DNA of 64,000 nucleotides from Dehalococcoidia bacterium (GTDB taxonomy: Bacteria; Chloroflexota; Dehalococcoidia; Bin125). The DNA lies in assembly GCA_022826965.1 (NCBI GenBank), contig JAJDTU010000013.1, positions 62,001 to 126,000 of the forward strand. The letters are read 5' to 3'. Positions within the stretch are counted from its first letter, which is position 1, and the number at the start of each line of letters is the position of its first letter. The position numbers were made by a program, and so were the translations under genes. A model generated the notes under the pieces. It was given only the letters and a program-made list of their open reading frames with translations, did not search any database and was not told the DNA's origin. This document shows positions 1 through 64,000 of the stretch, one piece after another.

Positions 1-912
1 GAACCGCTCCTCGCCCGGCTTGAGATAGACCATGTGGCCCTCGTGGACATCGAGGTAGAGCCGGTCCTCGGGCGTGCCCTTCGCGGCTGAATACTCGCGG
101 ATGTAGCTGTGATACTCGCCGGCGAGGTCGGGGTTGTCCATGCCCAGGTTTGCGCCCGGACCGTAGGCCGCCTCCCACATCGCATGAACGCCGGGCACCA
201 TCCCCGGACCGAGGATGCGCATGATCCGTTCCGAGTCCAGCCCTTCGCCGTCTTGCAGGACGAGTCCCGTGGTCAATCCGACCGTGTACGGCTTCTCCGT
301 CGAGCGGCCGGCGGATTCGGCCGCCGCCGCAATCACCGGGAAGCTCTGTTGAGCATTGAGCCCCATGCCGGTCGTCACCCATCCGTCGCCGACCTGTCCC
401 ACGACCTCCATCGCGCGCGGGCCGTTGGCGGCCACGTAGATCGGAATGAAGTCGTCGAGATTCAGGAACTCGGAGTGCTGACCGTGGATCAACCGGATCC
501 ACCGCTCCTGGCCAGTGACGTCGTCCGTGTAAAGCACATCCTCGCCGTTGAGCAGTCCGCGCACCTGTTGCGCGTACTCGCGGTAGCGGGCAATCGGATA
601 GGCGGGCAAACCCATCGTGTTGCGACCCGTGTAGCCGGTGCCGATACCCAGAATGATCCGTCCCGGCGCCAGCTTGTTCAACGACGCCACCGCAGACGCC
701 GTCACCGGCGCGATCCGGTTCGACGGAATCGCCACCAGCGTGCCCAGCTTGATCGTCGAGGTGTGATGCGCCGCGAGCGCCATGGCCGCGTAGACGTCGG
801 AGTAGATCAGCTGCGAGTCATAGAACCACGCATGGGTGAATCCGGCTGCCTCGGCCCGCTGGACCTCCTGGTACGCATTGATCCAGCTCGGGATTCCGAT
901 TCCGTAATGCAT
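1..912 (-). CDS. LLM-class flavin-dependent oxidoreductase, 3' end cut by window edge
   Basis: The frame starts at ATG 912-910 and stays open to base 1, so at least 304 residues are present and the C-terminus lies outside the window. The protein begins MHYGIGIPSWINAYQEV and contains LGIGTGYTGRNTMGLP, the glycine-rich turn after the 'APGRIILG' strand typical of bacterial luciferase-like (F420 or FMN) TIM-barrel oxidoreductases. A later block, IYVAANGPRAMEVVGQVGDG, is the usual second conserved segment of this family. A purine-rich GGAAAGGA lies about 10 bases before the ATG. It is followed on the same strand by other small-molecule oxidoreductases and hydrolases, which fits a catabolic role. 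The substrate cannot be read from sequence. Family assignment is firm; cofactor (F420 versus FMN) is open. Confidence 0.85.
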   Translation of the reverse strand, partial: MHYGIGIPSWINAYQEVQRAEAAGFTHAWFYDSQLIYSDVYAAMALAAHHTSTIKLGTLVAIPSNRIAPVTASAVASLNKLAPGRIILGIGTGYTGRNTMGLPAYPIARYREYAQQVRGLLNGEDVLYTDDVTGQERWIRLIHGQHSEFLNLDDFIPIYVAANGPRAMEVVGQVGDGWVTTGMGLNAQQSFPVIAAAAESAGRSTEKPYTVGLTTGLVLQDGEGLDSERIMRILGPGMVPGVHAMWEAAYGPGANLGMDNPDLAGEYHSYIREYSAAKGTPEDRLYLDVHEGHMVYLKPGEERF

Positions 913-931
913 GGGGCAGTCCTTTCCCTGC

Positions 932-1930
932 TTATCTCAGTTGGTAGGTGGGCGGTTTCTTCCACAGGTCGGTCGGCGGATTCTCCTGTTGGGCCAGGAT
1001 CTTCGCTCGTTGCGCCTTGTCCAGCCGTTTGCCTTGCTGAATGATCTTGCGGTTGGCCTTCTCCTTGGCCTTGTTCTTGGCCACGCTCGCCGGATTCGGC
1101 CGCTTCTTCTCGCCTCGCGAGGCCCTGACCACCCCCGACTTCTGCAGGCTCTTCAGATGTGCCTGGACGTTGCCGTCCGCGGCCCGGCGCAGACGCTTGT
1201 CGATCGAGTCCCCGTAGATGTTCTCCATGATCTGCCACGACGTCTTCGGCTCGCCGTCTTGCAGTTGCTCGAGGATCTGGTCCTCGCGCATCTGCCGGTG
1301 GGCCACGTACATTTCCAGCCGGTCGCGTGCGTTGGCCTCCTCGGTGTCGGTGATCAACGGGCCATGACCCGGGCACAGCACCTTCACGTTCGGCAACTCG
1401 AGCAACCGACGCAGCGATGCCATGTATGAGTTGATGTCACCCACCACGGTGGTCGTGTTGCCCAGAATCGTGTCGCCGGTGAAGAGGATGCCCTCTTCCT
1501 CGATGTAGTAGCAGAGGGAGTCGACCGAGTGTCCCGGGCTGGTCATCACCTGGACGCGGATGCCGCCGTCGAGGTTGATCTCATCGCCATCCGAGTACGT
1601 CTTGACGCCGTCCTTGGGCAACCGCCCCCGCAGCAGGCGAACGCCGTTCTCCGGCACCGCGACCTCGGCCTTGAGATGTTCGTTGACGTGCTTCAGGTTG
1701 CCCGAGTGGTCGAAGTGGTGATGCGTGATCGCGGCCACGCCAATCTCGGAGTGGTCGATCGCCGCCAGGTAACCGCGTAGCATCCAACGGAACTTGTCAA
1801 TCGCTTCGCCCGAGTCAATCGTCAGCGTCTGACCGCCGCGCTGGCCGATGATGTAGATGTTGGTCGAAGTCGGACGCATCGGCTGGTCCTCGGGCACCGG
1901 CACCATGCGCACGTTTTCACTGATCTTCAT
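932..1930 (-). CDS. MBL-fold metallo-hydrolase with winged-helix-like C-terminus
   Basis: 332 residues. The metal-binding motif THHHFDHSG sits at about residues 69-77 (HxHxDH), followed by SPGH near residue 133, GDT near residue 153 and CPGHGP near residue 190, so all metallo-beta-lactamase-fold ligands are present. The region after about residue 215 (HRQMREDQILEQL, then a helix-turn-helix-like AHLKSLQKSGVV) matches the winged-helix extension of LACTB2/glyoxalase-II-like members. The last 60 residues are very rich in lysine and arginine, which is unusual and may bind nucleic acid. The gene starts 12 bases after the upstream LLM oxidoreductase stops, so the two are probably co-transcribed. Hydrolase chemistry is well supported; the substrate (thioester, lactone or RNA) is unknown. 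Confidence 0.85.
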   Translation of the reverse strand: MKISENVRMVPVPEDQPMRPTSTNIYIIGQRGGQTLTIDSGEAIDKFRWMLRGYLAAIDHSEIGVAAITHHHFDHSGNLKHVNEHLKAEVAVPENGVRLLRGRLPKDGVKTYSDGDEINLDGGIRVQVMTSPGHSVDSLCYYIEEEGILFTGDTILGNTTTVVGDINSYMASLRRLLELPNVKVLCPGHGPLITDTEEANARDRLEMYVAHRQMREDQILEQLQDGEPKTSWQIMENIYGDSIDKRLRRAADGNVQAHLKSLQKSGVVRASRGEKKRPNPASVAKNKAKEKANRKIIQQGKRLDKAQRAKILAQQENPPTDLWKKPPTYQLR

Positions 1931-1942
1931 GACGACGCTCCC

Positions 1943-2920
1943 TTAGGTGTGACTGCCGATCGCAATGTTCGCGACCTGCGGTGCGACGTCTCGAGCCAGG
2001 AACTCCGGGACATCGTCGCGGTCGAACATGAAGTGTTGAAACTGGACCTCGGCCACGCCGGCTTCGGCCAGACGACCCAGAGCGTCAACCGTCTCATCGG
2101 AGCCGCCGGCCAGCCGGCCCATCGCCTTGAACTCGGTCAGGAAGTCATCCAGGGACCGACCCTGCCCACCGAACATCCGCTGCACAAACTTGCCGCCCGC
2201 CTCCACCAACTCCGGCGTCCCGACCGCATGAAACATCATCATCGAATGTTGAATCTCGTCCGGATCGCGGTCTATGGCATCGCAAGCGCAAGCCATCACA
2301 TCGCGCTTGTGGCGGTACGCCTCAGGCGTGAGCGAGACGCAGTTCCACTCCGAGGCGTACTTCGCCGCCAGCGGAATCGTCCGCTTCTCCCCGCCGCCGC
2401 CAATCAGGATCGGCGGCCGCCCAGCCTCAGGGATCGGCAGGCAGTCGGCCCGGTCGAGTTGGTAGTACTGGCCCCGATAACTGGACTGCCCCGGACTCCA
2501 CAGCGCCTGCATCATGTTGATCGCATCCTCGAGCCGCTCGAAGCGCTCTCGGGTCGGGGGAAAGTCGAGACCGTACGTGTCGTGCTCGGCCTGATTCCAC
2601 CCGGCACCCAGCCCCATCACGAATCGCCCGCCGGAGAGCTGATCAATCTGCGCCGCCATCCGACCGACGTCCACCGGTCTGCGGAACGTGACCGGCGTGA
2701 CCATCGGCCCAAAGCGCAGGCTGGAGGTCTCCTCGGCCGCCATGACGAAGCTCAGGAAGCACTCGAGGCTGTCCTGCTGGGCGATTTCAATCGGGCCGGT
2801 GAAGTAGTGGTCGCTGCGAAAGAGTGAGGGGAACTCGAGACGCTCAGCGAGCTGCAGGATGTGCCGCCAGCGTTCCCAGGTCAGTCCGTTCTGCCCCTCG
2901 ACCATCAATGCGACGCGCAT
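1943..2920 (-). CDS. LLM-class F420-dependent oxidoreductase
   Basis: 325 residues, full length for the family. It starts MRVALMVEGQNGLTWERW and has the luciferase-like TIM-barrel landmarks: FRSDHY near residue 40, VTPVTFRRPVDVGRMAAQIDQLSGGRFVMGLGAG near residues 76-107 (cited as its core GGRFVMGLGAG) and PILIGGGGEKRT near residue 170. These segments are typical of the F420-dependent subgroup that includes oxidoreductases of the TIGR03560 type. The start is supported by a GGGGAGAATGT stretch just upstream. It forms a same-strand group with the MBL hydrolase (gap 12 bases). The substrate is unknown. Confidence 0.87.
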   Translation of the reverse strand: MRVALMVEGQNGLTWERWRHILQLAERLEFPSLFRSDHYFTGPIEIAQQDSLECFLSFVMAAEETSSLRFGPMVTPVTFRRPVDVGRMAAQIDQLSGGRFVMGLGAGWNQAEHDTYGLDFPPTRERFERLEDAINMMQALWSPGQSSYRGQYYQLDRADCLPIPEAGRPPILIGGGGEKRTIPLAAKYASEWNCVSLTPEAYRHKRDVMACACDAIDRDPDEIQHSMMMFHAVGTPELVEAGGKFVQRMFGGQGRSLDDFLTEFKAMGRLAGGSDETVDALGRLAEAGVAEVQFQHFMFDRDDVPEFLARDVAPQVANIAIGSHT

Positions 2921-2998
2921 ACATTCTCCCCCCGTCGCGCTGCTGAGCCCGACGTCCGTGTTGGCATGTTAAGGCTGCACCGACGAGCGCCGTCGGCA

Positions 2999-4108
2999 TT
3001 AGCGCGGCAGTGCGATCGCGTCGTCCAATACGACCACCGTCACAGGATCGTCAGGATGCCAGACCACCTCGGTGCGGAGCCTGGTTTCGACTTCGGCTCC
3101 CGACCGCAGCCTCACCCGTACCACTTGGTCATGGCCGTAGTACTCGCTGCTCATCACTGTCGCCCGCTCGGGATCGTCATGTGTGGTTGGCTTCAGCGCC
3201 AGTTGCTCGGGCCGGAGCAGGATGTCGAACGAGTCGCCCGCATCATCGGCGGGCGGATTGGCAAGGATGACATAGCCCAGCTCGGTCTCCGCCCCGCTGC
3301 GTAGACGGCGCCCGGGCAGGATATTGGCGTCCCCGACGAACGTGCCGATAAAGCGCGTCTGGGGCCGGTAGTAAATCTCGTCGGGCGTGCCAATCTGTTC
3401 GATCCGACCGAGTCGCATGACCGCCACGCGGTCGGCCAGTGAGAGCGCCTCCTCTCGGTCGTGGGTGACGAAAACCGCGGCAGTGTCGGCCGCCTTGAGG
3501 ATGGAGCGCATCGCCAGTCGCAGGCTGGCGCGCAGGTTCTGGTCGAGGTTGCTGAACGGCTCGTCCAGCAAGACGGCCGCCGGCTGAGGCGCGAGCGCGC
3601 GGGCAAGCGCGACACGCTGCGCCTCGCCGCCGGAAAGCTCATGCGGAAAGCGCTCGGCGAAGCCGTCCAGGCCCACCAACTCAAGCATTTCCCGTACGCG
3701 AGCCGGTGCCTCAACGTGCCGCAACCGGCGCAACTGCCTCGTCCACCACGCGCGCTGCCCGTCGGGCAGACCGAATCCGACGTTCTCGCCCACGCTGAGG
3801 TGCGGAAACAGCGCGAAATCCTGCGGCACCATCCCGATCCTGCGATGCTCCGGCGGCCTCCAGGTCGACTCGTCCACGACGACCTCGCCGTTAATCTTCA
3901 CCGCCCCACCGTCGGGCCGCTCAAAGCCGGCGAGCACGCGCAGCGTCGTTGATTTGCCGCAACCGCTCGGCCCCAGCAACGCGACGATCTCCCCGCGTTC
4001 GACCTCGAAGGACGCCTCACGCACAGCCACGGTTTCGCCGAACGTCTTCGAGACGCTCTGCGCAATCAGCGCCGGCGTGTCGTCGCGTCGTTCAGGTACG
4101 GAGTTCAC
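2999..4108 (-). CDS. fbpC: Iron(III)-type ABC transporter ATP-binding protein
   Basis: About 369 residues. Walker A GPSGCGKST, the Q-loop region MVPQDFALFPHL, signature LSGGEAQRVALARAL, Walker B VLLDEPFSNLD and the switch histidine in VTHDREEAL are all visible, so the ATPase should be active. A C-terminal TOBE-like region follows (LRPEQLALKP). It lies downstream of the fused permease and overlaps its end by 17 bases. I chose GTG 4108 because GGGAG lies 5 bases ahead; an in-frame TTG at 4120 is the longer alternative. Together with the permease and two binding proteins it forms an FbpABC-like importer that powers ferric-ion uptake at the inner face of the membrane. Thiamine or spermidine ABC ATPases are close relatives, but the neighbouring binding proteins favour iron. 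Confidence 0.85.
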   Translation of the reverse strand: MNSVPERRDDTPALIAQSVSKTFGETVAVREASFEVERGEIVALLGPSGCGKSTTLRVLAGFERPDGGAVKINGEVVVDESTWRPPEHRRIGMVPQDFALFPHLSVGENVGFGLPDGQRAWWTRQLRRLRHVEAPARVREMLELVGLDGFAERFPHELSGGEAQRVALARALAPQPAAVLLDEPFSNLDQNLRASLRLAMRSILKAADTAAVFVTHDREEALSLADRVAVMRLGRIEQIGTPDEIYYRPQTRFIGTFVGDANILPGRRLRSGAETELGYVILANPPADDAGDSFDILLRPEQLALKPTTHDDPERATVMSSEYYGHDQVVRVRLRSGAEVETRLRTEVVWHPDDPVTVVVLDDAIALPR

Positions 4109-5699
4109 GATCACTCCCAAACAGCAGGAACATCGGCAGCGCCGCGCAAGCCAGCAGCAACAACGCGGCCGCCGCGGCGCGGGCGAAGAACGCCTCCTCC
4201 GTATGACCCCACAGAGTCGTCGCCAGCGTGTCGAACTCGATTGGCGCCAGGATGACAGTGGCCGGCAGTTCCTTCATCGTGGTCAGGAAGACAAGCGCAA
4301 AGCCCGCCAGCACGCCCGGAGTGATGAGCGGCAACGTGACATGGCAGAAGGTCTGCCAGGGGCCGCGGCTCAGGGAGCGAGAGGCTTCCTCGAGGCCCGG
4401 CTGGATCCGCACCAGTGACGTTCGCAACCCGGCAATCGCCTGAGGCAAGAACAGCACCGTGTACGCAAAGATCAGCGTAATCAACGTCTGATAAATCACG
4501 GGCATCGTGCGCAATGCGAAAAACACCAGCGCAAACGCGACGACCACTCCCGGCAATGCATATCCGACATACGAAACTCGGTCGATCAGGCGCGACAGGA
4601 ATCCTGGACGACGGATCACCACGATGGCGATCGGCATCGCCACCGCCACCGTCACGCCACCTGCCAGCGCCGACACATAGACCGACTTGAGCGCCGCACT
4701 CCAGAGCCCCGGGAACGTCTCGCCGTAGCCCAATCCGACCGACAACCAGTGAAACAGGACCGCAATGGGCACCGCCAGGGCGATGATCACCAGCAAGCTG
4801 AGCGCCGCCAGGGCAGGCCACCGCCAGCGGCCCAGCCGGACCAGCCGAGGCCTCCGCGCGGCGCCGCTGCCGAGGCGGTGGTATCGAGCGCGTCGTCGCT
4901 GCGACCAGTCGATCAGCAGGACGAACGCGACCAGCCCGACCAACACCAGCGACAACACGGCTGCTCCCGACAGGTCGAACGCTGACGTGAGCCTCAGGTA
5001 CACCGCCCAGGTGAACGTCTCGTACTGCATGAACGAGACCGCCCCGAACTCCGAAATCGTGTACAGCGCAACCAACAGACTGCCGGTCGCGATCGGCACG
5101 CGAAGCTGGGGCACCGTGACTCGCCAGAATGCACCCCAGGCCGATTGTCCGAGCGAACGCGCGGCTTCTTCTATTGACGGATCGATGTCGCGCAGCCCCG
5201 CCCTGACCACGATCAACAGATAGGGAAACGTGAACAGCGTGATCGTCAGCCAGGACCCGAAGAACCCGTAGATCTCCGGAATCTGCTGGACACCCAGCGG
5301 CTCGAGCAAGTCTTGCAGCGACCCATTCGGTCCCAACGCGATGATGAAGGCGAAGGCGCCGACGTACGAGGGGATCGCCAGAGGAACGATGGTGATCGAC
5401 CGCCAGAAGCCGGCCAACGGGAGGTTGGTGCGTTCAGTGAGGAACGCGATCGGCAGAGCGATTGCAGCGCAGGTCACCGTCACCGCCGCGGTCAGCGAAG
5501 CGGTATTCGTCAGCAACCGCAATGTGCTGCCGCTCAACACTCTCGACCAGTCATCCGCGTCAGCGGTCGCGGCCCGCACAATCAGGTAGACAAGCGGGAT
5601 GCAAGCGGCTCCGGCAACGGCCAGCGCGAGAATCCAGACGGCCGGGATCGAGAATCGAAGGCGCGAAGGCAGCTCGACGGTTCCGCTGAGAATGCTCAT
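4092..5699 (-). CDS. fbpB: Iron ABC transporter permease, fused two-domain
   Basis: 535 residues with about twelve hydrophobic segments in two homologous halves. Each half carries the EAA-type coupling loop: EEAARSLGQSAWGAFWRVTVPQ in the first half (cited core EEAARSLG) and EEASRSLSRGPWQTF in the second. This duplicated architecture is typical of FbpB/SfuB ferric-ion permeases. It sits between the binding protein upstream (221-base gap holding two hairpins) and the ATPase downstream (overlap). The predicted role is the transmembrane channel for periplasmic or extracytoplasmic Fe(III) delivered by the binding proteins. Confidence 0.88.
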   Translation of the reverse strand: MSILSGTVELPSRLRFSIPAVWILALAVAGAACIPLVYLIVRAATADADDWSRVLSGSTLRLLTNTASLTAAVTVTCAAIALPIAFLTERTNLPLAGFWRSITIVPLAIPSYVGAFAFIIALGPNGSLQDLLEPLGVQQIPEIYGFFGSWLTITLFTFPYLLIVVRAGLRDIDPSIEEAARSLGQSAWGAFWRVTVPQLRVPIATGSLLVALYTISEFGAVSFMQYETFTWAVYLRLTSAFDLSGAAVLSLVLVGLVAFVLLIDWSQRRRARYHRLGSGAARRPRLVRLGRWRWPALAALSLLVIIALAVPIAVLFHWLSVGLGYGETFPGLWSAALKSVYVSALAGGVTVAVAMPIAIVVIRRPGFLSRLIDRVSYVGYALPGVVVAFALVFFALRTMPVIYQTLITLIFAYTVLFLPQAIAGLRTSLVRIQPGLEEASRSLSRGPWQTFCHVTLPLITPGVLAGFALVFLTTMKELPATVILAPIEFDTLATTLWGHTEEAFFARAAAAALLLLACAALPMFLLFGSDRELRT

Positions 5700-5747
5700 G
5701 GCTGGAGGCTACCGGAGGGGTTCACCGCAACAGCGCGAGAAGCGCTC

Positions 5748-5783
5748 GACGTTCCCGCCCGCTTGCAAGCGGACGGGAACGTC
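5748..5783. other. 36-bp near-perfect palindrome between fbpA and fbpB
   Basis: The arms GACGTTCCCG and CGGGAACGTC pair fully, and inside them CCGCTTG pairs with CAAGCGG, leaving one C/A mismatch. As RNA on the minus strand this would be a long hairpin in the leader of the permease gene. There is no U-run after it, so it is more likely a processing or stability element (binding protein expressed above permease) than a simple terminator. Confidence 0.6.
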
Positions 5784-5898
5784 GGTTGTGGTTGGTACCA
5801 CACTGTCTGCTCGGATGGACCGCTGCCGCCTCCCCCATGGCGAAGCGACGACAGCGGCCATGCCATCCAGAGCGGGGATGGGCTGGCGAGAGCCCTAC

Positions 5899-5916
5899 CC
5901 CCTGCGGGGGCAGGGG
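5899..5916 (-). other. Short GC hairpin right after the fbpA stop codon
   Basis: CCCCTGC and GCAGGGG pair around a four-base loop, five bases beyond the TAG of the upstream binding protein gene. No T-run follows. It probably caps or stabilises the 3' end of the binding-protein segment of the transcript. Confidence 0.4.
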
Positions 5917-5920
5917 CCGT

Positions 5921-7327
5921 CTATGACGAGTCCGGGCAGGCTGCCAATCCGATCTTGTCGAACACATCGAGGGTGCCCTGCAGGTCGGAGAGCGATGTCA
6001 GCGCCAGCGATGGCGGGTCGAGCGAGTCCAACGACGGCAGATCCACTCGAGGCTCTACACCGGCCGAGACCGGGTACTCGTTCGTTTCGTTACGGAAGTA
6101 GGTTTGACCCTCCTCGGAGAGCAGGAAGCGGATAAACCGAAGCGCGTTGGCCTGGTTGGTCGTGCCTTCCAGCATCGCCACACCGGCGATGTTGATCAGC
6201 GCGCCCGCTTCGCCCGCGTCGCCCGGCGGGAAGTAGTTGACCGCGAGGTGGCGGTTGGCGTCGTACGACGGTCGGAAACGGTAGTAGTGGTTGACCAGAC
6301 CGATGTCGAACGTGCCGGCGATCACGGCGTTGATTTGCGTCGAGTTGTTCCTTCGACACTGGACATCGTTGGCGATCATGTCACGCAGCCACTGCTCGGC
6401 CACCGCTTCGCCGTGAATCACGCGCATCGCGGTAACAAAGGCCTGGAAGCTGCCGTTGCCCGGAGCCCAACCAACCCGTCCACGCCACTCTTCGTCGGTC
6501 AGATCGAAGACGGAGTTGGGCCGATCGGCTTCGGCGACACGCTCGGTCGAGACGATCAGCACGCGGGCCCGGCCGGATGTGCCAATCCATTGGCCGTCGT
6601 CATCCTTGAAGTTGTCGTTCTCGACGGAACCGAGGATGTCCGGCGGAAGTTGGGCGGCGAGCCCCTCCTCCGCAAGGAACGAGAGAGCGCCGGCGTCCTG
6701 GCCGTAGAAGATGTCGGCCGGGGAGCGCCTTCCCTCTTCGCCGATCGTCAGGGCCAGCGCCGAGGTGCTGCCGTAGCGGACCTTGACGTTGATCCCGGTC
6801 TGCGCTTCGAATCGCTCGATGATCTCTCCGACCAACGACTCTCCACGACCCGAGTAAATGACGAGGTCGCCCGGATCGTCGGGAGACACGACCGAGGCGA
6901 TCCTGGAGACCAACCACTGGTTCGCGGCGGTACCGGCCGGGAAGATCTGACCTCGCAGAACCGTCTCGCCGTCGGCCCGAATGCCGAACTCCGTGTTGCC
7001 GTTGGCCTGGCGAATCGCAATCACCTGCAGTTGGACGCCGAGCTTCTCGACAACGGTGCTGATGTAGACGCGGCCGACCCGTGGATTGGCGGGCAGGAAT
7101 CGGCGAGAAGGTGTCAGGATTTCGCCGTCCGCCGAGAGGCCGAACTCGATCCGGCTGTCGTCGTGCAGCTGCGCGCGAACACGAACGTCGAACGTCGGCG
7201 CGTCCTGCGCGTCCGCCGTGCCGAGCGCCGCAAACACGCCGGCGAGCATCGCCGTGATTGTCAGCAGCGCCACCAGCCGGCGCGGTAGCCGGAGCCTCCC
7301 GGCTCCTGTCTGGGGATGTTCCATCAT
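5921..7327 (-). CDS. fbpA: Fe(III) ABC transporter substrate-binding protein with extra N-terminal domain
   Basis: About 468 residues from ATG 7327, chosen because AGGAGGAGCG lies directly upstream; the longer frame to 7414 would run through the promoter. A signal peptide (RLVALLTITAMLAGVFAALG, ending near TADAQ) is followed by a 110-130-residue beta-rich domain not normally found in FbpA. The standard ferric-binding fold then begins at VIYSGRGESLVGEIIERF and includes DIFYGQDAGALSFL and GLVNHYYRFR, which holds the adjacent tyrosines typical of iron coordination in FbpA/FutA proteins. It is followed by fbpB and fbpC. Expression is probably controlled by the operator at 7404-7418. The extra domain has two similar halves (IEFGLSADGE and TEFGIRADGE). 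Confidence 0.88.
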   Translation of the reverse strand: MMEHPQTGAGRLRLPRRLVALLTITAMLAGVFAALGTADAQDAPTFDVRVRAQLHDDSRIEFGLSADGEILTPSRRFLPANPRVGRVYISTVVEKLGVQLQVIAIRQANGNTEFGIRADGETVLRGQIFPAGTAANQWLVSRIASVVSPDDPGDLVIYSGRGESLVGEIIERFEAQTGINVKVRYGSTSALALTIGEEGRRSPADIFYGQDAGALSFLAEEGLAAQLPPDILGSVENDNFKDDDGQWIGTSGRARVLIVSTERVAEADRPNSVFDLTDEEWRGRVGWAPGNGSFQAFVTAMRVIHGEAVAEQWLRDMIANDVQCRRNNSTQINAVIAGTFDIGLVNHYYRFRPSYDANRHLAVNYFPPGDAGEAGALINIAGVAMLEGTTNQANALRFIRFLLSEEGQTYFRNETNEYPVSAGVEPRVDLPSLDSLDPPSLALTSLSDLQGTLDVFDKIGLAACPDSS

Positions 7328-7390
7328 CGCTCCTCCTGCAAGCCGATGTGCGGCGTGTCTCCGCGGCACGGAAGTTGAGTACCCGCGTAG

Positions 7391-7419
7391 TTTATACATA
7401 TCTTTGCATAACATGCAAA
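7391..7419 (-). promoter_or_regulatory. Putative promoter of fbpA with overlapping inverted-repeat operator
   Basis: On the minus strand TTGCAT (7418-7413) and TATAAA (7396-7391) are spaced 16 bases apart, a good -35/-10 pair. A perfect inverted repeat TTTGCAT-N3-ATGCAAA (7403-7419) overlaps the -35 box and the spacer, as expected for a repressor. The core TTGCA-N5-TGCAA is repeated upstream of the second binding-protein gene. Confidence 0.6.
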
Positions 7420-7481
7420 TATGACGTGGAAAGAAAGTCCGGCCGATCAGGTGTCAACATGTGCCCGCGACAAAGCGAACC

Positions 7482-8528
7482 TCAGGGCAGGACCCCGGCA
7501 TCCCGCAGCAACTCGATCGTGCCCTCCAGATCGGACAGCGATGTGAGCGCCAACGACGGCGGGTTGAGCTCAGCCAACGGGACCAGCGCCGGTCGTGCGT
7601 CAATCTCGGAGATCACGGGATACTCGCTGGTCTGCTCACGGAAATAGGACTGACCCTCCTGGCTCAGGAGAAAGCGGACGAACTTCAGAGCGTTCTCCGA
7701 GTTGCGAGATGATTTGAGCACCGCCACGCCGGCCACATTGACCAGACCTCCGGCCGCGCCGGGATCAGTGAAGTGATTCGCGGCCGGGAACTCGGGATCG
7801 TCCGCCAGGAAGCGGAACAGGTAATAGTGATTGACCAGTCCGACATCGATCTCTCCATCGCCCACGGCCTGGACGATCGGCGAGTTCCTCGGAAACTCGA
7901 CGACATCGTTGGCCAGCATGCTGCGGAGCCACTGCTCAGTCGTATCTTCGCCGTGGATCTGGCGCATGGCGGTGACAAACGCCTGGAAACTGGCGTTGGT
8001 CGGCGCCCAGCCAACCCGGCCGCGCCACTCCTCGTTGACGAGGTCGAAGACGCTGTCCGGCGGATTGGGCACCCGCTCTGTCGAGACGATCAAGACGCGC
8101 GCTCGGCCCGATGTCGCAACCCACCGACCGGAGGCGTCGGCTAATTCCGGCGCAACGCTGGCCACGACATCGTCCGGCAGTCGCCTCAGCACTTCGCCCT
8201 CTGCCAGGGCCGCGAGCGCGCCCGCGTCCTGCGAGTAGAAGACATCCGCCCGAGAGCGGTCGCCTTCTTCAAGGATGGCCGAGGCGAGTTCCGCCGTGCC
8301 GGCGTAGCGGATTCGAACGTTGATCCCGCTGATCTCTTCAAACCGTTCAATCAGTGGGCCGACCAGCGATTCTCCCCGGCCCGAGTAAATCGTCAGCTCG
8401 TCGCTCCCGGACTGGCTCGCGGACGGTTGTCCCGACTCTTCCGAGGCGCAAGCGGCCGCCGCGATGGACAGCAATGCGAGCAGCGCGAGCGAGAGCCGAA
8501 GCGCGAGTCCAGCACGAACGTCAGGCAT
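7482..8528 (-). CDS. Fe(III) ABC transporter substrate-binding lipoprotein, second paralogue
   Basis: About 348 residues from ATG 8528, which has AGGGAGGA 11 bases upstream. The in-frame codon at 8591 lies inside the predicted -10 box and is rejected. The signal peptide ends in a lipobox-like SIAAAAC. The binding fold begins at LTIYSGRGESLVGPLIERF and includes DVFYSQDAGALAAL and GLVNHYYLFRFL with the paired tyrosines for ferric iron. It is closely similar to the binding protein encoded 154 bases downstream but lacks the extra N-terminal domain. It has its own promoter and the same operator motif, so the two are probably co-regulated and share the downstream permease and ATPase. Confidence 0.87.
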   Translation of the reverse strand: MPDVRAGLALRLSLALLALLSIAAAACASEESGQPSASQSGSDELTIYSGRGESLVGPLIERFEEISGINVRIRYAGTAELASAILEEGDRSRADVFYSQDAGALAALAEGEVLRRLPDDVVASVAPELADASGRWVATSGRARVLIVSTERVPNPPDSVFDLVNEEWRGRVGWAPTNASFQAFVTAMRQIHGEDTTEQWLRSMLANDVVEFPRNSPIVQAVGDGEIDVGLVNHYYLFRFLADDPEFPAANHFTDPGAAGGLVNVAGVAVLKSSRNSENALKFVRFLLSQEGQSYFREQTSEYPVISEIDARPALVPLAELNPPSLALTSLSDLEGTIELLRDAGVLP

Positions 8529-8586
8529 CGGCAGCGGCTTCCTCCCTGATCGGCGCCGATCAGCAGGACAATTCATCGACACAGGG

Positions 8587-8618
8587 ATCATTGGCCAAAG
8601 TTGCAGTTAGTGCAACTT
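8587..8618 (-). promoter_or_regulatory. Putative promoter and operator of the second iron-binding protein gene
   Basis: On the minus strand TTGCAC (8615-8610) and AATGAT (8592-8587) are 17 bases apart. A perfect 8-bp inverted repeat AAGTTGCA-N5-TGCAACTT (8598-8618) overlaps the -35 and spacer. The core TTGCA-N5-TGCAA (8601-8615) is identical in sequence and spacing to the site at 7404-7418. Confidence 0.6.
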
Positions 8619-8651
8619 ATCGGGTCGAAGTGAGAGCGGGACGGTTGCGCG

Positions 8652-8954
8652 CTACCAGGAACTCTTCCGCACACCGGGCAGCAGGCCCAGCGAGGCCATC
8701 TCGCGGAAGGTGATCCGGCTGAGACCGAACTTGCGCATGTACGCACGCGGACGACCGGTCACGGCGCAGCGGTTCTTGATTCTGGTTGGCGAGCTGTTGC
8801 GGGGCAGCGCCTGAAGCTGGAACTGGATGTTCTGCTTCTCGCGCGGGTTGTTGGACTCTTTGAGCTGCTGCTTGAGCGCCGCGCGCCGATTCTGGTACTT
8901 GGCGTGCATCTTGCGGCGCTTCAGGTCGCGGTGAACATTCGAGGTTCGGGCCAT
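8652..8954 (-). CDS. rpsN: 30S ribosomal protein S14
   Basis: 100 residues, the full length of the long, zinc-free S14 form. It starts [20 protein letters not shown] and ends with the highly conserved stretch [18 protein letters not shown] followed by [18 protein letters not shown]. The zinc ribbon of the short form (CxxC pairs) is absent. It is a component of the small-subunit head. The gene stands outside any ribosomal operon, following the FTR gene on the same strand with a 64-base gap. Confidence 0.97.
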
Positions 8955-9018
8955 GCGTTGTCCAGTGTTGGGTCTTCAGGTCGTCTCTATGAGCCTAGTC
9001 GCAGTCCGAGCGTTGGGG

Positions 9019-9480
9019 CTAGTCTCGCCGCTTGCGCTTGTCAATCTTGCGTCCGCTCTGCTCTTCCAGGCGGCCCAGCGCCCGGCCCTTATCCGGGTGC
9101 GGATCCTTGCGCTCGCCGTAGATCGTGATGCCTTCGTGGTCCTTCGGCAGATACTCAGTGATGGGAAGACCTTCCTCATCGCAGAACAGCAGTCAATGGC
9201 AATACTTCCAACGCTGCATCTCCTCGCACGGGCAAATCCAGGTCGACTCCTTGACTTCTTCCGCCTTGTCTTCGTAGAAGTTGCAGGGACAGAGCGGCCG
9301 CCCGTAGTCGTCAATGTGCTTGGCCAGGCCGATCACCAGGAACTCGGTGATCTCTTCCTGCGGATGGAGATACGACCCGCTCTTCTCCGCGAAGTTGCGG
9401 GCGAACTTCCACATCTTGTTCAGGTTCTTCTCCGACGCCTGCTGACGATCGTCGTCGCTGACCTGGTCGACATCCGCCAT
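9019..9480 (-). CDS. Ferredoxin-thioredoxin reductase catalytic subunit, probable selenoprotein
   Basis: Read through one in-frame TGA (9195-9193) this is a 153-residue protein; stopping there would give 95. The FTR catalytic-chain cysteine pattern is C64-P-C66, C83-P-C85, C94-H-[TGA]96. Its spacings (2, 17, 2, 9, 2) equal those of the spinach enzyme (C55, C57, C74, C76, C85, C87). The TGA replaces the equivalent of Cys87, one of the two cysteines of the redox-active disulfide that sits on the 4Fe-4S cluster. After the TGA the frame continues for 57 sense codons with protein-like composition (LLFCDEEGLPITEYLPKDHEG) to TAG 9021-9019. A SECIS-like hairpin begins 12 bases downstream. TGA is an ordinary stop elsewhere in the window, so general stop reassignment is unlikely. 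The enzyme would pass electrons from ferredoxin to thioredoxin in the cytoplasm. A sequencing error (TGC to TGA) is the main alternative. Confidence 0.85.
9160..9180 (-). promoter_or_regulatory. SECIS-like hairpin downstream of the in-frame TGA
   Basis: The minus-strand RNA folds as GAUG, bulged A, GGAA, loop GGUC, UUCC, CAUC: two 4-bp helices separated by a single 5'-side bulge, with a four-base GGUC loop at 9171-9168. The hairpin begins 12 bases after the UGA and the loop 21 bases after it. The E. coli fdhF SECIS also has a bulged base below a short helix and a GGUC apical loop, 18 bases after its UGA. This is the expected binding element for SelB. Confidence 0.7.
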
Positions 9481-9557
9481 TGGTCGCTGCCCGTCTAGCT
9501 GTTCCTCGGATTCGCCGCTGGATCCACTCTAGGTGCTTACCGGCCCGCGGAAGGCGG

Positions 9558-10442
9558 CTAGTTGTTGGCGTTGTCGCCGCCTTGTCGGAAGAAGTCCTCC
9601 AGGTCGGCGATCAGCGCGTCCGCGCTCGGCAGTTCGCCCTCCGGCTGCGCTTCCTGCTGCGGTGCCGGACTGGCCGCTTCGAGCCGCGCCACGTAGTCGC
9701 GAAGTTCGCTGTTGTCGCGCAACGCCTCCTCGAGTTGCGTGTGAAAGCGATCGATACCGCGCTCGAGCGGATCGAGATCGAAGCTCAGTCCGGTCATCTC
9801 GCTGACGACGCGCAGCAAGGCCTGCGCCCCGACCGGATTCGTGATCCCCGGCAGGTAATGCGGGACCGATGCCCAGAGCGATACCCCGCCGACGCCGCGG
9901 CGTCGGCAGTGGTCGTGGAACACGCCGACGATGCCGGACGGACCCTCAAAGCGCGAGGGGTGCATGTTGTACCGCTGAGCCAGCGCGGAGCTGTTCGCCG
10001 ATCCGCGAACGTGCACCGGCTGTGTATGCGGCGTGCCGGCCGCCACCGAGCCGAGCGAGAGGATCAGTTTCGCGCCGATCTCGTCAACCAGCTCGGAGAG
10101 CGCCGCCATGTACCGCTTCCAGCGATAGTGCGGCTCGATCCCGATGCCGACCACGATGTCGCGCCCGCTCGACGACGGCCGCAGGTGCACGAACTCAGTC
10201 GCCGGCCAGGCGATGAACCGCTCACCCTCGCGGTAGCGGGCCATCGGCCGAGCCTCGGTGAAGTCGTAGAATTCCTCCGGGTCGATCGTCGCGAACGGCT
10301 TCGCGCCCAGTTGTTGAATCAGATACTGGGCAGCGGTCGACGCCGACTCGCCGGCGTCGTTCCAGCCCTCCCAGGCGACGATCAGGACAGGATCGGTGAG
10401 ATCGGGAAGTTCTTCGATACTGAGGTCAGGTGAGGTGGTCAT
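9558..10442 (-). CDS. PAC2 family protein
   Basis: 294 residues. The N-terminal segment LTDPVLIVAWEGWNDAGESAS and the later LILSLGSVAAGTPHTQPVHV are characteristic of PAC2-domain proteins (PF09754), relatives of proteasome assembly chaperones found in Actinobacteria and Chloroflexota. The last 40 residues are Gln/Glu/Pro rich (SPAPQQEAQPEGELPS), followed by DALIADLEDFFRQGG. The start codon lies on CATG shared with the opposite-strand methyltransferase gene. No proteasome gene is in the window, so the partner is unknown. Confidence 0.85.
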   Translation of the reverse strand: MTTSPDLSIEELPDLTDPVLIVAWEGWNDAGESASTAAQYLIQQLGAKPFATIDPEEFYDFTEARPMARYREGERFIAWPATEFVHLRPSSSGRDIVVGIGIEPHYRWKRYMAALSELVDEIGAKLILSLGSVAAGTPHTQPVHVRGSANSSALAQRYNMHPSRFEGPSGIVGVFHDHCRRRGVGGVSLWASVPHYLPGITNPVGAQALLRVVSEMTGLSFDLDPLERGIDRFHTQLEEALRDNSELRDYVARLEAASPAPQQEAQPEGELPSADALIADLEDFFRQGGDNANN

Positions 10443-11307
10443 GGACGAAGTTTACTCCAGCGCCGGCGCCCCGACGGCACAACAATTGACTCAAGAATGG
10501 GCTGCTCGCGTGGCCGCCAATCGCGAGCAGGCCGAGCGAGTGCGCGAGGAGTCTGACGGCGGTGACCACTATCGGCCCCTCGCAACGGCATTCCGAGCCG
10601 ACCCCTACCGGACGGGAGACGCCGCGCTGGACGCGTTGAGCGACATCGCGCTACCCGACGACGTCTGGGTCGACATCGGCGCGGGCGCCGGACGTCTGGC
10701 TCTGCCGCTGGCCTTGCGAGTGGGGCAGGTGATCGCGATTGAGCCCTCCCCGGCGATGCGGGCCGAACTCGCCAACCTCCAGATCGAACACGGAATCACC
10801 AACATCGACCTGCGCGACGAACGCTGGCCGTCGGACGATCCGGCGATTTCAGACATGGCCGATGTCGCCTTGATCTCGCATGTCGGCTACGACATTGAAG
10901 AGATCGGCGCCTTCCTCGACACGATGGAACGCGTCGCGACGCGCGAGTGCGTCGCGCTCATGTACGACCGCGCGCCCGGTTCGATGTTCTGGCAGGTCTG
11001 GCCGACAATCCACTCCGAGGAGCACGCGCGCCTGCCCGGCGCCACGGAGTTCATCGACCTGCTGCACGCTCGCGGAGCAACCGTCGACGCGAGCGAACTG
11101 GAGCGCGGATCGGACCGTCAACGCTTCGGCTTCACCGAGCCGGACGAAGCGATGGACTGGGCGCGCAGACGGCTATGGTTGTCGGAGAACTCGGCCAGGC
11201 TGCCGCTCCTCAGACAGGCCGTGGCCGATTTGCTGATCGAACGGGACGGCTCCTGGTCGCTACCCGATCAACCAAGCCAGATGCTGATCCGCTGGAGAAC
11301 AAGATGA
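10441..11307 (+). CDS. Class I SAM-dependent methyltransferase
   Basis: About 288 residues from ATG 10441, which has AGGTGAGG upstream. Motif I DIGAGAGRLALPLA and the following acidic strand end VIAIEPSPAM are clear, then a partner-strand segment DVALISHVGYDIEEI. No substrate-specific domain is recognisable. Its stop overlaps the start of the AhpD-like gene by ATGA, so the two are translationally coupled. The start codon shares three bases with the PAC2 start on the other strand. Confidence 0.8.
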   Translation: MDEVYSSAGAPTAQQLTQEWAARVAANREQAERVREESDGGDHYRPLATAFRADPYRTGDAALDALSDIALPDDVWVDIGAGAGRLALPLALRVGQVIAIEPSPAMRAELANLQIEHGITNIDLRDERWPSDDPAISDMADVALISHVGYDIEEIGAFLDTMERVATRECVALMYDRAPGSMFWQVWPTIHSEEHARLPGATEFIDLLHARGATVDASELERGSDRQRFGFTEPDEAMDWARRRLWLSENSARLPLLRQAVADLLIERDGSWSLPDQPSQMLIRWRTR

Positions 11308-11894
11308 ACCGCGTCACCCCACTCACGACAGAAGAACTGATTGAAGCCGCTCCCTACCTGGCGCAACTGCGCGATTCCGGAGTGACCTTGCCGACCTCGT
11401 TCCACGTGTTGGGCCGGCGTCCGAAGATCCTTGAGGCATTCCAACCGTTCTTCGGCTCAATCATGCGCGAAGGCGGCGTCCCGACAGGCCTGAAGCAGCT
11501 CATCGCGCACGTGGTCTCGCGATCGGCCGGTTGCCTCTACTGTCAGGCCCACACGGGTCACTTTGCGCACACGCTCGCCGGCGAAACGTACGAACGGGTC
11601 GAAGCCGTCTGGGCCTTCGAGACCTCCGAACTGTTCAGCGACGCCGAACGCGCCGCACTGCGAGTCGCCCGCGACTCCGGCGTCGTGCCAAACGCGGCGA
11701 CCGACGACCAGTTCGAGGAACTCGCGAAGTACTGGTCGGAATCCGAGATCGTCGAAATCGTCAGCGTGATCTCGATGTTCGGCTTCCTCAACCGGTTCAA
11801 CGACACGCTGGCCAACGAGTTGGAGCCGGACGCGGTCGAGTTCTCTGACGCGCACCTGGCCCAAGCAGGATGGACCGTCGGCAAGCACGGCTAG
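11304..11894 (+). CDS. Carboxymuconolactone decarboxylase/AhpD family protein
   Basis: 196 residues from the ATG in the ATGA overlap with the upstream methyltransferase. The motif SAGCLYCQAHTGHFAH (about residues 72-87) is the CxxC...H active site of the CMD/AhpD family, more precisely the peroxidase-related (Pxp-type) subgroup, which uses the cysteines as a peroxide or disulfide redox pair. The whole fold, including ISMFGFLNRFNDTL near the end, is typical. The likely role is peroxide or alkyl-hydroperoxide detoxification; carboxylase activity is not implied. Confidence 0.85.
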   Translation: MNRVTPLTTEELIEAAPYLAQLRDSGVTLPTSFHVLGRRPKILEAFQPFFGSIMREGGVPTGLKQLIAHVVSRSAGCLYCQAHTGHFAHTLAGETYERVEAVWAFETSELFSDAERAALRVARDSGVVPNAATDDQFEELAKYWSESEIVEIVSVISMFGFLNRFNDTLANELEPDAVEFSDAHLAQAGWTVGKHG

Positions 11895-11906
11895 GTCGGC
11901 ATCCGG

Positions 11907-12803
11907 CTAGCGCGGCTTGTCCTCCAACGGGTTATCGACGCCCCGGAAGAACGCGCCTCGGTAGATTTTCGTATCGCCTCGCACTCGCTCTTCCCACTCC
12001 TGGTCCGTCATCGCTTCGCGCAGGCGGATCGTCTGGATGGTGTCCTCTCCGATCGGCCAGCGCATCGGCAGACGCTGCTCCAGTTCGACTACGTCGGCCA
12101 CCGCCGTGGCCACCGAGCGCGAACCCGGACGCGTCGCTGCCCGTTCGCGGAACGCCTTCAACGCGTGGTCGGCCGACTCCTGGTAGGGCGAACGGCCCTC
12201 GCGCACGGCGGCGGCGACATCCAGATTCGTGGTCTGCCAGTCGGAGGCGTACATGCCGGGCTCAAGGATCGTGACGTCGATGTTCCAGCGCGATACCTCA
12301 AAGCGCAGAGCCTCCGACATCGCCTCAACAGCCCATTTCGACGCGGCATACAGACCCATCAGCGGCGCGACGATCCGTCCCGCCAGCGAGGACACATTGA
12401 TCACCTTGCCGTGGCGCTGTTCGCGCATCGACGGCAACACCGCCTGCGCCATCCTGATCTGCCCGAGGAAGTTCGTGTCCATCTGCCGCATGACTTCTTC
12501 GTCCGACATGTCCTCAACCGGCCCGTAGAGCCCGTACCCGGCGTTGTTGAACAACGCGTCAACGCGTCCGAACCGTTGCAGTCCGGCATCGACTGCCGAC
12601 AAAATCGAGTCCCGATCGGTGACATCGCAAGCGGCGATTTGGACCAGGTCCTGGTCGAGCGCAGCGAGGTTCGGGCCGTCGCGGTCAGGATTGCGCATCG
12701 TCGCGATCACCGGGTGACCGCGCATCGTCAGCTCTTCGGCGGCGGCCAGGCCGAAGCCTCGCGAGGCGCCGGTGATTAGCGTGACCTGTCGCTCCAGTAC
12801 CAT
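11907..12803 (-). CDS. SDR family oxidoreductase
   Basis: 298 residues from ATG 12803, with GGAGGTG upstream. The longer open frame to 13202 runs through the opposite-strand permease gene and is rejected. The nucleotide motif TGASRGFGLAAAEEL, the NAG motif FNNAGYGLYGP and the catalytic YAASK with an upstream serine (NVSSLAGRI) mark a classical short-chain dehydrogenase. An arginine following TMRNPDR suggests NADPH. The closest named families are ketoacyl-reductase-like 'SDR family' dehydrogenases; the substrate is unknown. Confidence 0.88.
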   Translation of the reverse strand: MVLERQVTLITGASRGFGLAAAEELTMRGHPVIATMRNPDRDGPNLAALDQDLVQIAACDVTDRDSILSAVDAGLQRFGRVDALFNNAGYGLYGPVEDMSDEEVMRQMDTNFLGQIRMAQAVLPSMREQRHGKVINVSSLAGRIVAPLMGLYAASKWAVEAMSEALRFEVSRWNIDVTILEPGMYASDWQTTNLDVAAAVREGRSPYQESADHALKAFRERAATRPGSRSVATAVADVVELEQRLPMRWPIGEDTIQTIRLREAMTDQEWEERVRGDTKIYRGAFFRGVDNPLEDKPR

Positions 12804-13902
12804 GGGAACACCTCCGCCGTTCGAGTTGCCTGTCTTCGCAGATGGTAGTGGCGAGGGTCTAGCAAGAGCGTGCGTGGACTGGCTCACCGACCCTTGGTCC
12901 TTCGAGTTCATGCAGCGTGCCCTGTTGGCCGGCATCGTCGTCTCGATCGCGGCCGGCATGGTCGGCGTCTTCGTCGTCCTCCGCGGTCTGGCCTTCCTCG
13001 GCGACGCGGTCGCCCATACGCAGCTCGCCGGCGCGGCCGTCGCCCTGGTCGTGGGCGGCGGAGCAGTCCTGATCACCCTCGGCGCCGGCGTCGCAGCCGT
13101 CCTCACGGCGTTCGGTGTCGCCTTGCTCACGATCCGCGGCCGCCTACGCGAAGACACCGCGATCGGCATCATGTTCGCCGGCTTCTTCGCCCTCGGCGTC
13201 ATGCTGATCTCGCGTCAGCGCACGTTCGCGATTGACCTCGGCTCACTGCTCGTCGGGCATATCCTGGGCGCGTCCTGGACCGATCTGCTCGTCATGGCTG
13301 CACTGACCATCGTCGTCACGGTGCTGGTTCTGGCCTTCCTGCCCGAGTTGCGCTTCTCGGCCTACGACCCCGAGGTCGCCGCGGTCTCCGGAGTACCGGT
13401 CACCCTCATGCACGTCGGCCTGCTCGTCCTGATCGCGCTGGCGACCGTGGTCGCGTTTCGGCTCGTCGGGGTAATCCTCGCGGTGGCCATGCTCGTGACT
13501 CCGGCGGCGGCCGCCGTGCTGCTCACCCGCCGACTCGTGCCCATGATGCTGATGGCGATCCTCGTCGGCGTGCTTTCGACCGTATTGGGTCTGTACGCGT
13601 CGTTTCACTTCGACCTGGCCGCCGGGCCGTCGATCGTCCTGACCGCGGTCGTACTCATGGTCCTCTCGTTCCTGCTCAGCCCGCGAGGTCTCCGCGGGAC
13701 GTTGCCTTCGCTTGAAGACCTGGCGGCCGACGCCGCGGAAACTCAGCCGCCCGGCTGGCGGCGAACCGCGCGCGTGTGCTGGGGCGCGTGCTGTCTGGTC
13801 GGCGACGCGTCCTGGGGCGCGTGTTGCCGGGTCGGCGATGTCTGCTGGGGCGCATGCTGCCGGGTGGGCGAGCGTCTATCGCTACGCGGCAGGGCAGGTT
13901 AG
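12802..13902 (+). CDS. Zinc/manganese-type ABC permease with cysteine-repeat C-terminal tail
   Basis: Up to 366 residues. After FEFMQRALLAGIVVSIAAG come about eight or nine hydrophobic segments with the ABC-3 family landmarks VLRGLAFLGDAVAHTQLAG and DPEVAAVSGVP, matching ZnuB/MntB permeases. The last 50 residues are not part of that family. They contain three 11-residue repeats, CWGACCLVGDA, SWGACCRVGDV and CWGACCRVGER. The annotated ATG overlaps the SDR start on the other strand; GTG 12874, just before DWLTDPWSFEF, is an equally possible start that would leave a normal promoter gap. No ATPase or binding protein is adjacent in the same operon; the zinc-type binding protein lies 0.6 kb away on the other strand. 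Confidence 0.83.
   Translation: MGTPPPFELPVFADGSGEGLARACVDWLTDPWSFEFMQRALLAGIVVSIAAGMVGVFVVLRGLAFLGDAVAHTQLAGAAVALVVGGGAVLITLGAGVAAVLTAFGVALLTIRGRLREDTAIGIMFAGFFALGVMLISRQRTFAIDLGSLLVGHILGASWTDLLVMAALTIVVTVLVLAFLPELRFSAYDPEVAAVSGVPVTLMHVGLLVLIALATVVAFRLVGVILAVAMLVTPAAAAVLLTRRLVPMMLMAILVGVLSTVLGLYASFHFDLAAGPSIVLTAVVLMVLSFLLSPRGLRGTLPSLEDLAADAAETQPPGWRRTARVCWGACCLVGDASWGACCRVGDVCWGACCRVGERLSLRGRAG
13774..13872 (+). repeat. Three 33-bp tandem repeats encoding WGACC units
   Basis: Units 13774-13806, 13807-13839 and 13840-13872 are in the reading frame of the zinc-type permease and encode (V)CWGACCLVGD, (A)SWGACCRVGD and (V)CWGACCRVGE. Eight cysteines fall within 33 residues. The units differ by several substitutions but keep exact length. 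Confidence 0.9.
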
Positions 13903-14474
13903 TCGGCAGGCTTGAAGATCTGCTGGCGATACCAGCGCAACTCATCAATCGACTCGCGAATGTCGTCCAGCGCCCGATGACGTTCCTGCTTCACGAACGG
14001 TTCCATCTCCGGGTACCAGCGTGTCGCCAGCTCCTTGACCGTCGAGACATCCACGATCCGGTAGTTGAGCCAGTCGATCAGCTTGGGCATCTCTCCGTAC
14101 AGAAACCGTCGGTCCTGATGGACGGAGTTGCCGCACAGCGGAGCTTGCCCCTCAACCGTCCACTCGCGCACGAACTCGAGAATCTGTTCCTCGGCCGCTT
14201 CGATCGTCACATCCGACGCCCTGACCCGCTTGACCAGGCCCGACTGATGATGCGTGCGCCGATTCCAGGCGTTCATCACGCTCAGCTCCGCCTCGCTGCG
14301 CTGAATCGCGATGTCCGGTCCGCTGGCGATGATCTCAAGCTGCGAGTCGGTGATCAGCACGGCCGCCTCGATGATCACGTCCCGGCTCGGATCGAGCCCG
14401 GTCATCTCGAGGTCGATCCAGACCATGTTCCCGCTGGACGGCTTCGCCTCGCGAGTGACGCGTTCATCGGACAT
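13899..14474 (-). CDS. orn: Oligoribonuclease
   Basis: 191 residues, the family length. DEDDh exonuclease residues are visible: D21 and E23 in MVWIDLEMTGLD, a later D in CGNSVHQDRRFL, and the His/Asp pair in HRALDDIRESI. It degrades 2-5-nt RNA and pGpG to mononucleotides as the last step of RNA turnover. Its stop codon overlaps the stop of the convergent permease gene (TTAG, 13899-13902). Confidence 0.95.
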   Translation of the reverse strand: MSDERVTREAKPSSGNMVWIDLEMTGLDPSRDVIIEAAVLITDSQLEIIASGPDIAIQRSEAELSVMNAWNRRTHHQSGLVKRVRASDVTIEAAEEQILEFVREWTVEGQAPLCGNSVHQDRRFLYGEMPKLIDWLNYRIVDVSTVKELATRWYPEMEPFVKQERHRALDDIRESIDELRWYRQQIFKPAD

Positions 14475-14527
14475 CGCGTCTCAGCGTAGCGCCGCGCTCC
14501 CCGCACCCCCCATGCGCGACCAACCCA

Positions 14528-15940
14528 CTACTGATCGGCAACCGCCTTGGCGTTGCCCACGAGGATGCCGATGTAGGTGGGATTGTCATCCGTTGGCTGC
14601 GACCAGATGATGCCTCGTTCCGCGCCGGTTTCGGACGCGATCGTGTCGAGGATCGTGGAGTCGAACTGCGGCTCGTGGAAGACGGTCTGGACGCCTTCGT
14701 GCTCGATCAGTTCAATCAGCTGGGTCAACGACTCCGCGCTCACGCCCTGTTCCGGGCCCTCGACGACGAAGCCGGCCACCTGCAGGCCGTAACGCCGCGC
14801 GAAGTAACCGAACGCGTCGTGGAATGTCACGAGCAGCCGCTGCTGTTCCGTCAGGCCCTCCAGCAATGACCTCACCTCGGCGTCCGCCTCTCGAATCTCC
14901 TCCAGGTACGACTCCGTCTGCGCCGAGATCTCAGCCTCAGCCGAAGGAATCAGTTCGATCAGTGAGTCGGCAATCGCCTGGACCGCCGCCTGAGCGAGGT
15001 CCGTGTCGAACCAGTAGTGGGGGTCTTCGCCGCTGTGGTCGTGCGCGTGGCCGTGTTCGTCCTGCTCGTGCTGTTCCTGGTCCTGCTGGTGCTCCTGCTG
15101 TTCGTGCTGATCCTCGTCGTGGTCGTGCTCGTCTTGTTCGTGCTGCTCGTGATCCTGCTGGTGCTGTCGATCTTGGTCGTGCTGGTCGTGATCCTGCTGA
15201 TGCTGTTGATCTTCGTCGTGGTCGTGCTCGTCTTGCTCGTGCTGGTCGTGATCCTGCTGATGCTGTTGATCTTCGTCGTGGTCGTGTTCGTCTTGCTCGT
15301 GCTGGTCGTGATCCTGCTGATGCTGCTGATCTTCGTCGTGGTCGTGCTCGTCTTGCTCGTGCTGGTCGTGATCCTGCTGGTGTTGCTGATCTTCGTCGTG
15401 GTCGTGTTCGTCTTGTTCGTGCTGCTGCTGTTGCTGCTGATGATCGTGCTCATCGTCGAGCGACATCATGCCTTCGAACGCATGCAACTCATGGCCGGCG
15501 GCCTCGAGCGCCTCGGCCAGGTCGAGCAGACTGTCCGTGTTCTCGAGGATCGCGTCGGCGTACGACGCTTCGAGCCCGGCCCCGTTGATAATCACCAGGT
15601 CGGCGTCGGCAATCGCTCGAATGTCGTCAACCGTGAGCTCCACTGTGTGCGCGTCGGCCCCAGCCGGCACGAGTGCGCGCACATTTACCAGATCGCCTCC
15701 GACCTGGCGCACCCAGTCCGCGATCACCTGGCTCGAAACCACAACCGAGATCGGTTCGACCGGTTCCTCCGCCGCGTCGCCGCTTTGCTCCTGCTGCTCC
15801 TGCGGCTGCGCCGCCGAGGGCTGTTGTTGCGACTGTTCCTGCTGCCGCGCCTGCTCATCGTCGGAGCAGCCGACGACGAGCGCCGCCGCAAGGGACAGCG
15901 CAATCAAGGCGCCGAGCGCCAACCTGAAGAACCGGGACAT
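14528..15940 (-). CDS. znuA: Zinc ABC transporter substrate-binding lipoprotein with giant His/Asp/Gln repeat
   Basis: 470 residues. The signal peptide ends in a lipobox-like LVVGC (Cys25), followed by a Gln/Glu-rich linker. The cluster A-I (ZnuA/TroA) fold is clear: PAGADAHTVELT carries the first metal histidine, SGEDPHYWFDTDLAQ the second, and VTFHDAFGYFARRYG the third. Between the first and second lies the charged loop typical of zinc-specific members, here about 150 residues long instead of the usual 20-40. It contains four identical 20-residue units beginning HEQDEHDHDEDQ. This loop should buffer or scavenge zinc outside the membrane. The likely partner is the permease at 12802-13902; the ATPase is not in the window. 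Confidence 0.9.
   Translation of the reverse strand: MSRFFRLALGALIALSLAAALVVGCSDDEQARQQEQSQQQPSAAQPQEQQEQSGDAAEEPVEPISVVVSSQVIADWVRQVGGDLVNVRALVPAGADAHTVELTVDDIRAIADADLVIINGAGLEASYADAILENTDSLLDLAEALEAAGHELHAFEGMMSLDDEHDHQQQQQQHEQDEHDHDEDQQHQQDHDQHEQDEHDHDEDQQHQQDHDQHEQDEHDHDEDQQHQQDHDQHEQDEHDHDEDQQHQQDHDQHDQDRQHQQDHEQHEQDEHDHDEDQHEQQEHQQDQEQHEQDEHGHAHDHSGEDPHYWFDTDLAQAAVQAIADSLIELIPSAEAEISAQTESYLEEIREADAEVRSLLEGLTEQQRLLVTFHDAFGYFARRYGLQVAGFVVEGPEQGVSAESLTQLIELIEHEGVQTVFHEPQFDSTILDTIASETGAERGIIWSQPTDDNPTYIGILVGNAKAVADQ
15181..15420 (-). repeat. Four tandem 60-bp repeats inside znuA
   Basis: Four consecutive 60-base units (15181, 15241, 15301, 15361) are almost identical, differing by a few synonymous or conservative changes, and degenerate copies flank both ends (from about 15040 to 15465). 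Each encodes a 20-residue His/Asp/Glu/Gln unit. Confidence 0.95.
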
Positions 15941-15974
15941 CGAACGATCGATCTAGGCGGACAAGGGTTGAACG

Positions 15975-16448
15975 TTAGCGGCCCGTCCGCAGGGCCTTCA
16001 GGACCGCCTGGCCATGATCGGCGGCCTTGGCGCGCTTCCAGACTTTGGAGAGCACACCGTCCGGTCCAATCACGAATGTAGCACGGGTCATTCCTATGCT
16101 CTTGCGCCCGTACAGCGTCTTCTCACCCCACGCGCCGTACCGAGTCGCGACCTCCGCATCGGTATCGACCAACAGCGGAAAGTTCAGCTCGTACTTCGTG
16201 ATGAACTTCTGGTGCGACTCCGCCGTGTCGGTCGATACGCCGAGCACGACAGCGCCCTCGGCGCTGATCTCGTCCATGTCGTCGCGGAATGAGCACGCCT
16301 GCTTGGTGCAACCCGGCGTGTCGTCGCGCGGATAGAAGTAGAGCACGACCGTCTGACCGGCGTAGTCGGCCAACTTGTGAACCGTGCCGTCCTGATCGGC
16401 AAGTTCGAAATCGGGCGCATGATCGCCTTTGGCGAGCGTGACGGGCAT
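15975..16448 (-). CDS. bcp: Thioredoxin-dependent peroxiredoxin (Bcp/PrxQ)
   Basis: 157 residues. YFYPRDDTPGCTKQACSFRDD holds the peroxidatic Cys47 and the resolving Cys52 five residues later, the signature of the Bcp/PrxQ class. The later segment GVSTDTAESHQKFITKY is also typical. It reduces peroxides in the cytoplasm using thioredoxin, and so could depend on the FTR-driven thioredoxin pool of the same organism. The gene precedes a convergent arrangement with znuA on the same strand (34-base gap). Confidence 0.95.
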   Translation of the reverse strand: MPVTLAKGDHAPDFELADQDGTVHKLADYAGQTVVLYFYPRDDTPGCTKQACSFRDDMDEISAEGAVVLGVSTDTAESHQKFITKYELNFPLLVDTDAEVATRYGAWGEKTLYGRKSIGMTRATFVIGPDGVLSKVWKRAKAADHGQAVLKALRTGR

Positions 16449-16469
16449 GACGTGTCGCTTTCGTTTCAG

Positions 16470-16907
16470 CTATTCCCGGTGCAGCACGGGACTTCCGTGG
16501 TGGTGGATCAACAGCCAGGTGTTGGACGGTGCATCCGCATTGTCGGTCAGATCGGCGCTCCCCGAGCGCTGGTAGATGTTGGTCGCCACGATCGGCACGC
16601 CCGCCACGACCTCCCGACCGGCGACGATGCCGATGTCGCCGACCACTCGAGCTTCCTCTGCGGCAAAGACGATCTTCGGCTGATCGGGATTGGTCAGGAT
16701 CGCCCGCCAGGTGCGCTGGACCTCGGCATGGCCCGTGGTCACGTTGCGATGCGGGTGAATGCAGGTGACATCGTCGCTGCGCTGCCAGAGGTCCGCCATC
16801 GCCTCGATGTCGCGAGCGTTGAACGCCTCGTAGAAGGCGCGGTTCGCCTCAAGTACAGCGCGTCGATCGTCGCCGGAATCGGAGCCGGATTCGCCGCCGT
16901 CCGCCAT
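16470..16907 (-). CDS. SnoaL-like/NTF2-fold protein
   Basis: 145 residues. FYEAFNARDIEAMADLWQRSDDVTCIHP followed by RTWRAILTNPDQPKIVFAAEE (cores FYEAFNARDIEAM and WRAIL) is the pattern of nuclear-transport-factor-2-like, DUF4440/SnoaL_3 proteins. It ends with TWLLIHHHGSPVLHRE, as in the family. No catalytic residues can be assigned. It lies 21 bases upstream of the peroxiredoxin gene on the same strand and is probably co-transcribed. Function is unknown; small-ligand binding or isomerisation is possible. Confidence 0.8.
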   Translation of the reverse strand: MADGGESGSDSGDDRRAVLEANRAFYEAFNARDIEAMADLWQRSDDVTCIHPHRNVTTGHAEVQRTWRAILTNPDQPKIVFAAEEARVVGDIGIVAGREVVAGVPIVATNIYQRSGSADLTDNADAPSNTWLLIHHHGSPVLHRE

Positions 16908-16940
16908 GGTTGAGCTCCGAGTCCAGGCCCACTCCCGCGT

Positions 16941-18491
16941 ATGCTCAGGATTATGAAGATCATACGAAACCTGGCGCGAACGGTCGGAGCAGTCGGGCTA
17001 CTGATCGTCGCTCTCGCGCTGTTGCTCGCAGCATGCGGCGATGACGGCCCGCCCGATCAGCAAGATCAGCGCACCGCGGCAACCCAGGAGGCGGACGCGC
17101 AGTCTGCCCAGATTCAGCCGGCGCAGCAGGAAGCGGAACCGCAAGAGTCGCAGCCTGCCCCGGCTGAGGAGGAGCCGCAGCAGGCGGGGGAATCCGCCGC
17201 TCAACGTGAGCCGTCGCCGGCGTCCCGGGCCCAACAGGACGAGCAAGCGCAACAGGCATCGTCGCCTGCCGCGGAGCAATCCGACCGGCAGGAACAGCAG
17301 GAGCAGCAAGAGATTCGTCTGCCGATCGGCGCCGTCACCTTCCTGCCGCTCGACGCAACCGAGACCGCCGAGGGCATTCCAATCATCCGCGACGGTCAGC
17401 GCCCTCGTTACTTCGGTCTCGATTGGGGAACAATCTGGAGCATCCGACTGATCGACCTAGACGACCTGTCCCAGGGCGCCGCTCGCGACGCGATCCCCGC
17501 GATCTCCGGTCCGCTCTACGTGACGCTTGAGGAGGCAGCGGCGTACTACACGGACAATGTGCCGCTGGTCCAGGTCAACGTCGACGGCGACGTGCGCGGC
17601 TTCCCGCTCGAGATCCTGACCTGGCACGAAATCGTCAACGACACCATCGGCGGCGTGCCCATCACCGTCACCTACTGCCCGCTCTGCAACACGGCCATCG
17701 CCTTCGAGTCGCAGATCGGCGAAGAAGTCTTTAAGTTCGGCGTGTCCGGGTTGCTGCGCAACTCCGACCTCGTGATGTACGACCGCAACACCGAGTCGCT
17801 CTGGCAGCAGTCGTCGGGTCGCGCGATCGTCGGCGCGATGGTCGGCGCGAGGCTGACCTACGTGCCTGCCCCGGTCGTCTCACTGGGACAACTGCGCAGC
17901 GCCTACCCCGATGCAATCGTCATGTCGCGGGACACCGGCTGGTTCCGCGAGTACGGCCAGAACCCGTATCGCGGCTACGACGACCCGGAACGCGGCGGTC
18001 CCTACCCATTCTTCTTCGACCGCGACACGATCGATGAGCGGCTGCCGCCGGCGGAGCGCGTCGTGAGCATCGAAGGCCCGTCCGGCGCCGCCATCGCCTA
18101 CGCCTGGTCGGCTGTCGCCGACGCGCGCGTCATCCATGACTCGTTCGACGGCATCGACCTGGTCGTCTTCTGGACCCCGGGTGTGCTCTCGATCCTCGAT
18201 ACCGGTCATGCGGCGATGGCGCGAGATGTCGGCACGACCGCCGTCTTCGAGACGTCACTTGAAGGTCAAACGCTCAGCTTCGCGCCAAATCCCGCCGGCG
18301 AAGGTCAAACCTTCATCGACGAGCAGACCGGCTCCGTCTGGGACATCTTCGGTCGCGCGGTCGAGGGCGAACTGGCCGGTTCGCAACTCACCCGCGTCAT
18401 TCACTCCGACCACTTCTGGTTCGCCTGGCAGGCGTTCCATCCCGACACCGAGGTCGTATCGATGGTGATGGCCGTCGACGCCGACGGTTAG
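16941..18491 (+). CDS. DUF3179 domain lipoprotein
   Basis: 516 residues. A signal peptide ending in the lipobox-like LLLAAC (Cys32) is followed by about 95 residues very rich in Gln, Glu, Ala and Pro, then a DUF3179 domain. Its hallmark EILTWHEIVNDTIGGVPI is followed by TYCPLCNTAIAFE, which supplies a CxxC pair, and later by MSRDTGWFREYGQNPYRGY. The protein is anchored outside the membrane. ATG 16953 (MKIIRNLARTV) is an alternative start; neither has a convincing ribosome binding site. The family has no established function. The stop overlaps the convergent MOSC gene by TTAG. Confidence 0.87.
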   Translation: MLRIMKIIRNLARTVGAVGLLIVALALLLAACGDDGPPDQQDQRTAATQEADAQSAQIQPAQQEAEPQESQPAPAEEEPQQAGESAAQREPSPASRAQQDEQAQQASSPAAEQSDRQEQQEQQEIRLPIGAVTFLPLDATETAEGIPIIRDGQRPRYFGLDWGTIWSIRLIDLDDLSQGAARDAIPAISGPLYVTLEEAAAYYTDNVPLVQVNVDGDVRGFPLEILTWHEIVNDTIGGVPITVTYCPLCNTAIAFESQIGEEVFKFGVSGLLRNSDLVMYDRNTESLWQQSSGRAIVGAMVGARLTYVPAPVVSLGQLRSAYPDAIVMSRDTGWFREYGQNPYRGYDDPERGGPYPFFFDRDTIDERLPPAERVVSIEGPSGAAIAYAWSAVADARVIHDSFDGIDLVVFWTPGVLSILDTGHAAMARDVGTTAVFETSLEGQTLSFAPNPAGEGQTFIDEQTGSVWDIFGRAVEGELAGSQLTRVIHSDHFWFAWQAFHPDTEVVSMVMAVDADG

Positions 18492-19363
18492 TCCAGCAGC
18501 TCCACGGCGTCGCCGACGTTGACGCTGCCCGACTCCAGCACGTGGCAGTAGCTGCCCAGGTGCTGTTTGGTCTGCTCGATCAAAGCGCGGCCCACGGCCC
18601 GGCTCGAACCGAAGTTCCGCTGCGCATGCGCCGGTATCGAGCAGCGCACGGTAGTGGTCTTCAATTCGATTACCACCTCGCCCATCCGCAGCCTCCGCCC
18701 GTTCCACTCGACCTCGAGCAAACCCTCCGCCTCCCCGGTGTCGATCAGCACGTTGGGACGGAAGCGGCGGACGTCGACATCATCGCCGCCGCCTGCGGCG
18801 GCGAGCGTATCGAGTGACGCCGTGGTCATGATGTGAATCGGAAAGGCGTCGAAATACGTTCCCGGCGGACTGGTGAACTGGGCGAGGACATCTAACGGGA
18901 TGTCGCCCAGATCGGGAAACGGATCGCCTTCCTCCAGTCCGAAGACCTCGCGCATCGATGCCATCTGGTCGACATTCGGGTCGGCAGGCGGTCGCCGGTA
19001 GTGGTCCAGGTCTTCCGCAGGATGAAGCGGGAGCACCGCGATCTCCCGGCCAAGCACCGTCGACAGACGTTGCTCGAAGTCGTCCGCGCTGCTGGCGAGA
19101 GTCGCGTCGTCAGGCAGCGTGACCTCAAACTGCGGCGACCGACGCTCAGCCGACGGCGTTTCCACGTAACGCGCCGCACACTGCAGTAGACGCGGCACCT
19201 GCCGAGCGGTTCGATTCTCTCCACCCTCGCGAATCACCCATCCCCGGTCGCCGGCGACACCGTTCTGATCGATACCCGCCGACTCGATCTGCTCGCCGCC
19301 CATCGACTTGACCGGGTAGCGCCAGAGCTGACTGACCTCTCCCACAAACTTGCCGTCGGACAT
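18488..19363 (-). CDS. MOSC domain-containing protein
   Basis: 291 residues with the MOSC N-terminal beta-barrel (VSQLWRYPVKSMGGEQIESA) and the MOSC core containing RFRPNVLIDTGEAEG and TTVRCSIPAHAQRNFG. The Cys in VRCSIP corresponds to the conserved MOSC cysteine that binds sulfur. Relatives include YiiM/YcbX and mARC-type molybdenum-cofactor proteins. Given nearby cysDN and tungstate-uptake genes, a molybdopterin or sulfur-carrier role is plausible but inferred. Confidence 0.87.
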   Translation of the reverse strand: MSDGKFVGEVSQLWRYPVKSMGGEQIESAGIDQNGVAGDRGWVIREGGENRTARQVPRLLQCAARYVETPSAERRSPQFEVTLPDDATLASSADDFEQRLSTVLGREIAVLPLHPAEDLDHYRRPPADPNVDQMASMREVFGLEEGDPFPDLGDIPLDVLAQFTSPPGTYFDAFPIHIMTTASLDTLAAAGGGDDVDVRRFRPNVLIDTGEAEGLLEVEWNGRRLRMGEVVIELKTTTVRCSIPAHAQRNFGSSRAVGRALIEQTKQHLGSYCHVLESGSVNVGDAVELLD

Positions 19364-19436
19364 CGGCGCACCCTCTCAGATCACAGGTTCTGTGTCCTGT
19401 GTGTTCTCTTGCACTGGCGGGCAGGGTACCAATGCC

Positions 19437-19448
19437 CTCATATATGAG
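19437..19448. promoter_or_regulatory. 12-bp perfect palindrome upstream of cysD
   Basis: CTCATATATGAG lies 50 bases before the cysD start in an AT-rich stretch that otherwise contrasts with the high-GC neighbourhood. It could be an operator in the cysD promoter region. There is only one copy, so support is limited. Confidence 0.35.
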
Positions 19449-19498
19449 TGATCTAGTAATGTTTGTCATGATTGAGCGCGAAGCGCCTAGAGGATGCG

Positions 19499-20422
19499 AT
19501 GACCACAGCCGCGACCCGTCCCGCCTCCCTCGACACCCTGTCCTGGCTCGAGGCCGAAGGCATCCACATCATCCGCGAGGTCGCGGCCGAGCTGGAGCGT
19601 CCCTGCCTGCTCTTCTCCGGCGGCAAGGACTCCATCGTGATGCTGCGTCTCGCCGAGAAGGCGTTCTGGCCCGCGCGGATTCCCTTCCCCGTCATGCACG
19701 TCGACACCGGACACAACTTCCCCGAGGCCATCGATTTCCGCGACCGCCGCGTCGCCGAACTTGACGTGGAACTGATCGTCGCGTCGGTGCAAGAGTCGAT
19801 CGACCAGGGACGTGTCGTCGAAGAAGTCGGACCGCGAGCCTCGCGCAACCGGCTCCAGACCGTCACCCTGCTCGACGCGATCACGGAGCACAACTTCGAC
19901 GCGCTCTTCGGCGGCGCGCGCCGAGACGAAGAAAAGGCCAGGGCCAAGGAGCGAATCTTCTCCTTCCGCGACGCCTTCGGCCAGTGGGATCCGTCCAACC
20001 AGCGACCGGAACTCTGGAATCTCTACAACGGCCGACTGACCCGCGGCGAACACATCCGCGCCTTCCCCCTTTCCAACTGGACCGAACTCGACGTCTGGCA
20101 GTACATCAAGCGCGAGCGGCTCGAGATCCCCTCGATCTACTTCGCCCACGACCGCGAGATGTTCAGGCGCGACGGCATGCTCTTCCCCGTCTCCAACTTC
20201 GTCCCGCGTCTGCCCGGTGAAGATCCGTTCGACGCCCGCGTGCGCTTCCGCACGGTCGGCGACATGACCTGCACGGCCGGTGTCCTCTCCGAGGCGGACA
20301 CGCTCGAGTCCGTCGTTGCCGAGATCGCGGCCACGCGGATCACCGAACGCGGCGAGACGCGAGCCGACGACCGCTTTTCCGAAGCCGCGATGGAAGATCG
20401 CAAGCGCGAGGGGTACTTCTAG
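19499..20422 (+). CDS. cysD: Sulfate adenylyltransferase subunit 2
   Basis: 307 residues from ATG 19499, preceded by AGAGG; the open frame extends 27 bases further upstream. The PP-loop SGGKDSIVMLRL (residue 40 on) and the segments PFPVMHVDTGHNFPEAI and LFGGARRDEEKARAKERIFS are diagnostic of CysD. With CysN it makes adenosine 5'-phosphosulfate from sulfate and ATP, the first step of assimilation. The stop overlaps the cysN start by one base. Confidence 0.96.
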   Translation: MTTAATRPASLDTLSWLEAEGIHIIREVAAELERPCLLFSGGKDSIVMLRLAEKAFWPARIPFPVMHVDTGHNFPEAIDFRDRRVAELDVELIVASVQESIDQGRVVEEVGPRASRNRLQTVTLLDAITEHNFDALFGGARRDEEKARAKERIFSFRDAFGQWDPSNQRPELWNLYNGRLTRGEHIRAFPLSNWTELDVWQYIKRERLEIPSIYFAHDREMFRRDGMLFPVSNFVPRLPGEDPFDARVRFRTVGDMTCTAGVLSEADTLESVVAEIAATRITERGETRADDRFSEAAMEDRKREGYF

Positions 20423-21726
20423 TGGTCGCGGCAGCGCTGGCCGACCCGCTCAACCCACTTGGCCCCGATCAGCGGACGCTCCTGCGCCTGGCCACCGCCG
20501 GATCGGTCGACGACGGCAAGTCGACCCTCATCGGCCGGCTGCTGTTCGATTCCAAGCAGACCTTCATCGACCAGATGGAAGCGATCGAACGCACCTCCCG
20601 CACTCGCGGCGAGGACGACGTCAACCTCGCCTATCTGACCGACGGCCTGCGCTCGGAGCGCGAGCAGGGCATCACCATCGACGTCGCCTATCGCTACTTC
20701 TCCACGCCGCGGCGCAAGTTCATCCTCGCCGACACGCCCGGCCACGTGCAGTACACCCGCAACATGGTCACCGGCGCGTCGACCGCCGACGCCGCGCTGC
20801 TCCTCGTCGACGCACGGCGCGGCGTATTGGAGCAGACACGGCGCCACGCATATCTCTCGAATCTGCTCGGAATCCGCCACTTCGTGCTCTGCGTCAACAA
20901 GATGGACCTGGTCGACTGGGACCGTTCGGTCTTCGACAGCATTACCGAGGAGCTGACTCGGTTCGCCGGACGCATGGGCGTGAGCGACGTGCGCGCAATC
21001 CCTATTTCCGCCAAGCACGGCGATTGGGTCGTCGAGACGTCCGAGCGCATGTCCTGGTACGCCGGACCACCGTTGCTCGAACTGCTGGAGACCCTCGAAG
21101 CGTCCGAGCCGCCGCAACACCACGCCTCGCGGCTACCGGTGCAGTACATCATTCGACCGCTGCGAGACGAGTTCCACGACTACCGAGGCTACGCAGGTAC
21201 GATGGCCTCGGGTGTACTGCGGGTTGGCGATCGCGTCAGGGTCATGCCCGCCGGCGCCGAGACGACCGTGGTCGGCATCGACGCGTTTGACCAGCCGATC
21301 GCCGAAGCCACGCCGCCCATGGCGGTGACCGTCCGGCTTGCCGACCATCTCGACGCACGCCGCGGCTCGATGATCGTCTCCGCCGAGCATCCGCCAATCG
21401 CCGCAACCTCGATCGATGCGCACATCTGCTGGATGAGCGCGCGCGTTCCCCTGCGCGAACGGGATCGGTTGGTCGTCAAGCACACAACGCAGACCACGCG
21501 CGCCCTTGTCGAGGAAATCGGCGCCCGGCTCGACGTCAACACGCTGGACTACGACCTGACCGCCTCGCAGCTCTCCTTGAACGAGATTGGCCGCGTGCGC
21601 CTGCGACTGATGGCGCCTGTATCGGTCGACCCATACGATGAGTCGCGGGAAACGGGCGCGTTCATCCTGATCGATGAAGCGACCTCAGCGACCGTCGGCG
21701 CCGGGATGATCACCTCCGGGGAATAA
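20422..21726 (+). CDS. cysN: Sulfate adenylyltransferase subunit 1 (GTPase)
   Basis: 434 residues from GTG 20422 (TAGTG overlap with cysD). EF-Tu-like GTPase motifs: P-loop GSVDDGKST at 27-35, LADTPGHVQYTRNM with DTPGH at 104-108, and NKMD at 159-162. The length excludes a fused APS kinase (CysC). GTP hydrolysis drives the CysD reaction. The gene order cysD-cysN is conserved across bacteria. Confidence 0.96.
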   Translation: MVAAALADPLNPLGPDQRTLLRLATAGSVDDGKSTLIGRLLFDSKQTFIDQMEAIERTSRTRGEDDVNLAYLTDGLRSEREQGITIDVAYRYFSTPRRKFILADTPGHVQYTRNMVTGASTADAALLLVDARRGVLEQTRRHAYLSNLLGIRHFVLCVNKMDLVDWDRSVFDSITEELTRFAGRMGVSDVRAIPISAKHGDWVVETSERMSWYAGPPLLELLETLEASEPPQHHASRLPVQYIIRPLRDEFHDYRGYAGTMASGVLRVGDRVRVMPAGAETTVVGIDAFDQPIAEATPPMAVTVRLADHLDARRGSMIVSAEHPPIAATSIDAHICWMSARVPLRERDRLVVKHTTQTTRALVEEIGARLDVNTLDYDLTASQLSLNEIGRVRLRLMAPVSVDPYDESRETGAFILIDEATSATVGAGMITSGE

Positions 21727-21744
21727 CTGATCAAGGAAGCGACA

Positions 21745-22644
21745 GTGGGGCGAGCTCGTCTGCTGGGCTGGCTGACAGTGGCCGTGCTTGCGGCGGTAGC
21801 TCTGATCGCGGCCTGCAGTGGCGATCCGGGCTACAACGAAGAAGAACTGATCCTCGCGACCACGACCTCGCTCAATGACTCGGGCCTGCTCGACGAGCTT
21901 GTGCCCATCTTCGAAGCAGAAGCCGACATCACGGTCAAGATCATCGCCGTCGGCACCGGAGCCGCGCTGCGCATGGGCGTCGACGGCAACGCCGACGTGC
22001 TCCTCACCCACGCGCCGGCCTCCGAACTCGAACTCGTCAACGCTGGCGACGTCACCGGGCGCACGCTGGTCGCCTACAACGACTTCGTCATTGTCGGACC
22101 ACCGCATGATCCGGCAGTCATCGCCGGGATGCCGGATGCCGCGATCGCTCTGGCCAACATCTCCGCCCGCTGTGCCGGCGGCGCATGCGAGTTCGCCTCG
22201 CGCGGCGACGACAGCGGTACCCACAAGAAGGAACTGGCGCTCTGGGCCGATGTGGAGATCGACCCGACAATCGAGGGCCGCGACTGGTATCTCGAAGTCG
22301 GACAGGGTATGTCCGCGACCCTCACGGTCGCCAACCAGCGCGGCGCCTACACCCTGACCGATCGCGGCACCTACCTCGCGCTCCTCGAAGACATCCCCGA
22401 ACTCGTCGTGTTGGTCGAAGGCGATTCAAGACTGCTCAACTTCTACAGCGTGATGGAGGTCAACGGCGAGAAGGGCCGAATCAACACAACAGCGTCAAGG
22501 GCGTTCGCCGACTTCCTCACCCGTGAGGACATCCAGGCGATGATCGGCGAGTACCTGCGCTCCGAATACGGTCGCCCCTTGTTCATACCCGCGGCGGGCG
22601 ACTCCGAAGCGGCGATCTCGGCGCGCGGCGGCGGGGCCGACTGA
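21745..22644 (+). CDS. tupA: Tungstate ABC transporter substrate-binding lipoprotein
   Basis: 299 residues from GTG 21745 (AAGGAAG upstream). The signal peptide ends LIAACSG (lipid Cys24). The TupA signature is present: LATTTSLNDSGLLDELVPIF, then GTGAALRMGVDGNADVLLTHAP, and later FASRGDDSGTHKKELALW. These features match tungstate- rather than molybdate-specific (ModA) proteins. It starts the tupABC operon directly after cysN (18-base gap). Confidence 0.9.
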   Translation: MGRARLLGWLTVAVLAAVALIAACSGDPGYNEEELILATTTSLNDSGLLDELVPIFEAEADITVKIIAVGTGAALRMGVDGNADVLLTHAPASELELVNAGDVTGRTLVAYNDFVIVGPPHDPAVIAGMPDAAIALANISARCAGGACEFASRGDDSGTHKKELALWADVEIDPTIEGRDWYLEVGQGMSATLTVANQRGAYTLTDRGTYLALLEDIPELVVLVEGDSRLLNFYSVMEVNGEKGRINTTASRAFADFLTREDIQAMIGEYLRSEYGRPLFIPAAGDSEAAISARGGGAD

Positions 22645-22669
22645 GGTCGTTGCTCACGGCGGCACCGCC

Positions 22670-22704
22670 CAGTTACACCGCGCAGTCACACCGCGCAGTT
22701 AAAG
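22670..22704 (+). repeat. 13-bp direct repeats ahead of tupB
   Basis: CAGTTACACCGCG, CAGTCACACCGCG and the partial CAGTTAAAG follow each other without gaps between tupA and tupB. The function is unknown; it may simply be slippage-derived spacer. Confidence 0.6.
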
Positions 22705-22711
22705 TGGCGGC

Positions 22712-23410
22712 ATGGAACTGATCTGGGACGGGATCCGCGAAGCCGCGCGACTCTGGTGGGCCGGCGACGCCGAGATCATCGAGATCACCCTCCGCACCCT
22801 GGCCATCTCCTCGGCGGCCACCGCCATCGCCTTGCTCATCGGTATCCCGCTCGGCGCCGTCCTCGCCCTGCGCCGATTCTGGGGCCGCGGCCTGATCGTC
22901 GCCGCCGTCAACACCGGCATGGGCATGCCGCCGGTCGTCGTCGGGCTGATTGTCGCGTTGATCCTCTGGCGCACCGGCCCGCTCGGTGACCTCAATCTCA
23001 TCTACACGCCCACCGCGATGGTCGTCGCCCAACTCCTGCTCAGCCTGCCCCTCGTGGTCGGCTTCTCGCTCGCGTCGATCCAGTCCGTGAACCCGCGACT
23101 GATCGGCCAGATGTGGGCCATGGGCGCCAACCGTTTGCAGGTGCTCTGGCTGCTGGTCCGTGAAACCCGACTCGGACTGTTGGCAGCGGTCATGGCAGGA
23201 TTTGGCGCGGCGATCTCCGAGGTTGGCGCGTCGATGCAGGTCGGCGGCAACCTGGCCGGTGAGACCCGCGTCCTGACGACGGCCACGGTCCTCGAGACCG
23301 GCCGTGGCAACTTCGAGGTCGCCATCGCACTGTCGCTCGTCCTCGTCGTGCTGGCCTTCCTCGTCAATCTGGTCCTCACCGGAGTGCAGCAGCGTCGGCC
23401 CGTGGCATGA
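22712..23410 (+). CDS. tupB: Tungstate ABC transporter permease
   Basis: 232 residues with five to six hydrophobic segments. The permease loop AAVMAGFGAAISEVGASMQVGGN (core GAAISEVGASMQVGGN) and GETRVLTTATVLETGRG are characteristic of TupB/WtpB. It starts 67 bases after tupA and its stop overlaps tupC by ATGA. Confidence 0.92.
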   Translation: MELIWDGIREAARLWWAGDAEIIEITLRTLAISSAATAIALLIGIPLGAVLALRRFWGRGLIVAAVNTGMGMPPVVVGLIVALILWRTGPLGDLNLIYTPTAMVVAQLLLSLPLVVGFSLASIQSVNPRLIGQMWAMGANRLQVLWLLVRETRLGLLAAVMAGFGAAISEVGASMQVGGNLAGETRVLTTATVLETGRGNFEVAIALSLVLVVLAFLVNLVLTGVQQRRPVA

Positions 23411-24483
23411 CTTCCCGTTCCGACGCTCACCTCCAGGTTCGAGACCTCACCATCCAGCGCGGCGGTGTCAACGTCCTCGAAATCGACGCGCTCGATATGC
23501 CCCGCGGTCTCGTGACCGTGGTGATCGGGCCCAACGGGTCGGGCAAATCGACGCTGCTCGGCGCCCTGCAACTGGTGTTGCATCCGACCAGCGGCACCCT
23601 GACGCTCGACGGTCAACCGATGGATGCCGACCCGGTCAAGACCAGGCGTCGGATGTCCGCCGCGTTCCAGGAGCCGCTGCTGCTCAGCATGTCGGTACAG
23701 GCCAACGTCGAGCTGCCGCTGCGGCTGCGCGGCGTGGATCGACGGACCCGCCGCGAATCGGCCGAACACTGGCTCGCGCGGTTTGGCATCACCGACCTGG
23801 CCCGGCGGCACGCCCGACAGCTCTCCGGCGGTGAAGCCCAGCGCGTCAGCCTGGCACGCGCGTTCGCCTCACAGCCCGAGGTGCTGCTCCTCGACGAACC
23901 GTTCGCCGGAGTGGATGCGCCGACCCGCGAGGGATTGATCGAGGACTTCGCCGAGATCGTCTCGCAGGCCAGACCGACGACCGTGCTGGTCACCCACGAT
24001 CGCGACGAGGCGCTCCGCCTCGGCGACCACGCCGTGTTGCTGATCGGCGGCAGGGTGCGGCAAACGGCGGCCCCGGTGGACATCTTCGAGCGACCGGCCG
24101 ATCGGGCGGTGGCGGAGTTCGTGGGGATGGAAAACGTCTGGGCCGGCCGCCGCTCCGAGTCCGGCGTCTATCAGGCTGGCGGGGTCCGGCTGGCCTCGAC
24201 CGCCAAGTCGGTCGCACTCGGCGCGCCGGCGTTCCTCTGCGTTCGTCCCGAACGGATCACCCTGGCCCATGCGGCTGATTCAGCGGCCAATCAGTTTCGA
24301 GCAGTCGTGCGCGCGGTCCGCCCTCGCGGACCGGTCGTGCGCGCCGAGTTGACCAGCGGCCGATTGGATTTGACCGCTGACGTCCCGGTCACCGTCTGGG
24401 ACGAACTCGGCCTGACCGTCGGCGACGAAGCCGTTGCTCGGATTGCGCCCGCGGACCTGCATGTCATGGATGCGCCCGACTAG
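23407..24483 (+). CDS. tupC: Tungstate ABC transporter ATP-binding protein
   Basis: 358 residues. Walker A GPNGSGKST, signature LSGGEAQRVSLARAF, Walker B VLLLDEPFAGVD and the H-loop in LVTHDRDEALRL are intact. A C-terminal regulatory region follows (FLCVRPERITLAH), as in Mod/Tup ATPases with TOBE-like folds. Translation is coupled to tupB. The end overlaps the convergent glutaredoxin-like gene by CTAG. Tungstate uptake suggests the cell makes tungsto- or molybdo-enzymes, which would often be selenium- or formate-related. Confidence 0.92.
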   Translation: MTSRSDAHLQVRDLTIQRGGVNVLEIDALDMPRGLVTVVIGPNGSGKSTLLGALQLVLHPTSGTLTLDGQPMDADPVKTRRRMSAAFQEPLLLSMSVQANVELPLRLRGVDRRTRRESAEHWLARFGITDLARRHARQLSGGEAQRVSLARAFASQPEVLLLDEPFAGVDAPTREGLIEDFAEIVSQARPTTVLVTHDRDEALRLGDHAVLLIGGRVRQTAAPVDIFERPADRAVAEFVGMENVWAGRRSESGVYQAGGVRLASTAKSVALGAPAFLCVRPERITLAHAADSAANQFRAVVRAVRPRGPVVRAELTSGRLDLTADVPVTVWDELGLTVGDEAVARIAPADLHVMDAPD

Positions 24484-24866
24484 CTGCGCCGGAAGCGCCC
24501 CAACACGCCGCCCGATACCGCTTCCTCGATGCCGAAGATGGTCGCCAACTCCGCGCGGCTGGGCTCCGTCGCAACATGCACGCCATCAACCAGGATCGTC
24601 GGCACCGAGCGGCTGCCTCGATTGAGGGCCTGGACGACTTCGGCCGCTTCGGGCTGATCGTCGAGATCGATCGTCCGGTAGGGAATCTCATACTCGTCGA
24701 GGAAGCGGATCGCGCGGCGGCAGTCTCCGCACCAGGCGTTGACGTAGAGCAACACGTCCCGGTCGGACTCGCCGACACTGTTGGTCGCCTCGATCGGTCC
24801 CGCAGCGGGATCGATTTCGCATGCGTCTCCGATTTGCACGTCGATCTCTGGCGCCTCATCGGTCAT
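24480..24866 (-). CDS. Glutaredoxin-like protein
   Basis: 128 residues. A short acidic N-terminal tail precedes a compact thioredoxin fold with the active site AWCGDCRRAIRFL (Cys46 and Cys49), the cis-proline segment SRSVPTILVDG and a C-terminal helix. WCGDC is typical of NrdH/mycoredoxin-like glutaredoxins of Actinobacteria and Chloroflexota rather than the classical CPYC form. The C-terminal 15 residues (SGGVLGRFRRS) are poorly conserved. It is a likely thiol-disulfide oxidoreductase of the cytoplasm. Confidence 0.85.
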   Translation of the reverse strand: MTDEAPEIDVQIGDACEIDPAAGPIEATNSVGESDRDVLLYVNAWCGDCRRAIRFLDEYEIPYRTIDLDDQPEAAEVVQALNRGSRSVPTILVDGVHVATEPSRAELATIFGIEEAVSGGVLGRFRRS

Positions 24867-24889
24867 CTGGTCCCCCTCGCGGTTCCTGC

Positions 24890-26338
24890 TCAGGATATCG
24901 AACCCGGGATCTGGTGCAGTTTGAGGAAGTTGGTCGGCTCTCCCTGGCCGAGCGGGAATCCGCCGGTGAGCACGATCTGATCCCCCGGCTCAAGCCCAAT
25001 TGCGTCGACGGCGGCACGTTCGACCTCTCTCAGCATGCGCTCGATGTCGGTCGGTGGCGGGCACTGCCGCGGCTCTACACCCCACATCAGCGCGAGACGC
25101 TGCAGGATCGTGTCGTTCGGGGCGAGGACGAGCACCGGCACAGGCAGACGAACGTGCGAGATCAGGCGTCCCGAGCGCCCACTAATCGTGAAGACGATTA
25201 CGGCCCGCACCTGCGGATGTTGTTCGACGGCCGCAGCAACGGCCGCGGCGACGGTCCGGGCGGTGTCGGCTTTGAGCTCGATCGGCCGGGCGACCGCCGC
25301 GCGCCCCGCATCGCCGGTCTCCGCGCGGCGGATGATGTCGTCCATCATCGCGACCACTTCCACCGGATGCCGGCCGACCGCCGTCTCGGCCGAGAGCATG
25401 AGCGCGTCGGCGCCGTCCCAGACTGCATTGGCGACATCGGAGGCTTCGGCCCGGGTCGGACGCTGCCGCTGGACCATCGATTCCAGCATCTGCGTAGCGA
25501 TGATCACCGGCAGCAGAGCACGCCCCGCCGCTTCGATGATCTGCCGCTGCAGGACCGGTACCTCGGCCGGTCCGACCTCGACGCCGAGGTCGCCGCGCGC
25601 GACCATCACCCCGTCCGAGACCGCAATGATCTCCTGCAGATCGTCAATCGCCGAGAGCGTCTCAATCTTCGCGATGAACGGAATCTCCCCACCGGCCGCA
25701 TGAACGGCGGCGCTGGCTTCCGCCAGATCGAGCCCGCTACGCACGAATGAAAGCGCGAGGAAGTCGAAGCCATGCTGAACAGCGAAGCCCACGTGTTCCC
25801 GATCCTGCGTGGTCACGGCCGGCAAACTCTGCCCCGCGCCGGGCGCGTGCAGACCGGCCCGAGCGGTCAGCAGTCCGCCGCCCCGCACCGTGGTGCGGAT
25901 GCGTTTGCCGTCGATCTCCTCGACCAGCAGGTCGAGTTCACCATCACGCAGATAGACGCGTCCGCCAACCTCGACCTCCTCGACCAGCGCACCGTAGTTG
26001 CAACTCACGATCAGGCAGCCGTCCTCGTACGACGCGTCGGCGTCGCTGCCCACCACAATGTCAATCCGATCCCCGCGCGCGATTTCGGTGCCGTCGGGCA
26101 CCGCGCCGATCCGAATCTTGGGACCCTGCAAGTCGCCGAGAATCGCGACGGGCTTACCGCTCATCGCCTGCGCGCGACGCACGGAATCGACGGCCCGAAA
26201 CCAAGATTCCTCGTCCCCGTGCGAGAAGTTGATCCGGGCAACGTCGAGTCCCGCCTCGACGAGCCCGAGAACCGTCTCAGGATCGCTGGACGCAGGGCCC
26301 AGCGTGGCGACAATCTTGGCTCGGCGACGGTTGGACAT
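24890..26338 (-). CDS. pyk: Pyruvate kinase
   Basis: 482 residues, the normal bacterial length. It opens RRAKIVATLGPASSDPETV and has ARINFSHGD, the active-site strand PFIAKIETLSAIDDL, MVARGDLGVEVG and the ATQMLESM helix, all conserved pyruvate kinase elements. The C-terminal allosteric domain is present (VIVFTISGRSGRLISHVR). It converts phosphoenolpyruvate and ADP to pyruvate and ATP. It lies 23 bases upstream of the glutaredoxin-like gene on the same strand. Confidence 0.97.
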   Translation of the reverse strand: MSNRRRAKIVATLGPASSDPETVLGLVEAGLDVARINFSHGDEESWFRAVDSVRRAQAMSGKPVAILGDLQGPKIRIGAVPDGTEIARGDRIDIVVGSDADASYEDGCLIVSCNYGALVEEVEVGGRVYLRDGELDLLVEEIDGKRIRTTVRGGGLLTARAGLHAPGAGQSLPAVTTQDREHVGFAVQHGFDFLALSFVRSGLDLAEASAAVHAAGGEIPFIAKIETLSAIDDLQEIIAVSDGVMVARGDLGVEVGPAEVPVLQRQIIEAAGRALLPVIIATQMLESMVQRQRPTRAEASDVANAVWDGADALMLSAETAVGRHPVEVVAMMDDIIRRAETGDAGRAAVARPIELKADTARTVAAAVAAAVEQHPQVRAVIVFTISGRSGRLISHVRLPVPVLVLAPNDTILQRLALMWGVEPRQCPPPTDIERMLREVERAAVDAIGLEPGDQIVLTGGFPLGQGEPTNFLKLHQIPGSIS

Positions 26339-26380
26339 GGCTCAAGCGTATTGATCCGAGCGCCGGCGAACGTTAACGAA

Positions 26381-26416
26381 ACGGGCCGCCCCCACACCGG
26401 TGTGGGGGCGGCCCGT
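26381..26416 (-). terminator. Perfect 36-bp palindrome after groEL
   Basis: ACGGGCCGCC...GGCGGCCCGT forms an uninterrupted inverted repeat centred between 26398 and 26399, 22 bases beyond the groEL stop. On the minus strand it is followed by TTCGTT, a weak T-rich tail. It is a good candidate for the groEL terminator, and may insulate pyk from readthrough. Confidence 0.75.
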
Positions 26417-26438
26417 TGCTGGTTGCCGTTGGTCCGAC

Positions 26439-28097
<1,659 letters not shown>

Positions 28098-28124
28098 CTA
28101 GCACTCAAAGCCTGAGAGTGCCAA
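28098..28124 (-). promoter_or_regulatory. CIRCE operator of groEL
   Basis: On the minus strand TTGGCACTC-N9-GAGTGCTAG matches the CIRCE consensus TTAGCACTC-N9-GAGTGCTAA at 16 of 18 arm positions. It lies about 50 bases upstream of the groEL start. CIRCE is bound by the repressor HrcA in many bacteria; hrcA itself is not in the window. Confidence 0.88.
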
Positions 28125-28244
28125 CGCGTGTATTGTGTCGAAAATCTCGGCACAGCGCAAGGGTCCGCATCGTTATCGTTTCCTGCGCTCGGCGCCGCGA
28201 AAACGCCCTGTCAAATTGGATACAGCTCTGCCTCAAACTGGCCC

Positions 28245-28544
28245 TCAGGACAGCAGCCAGCGGGGTGGAATCAGGCACGAAACCGCCGTCGCGCGGATCT
28301 CGCTCTCTGGTACCGGTCCGAACCATCGGCTGTCGCTGCTGCGCGACGGGTTATCGCCGACGACGTACCATCCTTCGCCTTCCCGATTCAGCGCCCGCTT
28401 GATGAACAGTGCCTCGCCGCGGCGAAAGGCAACGATCCGCCCGGGCCTCACAGGCAGCCAGTTCGTCGACAGCGCCACGATCGCGTCGCCGTCCCGCAGC
28501 GTCGGCGCCATCGAGTCCCCCTGGACTCTGAGGAAGTAGATCAC
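28245..28544 (-). CDS. S26-family signal-peptidase-like protease
   Basis: 99 residues. VQGDSMAPTLRDGD holds the catalytic serine (Ser11) and LFIKRALN the catalytic lysine (Lys49), followed by WYVVGDNPSRSSDSRWFGPVP, the third conserved block of S26 peptidases. There is no transmembrane anchor. Short members like this are often annotated as nickel-type superoxide dismutase maturation proteases. It starts 14 bases after the FmdB-like gene stops, so they form an operon. Its substrate is unknown and no sodN is in the window. Confidence 0.8.
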   Translation of the reverse strand: MIYFLRVQGDSMAPTLRDGDAIVALSTNWLPVRPGRIVAFRRGEALFIKRALNREGEGWYVVGDNPSRSSDSRWFGPVPESEIRATAVSCLIPPRWLLS

Positions 28545-28558
28545 CGACGGCGGGCGCC

Positions 28559-28855
28559 CTAGAAGTCGTCCATCCCGAAATCGCCCATGCCGAAGTCGTC
28601 GTGGCCGTGGCTGTGCCCGTGGTCGTGACCATGACCGCCCATGCCCATGTCGGGCATCCCCATGTCTCCCATGTCAAAGTCGTCGAACGACGATCCAGAG
28701 GAGCTGGTGTGGATCGCGACACCCGCGCCGAAGACGCGCGCGCCGACGCCCTCGTCGCAGTCAGGGCAATCGGGTGACTCCGGCGCCTGTCCCATCTTGG
28801 CGAGCACGTCGAAGACGCTGGTGCAGGTTGGACACTTGTATTCGTACATCGGCAT
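28559..28855 (-). CDS. FmdB-family zinc-ribbon protein with His/Met-rich tail
   Basis: 98 residues from ATG 28855; the same frame remains open far upstream through the opposite-strand hydrolase gene, but that is antisense. MPMYEYKCPTC with C8, C11 and CPDC (C30, C33) gives a four-cysteine zinc ribbon of the FmdB type (PF09723). After residue 55 the chain becomes DDFDMGDMGMPDMGMGG, then alternating His, Gly and Asp residues (GHGHDHGHSHGHDD), ending GMGDFGMDDF. This tail resembles metal-binding tails of nickel or copper chaperones. It is co-transcribed with the S26 peptidase. Confidence 0.82.
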   Translation of the reverse strand: MPMYEYKCPTCTSVFDVLAKMGQAPESPDCPDCDEGVGARVFGAGVAIHTSSSGSSFDDFDMGDMGMPDMGMGGHGHDHGHSHGHDDFGMGDFGMDDF

Positions 28856-28897
28856 GGGGCGACTCCCTCCACGAGCGATTGAGCGTGTTTCGGATGT

Positions 28898-28918
28898 TCG
28901 GTCATATCTTACGACCGA
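28898..28918. promoter_or_regulatory. Inverted repeat in the divergent promoter region
   Basis: TCGGTC-N9-GACCGA sits between the divergent FmdB-like and alkyl-sulfatase-like genes, in the only AT-enriched stretch of this 99-base gap (ATATCTTAC). It could bind a dimeric regulator controlling either gene. Confidence 0.35.
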
Positions 28919-28954
28919 GAGGCCTGCCAGGCAGGACTGGAGAGGAACAACCCA

Positions 28955-30262
28955 ATGCCGGACCTTCGAGAATTCTGTGATCGACTGTGGCGAGGGGAGA
29001 TCGACGTCGTTCACGATGCCCATCCGGTGACCTCGACCTGGAATAACCGCGAGCCCGAGGAACTGGACGACGGCTTCCTCTACATCAAGTCGGCCGCCTC
29101 GATGAACACGCTCGACACCGGCGATGGCCTCGTCATGTTGGACACCGGAACCGCCGGCGACGCCGAGGGCCTGTTCAACGGCGTCCGCGCCTGGCGGCCC
29201 GACACGCCCTTGCGCGCCGCGGTCTTCTCGCACCACCACGTCGACCACATCTTTGGCGTCGGCCGCTTCGACGACGAGGCGGAACACAACGGCCGGGCCC
29301 GGCCGGTCGTCTACGGACAGCGCCATATCCCCTCTCACTTCGATCGCTACAAGCGCACGGTCGGATACAACACCGCGATCAACTCGCGCCAGTTCATCCG
29401 GCCCGGCATGGACGCGGAACAGGTCCGCCTGCCCTGGCCCGACGAGTTTCGCTACCCCGACGTGACCTTCGACGACGCCGTCCGCTTCTCGGTCGGCGAC
29501 CTGACCTTCGAGGTCACGCACACCCGCGGCGAGACCGAGGACGCCGCCTGGACCTGGGTCCCCGAACGCAAGTGGCTCTTTCCCGGCGACCTGTTCATCT
29601 GGGCGGTCCCCAACGCCGGCAACCCGCAGAAGGTCCAACGCTGGGCCGGCGAGTGGGCGGCCGGTCTCAGACAGATGGCCGGCAAGGGCGCCGAAGTCAT
29701 GAGCCCCGGCCACGGCTTCCCCATCTTCGGCGCAGACCGCGTCGCCGAAGCGCTCAACGACACCGCCGACCTGCTCGACGACGTCGAGAACCAGACCCTC
29801 GCCATGATGAATCTCGGCTACACCCTCGACCGCATTCTGCACTCGATCGAGATGCCGCAGCGGCTGCTCGACAAGCCCTGGCTGTCCTCGGCCTACGATC
29901 ACCCCGAGTTCATCGTCCGCAGCGTCTGGCGTTACTTCGGCGGCTGGTACGAGGGCGAGCCCGATCGCTTGCTGCCGGCCCCGCGATCCGCCGAGGCGGC
30001 GGAGTGGGTCACGCTCGCCGGCGGTCTCGAACCGGTCCTCGACCGCGCCCGCGCCCAGATGCAGAACGGCAACCTGCAGATGGCCTGTCACTTAATCGAG
30101 GGCGCCGCGCTCGCCGCCCCCAACAGCCCCGACGTCCACGAACTGCGCACCGAAATCTACGAGGCCAGAGCCGCCGAGCAGGATTCCTCAATGGCCAGAG
30201 GCATCTTCACCTTCGCCGCCTCCTCCAGCCGCCACGGCAAGCGCGACATCTTCAACCCATAA
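28955..30262 (+). CDS. MBL-fold alkyl-sulfatase-like hydrolase
   Basis: 435 residues from ATG 28955 (TGGAGAGGAAC upstream). The metal motif FSHHHVDHIFG (His93, His95, Asp97, His98) and later MSPGHGFPIFG mark a metallo-beta-lactamase-fold hydrolase. The C-terminal half (GYTLDRILHSIEMP and SVWRYFGGWYEGEPD) matches the alkyl-sulfatase dimerisation domain of SdsA1/Pseudomonas-type enzymes. No secretion signal is visible, unlike classical SdsA. The likely role is hydrolysis of sulfate or other esters; the substrate is open. Confidence 0.88.
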   Translation: MPDLREFCDRLWRGEIDVVHDAHPVTSTWNNREPEELDDGFLYIKSAASMNTLDTGDGLVMLDTGTAGDAEGLFNGVRAWRPDTPLRAAVFSHHHVDHIFGVGRFDDEAEHNGRARPVVYGQRHIPSHFDRYKRTVGYNTAINSRQFIRPGMDAEQVRLPWPDEFRYPDVTFDDAVRFSVGDLTFEVTHTRGETEDAAWTWVPERKWLFPGDLFIWAVPNAGNPQKVQRWAGEWAAGLRQMAGKGAEVMSPGHGFPIFGADRVAEALNDTADLLDDVENQTLAMMNLGYTLDRILHSIEMPQRLLDKPWLSSAYDHPEFIVRSVWRYFGGWYEGEPDRLLPAPRSAEAAEWVTLAGGLEPVLDRARAQMQNGNLQMACHLIEGAALAAPNSPDVHELRTEIYEARAAEQDSSMARGIFTFAASSSRHGKRDIFNP

Positions 30263-30271
30263 GCCGCAGAT

Positions 30272-30322
30272 TCCCTCTCCCACCGTTGCGCGGGGGAGAT
30301 CCCGGAGGCAGAGGGGGGCTCC
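30272..30322. repeat. Double-hairpin intergenic repeat, copy 1
   Basis: TCCCTCTCCCACCGTTGCGC and following bases form the family pattern: outer C-rich arm, inner hairpin (CCC...GGGGGAG), short second hairpin region (GATCCCGGAGGCA) and outer AGAGGGGG arm. It follows the alkyl-sulfatase-like gene. Confidence 0.7.
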
Positions 30323-30372
30323 GACCACCGCCTACCCACACTCGATCCTGGGGGCGAGACCGACTCACTCCT

Positions 30373-31038
30373 CTAAGGCAACCGCTCCGACCGAAAATGG
30401 TGCGACGCGAACGCCGTACCCTTCGAGATCTGGATCATCGCCCGATCATTGATCAGCTCGTTCGACGTCCCCTCGTTCAGCCCGCGAGTGAACGTCGCGT
30501 TCGAGAGCGGCCACTTGAGCCCCACCGTCGTGATCCCCTCGACCGTTTCACTCACCGCGGTGATCGTCACGTAGTCGCCGATCTGGCCGTGGAAGTGAGC
30601 CTGGCTGATCCCGTCTCCGTTCAGCACGGTCAGCGCGGTCCAGCCGTCAACCGTCCACGCGGGAACCTGACGCAGCCGGGGATGCGTCAGCAGGTACAGA
30701 TTCGCCACCTCATGGTCATAGCGCGGACCGCCGAACAGCCCGACCACAACGATCTGCGTCGCACCCCGCTTTAGCGCATACTCGATTGCGACATCGCCGT
30801 CCGTGCGCTGTTCGCGATCGGGATGCGGCTCGAACTCGACCCCGACCGCCTTCAGGTTGAAGAGATCGTCGCCCTCGAGCGAGTCGAGGTCGCCAATCAC
30901 CACGTGCGGCAGGATCCCGAGCTGTCGCAGTCGGTTGGCGCCGCTGTCGGCAGCCACGATCAATCGCGCGCCACCGAGCGCGCTGCGCACCAGGGCAGAA
31001 TCGTGAATCTCACCGGCCAGGGCAACAACAGCTTGCAT
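30373..31038 (-). CDS. thiN: Thiamine diphosphokinase
   Basis: About 221 residues from ATG 31038 (AGGGG upstream); GTG 31044 is an alternative. VAADSGANRLRQLGILPHVVIGDLDSLE (cores AADSGANRL and GDLDSL) plus DREQRTDGDVAIEYAL are the catalytic domain of thiamine pyrophosphokinase, and the C-terminal half, with VTITAVSETVEGITTVGLKWPL, is the thiamin-binding beta-domain. It transfers pyrophosphate from ATP to thiamine. The gene sits alone between repeat copies. Confidence 0.92.
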   Translation of the reverse strand: MQAVVALAGEIHDSALVRSALGGARLIVAADSGANRLRQLGILPHVVIGDLDSLEGDDLFNLKAVGVEFEPHPDREQRTDGDVAIEYALKRGATQIVVVGLFGGPRYDHEVANLYLLTHPRLRQVPAWTVDGWTALTVLNGDGISQAHFHGQIGDYVTITAVSETVEGITTVGLKWPLSNATFTRGLNEGTSNELINDRAMIQISKGTAFASHHFRSERLP

Positions 31039-31046
31039 GCCCACCC

Positions 31047-31138
31047 CTTATCCCTCTCCCTGGGAGCGGGCGAATCCGGTCCCCTCTCCCTGAGGGAGAG
31101 GGCTAGAGCCTGCCCTCGCGAAGGCGGGGGGTGAGGGC
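31047..31138. repeat. Cluster of C-rich hairpin repeats, copy 2
   Basis: TATCCCTCTCCCTGGGAGCG and CCCCTCTCCCTGAGGGAGAG form adjacent hairpins, followed by GCGAAGGCGGGGGGTGAGGG. This is the 'CTCTCCC/GGGAGAGGG...GTGAGGG' variant of the family seen again near 33930 and 58347. It lies between thiN and the LLM oxidoreductase gene. Confidence 0.65.
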
Positions 31139-31141
31139 CGC

Positions 31142-32395
31142 CTAATCCGCGACGGGCTCGGCCTCGGCCTCGGCTTCCGCCGGAGCCTCCGCACCGTTGC
31201 TTGACGCCTCGGCCGCCTCCAGACCCTCGCGGAAGGCCTCGGGCAACTCCTTGCCGGCGTCGGCGAACGCCTTGGCCATCGCCTTGTTGCCCGCGCCGAA
31301 GATATCGAGCTGGCGGTCCTCCACGAAGTCGCGCGAGGCGACGATCCGGTCGAGCTGACCCTGGTAGCGCGGCGCGACGTAGCGCATGAACAGCTCGTAG
31401 CTGCGCTTCGTCGCATCGCTCGACGCCCACTCGTGGTGCATGCCGAGCACACCGCCGACGCCGCCCGAGCGATCGTGGATGCCCTCGATCTGCTCGATCA
31501 CGTCATCGGGTGAACCGACGATCACCTGGTTGGCGTCGATCGCTTCCTCGATGGTCTCGGCGGCGAACAGGACGATGCCGCCCTTGCGCCCCTGGTCGCG
31601 AACGTCACCGACGTAGACGCGGCGCAGGTAACCGGCGCGCACATCTTCAATCGCCTGCGCGCGAGTCTCGGCGACGTGGATCGCCGTAACAACCCGCCAG
31701 TTCTTGCGCGAGACCTCGTGGCCGTTCTCGTGCGCTGCCTCTTCGTACCACTCCCAGACGTTCTTCATCCCGTCCGAGTCCGCGCCGCCGAGCGAAAGCA
31801 TGCTCACGCCGTGCTTGCCCGCGAGTTGCGGTCCGGCGGGCGTCAGGATTACGGCGACGGCGACCTCGGGGTGCGGATCCGAGTACCAGGCCATCTGCAA
31901 ACGCGCTTCGGTCAGCGAGAACCAGTCGGTCTCCATCGTGACCGGCTCCTCATTGCGCGCCATCTGCATAATCGCGTCCAGCGATTCCGCCATGCGCCGA
32001 CGCTGCGTCTCGGGCGGGATACCCATCTGCACGGCGTCCGACGTCAGCGCCCCCGGTCCAACGCCCAGCGCGACCCGGCCGCGAGTCATGTGGTCGAGCT
32101 GCAGCAGATCGTCAGCGACCATCAGCGGGTTGTGATACGGCAGCGAGACGACGCCGGTACCGAGCTTGATGTGCTTGGTCCGCTCGGCGGCCGCGGCGAG
32201 GAAGATCATCGGGTTCGAGATCAGCTCGCGACCAAACGAATGGTGCTCACCAACCCAGACTTCGTCATAGCCGAGATCGTCGAGAGTCTCGATCAATTCA
32301 AGGTCGCGCTGCAGCGCGAGCGTGGGATGCTCCCCCACCCGGTGGAATGGAGCTAGGAACAGGCCAAACTTCATGCGCTTCGGTCGCCAGGACAT
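31142..32395 (-). CDS. LLM-class flavin-dependent oxidoreductase
   Basis: 417 residues. From MKFGLFLAPFHRVGEHP it shows the luciferase-like fold: VGEHHSFGRE, PMIFLAAAAERTKHIKLGTGV (core ERTKHIKLGTGV) and RVALGVGPGALTSDA, the alkanal monooxygenase-like (ssuD/LuxA) subgroup. An ATG 21 bases downstream (MKFGLFLAP) is an alternative start. After residue 330 the chain continues about 80 residues with Ala/Glu-rich ending EAPAEAEAEAEPVAD, longer than usual. Possible roles are alkanal, alkylsulfonate or terpenoid oxidation; the substrate is unknown. Confidence 0.87.
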   Translation of the reverse strand: MSWRPKRMKFGLFLAPFHRVGEHPTLALQRDLELIETLDDLGYDEVWVGEHHSFGRELISNPMIFLAAAAERTKHIKLGTGVVSLPYHNPLMVADDLLQLDHMTRGRVALGVGPGALTSDAVQMGIPPETQRRRMAESLDAIMQMARNEEPVTMETDWFSLTEARLQMAWYSDPHPEVAVAVILTPAGPQLAGKHGVSMLSLGGADSDGMKNVWEWYEEAAHENGHEVSRKNWRVVTAIHVAETRAQAIEDVRAGYLRRVYVGDVRDQGRKGGIVLFAAETIEEAIDANQVIVGSPDDVIEQIEGIHDRSGGVGGVLGMHHEWASSDATKRSYELFMRYVAPRYQGQLDRIVASRDFVEDRQLDIFGAGNKAMAKAFADAGKELPEAFREGLEAAEASSNGAEAPAEAEAEAEPVAD

Positions 32396-32471
32396 GGTGC
32401 GTCGTCCGTTCTATCGGTACAGGTTCGTCCAAGTCTGAGGATAGCGGGGCGGAATGACAGGAGCCGAGCCG

Positions 32472-32518
32472 GAGCTCCCCCTCCGGGGGGAGCTGTCGCG
32501 AAGCCACTGAGGGGGCCC
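32472..32518. repeat. Double-hairpin intergenic repeat, copy 3
   Basis: AGCTCCCCCTCCGGGGGGAG is an inner hairpin; GTCGCGAAGCCACTGAGGGG is the divergent second part. It lies in the 220-base gap between the LLM oxidoreductase and hydroxyacid dehydrogenase genes, in which I see no gene. Confidence 0.65.
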
Positions 32519-32615
32519 GGCTGCGGCGATCGTGACAGAGGACGTACCCGGCCCGAGGACGCTCGCTCAGCCAGTTCGGAGCACGCCCCCCAATGGCGGC
32601 GGTGGTTGCTCGCCG

Positions 32616-33575
32616 TTAGCCAAGCACTTCAGGATTGACGATCGCCTCGGGCCTCTTTCCGCTCACCACGTTGACCACGTTCCGCGTCGCCAGCGCCCGC
32701 ATCGCGTAGCGAGTTTCCTCCGTCGCCGTACCGATATGCGGGAACGTGATCACGTTCGGAAGCTTCACGATCGGCTCGTCCGGGTCGGGCGGCTCGTCCT
32801 CAAGCACATCCAGACCCGCGCCCGCAATCTGGTTGGCGACCAGCGCGTCGTGCAGCGCCTTCTGGTCGACCGCCGGGCCGCGCGAGGTGTTGATCAGATA
32901 CGCGGTCGGCTTCATCAGCCCGATCTCGCGCGCGCCGATCATATGTCTCGACGACTGGTTCAGATCCGTATGGACGCTGACGAAGTCCGACTCCGCCAGC
33001 AGCTCGTCAAGCGTGCGCTTCTCGGCGGGAGGCGCGTCCGCGGGCGGGTTGTCGTAGATGTCGTACCACAGCACCTTCATCCCGGCGAACACGGCCCGAC
33101 GCGCGACCTCCTGCCCGATCCGTCCGAACCCGACAATCCCGATCGTCTTGCCCAGCGGATCGTTGGCCAGTCCCGGATACGGCTCGCGCCGACCCCAGCC
33201 GCCCGAGCGGTTGTACGCCTCGAACTCCATCAGGTGACGCGACAGCATTAGCAGGAACGCCATCGTCAGGTCCGCCACCGCAGCGCTGAGCACGCCCGGC
33301 GTGTTACACAGCGCGATTCCGTTGCTGGTCAGGAACGGCACATCGAACGCGTCGAACCCGACCGACGTCGTCGCCATCACCTTCAGATTGGGCGCCAGAT
33401 CGACCACCTGCTGGTCGATCACAATCAGAGGGTTGCCCAGCACCCCATCGGCGTCCTTCACCGCCTCAAGAAACGCCCCCCGGTCGCGCCCGTCAACCAC
33501 ACGCACATCGCCGGCCGCAGCCAGCATGTCGTGCAGCTCGTCTTCAATCGGTACAGCCTGGACGATAGTCGGCAT
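32616..33575 (-). CDS. 2-hydroxyacid dehydrogenase (glyoxylate/hydroxypyruvate reductase-like)
   Basis: 319 residues. The NAD-binding motif IGIVGFGRIGQEVARRA and the catalytic set (Arg in TSRGPAVDQKAL, Glu in LDVLEDEPP, His in TFPHIGTATEET) fit a D-isomer 2-hydroxyacid dehydrogenase. The segment NTPGVLSAAVADLTMAF is typical of glyoxylate reductases. It opens a same-strand group with an amidohydrolase and an HpcH-type aldolase further right. The substrate is probably a glyoxylate- or hydroxypyruvate-like 2-keto acid. Confidence 0.9.
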   Translation of the reverse strand: MPTIVQAVPIEDELHDMLAAAGDVRVVDGRDRGAFLEAVKDADGVLGNPLIVIDQQVVDLAPNLKVMATTSVGFDAFDVPFLTSNGIALCNTPGVLSAAVADLTMAFLLMLSRHLMEFEAYNRSGGWGRREPYPGLANDPLGKTIGIVGFGRIGQEVARRAVFAGMKVLWYDIYDNPPADAPPAEKRTLDELLAESDFVSVHTDLNQSSRHMIGAREIGLMKPTAYLINTSRGPAVDQKALHDALVANQIAGAGLDVLEDEPPDPDEPIVKLPNVITFPHIGTATEETRYAMRALATRNVVNVVSGKRPEAIVNPEVLG

Positions 33576-33657
33576 GAGACTCGTTCCTGTTCGGGTGACG
33601 TTGTTTCGAGAATGGTACGCGAGGATCTATTGCTGTTCGCAGCGGTCCCCAAAATTT

Positions 33658-33968
33658 GCTCCCTCTCCAAGGGGGAGCTCCCGCGAAGCGGGTGAAGGGC
33701 TGCCGAGACGGGCGCTACACGCGGGGAGCCCCCTCTGGCTTCGTTTCTCCCCCAGAGGAGACCTGCGCGTAACTCAATCAACGTCGGCCCCGCGCAGGCG
33801 GGGCCCGCTGGCGCACAACCATTCCCCTCTCCCCCCGCTCCGCGGGGGAGATGCCGAAGGCAAAGGGGGTCTCCGCTGCGCAGGGCTTCCCGGGAGGGCT
33901 TTTCCGCAGGGACAGGGAGTTCCCTACCTCTGATCCCCTCTCCCTCTGGGAGAGGGCTAGGGTGAGGG
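33658..33968. repeat. Repeat-rich intergenic region with several hairpin repeats
   Basis: The 402-base gap 33576-33977 holds no convincing gene. It carries at least four repeat copies: CCCTCTCCAAGGGGGAGCTC near 33661; a diverged copy near 33730; CCCCTCTCCCCCCGCTCCGC near 33827 with GATGCCGAAGGCAAAGGGGG; and CCCCTCTCCCTCTGGGAGAG near 33933 ending GGTGAGGGCCC. Confidence 0.7.
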
Positions 33969-33977
33969 CCCTTCCGC

Positions 33978-34997
33978 CTAGTGCTCCTCCAGCCGATACA
34001 CCCGCATCGCCGTGTCGTGGAACATCTGATCCTTCTCATCCTGCGGATAATCGGCGACCAGCTTGAAGAACTGGTTGTACATGTTCGTGTAGCTGCAGCA
34101 GACCTTGTCGACCGGGAAGTTGCTCTCGAACATGCAGCGCCCCGGACCGAACGACTGGATCATGTGCTCGTACCAGCGCCGGTTGACCTCCAGCAGCTCG
34201 TCCGACGACGGCGCACGCTCCATCTGTTCCCAGCCGAAGCCGTTGACCACCATCTGGATGCCGCCGACCTTGGCGACGACGTTCTCGCAGGTCGCCAACT
34301 CGGAGATCGAGTCGCGCCAGTCGGGGAAGTATTCGTCGTGCTTGCCGGCGTACGGACCCACGCCCAGCGGTCCACCGAGGTGGTTGAGGATGATCGTGGT
34401 GTCGGGGAAGGCGCGGGCGAGATCGGTCAGCTCGGGGATCTGCGGATGGTAGAGCCAGGCCTCGAAGCTCAGTCCGCGCTTGCCAAGCACGGCGAAACCC
34501 TCGCGGTAGGTCTCGTTCAGATAGATGTGCGGGATCTTGACGATGCGCGAGTTGGGCACGTCCGGCGACGCGTCCCAACTGGCATGATGGCGGATGCCGC
34601 GGAACCGGGAACTGATCTCCATGTGCGCGTCGAGCACCTCACCGACGGCGGCGCCGAGCAGCAAGTCGGCGTGCGAGACAATCCCGGAGCAAGCGCGCAA
34701 GTCACCGTAGAGACCGCTGGCGCTCTGGGCGGACACGCCTGCGACGTACTCGGTTTCACCGACCGGCGCCATCGCCTCGGAGGCGTCGGCGTTGTACATC
34801 GCTCCGCACTCGATGAAGACCGTCTGGCGAACGTTAAGGTCCTTCGTGTCCTCCAGTAGCTCATCGAGGAAATAGCGCAGAGGCGGCCCGTCAGGCCGCG
34901 CGTCCCAGAGGTGGTGATGCGGATCGATGATCTTCTGATCGGGGTCGAACGCCGGCTCCTGGTTGCTGGCCAGCCAGTCGAAGTTGTTGGTAACCAT
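33978..34997 (-). CDS. Amidohydrolase family protein
   Basis: 339 residues from ATG 34997; the longer frame upstream overlaps the aldolase gene in antisense and is rejected. It starts MVTNNFDWLASNQEPAF and the first motif is PHHHLWDARPDGPPLRYF: amidohydrolase_2 family members carry HxHxW at this position. Metal-site His/Asp later: GIRHHASWD near residue 133, NHLGGPLGVG near residue 207, and SNFPVDK near residue 290. The family includes 2-pyrone-4,6-dicarboxylate and related aromatic-ring hydrolases and decarboxylases. It is 10 bases downstream of the aldolase gene and co-transcribed with it. Confidence 0.87.
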   Translation of the reverse strand: MVTNNFDWLASNQEPAFDPDQKIIDPHHHLWDARPDGPPLRYFLDELLEDTKDLNVRQTVFIECGAMYNADASEAMAPVGETEYVAGVSAQSASGLYGDLRACSGIVSHADLLLGAAVGEVLDAHMEISSRFRGIRHHASWDASPDVPNSRIVKIPHIYLNETYREGFAVLGKRGLSFEAWLYHPQIPELTDLARAFPDTTIILNHLGGPLGVGPYAGKHDEYFPDWRDSISELATCENVVAKVGGIQMVVNGFGWEQMERAPSSDELLEVNRRWYEHMIQSFGPGRCMFESNFPVDKVCCSYTNMYNQFFKLVADYPQDEKDQMFHDTAMRVYRLEEH

Positions 34998-35007
34998 CGT
35001 TGTGTTC

Positions 35008-35814
35008 CTACGATTCGTCCAGGAGCTCGCGCAGTCCGCTGCCGAGCTCGGTGAAACCTTGATTGAGGAGGAAGCGATCCCAGCCGATACAGAAGTGCCG
35101 CACGCCGAGGTCGAGGTACCGCTGCGCCTGTCCGACCGATCCAATCTCGATGCGTGGAGCGACGCCGTATTCCAGCGACTTCGCGATCGTCTTCTCCTCG
35201 GCCTCCCGAATCTCCTCGGCGTTCGGGCGCTGATCAAAGGAGAACGCATAGTCGGCGGGACCCCACTGGGTCATATCCACGCCAAGCTCGGCTGCCCGCT
35301 CGAGAATTGCGTCGATGTCGTCCAGCGCGACCCGTTTCTCGATCATGATCACCGTCACGATGCCGTCGAGATCGGTGCCGTAGTTGTCGGCGTCGTAGCC
35401 GGCCAGGCCGGGACGCCGCGTCTTGACGCCCATCACGCCGCCCAGCTCGCCGGCCGTGCCCGGCCGATCCGGACGGATCGCCTGCATCGCCAGGTCGACA
35501 TCCTCAGGCGTGCGAATGTCGGTGTAGAGCATCGCCTTGAAGCCGGCTCCCAGCGCCGCCTGGGCCCAGAACATCTGGTTGGCCTGGTCCAGCTTGATCA
35601 TCAGCGGCAGATTGCCGCACTGCGCAGCTCGAGCGATGTGGTACAGCTGCTTCATGTCGAAGGTCGAATACTCGGCCACGTACTCCGCGTAATCGAACTG
35701 CCCGGTGTCGCCGATCAACTCGGCGATGTCCGGATCGTTGAACAGGAAATGCGTGCCGATCGTCGATTCACCGGCATCCAGCTTCTCGCGAAACGTGTTA
35801 GCGAGCACAGCCAT
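35008..35814 (-). CDS. HpcH/HpaI aldolase/citrate lyase family protein
   Basis: 268 residues. It has the class II pyruvate-aldolase pattern: STIGTHFLFNDPDIAELIG, MIKLDQANQMFWAQAALGAG and IVTVIMIEKRVALDDIDAIL (metal-binding glutamate in IEKR). Members cleave 4-hydroxy-2-oxo acids to pyruvate and an aldehyde. The downstream amidohydrolase suggests a ring- or lactone-degradation pathway; the substrate is not assignable. Confidence 0.87.
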   Translation of the reverse strand: MAVLANTFREKLDAGESTIGTHFLFNDPDIAELIGDTGQFDYAEYVAEYSTFDMKQLYHIARAAQCGNLPLMIKLDQANQMFWAQAALGAGFKAMLYTDIRTPEDVDLAMQAIRPDRPGTAGELGGVMGVKTRRPGLAGYDADNYGTDLDGIVTVIMIEKRVALDDIDAILERAAELGVDMTQWGPADYAFSFDQRPNAEEIREAEEKTIAKSLEYGVAPRIEIGSVGQAQRYLDLGVRHFCIGWDRFLLNQGFTELGSGLRELLDES

Positions 35815-35994
35815 AGGTTCTCTCCTTGCTGGGGATGAAGTTCACGTTCGGCAAACAGGGTAGAGGTGCGTCAGACCCGCCGCCGCCAGACGGGGCGCAG
35901 GAACCCGTTCGCCGAATCGATCGGGGACCAGCCGTGTTTCCGAATCTCCCTCGCAGTGGAAGCTGTGACGGAACAACTGAGAGGACCAGGTTGC

Positions 35995-38898
35995 CTAGAT
36001 CACGAACTTCGCGTCGGGCGGGCGGGCTTTGCCGCCGTGGACGGAGGGCTCGGCGCACCACTTGGCGGCGAGCCGGCGGACACCTTCGTAGACGGACTGG
36101 TCGAAGTCGAGCAGGTCGCAGATGACGCGACGGTCGAGCAAGGCGCGGTTGGGGTCGGCGTCGGCAAGGTAGGCGGGTTGGAGGTCGCGCTCGCGCAAGT
36201 CGTTGAAGATGTCTTCGGCGGTTTGGAGTTGGTCGTCGCTCAGGGCGCGGAAGTCGAGGATGGAGAGAGACTCCGCGAGCCGGATCGTCATGCTTGCCTT
36301 GCTGGACTGTTGTCGGCTCGAATGCCACCAATATGAGACCAGTCCCAAGGTGCTGTTGCCCCAGATTGCCAGCGCGTGGTCGAAGCGGTCGTCGTCAAAT
36401 TGTACGTTTGGCCATACACGTCCGCCGAGCGATGGGGCATCGGTGAATGCAACTGCTAGCGCCTGAGCGCCGAACGTAAAGTCTCGGTTCACGTGGCAGC
36501 GGCTTGACGTAGCCCAAATGTCGGCTGCTCTTGCCGACATTCCTTGCCGAACCAAGAGTTGAGAGTCAGGACTGCACACGATTCGCTTCTCGTTCACGTG
36601 TGCGTGATTCCACAAAGAGGGATACGTCGCTGTCGGGCTGAACGAGTGCTTCTGAAATGGACCGCGGGGCGGCGGGCCGATGATATCGCGATCGACCTTG
36701 CCTAATCGGGCTATCTGGTTGAGGGAACAAGCACTTAGCTCGATAGATTCAAGTGATCCAGGAAGCCAAAGCTGCGAGGCTTGCAGCGCGTAGGCGGTCT
36801 GGGCGATTGCGTAGTCGGCGATGCGCACCGCGCCCCATGCGCCGTCGGGATTGCCGGTGGCTAGCAACTTCTCAGCCGCGACGTCGTCACCGAGCAAGAT
36901 TGGGGTCCCACCATAGGGGCCGTCTTCAATGCGGCGCGTCTGATCGTCGCGAGTGATCTGGATGGCCAGTGCGTAGGCGTGTTCCAGTCCATCCAAGCGA
37001 GCCTTGAGCGCGGTGAAACTGTCGGGCGCGTTGGCATCCTCCGCACGCCGTGCGATGACCAGGCATTCGGCCATGCCGGTATCGGACGAGAACGACATCT
37101 CGCTCTCGCCGGCGGAGGCGATGCTGAGCACCGACAGATCGGTGTAGTCGCCCGCGAGCATGTTGCGGAACCGCTGCCAGGAGAGGCCGGTTGCGGCGGT
37201 GAGTGGCAGGACGAGGGCCAGCACGCCGCCCGGTTTCAGTTTGCGGTGAGCGAGCGCCGCGAATGCCGAGGCGATGCCGGCGTTGCCGTGATAGCAGGAG
37301 TTCTTCCCAAGTCGATTGAGGCGTTTGCCCATCGCGGTCTGATCGGCGTCTGACGCGTCGAACGCGGCAACTGCAGGATTGACGACGTCGGCGTGCGCGC
37401 CTTCGTGATTGGTAGCGCGGGTGAACGGTGGATTCATGATCACGAGGTCGAACCCGTCGTCGGGGATATCGACCGCGACCTGGGCCGCGGTTTCTTCCCC
37501 AGCGCTGCCAGCGCGCAAGGCGGGATCGCTGGTGTTGAAGAGCGTGAGTAGGTTTGAACTCTGCATCAGTTCGAGCGAGCCGATTGGGACGCTGTCGTCG
37601 TCCTGGCGTCCGTAGGGCATCGTGTAGAGGCGCGATTGCTGGTAGCCGACGTTGGGCTGCACGCCGGAGAGGGTTGCGCCGGTGATGTGCACGGCCGAGG
37701 GCATGACGTCGCAGCCGTACAAGACCTCTTCCATCATCATGGAATGCAGTTCGGCGGGGTCTCCCCCGGCGCGTTCGTGGCGGGCGGCGATTTGCTCGTA
37801 GACCGCCGACAGCAGAGCCCCGGTACCGCAGGCGAAATCACCGATGCGCAGCCTGGCGATCGTCTCTGGATCTGACCAGTCGATGCCCTGCAGTTTGGAG
37901 ACCGCGAGACGTGCCAGCAGCGCCGCCGAAGCGGGTCGGGTGTAGAAGGTGGCGAGGTACTTGCGGTCGGAAATCAGGCGCTGGAAGATGCGCCCGGTGA
38001 GGTCGCGGGCGTTGTCGACGCCGGCGGCGTCGACCTCCTGGGCGGTATCGCGCAGTTGATCGAGGATCTGTTTGGCGGGTCCGGAGGGAAACTGGCGGAG
38101 CAAGTCTCGGGCGATGGCGAAGATGGGAAAGTAGTTGATCTTGAGGATGGCGTCCCACGCGGCCAGCGTCTTGAACTGCGGGTTAGGAACGTCGGGTCCG
38201 CAGACCTGCAAGAGCGGGTTGATGCCCTCGTGCATACCGGCGATGCGTTCGTGGAAGATGAGCGCGTTGGCGATGATGGCGCAGGCCATGCGTCGTGTCT
38301 GGGGCACGTTGCGCATCCCGAGCATGTCGGCAACGGAGCGCACGACGTGTCGCTGGGTTTCGGCCATCGCATCCAGAACGACGGCGGCCTGTTCGATGCC
38401 AGACTGAAGCGAGTCGGCGGCCTGGTCAACGGCCTTCTGTGGGACGGAGACGAGGCGGATGAGGTCGGCGAGATCGTCCAGGCCGCCCTCAAGCCAGCCG
38501 CTTAGCGGGAAGCGGATGTGCTGATCGTCCTTGTCGCGTTCGTCGTAGAGGACACAGTAGGAGAGCTGGGCTTCGCGGAGCGTGGATTCGAGGTCGGAGG
38601 CGGACTTGAGGTCCGCCGGATAGCGGAGGGCGATTGCCGCTTCGACCGGTCGGGGTTGCCCTACGATCGTCTTGCCGAGGCGGTCAGCGGCTTCCTGCTC
38701 GGCGGTGTAGGCGGGCAGGAATTCGGCTTCGACGGCGACGGGGGAGCGTCCGGGTGCGGCGATCAGGTTGTCGATCTGGGCGCCGGCTTGTCCGACGATC
38801 AATCCCGTGTGCTCGGAACGGACATCGCAGGAACCCATCATGCTCCGCAGCAGGTTGCCGAGTTCGACATTGACGGTCGGTTCGGTCTGGCTGGGCAC
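35995..38898 (-). CDS. Large N6-adenine DNA methylase (restriction-modification or defence-type)
   Basis: 967 residues from GTG 38898. Motif I GDFACGTGALLSAVYEQI near residue 350 and the catalytic NPPF motif in FDLVIMNPPFTRATNHEG near residue 485 define a gamma-class adenine methyltransferase. The 340-residue N-terminal part has no motif I recognise, and the C-terminal 300 residues probably hold the target-recognition region. Size and domain order resemble single-chain type IIG or related N6-methylases. The gene is separated from the PIN gene by only two bases, has no convincing ribosome binding site, and is probably translationally coupled. No separate restriction subunit is visible. Confidence 0.85.
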   Translation of the reverse strand: MPSQTEPTVNVELGNLLRSMMGSCDVRSEHTGLIVGQAGAQIDNLIAAPGRSPVAVEAEFLPAYTAEQEAADRLGKTIVGQPRPVEAAIALRYPADLKSASDLESTLREAQLSYCVLYDERDKDDQHIRFPLSGWLEGGLDDLADLIRLVSVPQKAVDQAADSLQSGIEQAAVVLDAMAETQRHVVRSVADMLGMRNVPQTRRMACAIIANALIFHERIAGMHEGINPLLQVCGPDVPNPQFKTLAAWDAILKINYFPIFAIARDLLRQFPSGPAKQILDQLRDTAQEVDAAGVDNARDLTGRIFQRLISDRKYLATFYTRPASAALLARLAVSKLQGIDWSDPETIARLRIGDFACGTGALLSAVYEQIAARHERAGGDPAELHSMMMEEVLYGCDVMPSAVHITGATLSGVQPNVGYQQSRLYTMPYGRQDDDSVPIGSLELMQSSNLLTLFNTSDPALRAGSAGEETAAQVAVDIPDDGFDLVIMNPPFTRATNHEGAHADVVNPAVAAFDASDADQTAMGKRLNRLGKNSCYHGNAGIASAFAALAHRKLKPGGVLALVLPLTAATGLSWQRFRNMLAGDYTDLSVLSIASAGESEMSFSSDTGMAECLVIARRAEDANAPDSFTALKARLDGLEHAYALAIQITRDDQTRRIEDGPYGGTPILLGDDVAAEKLLATGNPDGAWGAVRIADYAIAQTAYALQASQLWLPGSLESIELSACSLNQIARLGKVDRDIIGPPPRGPFQKHSFSPTATYPSLWNHAHVNEKRIVCSPDSQLLVRQGMSARAADIWATSSRCHVNRDFTFGAQALAVAFTDAPSLGGRVWPNVQFDDDRFDHALAIWGNSTLGLVSYWWHSSRQQSSKASMTIRLAESLSILDFRALSDDQLQTAEDIFNDLRERDLQPAYLADADPNRALLDRRVICDLLDFDQSVYEGVRRLAAKWCAEPSVHGGKARPPDAKFVI

Positions 38899-38900
38899 AG

Positions 38901-39323
38901 CTAGGATTCGTTGGGGTTCTGCATGAGACGCGTGTAGCCGGCTCGCTCGAAGTCCCTGTCCGCGGTGAGCACCTCCGTGATCTTGTAATCGTCCATGACT
39001 TCCATGGAGATGCAGTCGACGAGGCTCGCAGTTCGATCGCCCTGACGCTCATAGCGTTCGATCGCGCGGTTAAACAAACCTGCGTGCTGGTGAACCACTT
39101 CCATATTCGGATGGACTAAGGCCGAACGCAACAATAGCAATGCGCCCTTGCGGATCTCCTGTTTCTCGCTCAGTGAAGCGAGAACTTCGCCAAACACGCT
39201 ATCGGTGGTGACGACCGCAGCGTCGCCTAGTTTGCTCTCTGCAAGCTTGGCCTCGGCATTGTGCTTGTCGTTGGGGTTGGCGAGCGCAATCCAGTAGACG
39301 GTATCGGCGAAGACGTACCTCAC
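38901..39323 (-). CDS. PIN-domain nuclease (VapC-like)
   Basis: 140 residues starting MRYVFADTVYWIALANPND. The four acidic PIN residues are visible as D7, E46, D103 and D122 (ADTVYW, FGEVLAS, LVDCISM, TADRDF), so it should be an active Mg-dependent RNase. It overlaps the upstream gene by ATGA and precedes the methylase. VapC toxins normally pair with a 70-90-residue antitoxin, whereas here the partner is a 302-residue protein. Confidence 0.9.
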   Translation of the reverse strand: MRYVFADTVYWIALANPNDKHNAEAKLAESKLGDAAVVTTDSVFGEVLASLSEKQEIRKGALLLLRSALVHPNMEVVHQHAGLFNRAIERYERQGDRTASLVDCISMEVMDDYKITEVLTADRDFERAGYTRLMQNPNES

Positions 39324-40228
39324 GGAGCGCTGCCCGCTCTTCCGCTGAGATATTCGTCGTGTCGTTCTGCAAGGTCAGTAGGCAAAGATGCCCATACGTC
39401 ATCCGGTACGCCCGAGAACGCAACCGCCACCATCTCAGAGATAGTGGACGCGCCCGAGTCGAATACGCGGTTTGAATCTCCCAGTTCGTCGACCCGATCG
39501 ACCCGATCGATCCGAACGATTTCGCCGTTGCGTCGGAACTGCCCAGATCCCCTCAGGCGAACCCGCAATGAATCGTGCTCATGTAACGCTTCAGTAATGC
39601 GACGTTCCTGTTCTTCGGAAAACTTGGCATCGACTCGCATTGCCGAATCAAGCCACAATTGGAATGTGCGGCGGTGAACATCCGCTGCCAAAACCCGCCC
39701 GCTGATGTCTACGATGTCCGTTGTCATATCCGGCACGCGATCCAAGAACTGCTGGCGGGCAGCGGCATTGATGGAGGCTCCGGCCTTACCGGTTGGCACG
39801 AACTCTAGGGTGCAACCCAGGGGGAGTTTTGTGCCCAAATCTCCGTAGATGTCGCACAACTGATCATCCAACTCTTCAGGAAAGGCCAGACCGTTCTGCG
39901 AAGCTTCAAAGGCTCTATGCACGAATGTGACGGCCTCAGTAACATCGTCCTCGAAGAGATGAAGCTGCTCCTGGGGTGCTGTTCGTACGAGTGCTGGTAC
40001 AGCACTACCCTCCCCAATGTCTCGAAGTCCAAGCTGGACGGATTCATCGAACCCGTTTGGCAGGCGTTGGCGACTAGGATTTCGCCTTCTCCAGAGCGAG
40101 CGTGCCGTTTCGGTGACGGCATGGATGATCTTGACGATTTCCACGAGCGCCGGTTCGTCCAGCGTCTTCGAATCGTAGACTCCGCCTCGGAAATGCAGTT
40201 CGAGTACGTGGTCGGTTTGGGATTCCAT
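39320..40228 (-). CDS. Conserved-looking unknown protein, first gene of the PIN-methylase cassette
   Basis: About 302 residues from ATG 40228 (MESQTDHVLELHFRGGVYD); a GTG at 40246 is an alternative. I recognise no named domain. Visible features: an acidic N-terminal domain (VTETARSLWRRRNPSRQRLPNG), a central mixed domain, and a C-terminal tail with FSGVPDDVWASLPTDLAER, reminiscent of antitoxin tails that bind a PIN partner. Translation is coupled to the PIN gene by ATGA. It may be the antitoxin or sensor of the cassette. GC content is a little lower here than in the neighbours, suggesting transfer. Confidence 0.7.
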   Translation of the reverse strand: MESQTDHVLELHFRGGVYDSKTLDEPALVEIVKIIHAVTETARSLWRRRNPSRQRLPNGFDESVQLGLRDIGEGSAVPALVRTAPQEQLHLFEDDVTEAVTFVHRAFEASQNGLAFPEELDDQLCDIYGDLGTKLPLGCTLEFVPTGKAGASINAAARQQFLDRVPDMTTDIVDISGRVLAADVHRRTFQLWLDSAMRVDAKFSEEQERRITEALHEHDSLRVRLRGSGQFRRNGEIVRIDRVDRVDELGDSNRVFDSGASTISEMVAVAFSGVPDDVWASLPTDLAERHDEYLSGRAGSAP

Positions 40229-40639
40229 TGGCCGTGTTCCGATCACGCGAGATCTTCACGTGCCTGAGATTAGCAGAGCCAGCGGGAGATTCCTGCTGAA
40301 GCACACTGTCAATCGAGTAGTGGTTCGGGGTCGAGACCGTGAATGTGAAGTGCCCGCATATTCCGTAAAGAGAATCAGCAGTCCGAGGTCGATTGCTCCA
40401 TATGGACCCTCTCTTTTGACAGAACATCAGTCCTGTTACCATAAGTCCTAGCATCAGGAAAGGAGCCGCCGCGCTGATCGCCCTCAACATCCGAGCCTTC
40501 CGGGCCTGAGTTCCCAGCTCACATCCAGGTCGCAGCGGTCTGCAAGATCGCCTTAAGCCTGTCGCGCAGCAACGCACGTCTCGCCGACGTTGTGCGCTCC
40601 CGCCTGCCCAACAACGACGACTGAAGACGCCGAAGATTC

Positions 40640-40696
40640 CTACGCCGATCCGCCCGGCCCGCCGCCGATCACCACGATGTCGCACGACTCCGCCAT
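40640..40696 (-). pseudogene. N-terminal remnant of an FAD-dependent oxidoreductase
   Basis: ATG 40696 begins MAESCDIVVIGGGPGGSA, the dinucleotide-binding motif (GxGxxG) of an FAD-dependent oxidoreductase, and is stopped by TAG at 40642-40640 after 18 codons. About 45 bases further a short stretch in the same frame reads HNVGETCVAAR, resembling the 'HVGES' block of such enzymes, then ends in TAA. The remainder is absent. It lies in the 535-base gap 40229-40763, which otherwise holds no convincing gene. Confidence 0.5.
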
Positions 40697-40763
40697 GCCC
40701 GCTCCCTCTCGCTGAGCCTACCCTGCACCGAAATCGCAATCAGCCGAGCAGAGAAGGCGCAAC

Positions 40764-41435
40764 ATGGACCTCTACGAACACCGTGTGACGATGGTCGAAC
40801 CCAAACGCTTCCCCGAGTACCGCGACCTCTTCCTCCAGGAGACCTGGCCACGCCTCACCGAGGCCGGCTTCCGCCCGCTCTGCCTGCTCAACCCGACCAT
40901 CGGCGGCACACCCGAGGAAGTCCACACCTTCATCGGTTCCCCAAGCTGGGACGAGTGGCGCAAGGGTCAGGAAATCCTCGTCGGCCTCGCCGACGACGCC
41001 TACCGCAGCGCGCGTCGAGACATGATCGTCAGCGAAACCGCCCGTCCGAAGATTCCCTACTCCGGCCGACCCTTGGCCGAAACCCCCGATTCCGATCGTC
41101 GCGCCGTCTATGGACTGCGCCGCTGGACCATCGACCCGGCCACTTGGGAGCGCTTCGCCCACCTCACCGAGTTCGGAGTCTGGCCAGCGATGGACGCCAT
41201 GGGCCACCGCGTCCTCGGCAACTTCTACGACGCCGTCCTCAGCGACGACATGGAAGTCACCAACCTCGCCGGCTACACCTCCGTCGGCCACTGGCACCAG
41301 ACCCGCACCCCGCAAGCCCCAGACTCCGGAGTATCGCCAGACGTCCTCCAACTCTTCCAGGACAGCGTCCGAGACCGCCACGCCCTCACCCGCCACACCT
41401 GGGTCCAGGTCATGAACGCCCACTGGCCGGAGTAG
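40764..41435 (+). CDS. NIPSNAP family protein
   Basis: 223 residues with two related halves. The first begins MDLYEHRVTMVEPKRF and ends near GSPSWDEWRKGQEIL; the second starts RAVYGLRRWTIDPATWERF and ends HTWVQVMNAHWPE. Both halves match NIPSNAP (dimeric alpha-beta barrel-like) folds. NIPSNAP members are often found beside catabolic enzymes. It stands alone between the cassette and a repeat-rich gap; function unknown. Confidence 0.83.
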   Translation: MDLYEHRVTMVEPKRFPEYRDLFLQETWPRLTEAGFRPLCLLNPTIGGTPEEVHTFIGSPSWDEWRKGQEILVGLADDAYRSARRDMIVSETARPKIPYSGRPLAETPDSDRRAVYGLRRWTIDPATWERFAHLTEFGVWPAMDAMGHRVLGNFYDAVLSDDMEVTNLAGYTSVGHWHQTRTPQAPDSGVSPDVLQLFQDSVRDRHALTRHTWVQVMNAHWPE

Positions 41436-41484
41436 CAAGCCTCACCCGGCCGGACACGTGAAGGGGTTCTGACCAAGGGAATTT

Positions 41485-41590
41485 CCTCCCCCTCGCAGGG
41501 GGAGGTGTCACGAAGTGACGGAGGGGGTCCTTCTGCGATCGGCCGACGCCATCAGGCGCTGCGCGCCAGCTCCCCCCGCGGGGGAGCAAA
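41485..41590. repeat. Two hairpin repeats after the NIPSNAP gene
   Basis: CCTCCCCCTCGCAGGGGGAG with GTGTCACGAAGTGACGGAGG is a full double-hairpin copy (GTCACGAAGTGAC is the second hairpin). A shorter CTCCCCCCGCGGGGGAG follows near 41569. Confidence 0.75.
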
Positions 41591-41627
41591 CAGGGAATGC
41601 TGAGCCTCGGTCCTTGAACTCAGACCG

Positions 41628-42443
41628 TCATTCTGGCTTTGCCTCCCACAGATACGCCCGACGAGCATTCTCCACGAAGAAATCCGCCACCACCGACTCC
41701 CTCAGCGACAGCGCCTCGATCTCATCCCGCGCCCTCGGCCACGGGATCGTCGGATACTCCGTGCCGAACATCATCTTCCGCCGACCCCGCGTATTGATGA
41801 ACTGGACGAAGCTCGCCGGCCAGTACTTCGGCGCCACCGACGTGCAGGACATGTAGACGTGGTCCCAGTGAGCGATCGTCGAGATCGCCTCCTCGATCCA
41901 CGGCTGACCGCAGTGCGTCATGATCAACCGCAGCTCCGGGAAGTGATACGCCACCTCGTCGTAGTGGATCGGATTCTGCACCCAACCCGGACGCCGCGGA
42001 CCGGGCATGCCGGCATTCATCGAGACCGCGATATCCAGCTCCAGCGCCTTGACGTAGAACGGCCAGTAGACCCGATCCGTCGGCGGCAACTCATACCGGA
42101 ACGGCGGGATCCGCAGGCACCGCACCCCATAACGCTCGTAGTAGTCGACCACCTTGCGAACCTCGTCGTAGCCGTTCAGCGGATTCACGATCATCGCCGG
42201 CAGGATCTTGCCCGGAAACTCCCGGTGCGCCGCACCAACCCACTCCGCGTGCTCCGGCTGCATGATCGAGATCACACCGGCGCCAATATCCGACTGGTCC
42301 AGCACTTCAAGAAGTTGCTCTGCAGTCTCAATCGCCCCGCGCTCACCGAGATCCTTGAACAGATAGCTCAGCGCGCCATCGCCCGCCGGCTCGAGGAACG
42401 ACGAGTTAATCAACGAATCGATGGCGCGGATGCGGTCGGTCAT
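41628..42443 (-). CDS. Amidohydrolase family protein
   Basis: 271 residues. The C-terminal metal-binding region is recognisable (LIMTHCGQPWIEEAI near residue 180, FGTEYPTIPWPRARDE near residue 240) as in the amidohydrolase_2 family; the first N-terminal HxH motif is replaced by a short sequence (IDSLINSSF), so the metal site may be incomplete. It ends 12 bases from the Gfo/Idh/MocA gene on the same strand. A hydrolase or decarboxylase role is likely; the substrate is unknown. Confidence 0.75.
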   Translation of the reverse strand: MTDRIRAIDSLINSSFLEPAGDGALSYLFKDLGERGAIETAEQLLEVLDQSDIGAGVISIMQPEHAEWVGAAHREFPGKILPAMIVNPLNGYDEVRKVVDYYERYGVRCLRIPPFRYELPPTDRVYWPFYVKALELDIAVSMNAGMPGPRRPGWVQNPIHYDEVAYHFPELRLIMTHCGQPWIEEAISTIAHWDHVYMSCTSVAPKYWPASFVQFINTRGRRKMMFGTEYPTIPWPRARDEIEALSLRESVVADFFVENARRAYLWEAKPE

Positions 42444-42455
42444 CGCGAGAGGAAT

Positions 42456-43445
42456 CTAGATCTGGCCGCGCGGCTTCATCCCGGCGGCTCGGTAGACATT
42501 GTCTATCACGCGCATGCTGGTGACCCCATCCTCGGCATCGGTCGGCATCGGCCTGACGCCCTCGATCGCGTCGATGAAGGCCTGGAGCTGAAACTCGAAC
42601 GTGTGCCGTTTCGTCAGCGTCTCCCGCCGCGTGCCCCACGACGTCACCAACTCGATCACGTGCGGTTCGCGATGCGGGACGAGCGGATTCACCACCTTCA
42701 GGCGCCCGCGATCGCCGAAGACGTTGACAACGGATGACCAGCCGGCGGCCGGGTTCATCCTCGACCAGATGCGGGCGGGGACGCCGCCGGGAAAGAGCAG
42801 CTCGGCTTCCATTTCGATGTCGATGTGCTCATGCACGGTTCCGGCCTTCGCCGACACCACCTCAGGCTCCGCGCCGAATGTGTGACGCAGGAAGTGCAGC
42901 GGATAGCAGCCCAGATCCATGGTCGAACCGCCGCCAAGCTCGATCCGGTAACGAATCTGATCGGGAGTCTCTTCGACGATGTTCTGGAAGTGGGCGTCGG
43001 CGAACCGGATTGCTCCGAGCTCGCCGCTCTGCACGATCTCACGCATCCGCCGCGAGACCGGGTGGTAGTAGTAGTGAAACGCCTCGGCGCAGACGAGCCC
43101 GTTCTCGCGGGCGCAGTCCGCCATCTCCCGCGCCTCCGACTCGTTCATCGCCAAGGGCTTCTCGCAGAGGACGTGCTTGCCCGCGTTCAGCGCCTTGATC
43201 GTCCACTCGCGATGGCCGCTGATCGCTAGCGGGTTGTACACCGCGTCGACGTTGGGGTCCGTCACCACCTCGTCGTAGCTGTCGTGGACGGTGGCAATGC
43301 CGGCGCGCGCCGCGAACACCTCCGCCCGCTCACGATCGCGCGCGGCCATGCTGACGATCTCAACGTCGTCGAACACCTCGACCGGTTTGATAATCGCGCG
43401 CGGCGCAATCGCCGCCGCTCCGAGCAGTCCCAGTCGCAGCACCAC
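42456..43445 (-). CDS. Gfo/Idh/MocA family oxidoreductase
   Basis: 329 residues. The N-terminal Rossmann fold (RLGLLGAAAIAPRAI, with a degenerate glycine motif), the conserved CEKPLAMNESEAREM and the C-terminal sheet (GGGSTMDLGCYPLHFL) mark an inositol/sugar dehydrogenase-like oxidoreductase of the GFO/IDH/MOCA superfamily. NAD(P) and a sugar or sugar-like substrate are expected but not identifiable. It lies 12 bases upstream of the amidohydrolase on the same strand. Confidence 0.9.
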   Translation of the reverse strand: MVLRLGLLGAAAIAPRAIIKPVEVFDDVEIVSMAARDRERAEVFAARAGIATVHDSYDEVVTDPNVDAVYNPLAISGHREWTIKALNAGKHVLCEKPLAMNESEAREMADCARENGLVCAEAFHYYYHPVSRRMREIVQSGELGAIRFADAHFQNIVEETPDQIRYRIELGGGSTMDLGCYPLHFLRHTFGAEPEVVSAKAGTVHEHIDIEMEAELLFPGGVPARIWSRMNPAAGWSSVVNVFGDRGRLKVVNPLVPHREPHVIELVTSWGTRRETLTKRHTFEFQLQAFIDAIEGVRPMPTDAEDGVTSMRVIDNVYRAAGMKPRGQI

Positions 43446-43456
43446 CCGATCAGCAA

Positions 43457-44473
43457 CTATGCGTTGAACTGCGGGACCAGGTAGTCGTGATCCTTGTGGT
43501 ACACCTGCACCCGGCCGCGCCCGCCGTCGCTGATCGCAATCCGGTCCTGACCGTCGATCGCGATCCCCCGCGGGCGGTCGAAGATGCCGAACTTGATCAG
43601 CTCCACCGGGTTCACCCGCCGGAACGCCTGCGCGTACTCCATGTTGACTTCCATCACCTGTTGCGCCGCCTTCGAAAACTCGTGCGCGTCGCCCTGCAGG
43701 CTGCAGATGATGTCGCCGTCCGGGTAGTAGATCTGCACGCGCCGATTGCCCCAGTCGCAGACGTAGACATCGCCCACGCTGTCAACCGCCACATCGGCCG
43801 GACGCTTCAGGCTGCCGCCGTCGTCAAACTCCTCGTACTGCGAACCGAAGCGGACCAGGAACTCGCCGTCGGGCGCGAATTTCTGCACCCGATCATTCCC
43901 CCAGTCGGCCAGGTAGAGCGAACCCTCGTTGTCGAACGAAATGCCCCACGGATGGTCGAGCTGGCCTTCGTCCGATCCCTGCGTCCCCCACGAACCGAGG
44001 AACTCCCCGCCCTTGGTGAACGTCTGCACCCGGTGATTGAGGCTGTCGACCACATGCAGGTTGTCGTCCGCGTCGAACGCGATCCCCGACGGCCGGTTGA
44101 ACTGCCCGTTGCCGTCGCCGAACTCACCCCAGTCGCCAATCGGCGAACCCTCGGCGTCATAGCCGAAGATCCGGTGGTGGAACGCGTCCGCGCACCAGAC
44201 CGAACCGTCGGCCGCCAGCGCCAGACCCTCAGGCCACTTCAGGTCGCCGGCCCCCATCTCACCGAGGAACTCGTCCTCGATCCGGTGCTTGTAAATCTTC
44301 GACCCCAGTCCGCCGGCGCCCGAGTACTCGGCCAGTCCGATATCTGCCACATACATCGTGCCGGCGGCCGTCATCGCAATCGGAGTCGGGTACGTATACC
44401 CCTGAGGGCCGACAAAATGCCCGATTGAGTGGTCAAAGTGCCAGGTCCGCCCGGCAACGGTCGTGGTCAGCAT
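43457..44473 (-). CDS. NHL-repeat/6-bladed beta-propeller protein
   Basis: 338 residues with repeated blades such as GNGQFNRPSGIAFDADDNLHVVD and DEGQLDHPWGISFDNEGSLYLADWG (short cores GQFNRPSGIAFD and QLDHPWGISFD). The pattern is that of NHL repeat proteins, as in SMP-30/peptidyl-glycine lyase-like propellers. No signal peptide is seen. Catalytic residues cannot be assigned. It is followed on the same strand by the Gfo/Idh/MocA gene with an 11-base gap. Confidence 0.87.
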   Translation of the reverse strand: MLTTTVAGRTWHFDHSIGHFVGPQGYTYPTPIAMTAAGTMYVADIGLAEYSGAGGLGSKIYKHRIEDEFLGEMGAGDLKWPEGLALAADGSVWCADAFHHRIFGYDAEGSPIGDWGEFGDGNGQFNRPSGIAFDADDNLHVVDSLNHRVQTFTKGGEFLGSWGTQGSDEGQLDHPWGISFDNEGSLYLADWGNDRVQKFAPDGEFLVRFGSQYEEFDDGGSLKRPADVAVDSVGDVYVCDWGNRRVQIYYPDGDIICSLQGDAHEFSKAAQQVMEVNMEYAQAFRRVNPVELIKFGIFDRPRGIAIDGQDRIAISDGGRGRVQVYHKDHDYLVPQFNA

Positions 44474-44499
44474 GGCGTTGTCTCCTTGGCTCGTTTCTG

Positions 44500-44672
44500 C
44501 TTTTCTCCCCCGCCCTGCGGGGGGGGGAGCCTGCCCCGCACTTGATGCGGGGATGTCGCGGAGCGACGGAGGGGGTCCGTGGTGGGCCTGCCCCCTTCTG
44601 CCTTCGCAATCTCGCCCGCTGCGCGGGGGAGAAATGATCGTCGCGACAGCTCCTCCTGTGGGGGAGCTCTTC
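44500..44672. repeat. Cluster of hairpin repeats between propeller and DUF1501 genes
   Basis: Copies: TCTCCCCCGCCCTGCGGGGG...GATGTCGCGGAGCGACGGAG (44502-44579), an inverted, diverged copy near 44588-44632 with CGCCCGCTGCGCGGGGGAGA, and CAGCTCCTCCTGTGGGGGAG near 44647. The 207-base gap 44474-44680 otherwise holds no gene. Confidence 0.7.
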
Positions 44673-44680
44673 GGTTACGC

Positions 44681-45838
44681 CTACGCAGTCGCCATCAACG
44701 GCTCGACGAAGCGCAGCTTCTCGAACTCACCGTCGACAATCGGCTTCGCATCCAGACCCATCCAGTCCTCCAGCAGAGTCGAGTAGACACCACGGAAGTC
44801 GTGGTTCGGAACCAGGTCGCCCTGCTCCAGGTCCTTCGGGTTGATGCTCGGGAACTCGCCGTGCATGCCGCCCACCGCATTCGGGCCGATGACGAAGCAC
44901 CCGCCGCCCGCGCCGTGGTCCGAACCCGAGCCGTTGTCCCGCACCCGCCGGCCGAACTCGGTGAACAGGAACATGATCACGTTGTCGGCGCGGTCGTGCG
45001 CCTTGACGTCGTCCCAGAAGTCCGAAATCGCCCGCGAGAGATCGGTCCACAGCTTCTCGAAGACCGGCTTCTGGTTCGCGTGCGTGTCGAACCCGATCAG
45101 CTGCGTGTAGAACACGCGCGTGCCGAGGTCGGCGCAATGAATCGTGGCCATGTCCTTGAGACTGCGCGAGATCTGCTCGGTGCCCCACTCAACCGAAGTC
45201 TCGTAGCGGCCCAGACCCTCCTTGAGGATGTCCGCGCCCTTCAGCGCGTCCAGCCCCGTCCGGCCCAGGTACTCCTGCACGTAGCCCGTGCCGATCGCGC
45301 GGCCGTACATGTTGACGAAGCGCTCAAGCATCTTCTCGCGTTGCCGCTGCCGCTCAATCCCGGTCAACAGACCGTAGGTCGAAAGGTCGGCGACCGACGC
45401 CACGGTCACGCCGGGCACGACGAGCGAACGCGGCAGGCCCTGCCCGATGTGGACGCCCGTGACAGGGTTCTCGCCGGTGGGATCGAGGTCGCGGATCGCG
45501 CGACCGACCCAGCCCTCGGTGCCCACCTTGTTGGGCTCACAGGTGTGCCAGATGTCCATCGAGCGGAAGTGCGAGCGCGGCGAGTTGGGATAGCCCACGC
45601 CGTGAATCAGCGCCATCTCGCCGTCGTCGTAGAGCTCCTTAAGCGGCGCCATCGTCGGATGCAGGCCGAAATGGTCGTCGATCTTGAGAACCTGGTCCTC
45701 GCCGATGCAGAGCTCGCCGTTGCGGGCGTCGTTGTAGTACCCGTCGGCATAGGGCACCACGCTGTTCATGTAGTCGTTCCCGCCGGTCAACTGGATGATG
45801 ACAACGACGGGGTCTTTGCTCTTGGTCGCGGTGGTCAT
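44681..45838 (-). CDS. DUF1501 domain-containing protein
   Basis: 385 residues. VVVIIQLTGGNDYMNSVVPY at the N-terminus and the C-terminal GSDHGAGGGCFVIGPNAVGG are the DUF1501 hallmarks. These proteins share the alkaline-phosphatase-like fold and are usually Tat-exported; here no signal peptide is visible. It always travels with DUF1800, as here (46-base gap, same strand). The pair is widespread but biochemically uncharacterised. Confidence 0.88.
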   Translation of the reverse strand: MTTATKSKDPVVVIIQLTGGNDYMNSVVPYADGYYNDARNGELCIGEDQVLKIDDHFGLHPTMAPLKELYDDGEMALIHGVGYPNSPRSHFRSMDIWHTCEPNKVGTEGWVGRAIRDLDPTGENPVTGVHIGQGLPRSLVVPGVTVASVADLSTYGLLTGIERQRQREKMLERFVNMYGRAIGTGYVQEYLGRTGLDALKGADILKEGLGRYETSVEWGTEQISRSLKDMATIHCADLGTRVFYTQLIGFDTHANQKPVFEKLWTDLSRAISDFWDDVKAHDRADNVIMFLFTEFGRRVRDNGSGSDHGAGGGCFVIGPNAVGGMHGEFPSINPKDLEQGDLVPNHDFRGVYSTLLEDWMGLDAKPIVDGEFEKLRFVEPLMATA

Positions 45839-45884
45839 GGCTGCGGTCTCTCTGTGCTGCTCCTGTGCGATCCTTGATTCGCTG

Positions 45885-47294
45885 TTAGCCGAACTGGTAC
45901 TCCGTGGTCGCCGCGATCAGCGCCAGCATCTCGCCGACCCGCTCCGACGCTCCGTCGTAATCCTCACTCCACGAAAGGTCGCCGCCCTCCGAGGCGTGCT
46001 CGATCAGCTCCAGCCGCGTCGCCTCGCCGACGTCCAGCGGCCCGAACAGGTCGAGACACTGGTCGACCATCTCGTCCGGCCGCATGTTGGTGCCGTTCGA
46101 GGCGGCCACGCGCTGGCAGATCTTCTGCACGCCCGGCAGCTCGGTGTTGCTCACCCGGTCCGCGACGAAGTTGATCCGTCCTACCACCGCTCCGGAGTTG
46201 ATCCAGTTGGGGCCCGTCGACCAGCCCTCGACCGAAGGCGGGTTGTGCAGGCTCTGGCCCATGTGCGCCGATTCCTGACCAAGCTCGATCAGCGCCGGCT
46301 GCGGACCGAACAGATCCTCGGTCAGGCGCAGCGTCGAGACCACGGTCTCGACCGGGCTCTTGACCTTCTGGAACGTCGCCTCCTTGAAGAAGTCCGAGTT
46401 GAACAGCGCGCGCAGGACCGGCTTGATCTCGAAGTTCGAATCCTTGAACACGCCGGCCAGGTAGTCAATCGCCTCGGGGTCCTTCGGCGGCTCGATGTCC
46501 CAGGCCGGGACCTGCGGCTCGTCCGCGACGAAGAACGTGTACAGGTGGCGCGCGATGAAGCGCGGGCAAGCCTCTTCCTCGAGGATGATGTCGATGATGT
46601 CGAGTCCGTCGAAGTTGCCCGTGCGGCCGAGGAACTCCTTCTCGCCGTAGTCGTGCTCCTCGGGCCGGAACTCGAACTGGAAGAAGAAGCGGTGGTTGGG
46701 CACACGCGGGATCTTCGGGCCCAGCGTCCAGCCGGTGAAGGCCCGGGCGCACTCGAAGACGTCCTTCTCCGTGTAGTTGCCCACGCCCATCGAGAACAGC
46801 TCCAGCAGCTCGCGCCCCCAGTTCTCGTTCGGCGAGCGCTTGTGGTTCTCGTGGTTGTCGAGCCAGTAAATCATCGCCGGACTCTGCGCCAGCATGATCA
46901 ACAGGTCGCGGTAGTTGCCCGTGCCGTGATCGCGGAACATGTCGACCATCGCGGTCAGGTGATTGTCGTTGTCGACCTTCGAGTTGCCCACCGCAAAGAT
47001 GCCGTGCCAGAACAGCGCCATCTTCTCTTCCAGCGGCCGCTGCGTGTTCACCAGGTGGTACAGCCAGTTGGCCGCCCCGGGAACCGTCACCGGACCGCCG
47101 GTCTCCAGCGACGGCATGTAGCGGAACAGCAGGTGCAGATCCGCGCGCGGGATGTCCGCCGGCGGGTCGACCAACTGCTCGACCGTCTCCTCGTAGCCCT
47201 GCTCAACGAGTCGCTCCAACTCGTCGCGGGACGCGCCAAACCCTGCCCGGCGCATCAGGTGCGCCATCTGGGCGATCTCTTGCGTTTCCGACAT
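45885..47294 (-). CDS. DUF1800 domain-containing protein
   Basis: 469 residues. It starts MSETQEIAQMAHLMRRAGFG and has the family hallmark NENWGRELLELFSMGVGNYTEKDV (core RELLELFSMGVGNYTEKD) with ARAFTGWTLGP and, near the end, PSVEGWSTGPNWINSG. It is the standard partner of DUF1501, which it precedes. It lacks a signal peptide. Function is unknown; carbohydrate- or polymer-related periplasmic roles have been proposed for the pair. Confidence 0.9.
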   Translation of the reverse strand: MSETQEIAQMAHLMRRAGFGASRDELERLVEQGYEETVEQLVDPPADIPRADLHLLFRYMPSLETGGPVTVPGAANWLYHLVNTQRPLEEKMALFWHGIFAVGNSKVDNDNHLTAMVDMFRDHGTGNYRDLLIMLAQSPAMIYWLDNHENHKRSPNENWGRELLELFSMGVGNYTEKDVFECARAFTGWTLGPKIPRVPNHRFFFQFEFRPEEHDYGEKEFLGRTGNFDGLDIIDIILEEEACPRFIARHLYTFFVADEPQVPAWDIEPPKDPEAIDYLAGVFKDSNFEIKPVLRALFNSDFFKEATFQKVKSPVETVVSTLRLTEDLFGPQPALIELGQESAHMGQSLHNPPSVEGWSTGPNWINSGAVVGRINFVADRVSNTELPGVQKICQRVAASNGTNMRPDEMVDQCLDLFGPLDVGEATRLELIEHASEGGDLSWSEDYDGASERVGEMLALIAATTEYQFG

Positions 47295-47427
47295 GTCTTG
47301 CCTCAGATTCCCTACCAGAACAAAGCCCCACTCACCGCGTGGCGCTCCGTATCACAAGCTACACAATTTCCAACGCAACCGCAGTCACTGGACCGAGCAA
47401 CTCACAGCTCCGGGCAACCCTCCGGTT

Positions 47428-47476
47428 CCCCTCTCCCCCCGCTCCGCGGGGGGAGATGCCGAAGGCAGAGGGGGGC
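47428..47476. repeat. Double-hairpin intergenic repeat, consensus-like copy
   Basis: CCCCTCTCCCCCCGCTCCGC followed by GGGGGGAGATGCCGAAGGCA and AGAGGGGGGC. This 49-base copy is almost identical to the copy inside the CoA-transferase gene at 51054-51101. Confidence 0.85.
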
Positions 47477-47505
47477 ACCGCCTCAAGCCACCCCTCAGCC
47501 TCCCC

Positions 47506-48360
47506 TCACCGACCCGCCAGCTCCCGACCCCGATTCAGCGCCTCCGACACCCGAGCCGCGCCCGGCATCAGGAACGAGAACCCCTCTTCAATCCGCTGCT
47601 CGACGTTCGACATATCGACCTGCGGCGAGCCGAACGGCACCCCGCGTTCCTGGCAAACCTCCCGCGCTCGCCGGACCGCATCGTCCACGATCGGACCGGG
47701 AGCACCCTTCTGACCGAGCGAGACGGACAGGTCGCTCTCGCTGATCAGGATCAACCCCGGCTTCGGTACCGCGTCGAGGATCGCGGGGAGGTTGTTCACG
47801 CCCTCGATCGTCTCGCACTGCAGGATCGGCAGGATCTCCCCGTCCGGATCGAGCGGCCAGACGTCGGCCCGGTCGAAGTACTCCGGCTGGTCCAGCCCCC
47901 AGTAACGCAGCGCGTTGCCCGGCGCGTGGCCCCGCCGTCCGACCGGCTCCTGGTCCGGCGCGTCCTCGGCCTGGATGTAGCGCGCCGCCTGCAGCGCTGC
48001 GACGGCGTCTTCAGGCGTGTTGATCATCGGGAAGACGATCCCGTACACGCCGATGTCCAGGACCTGCTTCACAATCCACTGGCTCTGCTCGCGACCATTG
48101 ACGGGAATCCGGACCATCGGCGTCACCGCCGGCGCGAGCGAACCGGACTCAACGATCTGCCGTCGATTCAGCATGTACTGCAGCGACAGGCTCAGGTCGC
48201 TCAGGTTGAACGCGTTGTGCTCGAGTTCGTAGACCACGAAGTCGTAGCTCGACGAGGCAATCCAGGTCGCATCCGGAATCGATCCCGCGGGCAGAAACGG
48301 TCCGAACGCCGGCGTGCCCGACTCGATCAGTTCAATCACCCGGTTCAGTCGCTCGGCCAT
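47506..48360 (-). CDS. HpcH/HpaI aldolase/citrate lyase family protein
   Basis: 284 residues. STPAFGPFLPAGSIPDATWIASS at the N-terminus, YELEHNAFNLSDL, MVRIPVNGREQSQWIVKQVLDIG (core RIPVNGREQSQWIVKQ) and CETIEGVNNLPAILDAVP show a class II pyruvate-type aldolase fold, including the metal-binding glutamate. It is the third such protein family member in the catabolic genes here. The substrate is unknown. Confidence 0.85.
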   Translation of the reverse strand: MAERLNRVIELIESGTPAFGPFLPAGSIPDATWIASSSYDFVVYELEHNAFNLSDLSLSLQYMLNRRQIVESGSLAPAVTPMVRIPVNGREQSQWIVKQVLDIGVYGIVFPMINTPEDAVAALQAARYIQAEDAPDQEPVGRRGHAPGNALRYWGLDQPEYFDRADVWPLDPDGEILPILQCETIEGVNNLPAILDAVPKPGLILISESDLSVSLGQKGAPGPIVDDAVRRAREVCQERGVPFGSPQVDMSNVEQRIEEGFSFLMPGAARVSEALNRGRELAGR

Positions 48361-48432
48361 AATCGCTGCTCCTCAGTCGCAATGTCGTTGACCCTGAAGC
48401 TACCAGCGATCCCCGACCCCACTCTTCCGACG

Positions 48433-48486
48433 CCTCTCCCCCCGCCGTCAGGTGGGGGGAGATGTCACGTAGTGACAGAGGGGGGC
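48433..48486. repeat. Double-hairpin intergenic repeat, GTCAC variant
   Basis: CCTCTCCCCCCGCCGTCAGG with GGGGGGAGATGTCACGTAGT and GACAGAGGGGGG. Here the second hairpin is GTCAC-GTA-GTGAC. A partial inverted copy (GGGGGCTCCCCCCGACCGCA) follows up to about 48535. Confidence 0.85.
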
Positions 48487-48596
48487 ACGCCGAGGGGGCT
48501 CCCCCCGACCGCAGATGTCGCCGAGCGACACCCCAACACCACCAATCCCCACTATGATCCGAACATACGTGCACCTCCGAGACCAGGAGCCCAACC

Positions 48597-48785
48597 ATGC
48601 CCAACCCCTACCACTTCCGAGCCCGCATCGACCGTCTCTGGCGCACCGCCAACAGCTCCCGCCCCGGCTACATCCAGCTCAAAGCCCTCGACACCGTCGC
48701 CCGAGAAATCTACCCCGCCACCTCCACGACGCCGCCCTCGCGTTCCCCTCTCCCCCCGCCTGCGGCGGGGGGAGATGTCTCGTAG
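48597..48785 (+). CDS. Possible small protein truncated or extended by a repeat
   Basis: 62 residues starting MPNPYHFRARIDRLWRT, preceded by CCAGGAGCCCAACC as a ribosome binding site and by TATGAT. The first 42 residues look protein-like. The last 16 (SRSPLPPPAAGGDVS) are encoded by the repeat copy at 48745-48800, which supplies the stop. It may be a real small gene or the start of a gene cut by repeat insertion. The rest of the 621-base gap 48361-48981 contains only repeats and a poly-T/C stretch. Confidence 0.35.
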   Translation: MPNPYHFRARIDRLWRTANSSRPGYIQLKALDTVAREIYPATSTTPPSRSPLPPPAAGGDVS

Positions 48786-48800
48786 AGACAGAGGGGGGGC
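48745..48800. repeat. Double-hairpin repeat overlapping the small open frame
   Basis: CCCCTCTCCCCCCGCCTGCG, then GCGGGGGGAGATGTCTCGTA and GAGACAGAGGGGGGGC. The second hairpin is GTCTC-GTA-GAGAC: both arms differ from other copies but still pair, i.e. a compensatory change. Confidence 0.85.
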
Positions 48801-48981
48801 TCCCACAGGGCGAGCAACCACCCGACGAAGACGACGATCCCCTATAACCCCCAACCCCCTCCCTTTTTTTCCAGCGCATTTTTTCTCGCAGGCCGCAACC
48901 CGGCCCCCTGGCCCCGCCGTGCCCCCCACCGCGTCCAGGTGTGGTGTTCTAGCCTTCGCGCCAGACACAGGAGACAGGCAA

Positions 48982-49773
48982 ATGCCCACCCAACCCAGCC
49001 AACACAGCCAACACAGCGAACTCATCGTCGACGACGGACCCGTCACCCGACTGACCATCAACCGTCCCGAACGACACAACGCGATCAACACCGAAGTCGG
49101 CGACGCCATGGTCGACATCGTCAACCGCGTCGGCCGCGACCCCTCGGTCCAGGTACTGGTCCTCGCTGGCGAAGGCCGTTCCTTCTGCTCCGGTGACGAC
49201 GTCAGCGAAGGCGCCGAGGGCGGCATCCCCGACTACCCCTGGAAGAACCCCTACCACGCGCCCCACATCGCCGCCTTCAATCTCGAGCGCCACCCGTACT
49301 TCCGCCTCCAGTCCCTGCTCCGGCGCATCCCCCAGATGGTGATCGCCCAGGTCCAGGGTTACTGCATGGGCTCAGGCTTCGACCTCATGCTCGCCTCCGA
49401 CTACGCCATCGCCGATCCCGACGCAAAGCTGCGCTTCGTCATCCCGGCGACCGCCTTCCTGCCCAAGTACGTCGGACTCAAGCAGGCGACGCGGCTAATC
49501 CTCGACGACCAGTTCATCTCCGCCGCCGAAGCGGCCGAGCTCGGGCTGGTCACCAAGGTGGCCGAGCCGGGCAAGCTGCGTGAGGAAGTGGACGCCTTGG
49601 CCAACCGGCTCGCCGCCATGGGCAGCGAGCGCCACGGGTACCTCGGCGTCGTCAAGGAATCGATCAACCGTTCGCTCTGGCCGCATCTCGACGACGACCT
49701 CCGCATGCAGCTCATCACCCACCGCATGAGCGACCTGTATCGCCAACACCCCTACGAACCTAATCTGGATTGA
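48982..49773 (+). CDS. Enoyl-CoA hydratase/isomerase family protein
   Basis: 263 residues from ATG 48982 (AGGAG upstream); the much longer upstream open frame is repeat-derived. The N-terminus is Gln/Ser rich (MPTQPSQHSQHSEL). VTRLTINRPERHNAINTEVGDAMV, LVLAGEGRSFCSGDDVSEG and QVQGYCMGSGFDLMLASDYAI (short cores INRPERHNAIN, GEGRSFCSGDD, CMGSGFDLMLASD) are the crotonase oxyanion-hole and active-site regions. The catalytic glutamates of true hydratases are not both obvious, so isomerase or other crotonase chemistry is possible. Its stop overlaps the next gene's ATG (TGATG). Confidence 0.88.
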   Translation: MPTQPSQHSQHSELIVDDGPVTRLTINRPERHNAINTEVGDAMVDIVNRVGRDPSVQVLVLAGEGRSFCSGDDVSEGAEGGIPDYPWKNPYHAPHIAAFNLERHPYFRLQSLLRRIPQMVIAQVQGYCMGSGFDLMLASDYAIADPDAKLRFVIPATAFLPKYVGLKQATRLILDDQFISAAEAAELGLVTKVAEPGKLREEVDALANRLAAMGSERHGYLGVVKESINRSLWPHLDDDLRMQLITHRMSDLYRQHPYEPNLD

Positions 49774-52322
49774 TGGCCGTCTCCGACCTCCCGCTCGCCG
49801 GCTCGGTCGTCATCGACCTGAGCGACGAGTGTCTCGCCCTGGGCGCGCGCTGGCTCTCCGACTTCGGCGCCGACGTCATCCGCGTCGAGTCCGCATCGGG
49901 CGACGCCCTGCGGATCAACGGACCTCACCTTGACGACTGCGAGGATCTCGAGAGCGGACTGCGCCACCTGCTCTACAACGCCGGCAAGCGCAGCCTGGCG
50001 CTCAACTTCGACGCCCCCGCTGCCTGGGACCTGCTCGACCGCCTCCTCGCTCACGCCGACGTCGTCCTGACCCCGCTCGACAAGTCGATCGAAGCCCGCC
50101 GCTTCTTCGACCGCGAACGGATGCAGCGTGTCCATCCGCACTTGGGCGTCGTCGACGTCGTCACTCGGCGCGGCGGCGAAGGTCTGCCCGCCTCCGATAT
50201 CGTCGGCGTTGCCGCCGGCGGACTCATGCAGGGCCTCGGATTCCCCGAGGTCGCCCCCGACTACCCGGCCGGCAAGCTCGCCTACAAGCAGGCCAGTCAG
50301 GTCGCCGCCGCGACCGCCGCGGCCATGCTCTACGACCGCCGCAACGGCGTCACCGCCAGCCACGCCTACATCTCGCTGCAGGAGGCCATCCTCTCGACCA
50401 CGATCCACTTCGCCAACGAGAACCTCTGGCGGCAGTTGGGCGAGAAGGCCTTTCGCCCCGGCGGCGACATCTCCTCCCTCATGCAGGCCAGGGACGGGCG
50501 TTGGCTCACCTTCGGAATCACGCCAAACACTCCCCAACGCTGGGCCGCCTTCGGCCAATGGGTCTACGAGCGGTCCGGTTACGACGGCATGATCGGCGCT
50601 GAGTACCCCGGCGACATCTACATTCCCGAGTGGGGCAGCGACGATCACCGCGCATTCCAGCGCGCCTGCGCCACGTTGGACCGCGAGGAACTCTGCTACG
50701 AGGGTCAGTCGCGGGGATTCCTCGCCGTGCCCGTCAACTCGGCCCAGGACATCGTCGAGGATCCACACCTGCACGAGCGTGGCGCATTCGTCGCCGTCGA
50801 TCATCCGCACCTCGAGCGCAGCATCGACCTGCCACGATTGCCCGTCCACTCCACCGGCTACGACCCGGTCGCTCGCCCGGCGCCAACGCTCGGCGCCGAC
50901 TCGGCGGACGTGCTGGCTGACCTGCTTCAAGTGGACGCGCCCACATACGATCAGATGGTCGCCAACGGCTTGGTTTCCGGACCAAATCGCCGTTCCGAAT
51001 CACGCACTCCTCCCTCCCCCGGCCCCGCGACGCGAAACGACGCACACGCTTCTCCCCTCTCCCCCCGCTCCGCGGGGGGAGATGCCGCAGGCAGAGGGGG
51101 GCCGCCCGACTCCATCCACAGAGGCGACCTCCCCCTCAACGGCATCCGAGTCATCGATTTCTGCTGGCAGGCCGCCGGACCGCTGACCACCGAGCTCATG
51201 GCCAACCTCGGCGCAGACGTGATCAAGATCGAAACAGACGCTCGGATCGACACGCTTCGCGTCGCCCTGCCCGCCTACGATCCCCCAACTATCGAAACCG
51301 GCGCCTTCTTTCAGGACTGCAACACCGACAAGCGCAGCATCAATCTCAACCTCGGCGCGCCCGACGGGCTGCGCGTCGCATACGACCTGATCCGCGAAGC
51401 CGATGTGGTCACCGACAACTTCACCGGAGGCGTGATGAAACGCCTCGGTCTCGGTTTCGACGATCTCAAGAAGATCAATCCGCGTATCGTCACCTGCAGC
51501 CTGCCCGTCATGGGTACCTGGGGACCCAAGGCCTCGTGGAAGGGCATCGGCAACAGCGTGGTCGCGCTCTGCGGTCTGGCCGGCCATACCGGCGCTCCCG
51601 ACCGCAAACCGACCGGCGTCCTGCTCCACACCGACTTCACGCTCGGACCGCTGGCAGCCACGGCGATCCTCTCCGCCTTAATCCAACGCGACCGCACCGG
51701 CGTCGGCCAGGAGATCGAAATCCCGCAGTACGAGGCCGGCATCCACCTGCTCGACACCGAACTGATCGAACAGCTCGCCAACGGCGAGTTGCCGCCCAGG
51801 CGTGGCAATCGCTCGCCCGAGATGGCGCCCCACGGTCTGTTCCGCTGCGCCGGCGACGATCACTGGCTGGCGCTCAGCGCCCGAGACACGGTCGATTGGC
51901 TCGAAATCTGCCGAGTCATCGATCGCCAGGATCTCGCCGCCCGCGAAGATCTGCGCACCCTCTCCGGCCGCCACGCCGCTGAGGACGAGATCGAGGCGGC
52001 GATCACCGAATGGACCTGCACGCAGGACGTCTGGCAGGCGACCGCCGCCTTCGAAGCAGCCGGCGTCCCCGCCGGACCCAACGAGGACATCGAGGACCTG
52101 GTCGAGACCGACCCCTCGATGAACGGCTTCTTCCACGAGTTCGACCACCCGGTCGGCATCAACTTCATGGCCCAGAATCAGCCCTTCCTCTGGAACGGCC
52201 AACGCCTGCCCATCCGCCGAGCCCCGTTCTTCGGAGAGCACAACGAACAGGTCTACCGAAACGAGCTCGGCCTGAGCGAGGAAGAGTTCACGCAGCTACT
52301 CGTCAACGAGGTAATCCGCTAA
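49773..52322 (+). CDS. Two-domain CaiB/BaiF-type CoA-transferase with in-frame repeat insertion
   Basis: 849 residues from ATG 49773 (an in-frame TTG sits one codon earlier). Two CoA-transferase family III domains: the first begins LPLAGSVVIDLSDECLALGA, the second LPLNGIRVIDFCWQAAGPLT near residue 450, each followed by the 'GADVI(R/K)(V/I)E' motif. The linker, residues 428-443, is encoded by an intergenic-type repeat (51054-51101, exactly 48 bases), inserted without breaking the frame. The enzyme should move CoA between carboxylic acids. The first domain is diverged and may be structural. It is coupled to the crotonase gene. Confidence 0.88.
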   Translation: MAVSDLPLAGSVVIDLSDECLALGARWLSDFGADVIRVESASGDALRINGPHLDDCEDLESGLRHLLYNAGKRSLALNFDAPAAWDLLDRLLAHADVVLTPLDKSIEARRFFDRERMQRVHPHLGVVDVVTRRGGEGLPASDIVGVAAGGLMQGLGFPEVAPDYPAGKLAYKQASQVAAATAAAMLYDRRNGVTASHAYISLQEAILSTTIHFANENLWRQLGEKAFRPGGDISSLMQARDGRWLTFGITPNTPQRWAAFGQWVYERSGYDGMIGAEYPGDIYIPEWGSDDHRAFQRACATLDREELCYEGQSRGFLAVPVNSAQDIVEDPHLHERGAFVAVDHPHLERSIDLPRLPVHSTGYDPVARPAPTLGADSADVLADLLQVDAPTYDQMVANGLVSGPNRRSESRTPPSPGPATRNDAHASPLSPRSAGGDAAGRGGPPDSIHRGDLPLNGIRVIDFCWQAAGPLTTELMANLGADVIKIETDARIDTLRVALPAYDPPTIETGAFFQDCNTDKRSINLNLGAPDGLRVAYDLIREADVVTDNFTGGVMKRLGLGFDDLKKINPRIVTCSLPVMGTWGPKASWKGIGNSVVALCGLAGHTGAPDRKPTGVLLHTDFTLGPLAATAILSALIQRDRTGVGQEIEIPQYEAGIHLLDTELIEQLANGELPPRRGNRSPEMAPHGLFRCAGDDHWLALSARDTVDWLEICRVIDRQDLAAREDLRTLSGRHAAEDEIEAAITEWTCTQDVWQATAAFEAAGVPAGPNEDIEDLVETDPSMNGFFHEFDHPVGINFMAQNQPFLWNGQRLPIRRAPFFGEHNEQVYRNELGLSEEEFTQLLVNEVIR
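51054..51101 (+). repeat. Repeat copy inserted in frame in the CoA-transferase gene
   Basis: CCCCTCTCCCCCCGCTCCGC followed by GGGGGGAGATGCCGCAGGCA and GAGGGGGG, 48 bases, starting exactly on codon 428 and encoding PLSPRSAGGDAAGRGG. It is the same element as the intergenic copies at 47428 and 33827. Confidence 0.9.
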
Positions 52323-52330
52323 CCACCGCC

Positions 52331-52412
52331 GTCATTCCCGCGCCCCCTCCGTCACTCCTGCGCCCCCTCCGTCATTCCTGCGCCCCCTCCGTCATTCCTG
52401 CGCAGGCAGGAA
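52331..52412 (+). repeat. 20-bp tandem repeats ending in a hairpin
   Basis: Three 20-base units of the type GTCATTCCTGCGCCCCCTCC, then a fourth that turns into ATTCCTGC-GCAG-GCAGGAAT, an 8-bp hairpin. It resembles the widespread 'GTCATTCC...GGAATC' repeat family. It lies in the 175-base gap after the CoA-transferase and may act as its terminator. Confidence 0.75.
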
Positions 52413-52497
52413 TCACGAAGCACCCAACTCTGCTCGTAGCTCGGACTTGCGCCGTACCTCGACATCTGTCGCGCAGTACCTCCGAGCAACGGATGAC

Positions 52498-53550
52498 CTA
52501 GGCCCACGGATCAATGATCACCTTGCAGCCGCGCTGGTTGAAGGCGGTCTCGTAGGCCTCTTGCGCCTCGTCGATCCCGAAACGGTGCGTGATCAGCTGC
52601 TCGACGGGCAGGCCCGTCTGAACCAGCTCGAACAACTCCAACATCTCGTGCGGCGCGACGCTCCAGCTGCCAATCAGCGTGAGTTCCTTGGGCAGCAGGT
52701 GACCCGCCACGGTGATTGGCGTCGGCCGAGGCACCGGCCCGTCAGGCGTCTCGTCGTACTTGAGGCCGATGAACCCGACCCGGCCGCCCACCTTGACCGC
52801 GTCGACGCACAGCATCTGCGGCTCCGTGTACCCGGTGAAATCGAGCGCGACATCCGGTCCGCGGCCGTCGGTCAGCTCCATGACCCGCGCAAGCGCGTCC
52901 TCTGAGACGGGATCGATCGCCACGTCGACCCCGTACTCGCGAGCCATGCTGCGCCGAAACTCGGCCGGCTCGGTGGCGATCACGCGCGCCCCGAGCCGCT
53001 CGCAAATGATGGCCGCCGACGCCCCGAGTGGACCCAGACCGGTGATCAGCACCGTGTCGAACCCATTCACCCCTAACCGGCGAATCGCTCGATACGGCGT
53101 CCCCACAGCGTCGACCAGGATCGACCCGATCTCGAACGGCACGTCGTCTGGCATGGGGATGCAGTGACTGTCGGGCCGGACAATGTACTGCGCGTGCGTG
53201 CCGTCGTACTCCGCACCGCCATCGGCGATATCCGTGCAGAGCAGCCAGAGTCCCTGGTGACAGAACCAGCACTGACCACACTGCTCGCCCATGTGCGCGA
53301 TCACGGCGACGCGCGTGCCTTCCATGATCCGGGCGGTTGGACCGGTCTTCACGACGACGCCGGCCGCCTCGTGTCCGGAGTTGGTGTAAGAGGAGTCGAA
53401 TGTCGAGCCGCCGTAGTGATACGTACGCGCCTCGGTGCCGCAGATCGTGCTGGCGATCACTTTGACCATGACCCAGTTATCCCGCGGCTCGGGCTCAGGC
53501 ACCTCGATCACGCCCACGCGCGAATCGCCGTACATCTCCACGATCTTCAT
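52498..53550 (-). CDS. Zinc-dependent alcohol dehydrogenase (MDR family)
   Basis: 350 residues from ATG 53550 (MKIVEMYGDSRVGVIEVPEP), with GAGG upstream; the longer frame is rejected. STICGTEARTYHYGG carries the catalytic Cys, GHEAAGVVVKTGP the zinc ligand region, GEQCGQCWFCHQGLWLLC (core GEQCGQCWFC) the four structural-zinc cysteines, and GLGPLGASAAIICERLGA the NAD-binding Rossmann motif. It oxidises an alcohol or threonine-like substrate; the exact one is unclear. Confidence 0.9.
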   Translation of the reverse strand: MKIVEMYGDSRVGVIEVPEPEPRDNWVMVKVIASTICGTEARTYHYGGSTFDSSYTNSGHEAAGVVVKTGPTARIMEGTRVAVIAHMGEQCGQCWFCHQGLWLLCTDIADGGAEYDGTHAQYIVRPDSHCIPMPDDVPFEIGSILVDAVGTPYRAIRRLGVNGFDTVLITGLGPLGASAAIICERLGARVIATEPAEFRRSMAREYGVDVAIDPVSEDALARVMELTDGRGPDVALDFTGYTEPQMLCVDAVKVGGRVGFIGLKYDETPDGPVPRPTPITVAGHLLPKELTLIGSWSVAPHEMLELFELVQTGLPVEQLITHRFGIDEAQEAYETAFNQRGCKVIIDPWA

Positions 53551-53587
53551 GACGAACCTCGAATCCAACCAACTCCAACTAGGGGTG

Positions 53588-54550
53588 TCAGTACCACTTC
53601 TGCTTGTCAACCACGTTGACAAACTCGCGCCCCTCGACCAGGCGGCGCGCATTCTCCAAAATCAACTCGAATCGCCGCTCGGGAATGTTCTCCGCGTCCG
53701 CCACGGCAATGTGCGGCGTCAGGATCACGTTCTCCATCCGCCAGAGCGGATGGCCCTCGGGCAACGGCTCGATCTCATACACATCGAGACCGGCCCCCGC
53801 GATTGCGCCGCTGTCCAGCGCCGCGACCAGATCGTCCAACCTGCACGTCATCCCGCGACCGATGTTGATGAAGTAGGCGGAACTCTTCATGAGCGCGAAC
53901 CGCTCGGCGTTCCACATGAACTCGGTCTCGGGCGTGTGCGGGACGGTCGTGACAATGAAGTCGGCCTCCGGCAGCCGCGCGTCCAGCTCCGTCGGCGCCA
54001 CGAGATTGCCGTCGAAGTCGCCGTAGGGACTGGGATCCACGCCGATCACGCGGCAACCAAACGCGGCACACAATCGCGCTGCCTCCGCCCCGATCCCGCC
54101 GACGCCGTTGATCAGCACTGTCGCCTCGCTCAGCTCGACGTAGCCGCGCCGCCTCGCGCCCGTGTCCCAGCGACCGTTGGCCTGCGCCGCGGAGTAGTAA
54201 GGCAGACCTCGCGCCAGCGCGAGCACGTACATCATGATGTGCTGCGCGATGTGGTCGGAGTAGATTCCGCGCGGGTTGCTGACCACGACCGAGTGCTCGG
54301 CCAGCTCCGGGTAGTACCAGCCAACCGGCGGTCCCGCCATCGGATTCTGCAGCAGCCGCAGACGCTCAACGTTGGGCAGCACCTCTGGCGAAACCCAGCC
54401 ATACGCCCCGTCGGCGTCGATCAACTCCTGCGCCGCGTCAGCCTCGTCATCAACGATGACCACGTCGAGGTCTGGGATCTCTTCCCTCATCCGCTGCGCC
54501 CAATCGCGGATGTCGTCGTCGATCGGCGGCAGCATCACGTACTTCGGCAT
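53588..54550 (-). CDS. 2-hydroxyacid dehydrogenase
   Basis: 320 residues. The NAD motif INGVGGIGAEAARLCAAFG is a variant GxGxxG; the conserved NIGRGMTCRLDDL (Arg), YEIEPLPEGHPLW (Glu) and TPHIAVADAENIPE (His) form the catalytic set. The early part is unusually variable for the family. It starts 37 bases before the dehydrogenase gene on the same strand. Substrate unknown; a 2-keto acid is likely. Confidence 0.88.
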   Translation of the reverse strand: MPKYVMLPPIDDDIRDWAQRMREEIPDLDVVIVDDEADAAQELIDADGAYGWVSPEVLPNVERLRLLQNPMAGPPVGWYYPELAEHSVVVSNPRGIYSDHIAQHIMMYVLALARGLPYYSAAQANGRWDTGARRRGYVELSEATVLINGVGGIGAEAARLCAAFGCRVIGVDPSPYGDFDGNLVAPTELDARLPEADFIVTTVPHTPETEFMWNAERFALMKSSAYFINIGRGMTCRLDDLVAALDSGAIAGAGLDVYEIEPLPEGHPLWRMENVILTPHIAVADAENIPERRFELILENARRLVEGREFVNVVDKQKWY

Positions 54551-54579
54551 ATCCGCTCCTCACCCCTTCCTGTCGATGC

Positions 54580-56976
54580 TCAACCGACCACGCCGGCCGC
54601 GACCAACTCGGCAATCTCGTCCTGGCTCTTGCCGAGCAACCCGCCGAGCACCTCTTCATTGTGCTCGCCCAGCATCGGCGATCGCTCAAGCACGCGTCGC
54701 TCCAGGTGCGCGAACTCCCAGGGCGCGGCGTCGATCCAGATGCCGAATCCGGGATGCGAAGGCTGTTCGACCTGCTGATAGTGATCGCGGAAGTGCTCGT
54801 CGACATCCATCATGTCGCGAAGATCCTCTACCGCGTTCGCCGCGATTCCGACAGCCTGCAGGCGCTCGGCGGCATCCCACTTGCTCAGACCGCTGGTCCA
54901 CTCCGCAACGGCGGCCTCAAGCTTGTCCTCACACGCCTGACGCCCTGCCAGAGTTTGTAGCCCAGATTGTTGCGCCCAATCGTCTCGGCCCATCGTCCGC
55001 GCGAACGCGGGCCACTGTTCGTCGGACTCCAGCGCAATGGCAACCCACTGGTCGTCACCTTCGGAGGGAAACACGCCGTGCGGGCACATGTTGGGATCGC
55101 GATTGCCAATCCTGGGAAGATCCTCACCGACCTGGTCGAACTGCATCCACTGAGCTCCAAGCAGAGCCACCGTCGCGCTGAGCTGGCTCAGTTCAATCTC
55201 CCGGCCCTCGCCGGTCTTCTCCCGTGCCCGCAGGGCCGAGAGAATCGCAGTCACGCCAACGTGCGGCGACGTGAAGTCGGGATAGGCCACACCCATGCCG
55301 CGCGGCGGCTGATGCGGGTACCCCATCTGGAAGTTCATGCCGGCCGCCGCCTTGAGCAGGTTGCCCAACGTGCGCAGCGGTCGCCAGGGGCTGTCGCCGC
55401 CGACGCCGGGCAGGTGGACGCTGATCAAACGCGGGTTGATTTGCCGCAGTTCCTCCCAGGGGAATCCCATCCGCGCCAATGAGCCGCCCGAATAGTTGTT
55501 GACCATGACATCGCACTCGGCGACGAGTTCCCGAAGCACTGCCTTGCCCCGCTCGTCGGCGAGATTCAGCGTGAGCGATTTCTTGCCCGTGTTGGCCTCG
55601 TTGTAGAGGTCGGGGAGGTCAAAGTTGAACTCGCCCCGGACCGGCTGCACCCGCAACGGATCCATCCGCTCACCACTGGACTCGACCTTGATCACTTCAG
55701 CGCCGAAGTTGGCCATCAGGCGAGTCGTCAGCGGGCCGGCCGCGACCCAGGTCAGGTCAAGGACTCGGATGCCGGCCAGCGGCATGTCGGGGAATGAGTT
55801 CGACAACACTCCGGCGGAAGCTGTCCCGTTCGCACTCGCAGAGAAGGCGGAGTCGGCGTGCTCTCCTAGTCTCGGCGCCGGACGCATCGGCAGTGGCGAT
55901 TGCACTGGATCGAGGGAACTGCGCGAGTAGCTCAGCGATTTGCCCACCGCCGGGGTCTCGACATCGCTGAACTGCCCGGCCGTCTGGTAGTGCTCGGATT
56001 CAGCGAACTCGCTAAAGCGCAGCGTCGGCATCGCCGGCGCCCCGCAGGCCCAGAGCCGATCAAGCAGCTTCTGCCGCGGCCAGACTGCCGCCAACTCCTT
56101 GGCCAGGTCCTGCAGCGGGTTCTCCAGGTACTGCCACGCCGCTCGGTCGCCGCGATGAATGACTTCCCAGTTGTCGGGATCGAGCTCATGCTCGACGCCG
56201 GCCTCGTCCAGCATCGCGATGAACTCGGGCAGCTTGTTCGGCGAGATGTTGCAGGCCATCCAGCGATCGTCGGCGCAGCGGATCACCTGCGACAACGCCG
56301 GTCGATAGGGTGCTTCGCCGCGCCAGCGCCAGATGTTCGGATTCGATGTCTGCACCGTCTGGAACGAGGTCGCCTCCTGCATCGAGATATCGATCTGGCA
56401 ACCGGGCTGGCCCGGTGTGCGGTCGCGTCCGTGCAGCGCCGTCATCGCCGACGAAGCGACGGTCAGTCCGGTCATCGTGTGCCCCGGGAACGCCGCTCCG
56501 TGGACTGGCGGATCGTCCCGCTCGCCGCTGATCTGCAGTAGACCTCCTGCGGCCGTGGCCGTCAGGTCAGTCGCCCGCCAGCCCGATTTCGGTCCTCGTT
56601 GTCCGTAAGGCGTCGCCGACACGACGATCAGACGCGGATTGGCGGCCCGTACGTCGGCAACCGGCAGTTCGCCAGGCTGGTTCGACTCGATCAGGATGTC
56701 GGCCGACCGAACCAGTTGCAGCAACCGCTGCATCCCCTCTTCCGTCCGCCAGTCGAGCACGACCGAACCCTTGTTGACGTTGAAGTAGAGGTGCTGGTAG
56801 CTGCCGTCGGGAGACGGCGCGTCGTCGACGAATGGCGCCAGGTGCCGAATCGAACTCCCGCCCGGCGGCTCGACCATCGTCACCTCCGCGCCGAGGTCGG
56901 CCAGCATCCGGCTGCCCAGCGCGGCGCGGTGGTCTGAGAGGTCGAGAACTCGCACACCGTCGAGTGGAAGCGTCAT
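54580..56976 (-). CDS. Two-domain CaiB/BaiF-type CoA-transferase
   Basis: 798 residues from ATG 56976 (a GTG lies 21 bases further upstream). The N-terminal domain starts LPLDGVRVLDLSDHRAALGS; the second starts MPLAGIRVLDLTWVAAGPLT near residue 400. Between them is a Ser/Ala-rich linker (GEHADSAFSASANGTASAG). It has no inserted repeat, in contrast to the paralogue at 49773. It sits 29 bases upstream of a 2-hydroxyacid dehydrogenase gene on the same strand. The acyl substrate is unknown. Confidence 0.88.
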   Translation of the reverse strand: MTLPLDGVRVLDLSDHRAALGSRMLADLGAEVTMVEPPGGSSIRHLAPFVDDAPSPDGSYQHLYFNVNKGSVVLDWRTEEGMQRLLQLVRSADILIESNQPGELPVADVRAANPRLIVVSATPYGQRGPKSGWRATDLTATAAGGLLQISGERDDPPVHGAAFPGHTMTGLTVASSAMTALHGRDRTPGQPGCQIDISMQEATSFQTVQTSNPNIWRWRGEAPYRPALSQVIRCADDRWMACNISPNKLPEFIAMLDEAGVEHELDPDNWEVIHRGDRAAWQYLENPLQDLAKELAAVWPRQKLLDRLWACGAPAMPTLRFSEFAESEHYQTAGQFSDVETPAVGKSLSYSRSSLDPVQSPLPMRPAPRLGEHADSAFSASANGTASAGVLSNSFPDMPLAGIRVLDLTWVAAGPLTTRLMANFGAEVIKVESSGERMDPLRVQPVRGEFNFDLPDLYNEANTGKKSLTLNLADERGKAVLRELVAECDVMVNNYSGGSLARMGFPWEELRQINPRLISVHLPGVGGDSPWRPLRTLGNLLKAAAGMNFQMGYPHQPPRGMGVAYPDFTSPHVGVTAILSALRAREKTGEGREIELSQLSATVALLGAQWMQFDQVGEDLPRIGNRDPNMCPHGVFPSEGDDQWVAIALESDEQWPAFARTMGRDDWAQQSGLQTLAGRQACEDKLEAAVAEWTSGLSKWDAAERLQAVGIAANAVEDLRDMMDVDEHFRDHYQQVEQPSHPGFGIWIDAAPWEFAHLERRVLERSPMLGEHNEEVLGGLLGKSQDEIAELVAAGVVG

Positions 56977-57072
56977 CTGCGTCACCCGTCTGGCCACTGC
57001 AACTACCCGACCGCTCCGGCGGGCTTTGCCATACTAGCGATTGCTCAGGTCGCGTCGCGGAAGGAGATCGCC

Positions 57073-58308
57073 ATGGAAGCACTCGAGGGAATCCGAGTCG
57101 TGGAGTTGTCGATTGCGGTGCAGGGTCCGGCTGCGGGCGGCTACCTGTCCGATATGGGCGCCGACGTGATCAAGGTCGAACCGCCGATGGGCGACGCCAA
57201 TCGCTGGTATCGGGGCAACCACAACGAGCTGCCGCCCGAGTCGGTCGGAACCCAGTTCATCGGCGCGTCGCACGGCAAACGCTCGGTCTGCGTCGACATC
57301 CACACCGAAATCGGCCTGGAGCTGGTAGACAAGCTGGTCGACACCGCCGATGTCTTCCTCAGCAACTACCGAGAGCCCGCGCTCGAACGGATCGGGATGG
57401 GCTACGAACGGCTGTCGGCGCGCAATCCGGGCCTGGTCTACGCCACGGCCAACGGCTTCGGTCCCGATGGTCCGGCTCGAGAGCACCGGATGAGCGATCA
57501 GTTCTCCCAGGCCCGCAGCGGGATCTCAGGCATAACCGGCACTTCCGACGACCCACAGTTGATTCCGGGCGCGATCATCGCCGACACCGGCGGCGCCATG
57601 GCGCTGGCCATGGGCATCCTCACCGCGCTGGTCGCGCGTCAGCGCGACGGCCTCGGCCAGAAGGTCCAGACCTCCTCCTACGGCGCGATGATCTGGATGC
57701 AGGCCTGGGAGATCAACCACACCTCGGCGACCGGGCATCTGCCCACCCGTGACGGCGCATTCCACCCGATCGTCTCCGCGATGACCGGCATCTACGAAGC
57801 GTCCGACGGCGTCGCCTTCTGCATGGGCATCCGCGACGACGAAACCTGGCGCGAGTTCTGCGTGTTCGGCGGCAACCCGGCTCTGGCCGACGACCCGCGC
57901 TGGAACCACCGCGAGGGCCGTGATCCGTTTCGCGACCAGGAAGCCATGGACGGAGTCAAGGGGGTCCGTCCCTACGTGGCCGAGATGATGAAGACTCGAG
58001 ACAGCGACGAGTGGCAGGACTTCTTCGATATCCACCCCGACGGCGCGACGGCCCAGCGCGTCCTCAACTATCAGGAAGTCCTCGACGACGAACAGGCGCT
58101 GGTCAATGGCTACATCGTCGACAAGGACATTCCCCACGTCGGCCGCCGCCGAGTCGCCGGCATCCCAACCCGACTGAGCCGAACCCCGGGAACCGCAAAG
58201 AACATGTTCTCCGACCTCGGCGAGCACACCACGGAACTCATGAGGGAACTCGGCTACAACGAATCAGCGATCGCAGAGGTCGAGACCCACAAGGCCCCGC
58301 CGTTCTAG
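57073..58308 (+). CDS. CaiB/BaiF-type CoA-transferase
   Basis: 411 residues, single-domain. It starts MEALEGIRVVELSIAVQGPAA and has the family block GADVIKVEPPMGDANRW, LSARNPGLVYATANGFGPDGP and GMGYERL. The N-terminal catalytic aspartate region (IADTGGAMALAMGILTAL) is present, so it is a likely active formyl/succinyl-CoA:acid CoA-transferase type. Preceded by CGGAAGGAGATCGCC, a good ribosome binding site. It diverges from the two-domain transferase gene at 54580. Confidence 0.92.
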   Translation: MEALEGIRVVELSIAVQGPAAGGYLSDMGADVIKVEPPMGDANRWYRGNHNELPPESVGTQFIGASHGKRSVCVDIHTEIGLELVDKLVDTADVFLSNYREPALERIGMGYERLSARNPGLVYATANGFGPDGPAREHRMSDQFSQARSGISGITGTSDDPQLIPGAIIADTGGAMALAMGILTALVARQRDGLGQKVQTSSYGAMIWMQAWEINHTSATGHLPTRDGAFHPIVSAMTGIYEASDGVAFCMGIRDDETWREFCVFGGNPALADDPRWNHREGRDPFRDQEAMDGVKGVRPYVAEMMKTRDSDEWQDFFDIHPDGATAQRVLNYQEVLDDEQALVNGYIVDKDIPHVGRRRVAGIPTRLSRTPGTAKNMFSDLGEHTTELMRELGYNESAIAEVETHKAPPF

Positions 58309-58346
58309 CTCCCCCATCTTCTTCTGCACCGCGCGCACCGCTGTGA

Positions 58347-58432
58347 TCCCCTCTCCCTGAGGGAGAGGGTTAGGGTGAGGGCCTCCCTCTCACGCCGGAC
58401 CCTCGCCCCAGCTGTCTCCCGGACGGAGAGGG
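58347..58432. repeat. Hairpin repeats after the CoA-transferase gene
   Basis: CCCCTCTCCCTGAGGGAGAG, then GGTTAGGGTGAGGGCCTCCC and a second region with CTGTCTCCCGGACGGAGAG. It may serve as the terminator between the convergent CoA-transferase and carboxylase genes. Confidence 0.7.
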
Positions 58433-58455
58433 AGCACGAATAGTCGTTGCGCACG

Positions 58456-60018
58456 CTACGGCATGTAGGGAATCCGCGCCGTCGGACCCAGGCTCTGTTT
58501 GATGTAGGACTGAGCGTCGCGCACGAACTCCACCATCAGCGGTCTCGTATCACGAGGGTCGATCATGTCCTCAATCCCGAAGGCATGCGCCGTCCGCAGC
58601 GGGGAGCGAATCTCGTTGAGCCGGGCCTCGATCTCCAGGCGCTTCGCCTCCGGGTCGTCCGCTTCGCGGATCTCGCGTCGGTAAGCGGCCGTAACCCCGC
58701 CTTCGATGTGCATCGATCCCCAGTGCGCCGACGGCCAGGCATAGCGCCGGTACAGCGCGTTGCCGCGTCGATACTGCAGCCCGCCCGCAACGCCATAGGC
58801 CTGGCGCGTGATGAATACGAGGTACGGCATCTGAGAGAGCCGGCTCGTCAGCATCAGTCGAGCGCCCGTGCGGATGATGCCCGACTGCTCGTCGGCCGGA
58901 CCGACCGAGAAACCGGGCTCGTCGCAGAAGTAGATCAGCGGCAGATGGAACGTGTCGCAGAGCGAGATCATGCGCATGATCTTCTCTGAGGTGTTCTTGT
59001 TCGGAGAGCCGCCGTTCTCGCGCGGATTGTTGATCATCACGCCCACTGGATAACCGTCGACCCGGGCCAATCCGGTGATCCGCGACTTGCCCCAGTGCGG
59101 CTGAATCTCGAAGAACGAATCCTTGTCCAACACCCAGTCGAGGATCCTGCGCGCGTTGTAGATGCGCCGGATGTTGCGCGGAATGATCGAGACCAGCTTC
59201 TCCTCGCGGTGCTCCGGATCGTCGGTCGGTTCGATCCGCGGCGGCATCTCCCACACGTTCTGCGGCAGATAGCTCAGGAACCGGCGCGCCTGCTGCATCG
59301 CCTCTGCCTCAGTCTCGGCAAGATTCTGCACCACGCCGTTGCCGTACACGTGGACCTCCTCGCCGCCCAACTCCTCCTTCGAGATCTCAAGCCCCCTGCT
59401 CGCCTTGACCACCGGCGGGCCGCCGACGAAGAGTTGGCTGGTCCCCTTGACCATCACGTTGAAGTGTCCGTCAGCCGCGATCACGGCCGGCGCGCCGGCG
59501 ACCGAACCCAACACCACATTCACGACCGGCATGTACCAGAGCAGATCGTCGACACCGGTGCCGCCACCCACCTCGGGTCCGACCACGTAGGTGCGGCCAA
59601 GCTGCTCGAAGTGCTTGACGCTGCCGCCGGTCGCGTCGAGCAGCCGCACGTACGGGATCCGGTTCATGTATGCGTGTCGCTGCGCCCAACCGCCCTTGGT
59701 CCCGATCATCCCGTCGGCCGAGCCGCCGCGGATCGTGAAATCGTCGCCCTGCACCGCCACCTTGCGCCCGTTGATCTTCGCCACGCCGACGACCGAGTTG
59801 GCCGGCATCAGACCGGTGAGCTCATTGCCGTCCCACTGCGGATTACCGGCCAGCACGCCGGTCTCCTGGAACTCGCCCGGATCGATCAGCAGGTCAATCC
59901 GCTCGCGCACCGTGAGCTTGCCCCGGCCATGGTGAAACGCGACGCTGTCCGCTCCGCCCATCTGCCGAGCGAACCGCGCCCGCCGCTCCATCTCGTCCAG
60001 TTCGGACTGCCAGCTCAT
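58456..60018 (-). CDS. Acyl-CoA carboxylase beta (carboxyltransferase) subunit
   Basis: 520 residues, the full length of the PccB/MmdA family. RARFARQMGGADSVAFHHGRGKLTVRERI (core HHGRGKLTVRERI), GPEVGGGTGVDDLLWYMPVV, YGVAGGLQYRRG and LVFITRQAYGVAGG-type segments, and the DDPEHREEKLVSIIP linker define the two crotonase-fold domains. It transfers carboxyl between carboxybiotin and an acyl-CoA. No biotin-carboxylase or BCCP gene is adjacent, so the other subunits are elsewhere or this is a decarboxylase subunit. Confidence 0.9.
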   Translation of the reverse strand: MSWQSELDEMERRARFARQMGGADSVAFHHGRGKLTVRERIDLLIDPGEFQETGVLAGNPQWDGNELTGLMPANSVVGVAKINGRKVAVQGDDFTIRGGSADGMIGTKGGWAQRHAYMNRIPYVRLLDATGGSVKHFEQLGRTYVVGPEVGGGTGVDDLLWYMPVVNVVLGSVAGAPAVIAADGHFNVMVKGTSQLFVGGPPVVKASRGLEISKEELGGEEVHVYGNGVVQNLAETEAEAMQQARRFLSYLPQNVWEMPPRIEPTDDPEHREEKLVSIIPRNIRRIYNARRILDWVLDKDSFFEIQPHWGKSRITGLARVDGYPVGVMINNPRENGGSPNKNTSEKIMRMISLCDTFHLPLIYFCDEPGFSVGPADEQSGIIRTGARLMLTSRLSQMPYLVFITRQAYGVAGGLQYRRGNALYRRYAWPSAHWGSMHIEGGVTAAYRREIREADDPEAKRLEIEARLNEIRSPLRTAHAFGIEDMIDPRDTRPLMVEFVRDAQSYIKQSLGPTARIPYMP

Positions 60019-60063
60019 CGGCCGCTCCCCCTCGTGTCGACGTGTGACTGTGTCGACTCGCGC

Positions 60064-60969
60064 CTATCTCTGGATGTTGCGCAACTGCGGGTCCAGGAAG
60101 TCTCGCAGCCAGTCGCCGAAGAGATTGACGACCAACGACACCACGATAATCGCGATACCCGGCACCGTAACCAGCCACCAGGCCGTGGCAATCACGCCGC
60201 GGCCCTGGGAAATCATGATCCCCCAGGAGATCGAGTCCTGTGGAATCCCGACACCGAGGAAGCTCAGCCCCGCTTCCGCGATGACGACGGTGGCGACATT
60301 CAGCGTGGCCAGGATGACGATCGAGTTGACCAGGCTGGGCAACACATGGCGGACCATGATCCGCAGGTCATTGGCGCCGATCGTTCTCGCCGCTATGACA
60401 AACTCCCGCTCCTTCAGCCCCAGCGTCTCGCCTCGCACCAGGCGGGCGAATGTCGCCCACAAGGCGACGACCAGGACGATCACCACGTTGGTCAGGCTGG
60501 GCTCCCAGATCGCACGCAAAAACACAGCGATCAGGATCGCGGGCATCGCCAGTTGGAGGTCGACGAGAGCCATAATCGTCCGACTGGTCCAGCCGCCGAA
60601 CCAGCCGGCGAGGATGCCCAACACGGAACCAATCACCGTGGCCAATGGGATCACCATGACGATGGCCAGCAGTGAGATACGCGCCCCGTGAATCAGACGG
60701 CTGAGTGTGTCGCGGCCGAGATCGTCGGTTCCGAGCGGATGATCGAGGCTGCCCTCCGCCTCGAAGAACGGCGGTTGCAGTCGGCCGACCAGGTTGAGCC
60801 GGAACGGATCCTCAGGGGCGATCTGCGAACCGAAGATGCCCACGATCACAAACAGCAACAGAATCGAGAGCGTGACCGCGAGCGTCTTCGGCGATCGAAT
60901 GCGCCAACCGCGGCGTTGTCGTGCAAACGGATCTTCGACTGCCGGGGCTGAGGACGGAGATTCGGACAC
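60064..60969 (-). CDS. dppC: Oligopeptide/dipeptide ABC transporter permease C
   Basis: 301 residues with about six membrane segments. GTDDLGRDTLSRLIHGARISL, AFLEVAT-like coupling elements in GLKEREFVIAARTIGANDLRI and HVLPSLVNSIVILATLNV, and EAGLSFLGVGIP at the end are characteristic of DppC/OppC. It starts 3 bases before the downstream end of dppB and uses overlapping translation. It is the second permease of the transporter. Confidence 0.92.
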   Translation of the reverse strand: MSESPSSAPAVEDPFARQRRGWRIRSPKTLAVTLSILLLFVIVGIFGSQIAPEDPFRLNLVGRLQPPFFEAEGSLDHPLGTDDLGRDTLSRLIHGARISLLAIVMVIPLATVIGSVLGILAGWFGGWTSRTIMALVDLQLAMPAILIAVFLRAIWEPSLTNVVIVLVVALWATFARLVRGETLGLKEREFVIAARTIGANDLRIMVRHVLPSLVNSIVILATLNVATVVIAEAGLSFLGVGIPQDSISWGIMISQGRGVIATAWWLVTVPGIAIIVVSLVVNLFGDWLRDFLDPQLRNIQR

Positions 60970-60972
60970 GGG

Positions 60973-61908
60973 TCAGATCGCTCCCGTCCGAATCCGCGGA
61001 TCGATGAACGTGTAGGACACGTCGACCACCAGGTTGATGAACACGATCCAGACCGAGGTCAGCAGCACCGCGGCCTGCACAACGGGGTAGTCGGTGGCGA
61101 CGATGGACTGAATGATCAGCTGTCCCAGCCCCGGCCAGGCGAACACGGTCTCGACGATGATCGAACCCGAAAGGATGTTGCCGACCTGCAGACCCAGCAG
61201 CGTGATGACGGCGAGCATCGAGTTGCGCAGGGCGTGCTTGAACAGCACGGCGCGTTCGCTCAGGCCCTTGGCTCGCGCCGTGCGAATGTAGTCCTGCTGC
61301 AAGGTGTCGAGCATCGCCGAGCGGGTGAAGCGCATCACCGCCGCCGCTGGGAACGATCCCAATGTGATCGCCGGCAAGATGATGCTCTGCGGGCTGGTGC
61401 GCCCGCCGGTTGGCAACCAGTCGACGTGCAAGGCAATGAACAGGATCAGCATCAATCCCAACCAGAAGTTGGGCACTGCCTGACCGAACAGCGCTCCGAT
61501 CCTGCTGAAGATGTCGGTCGCGCCGCCGCGTCGCACGGCGGCCACAATCCCCAGTGGAATGCCAATCGCAAACGCCACCAACAGTGCGGCTGCCCCGAGC
61601 TGGACCGTCGCCACGAGACGCTCTCCAACAACATCCGTCGCGGGGCGGGTCGCCCGGAAGGACTGCCCGAATTCCAGCCGCACGATGTCCCAGAGGAACC
61701 GTCCGTACTGTTCGATCATCGGGTCGTTGAGCCCGTAGCGCTCCTTTGCCTCTTCGATCTCCTGCTGAGTGGCATCGATCGGCGCCAGCCGCGAGACCGG
61801 GTCGCCGGCGCCCCGGCTCATGAAGAAGACGATCGTGACCACGCCGAAGACGACCGCGATCGAGCGCAGGAAGCGTCCAACGGCGGTCGCCCCGAGTTCG
61901 CTACCCAT
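60973..61908 (-). CDS. dppB: Oligopeptide/dipeptide ABC transporter permease B
   Basis: 311 residues. MSRGAGDPVSRLAPIDATQQ near the N-terminus, a central LPAITLGSFPAAAVMRFTRSAMLDTL segment (core ITLGSFPAAAVMRFTRS), RTARAKGLSERAVLFKHALRNSM (EAA loop, core ARAKGLSERAVLFKHALRN) and FAWPGLGQLIIQSI match OppB/DppB. It precedes dppC on the minus strand and follows the binding protein gene. The ATPase genes are outside the window. Confidence 0.92.
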   Translation of the reverse strand: MGSELGATAVGRFLRSIAVVFGVVTIVFFMSRGAGDPVSRLAPIDATQQEIEEAKERYGLNDPMIEQYGRFLWDIVRLEFGQSFRATRPATDVVGERLVATVQLGAAALLVAFAIGIPLGIVAAVRRGGATDIFSRIGALFGQAVPNFWLGLMLILFIALHVDWLPTGGRTSPQSIILPAITLGSFPAAAVMRFTRSAMLDTLQQDYIRTARAKGLSERAVLFKHALRNSMLAVITLLGLQVGNILSGSIIVETVFAWPGLGQLIIQSIVATDYPVVQAAVLLTSVWIVFINLVVDVSYTFIDPRIRTGAI

Positions 61909-61960
61909 CCTCGATCGCTTTCCGCGGTTCCGCTGTTCGCCTCAAATCCGCTCTCTCATC

Positions 61961-62010
61961 TCTGCCCCCGCTTCGCGGGGGGAGATGTCACGTAGTGACA
62001 GAGGGGGGCT
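61961..62010. repeat. Double-hairpin intergenic repeat, last copy
   Basis: TCTGCCCCCGCTTCGCGGGG, GGAGATGTCACGTAGTGACA and GAGGGGGGCTCC, with the GTCAC-GTA-GTGAC second hairpin, in the 180-base gap between the permease and binding-protein genes. Confidence 0.85.
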
Positions 62011-62088
62011 CCGCTCCGCGTCGGAGTTCGCTTGCCCCGCGCTGCCTCCCCGTCGGCTACGCAGCGGGAGAGGCAACCGATCGTGCGC

Positions 62089-64000
62089 CTACGTCTTCAG
62101 CTTCTGCGCGTAGATCGCGTTCAGACCGGTCGATGTGTCGTAGTACTCGTTGTAGAGAATCTCCGGCGTGACCGCGTAGAGGTGCGGCAGACCGAACAGC
62201 GGCACCTGGAACGCGTTCTCGTACGAAATCACCGCAGCCTGGTAGTAGAGATCGTTCGCGCGCTGCTGATCGAACTCGGCGTTCGCTTCCTCGATCAAGG
62301 CCTGGAACTCCGAGAACTCCGGCAGGAAGTCGTCCGTCTCCTGAGCGTGCGAATACGGAGCGCCGATAGTCGTGACCAGCCGGTAGGCGAAGGCCGGACC
62401 GAGCGGCGCGCCGCTAGAGACACCGGCCTGGTTGAAGACGAACGGGTGCGGCAGCTCGTTGTTGCGGATCAGCGCCAGCGCGTTGCCGAAGTCGGCGTAG
62501 TCGATCTCGACCTGGAAGCCGACATCGTTGAGCATCTGCTGCACCGCCGGCATCCAGATCCGGTCGGCGGTCCACAGACCGGTTGGCAACGTGATCGTGA
62601 AGGCGAAGCCGATCTGTCCCGCCTCCTCGAGCAGCGCCCGCGCCTTGTCCGGGTCGTAGTTGTACTGTCCCGGCAGATTGCCGATCGGCGGGTCGTAGCC
62701 GGCCGGGAACGGCGAATAGGCCCGTTCTTCGGTACCGGTCAGCAGGTTCTCGATGATCGCGTCGGCGTCGATCGCGTAGTTCGCGGCCTGCCGCACGCGC
62801 ACGTCGCGCCACGGATTCTCTTCGCCCGTGATCGGATCGAGCGACTGGTTGACCGGGAGTTCCAGCGCCATCACGCGCACGTCGGGCAGCGCGATCACCT
62901 TGAAGTCGTCGCGATCCTCGAACTGCTTGGCCACGTCCGGGCTGATCCGGTAGGCGATGTCGACCTCGCCGGCCTCCAGCGCCGCCGCACGCGCTTGTTC
63001 CTCGGGGAAGTAGCGGCCCGTGATGTACTTGGCCCAACCGGCCTTGTACTGGAACGGCGCGTCGTGACCGAAGGCGAAGTTCTCGAAGCGCTGGCTGCGA
63101 ATCTCCTGGTCCGGGATCCAAGACATGAACTGGTATGCCCCGCAACCGATCGGGTTGTTGGCGAAATGGTCGTCACCGTTGTCGATGATGTACTGCTTGG
63201 GCAGCAGACCGAAGTTGATCCCGCCCGACTGTTCGGGCGCGTCCACGAACGGCGTGTCCATGGCGATGTCGACGGTGTATTCGTCGACCACCGTGATATC
63301 GCCCATCCAGCCGGCGCGGGCGCGCAGTTGCGACTCGAAGTCCGGGTTGTACTCAGCCCGGCCGAGGATCCGCTCGTAGTAGAACTGCACCGACTCCGCG
63401 TTCAGCGGTTCGCCGTTATGGAAGGTGACGCCTTCCTTGATCTTCCAGCGGAAGCTGGACAGGTCCTCGGAAAACTCCCAGTCGCCGAACCCGCCCTCAG
63501 CCTGGATCACGCGACCCGAGTTGTACGCCGCCAGCGCCGCGAAATGCAGGTTGTTGCTCGCGCCCTGACCGCCGCCGCCGCCGGCAGTGGTAATGTCCAG
63601 CGTCGGCGGGAATGACCCGTAGCCGACGATGATCTCCGCGTCGAGGTCGACCTCGCTGACTTCGGCCTCCTCCTGCGCCGTCGAGCGGTCCAGTTCCTCT
63701 TCTTGCTGAGCCTGTTCCTGCTGCTCGACCTGTTGCGCCTGCTGTTCGGCCTGTTGCTCCTGCTGCTCCTGCATGGCCTGTTGCTGAGCCTGCTGTTGCA
63801 TGGCCTGCTGCTGCTCTTGCTGCTGCATGGCCTGCTGCTGCTCTTGCTCCTGCGGCTGGGCCTGGGCAACGGTCTGTTGCGGTTGATCGTCATCGTCGTC
63901 GCCGCCGCAGCCGACCAGCGCCAGACCGGCCGCGCCCACGCCCGCTCGCGCCGAGGCTCGCAGCAACGACCGCCTGCTCAGCTTCGCACGCCGTAGTTGG
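62089..64000 (-). CDS. Peptide-type ABC transporter substrate-binding protein, 5' end outside the window
   Basis: At least 637 residues; the frame is open to base 64000, so the true start lies beyond the window. Reading in from the edge gives KLSRRSLLRASARAGVG, a twin-arginine-like signal, ending in a lipobox-like LALVGC. A 75-residue linker of mostly Gln, Glu, Ala and Met follows. The mature protein has the SBP_bac_5 (DppA/OppA) landmarks WKIKEGVTFHNGEPLNAESV, YAIDADAIIENLLTGTEE and VEIDYADFGNALALI. It delivers peptides or similar oligomers to the dppBC permease. Confidence 0.9.
   Translation of the reverse strand, partial: QLRRAKLSRRSLLRASARAGVGAAGLALVGCGGDDDDDQPQQTVAQAQPQEQEQQQAMQQQEQQQAMQQQAQQQAMQEQQEQQAEQQAQQVEQQEQAQQEEELDRSTAQEEAEVSEVDLDAEIIVGYGSFPPTLDITTAGGGGGQGASNNLHFAALAAYNSGRVIQAEGGFGDWEFSEDLSSFRWKIKEGVTFHNGEPLNAESVQFYYERILGRAEYNPDFESQLRARAGWMGDITVVDEYTVDIAMDTPFVDAPEQSGGINFGLLPKQYIIDNGDDHFANNPIGCGAYQFMSWIPDQEIRSQRFENFAFGHDAPFQYKAGWAKYITGRYFPEEQARAAALEAGEVDIAYRISPDVAKQFEDRDDFKVIALPDVRVMALELPVNQSLDPITGEENPWRDVRVRQAANYAIDADAIIENLLTGTEERAYSPFPAGYDPPIGNLPGQYNYDPDKARALLEEAGQIGFAFTITLPTGLWTADRIWMPAVQQMLNDVGFQVEIDYADFGNALALIRNNELPHPFVFNQAGVSSGAPLGPAFAYRLVTTIGAPYSHAQETDDFLPEFSEFQALIEEANAEFDQQRANDLYYQAAVISYENAFQVPLFGLPHLYAVTPEILYNEYYDTSTGLNAIYAQKLKT

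What the first reader, a model, noticed from the sequence alone, without database searches (positions are those of the whole stretch)
35995..40228. Three-gene cassette: unknown 302-aa protein, PIN nuclease, 967-aa adenine methylase
The genes overlap or nearly abut (ATGA, 2-base gap), implying one transcript and linked function. A PIN RNase directly coupled to a large N6-methylase is not a standard restriction-modification or VapBC layout. The unknown first protein occupies the antitoxin position but is four times too long. Lower GC upstream and a gene remnant next to it suggest an inserted accessory unit. Together they could be a defence system in which methylation marks self DNA and the PIN nuclease is the effector.
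Basis: partly seen in the sequence, partly recalled or inferred. Interest (0 to 1): 0.62.

Follow-up and report, generated by a model that had tools for sequence, protein, structure and literature searches.

The report
Toxin–antitoxin pair beside restriction enzyme
This is a two-gene self-poisoning switch (an RNA-cutting PIN toxin and an unusually large antitoxin with an added probable sensor region) inserted with a one-protein restriction-modification enzyme; the same toxin pair recurs inside unrelated restriction-modification loci across bacterial phyla, which suggests a back-up defence tied to those systems.

Summary
The three genes are there as described: U (302 aa), PIN (140 aa), methylase (967 aa), minus strand. 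They fill one 4.76-kb block (35,886-40,641) that replaces an oxidoreductase/ABC-transporter block still present in sister genomes.

The cassette is two things.

(1) U+PIN is a toxin-antitoxin pair. Complete short-form U genes, in several phyla, are followed by an abutting or overlapping PIN of one subfamily (nearest solved: VapC20). U's last ~45 residues are a VapB-type tail shared with 60-90-aa antitoxins of related PINs. Its first ~255 residues (alpha/beta region plus predicted OB fold) are homologous to PADLOC's defence candidate PDC-M32A, where another C-terminus and partner (M32B) replace tail and PIN.

(2) The 967-aa protein is probably a one-protein type IIG/IIL-like restriction-modification enzyme (N-terminal PD-(D/E)XK-like domain; best fold matches DrdV, BpuSI). 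Its relatives lack U-PIN.

U-PIN lies within 4 kb of restriction-modification genes in 8 of 20 loci (types I, III, ISP, IIG) against 1 of 16 control PIN loci; the order U-PIN-methylase recurs with type I hsdM in two other phyla.

Best reading: a restriction-coupled suicide/dormancy module, a new variant of PDC-M32. The coupling is inferred, not shown.

The parts
39320..40228 (-). U (302 aa): large antitoxin, N-terminal part homologous to PADLOC PDC-M32A
   Evidence: PADLOC PDC-M32A E 1.2e-34 over residues 6-249; family alignment A4; followed by PIN in its relatives
39749..40228 (-). U residues 1-160: alpha/beta region of unknown function, conserved RxRLP and GSxAVP motifs
   Evidence: alignment A4; AlphaFold2 model, mean pLDDT 79.9
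39479..39736 (-). U residues 165-250: predicted OB-fold domain
   Evidence: AlphaFold2 secondary structure; Foldseek PDB hits are mostly OB folds (Stn1/Ten1, RPA14, Rim1, LysRS), best E 2.8e-3, domain-level only
39323..39466 (-). U residues 255-302: VapB-type toxin-binding tail
   Evidence: tail HMM matches short antitoxins of the same PIN subfamily with 26-56 bits against at most 9.6 bits in 2,100 shuffles; a 74-aa antitoxin in sister genome G005 matches only this tail and precedes a PIN
38901..39323 (-). PIN toxin (140 aa), catalytic D7, E46, D103, D122 intact
   Evidence: PF01850; the four acids invariant in 14 aligned sequences; profile match to VapC20 E 3e-18
35995..38898 (-). 967-aa N6-adenine methylase, probable type IIG/IIL-like restriction-modification enzyme
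   Evidence: Eco57I PF07669; motifs DFACGTG and NPPF; best whole-model fold matches DrdV and BpuSI, E 8e-11 to 6e-10
38539..38898 (-). methylase residues 1-120: PD-(D/E)XK-like nuclease domain (E29, D43, E57-x-E59)
   Evidence: E29, D43, E57 invariant in A8; three distant members read ECK; predicted alpha-beta-beta-beta-alpha-beta order
35886..40641 (.). inserted block carrying exactly the three genes
   Evidence: homology to sister genome G004 stops at 35885 and restarts at 40642; it replaces about 5.66 kb there
40642..40696 (-). remnant (18 codons) of the replaced FAD oxidoreductase

Best explanation
U-PIN is a VapBC-type toxin-antitoxin module whose antitoxin has been enlarged. The C-terminal tail of U binds and silences the PIN RNase; the ~255-residue front part (alpha/beta region plus OB fold, the PDC-M32A part) is a sensor or docking module in place of the small DNA-binding domain of an ordinary VapB. 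The pair moves between restriction-modification loci and here lies in one operon-like array with a single-protein type IIG/IIL-like enzyme. Proposed working: in normal growth U holds PIN. When a phage or plasmid inactivates or overwhelms the restriction enzyme, or its attack produces nucleic-acid intermediates that the OB fold binds, U releases PIN and PIN cuts RNA (by relation to VapC20, possibly the 23S rRNA sarcin-ricin loop), so the cell stops translating and aborts the infection. Supported here: pairing, tail homology, intact catalytic acids, insertion as one block, recurrence next to several restriction-modification types. Inferred: binding of PIN by the tail, the sensor role, the trigger, the RNA target, and any physical or regulatory link to the restriction enzyme.
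For: Pairing: complete short-form U loci are followed by the PIN, with a 4-bp overlap in 11 of 13 measured (the other two: 1-bp overlap and 2-bp gap), and the distance matrices of the two proteins correlate (Mantel r 0.65, p 2e-4, n=13). Antitoxin tail; the short tail-bearing antitoxin of G005. PIN catalytic acids invariant, nearest solved relative VapC20. Defence link: PDC-M32A. Restriction-modification genes within 4 kb in 8/20 short-form and 11/18 long-form loci, 1/16 control loci of related PINs with short antitoxins and 0/14 methylase-family loci; Fisher p 0.023 for the short form, 0.0019 for both forms pooled. A PADLOC scan of 75 control neighbours listed no type I/II/III restriction, modification or specificity family at E<=1e-10, only the methylase model mad2 in 2 proteins. 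Order hsdS-U-PIN-hsdM in L115 (2-bp PIN/hsdM gap, as in the window) and L109; type III mod next to U-PIN in L053; type ISP-like enzyme upstream in L108/L110. Single block insertion.
Against: 12 of 20 short-form loci show no restriction-modification gene within 4 kb (some contigs are cut short). The closest relatives of the window methylase (74%, 66%, 63% identity) have no U-PIN, and U/PIN have lower GC than the methylase, so the association in this genome may be recent. The restriction-modification queries came from the loci themselves, which can favour them; if two control loci are counted positive, p for the short form is 0.07. No sequence or whole-chain PDB fold match identifies the front part of U. 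No experiment links U to any restriction enzyme.
Confidence: 0.55

Rival explanations
1. U-PIN is a self-sufficient anti-phage toxin-antitoxin system: the OB-fold/alpha-beta part of U senses a phage nucleic acid or protein directly, and proximity to restriction-modification genes only reflects shared defence islands.
For: Many loci have no restriction-modification gene nearby; M32A/B occur on plasmids and on a phage-like contig; the U model resembles a phage DUF6575 protein and a DUF6575 protein was found in a functional screen for defence systems in E. coli (PMC9519451).
Against: Placement inside restriction-modification operons (between hsdS and hsdM, 2 bp from the next gene) is tighter than island clustering; control PIN loci are rarely near such genes.
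Confidence: 0.25
2. U-PIN is an addiction element that stabilises the restriction-modification locus or the inserted block and gives no phage protection of its own.
For: Patchy distribution (3 of 61 relatives with a match; 10 of 301 genomes in the phylum); toxin-antitoxin modules commonly act as addiction modules (established knowledge); a 391-bp duplication of the mod 3' end flanking U-PIN in L053 shows recombination around the cassette.
Against: Does not explain the 255-residue extra part of U conserved over phyla, nor its sharing with a different partner in PDC-M32.
Confidence: 0.15
3. One reading: methylation by the 967-aa enzyme marks self DNA and the PIN nuclease is the effector that acts on unmarked invaders.
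For: Three genes in one block and one direction, a 4-bp overlap and a 2-bp gap at the junctions.
Against: PIN belongs with VapC RNases and has an antitoxin; U-PIN occurs without a nearby methylase (L029, L107, L114, L116, L118); methylase relatives lack U-PIN; the methylase has its own probable nuclease domain.
Confidence: 0.05

Closest known systems
PDC-M32 (PADLOC phage defence candidate M32A+M32B; the PDC set comes from guilt-by-embedding work, cited as Payne et al. 2024, doi 10.1101/2024.01.29.577857, in PMC13092281; described in PMC12988326)
   Same: N-terminal ~255 residues of U are homologous to M32A (E 1e-34); two neighbouring genes, overlapping in most loci seen; embedded in or next to restriction-modification loci.
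   Different: U lacks the ~110-residue C-terminal domain of M32A and has a VapB tail instead; the second gene is a PIN, which matches no PADLOC model, not M32B. A two-gene M32A+M32B rule would miss it.
VapBC type II toxin-antitoxin systems (VapC20 as nearest solved relative)
   Same: PIN toxin with four catalytic acids, upstream overlapping antitoxin gene with VapB-type tail.
   Different: Antitoxin about four times longer, with an OB-fold/alpha-beta region instead of a small DNA-binding domain; recurrent placement inside restriction-modification loci.
PrrC / PrrI (type Ic restriction-modification with a latent anticodon nuclease; described in PMC3506569)
   Same: RNase whose gene lies with a restriction-modification locus; acts as back-up when restriction fails.
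   Different: PrrC is an anticodon nuclease with an ABC NTPase domain and no antitoxin gene; here PIN plus a dedicated antitoxin, with types I, III, ISP and IIG. [quoted passage not shown] this module looks like a counter-example.
Type IIG/IIL restriction-modification enzymes (Eco57I, BpuSI, DrdV)
   Same: Single ~970-aa chain, N-terminal PD-(D/E)XK-like domain, helical linker, N6-adenine methylase; DrdV and BpuSI are best fold matches.
   Different: E-x-E instead of E-x-K in the window subfamily; sequence too diverged for curated family cut-offs.

Membership tests
VapBC type II toxin-antitoxin | PIN toxin with conserved acidic active site | tested here: met
   D7, E46, D103, D122 invariant in 14 sequences
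VapBC type II toxin-antitoxin | adjacent, usually upstream overlapping antitoxin gene with a toxin-binding C-terminus | tested here: met
   overlaps; tail HMM; binding itself not tested
VapBC type II toxin-antitoxin | small (~70-100 aa) antitoxin with N-terminal DNA-binding domain (AbrB, RHH, Phd, HTH) | tested here: not met
   302 aa; no Pfam DNA-binding domain; OB fold predicted instead
VapBC type II toxin-antitoxin | toxicity and neutralisation | not testable with these tools
   needs expression assay
PDC-M32 | M32A protein over its whole length | tested here: not met
   only profile positions 4-253 of 375 matched; C-terminal domain absent
PDC-M32 | M32B partner gene | tested here: not met
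   the partner is a PIN with no PADLOC match; long-form loci have M32B
PDC-M32 | embedding in known immune loci | tested here: met
   8 of 20 loci with restriction-modification genes within 4 kb
Type IIG/IIL restriction-modification enzyme | nuclease and N6-adenine methylase in one chain | tested here: met
   motifs and conservation, model and fold match; activity untested
Type IIG/IIL restriction-modification enzyme | D-E-x-K catalytic triad | tested here: inconclusive
   window subfamily has E-x-E; distant members have ECK
BREX / DISARM | companion genes (pglZ, brxC, drmA/B) beside the methylase | tested here: not met
   the other genes beside the block are shared with sister genomes and look metabolic or transport-related by inspection of the gene calls; no profile scan of every window gene was run
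PrrC-type restriction-coupled nuclease | toxin held latent by the restriction-modification complex | not testable with these tools
   needs interaction and phage assays

The most novel reading that the evidence does not exclude
A modular family of restriction-coupled guards: one conserved ~255-residue sensor (alpha/beta plus OB fold) watches the state of very different restriction-modification systems (types I, III, ISP, IIG) and releases interchangeable effectors, a PIN RNase through a VapB tail in one form and M32B in the other. To my knowledge no restriction-embedded toxin with its own sensor-antitoxin has been described.
Probability: 0.3. Interest if true: 0.75.

Novelty: new variant of a known kind. 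Interest (0 to 1): 0.52.

Why it matters
It gives a concrete working model for an uncharacterised defence candidate (PDC-M32): the shared part is a detachable sensor, and one version plugs into a well-understood toxin. It also makes the immunity-suicide coupling hypothesis (PMC3506569), which noted that immune loci seem to lack typical antitoxins, directly testable with a three-gene cassette.

Tried and rejected
Pfam, NCBIfam and PDB sequence searches for U gave nothing significant; DUF6981, HrpD5, GAPDH and a designed protein were chance-level hits and dropped. The idea that methylase and PIN are one obligate system was tested and rejected for the methylase family. The viral collection gave one M32A/B locus and no short-form U, and phage records none, so phage carriage of the PIN form is not supported. 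A six-sequence alignment of both forms was too diverged for collection scans. Remote ~300-aa partners of other PINs (L054-L056; in L055 U-like, PIN, hsdM, hsdS, Mrr, hsdR) match M32A only weakly (E 4e-6 in PADLOC; hhalign probability 50%); kept as a lead and not counted. Promoter and terminator pattern scans were uninformative. The DUF6575 resemblance is a fold-level lead only; the Pfam scan of U did not list DUF6575, and a search of the own genome with that model was uninformative.
Full report
WHAT IS THERE. The window belongs to a 3.0-Mb genome of 14 contigs (G000, contig C2); named relatives of U found later include Chloroflexi/Dehalococcoidia MAGs. On the minus strand lie U (40228-39320, 302 aa), PIN (39323-38901, 140 aa) and an adenine methylase (38898-35995, 967 aa). 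U and PIN overlap by GTGA and PIN and methylase are 2 bp apart. Pfam recognises the PIN and Eco57I domains, nothing in U; PADLOC recognises U as the N-terminal two thirds of PDC-M32A (E 1.2e-34, residues 6-249) and does not recognise the PIN.

THE BLOCK. In sister genomes of the same genus the place between the NIPSNAP-like gene (40764) and the aldolase (35814) holds an FAD oxidoreductase and a peptide ABC transporter (L176, L178-L181), or is nearly empty (L177) (gene names by inspection of the translations). Against G004, whose aldolase is 99% identical, homology stops at 35885 and resumes at 40642: 4,756 bp replace about 5.66 kb. In three other sister genomes (L183, L031, L041) a different member of the same methylase family sits next to the aldolase, so this is a turnover spot for such enzymes. 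Composition splits the block: U 0.564, PIN 0.570, methylase 0.639, window 0.649 GC, so U-PIN and the methylase probably had different histories before they came together (inference).

U AND PIN ARE ONE MODULE. A scan of GTDB contigs with a U profile gave 18 loci from Alpha-, Beta- and Deltaproteobacteria, Verrucomicrobia, Planctomycetes, Acidobacteria, Chloroflexi and others (a few of them are the long form described below). Complete short-form U genes (about 300-315 aa) are followed by a PIN of the same subfamily. Exceptions to a clean call: in L112 the following 148-aa ORF starts like the PIN (MRQVFADAD) but did not reach the HMM threshold and has no Pfam match; in L113, L121 and L123 the PIN frame looks broken. 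In 13 measured loci the overlap is 4 bp in 11. U and PIN distances correlate (Mantel r 0.65, p 2e-4). The catalytic acids of the PIN are invariant; its profile finds VapC20 (23S rRNA-specific endonuclease) as nearest solved relative.

WHY U IS LONG. Related PINs in the phylum are preceded by ordinary 60-90-aa antitoxins. An HMM built only from the last 48 residues of U proteins scores seven of those antitoxins at 26-56 bits, while 2,100 shuffled sequences reach at most 9.6. In sister genome G005 a 74-aa antitoxin that matches only this tail precedes a PIN 41% identical to the window's. So U is an antitoxin whose usual small N-terminal domain is replaced by about 255 residues. AlphaFold2 (mean pLDDT 79.9, pTM 0.53) shows an alpha/beta region (1-160), an OB-fold-like barrel (165-250) and a helical tail; Foldseek PDB hits are mostly OB folds, at domain level only (best E 2.8e-3), and the whole chain resembles a few phage proteins, one of them a DUF6575 protein (E 4e-7). 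DUF6575 occurs in a defence system found by functional screening in E. coli (PMC9519451); this is a lead only.

TWO FORMS, ONE FRONT PART. Genome searches hit either the whole U profile or only positions ~7-257. The second class are mostly 365-430-aa proteins, most of them followed by PDC-M32B. The front part is therefore found with two different partners, and the exchange point is near the end of the OB fold.

RESTRICTION-MODIFICATION CONTEXT. Within 4 kb, 8 of 20 short-form and 11 of 18 long-form loci have a restriction-modification gene; 1 of 16 control loci (related PIN with a short antitoxin) and 0 of 14 methylase-family loci do. Fisher p is 0.023 (short form) and 0.0019 (both). Two short-form loci (L108, L110) are close relatives; removing one gives p 0.037. 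The queries came from the loci themselves, so I checked control neighbours with PADLOC: no type I/II/III restriction, modification or specificity family at E<=1e-10, only the methylase model mad2 in two proteins; counting two control loci gives p 0.07 for the short form alone. The window locus itself is one of the 8. Individual loci are telling: hsdS-U-PIN-hsdM in L115 (2-bp PIN/hsdM gap, as in the window) and L109; type III res/mod beside U-PIN in L053, where 391 bp of the mod 3' end (91.6% identical) is repeated after the PIN; a type ISP-like enzyme 75 bp upstream in L108/L110. Long forms lie between hsdM and hsdS in several loci of the proteobacterial and verrucomicrobial searches.

THE METHYLASE. 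It is probably not just a methylase. Residues 1-120 have the order and conserved residues of a PD-(D/E)XK nuclease (E29, D43, E57-x-E59; ECK in distant members), the model has matching secondary structure at pLDDT mostly 80-90 there, and the whole model (mean pLDDT 69.7) best matches DrdV and BpuSI, with BrxX next. Family members mostly stand without U-PIN or other restriction genes; their methylation specificity and nuclease activity are untested.

INTERPRETATION. The best reading is a toxin-antitoxin module with a sensor-antitoxin, associated with restriction-modification systems, serving as a suicide or dormancy back-up. Pairing, tail homology, block insertion and recurrent context are supported by the results above; tail-PIN binding, the sensor role, the trigger, the RNA target and physical coupling are inferred. 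The idea resembles PrrC/PrrI and the immunity-suicide coupling hypothesis (PMC3506569), but with a dedicated antitoxin, which that paper says immune loci appear to lack.

Noticed in passing
L183, L031 and L041 (sister genomes G007, G010, G006), beside the aldolase: Other members of the same IIG-like methylase family (29-40% identity) occupy the place where the window has its cassette: a turnover spot for these enzymes.
   Followed up: partly
L053:6713-8945: 391 bp of the 3' end of a type III mod gene is repeated (91.6% identity) on the far side of U-PIN, so the cassette probably arrived by recombination at mod, perhaps from a related mod locus.
   Followed up: partly
L186:3535-5084 (IMG/VR 3300009787_000298): The long form (M32A and M32B) lies just downstream of a phage portal-like gene, as possible cargo of a phage or prophage.
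   Followed up: no
G000:C11:4494-6062 (L040): A second, decayed member of the methylase family with an in-frame TAG in the window's own genome.
   Followed up: no
L151:6927-8870: An M32A-type front part inside a 647-aa open frame with a long extension, next to M32B.
   Followed up: no
L055:1-8517: A remote ~299-aa U-like protein overlaps a different PIN directly upstream of hsdM, hsdS, an Mrr protein and hsdR: possibly a third form of the same arrangement.
   Followed up: partly
G000:C4:442640-443056 (L092:4632-5066): A second PIN of the same subfamily in the window's own genome, preceded by an ordinary 91-aa antitoxin with the same type of tail.
   Followed up: partly
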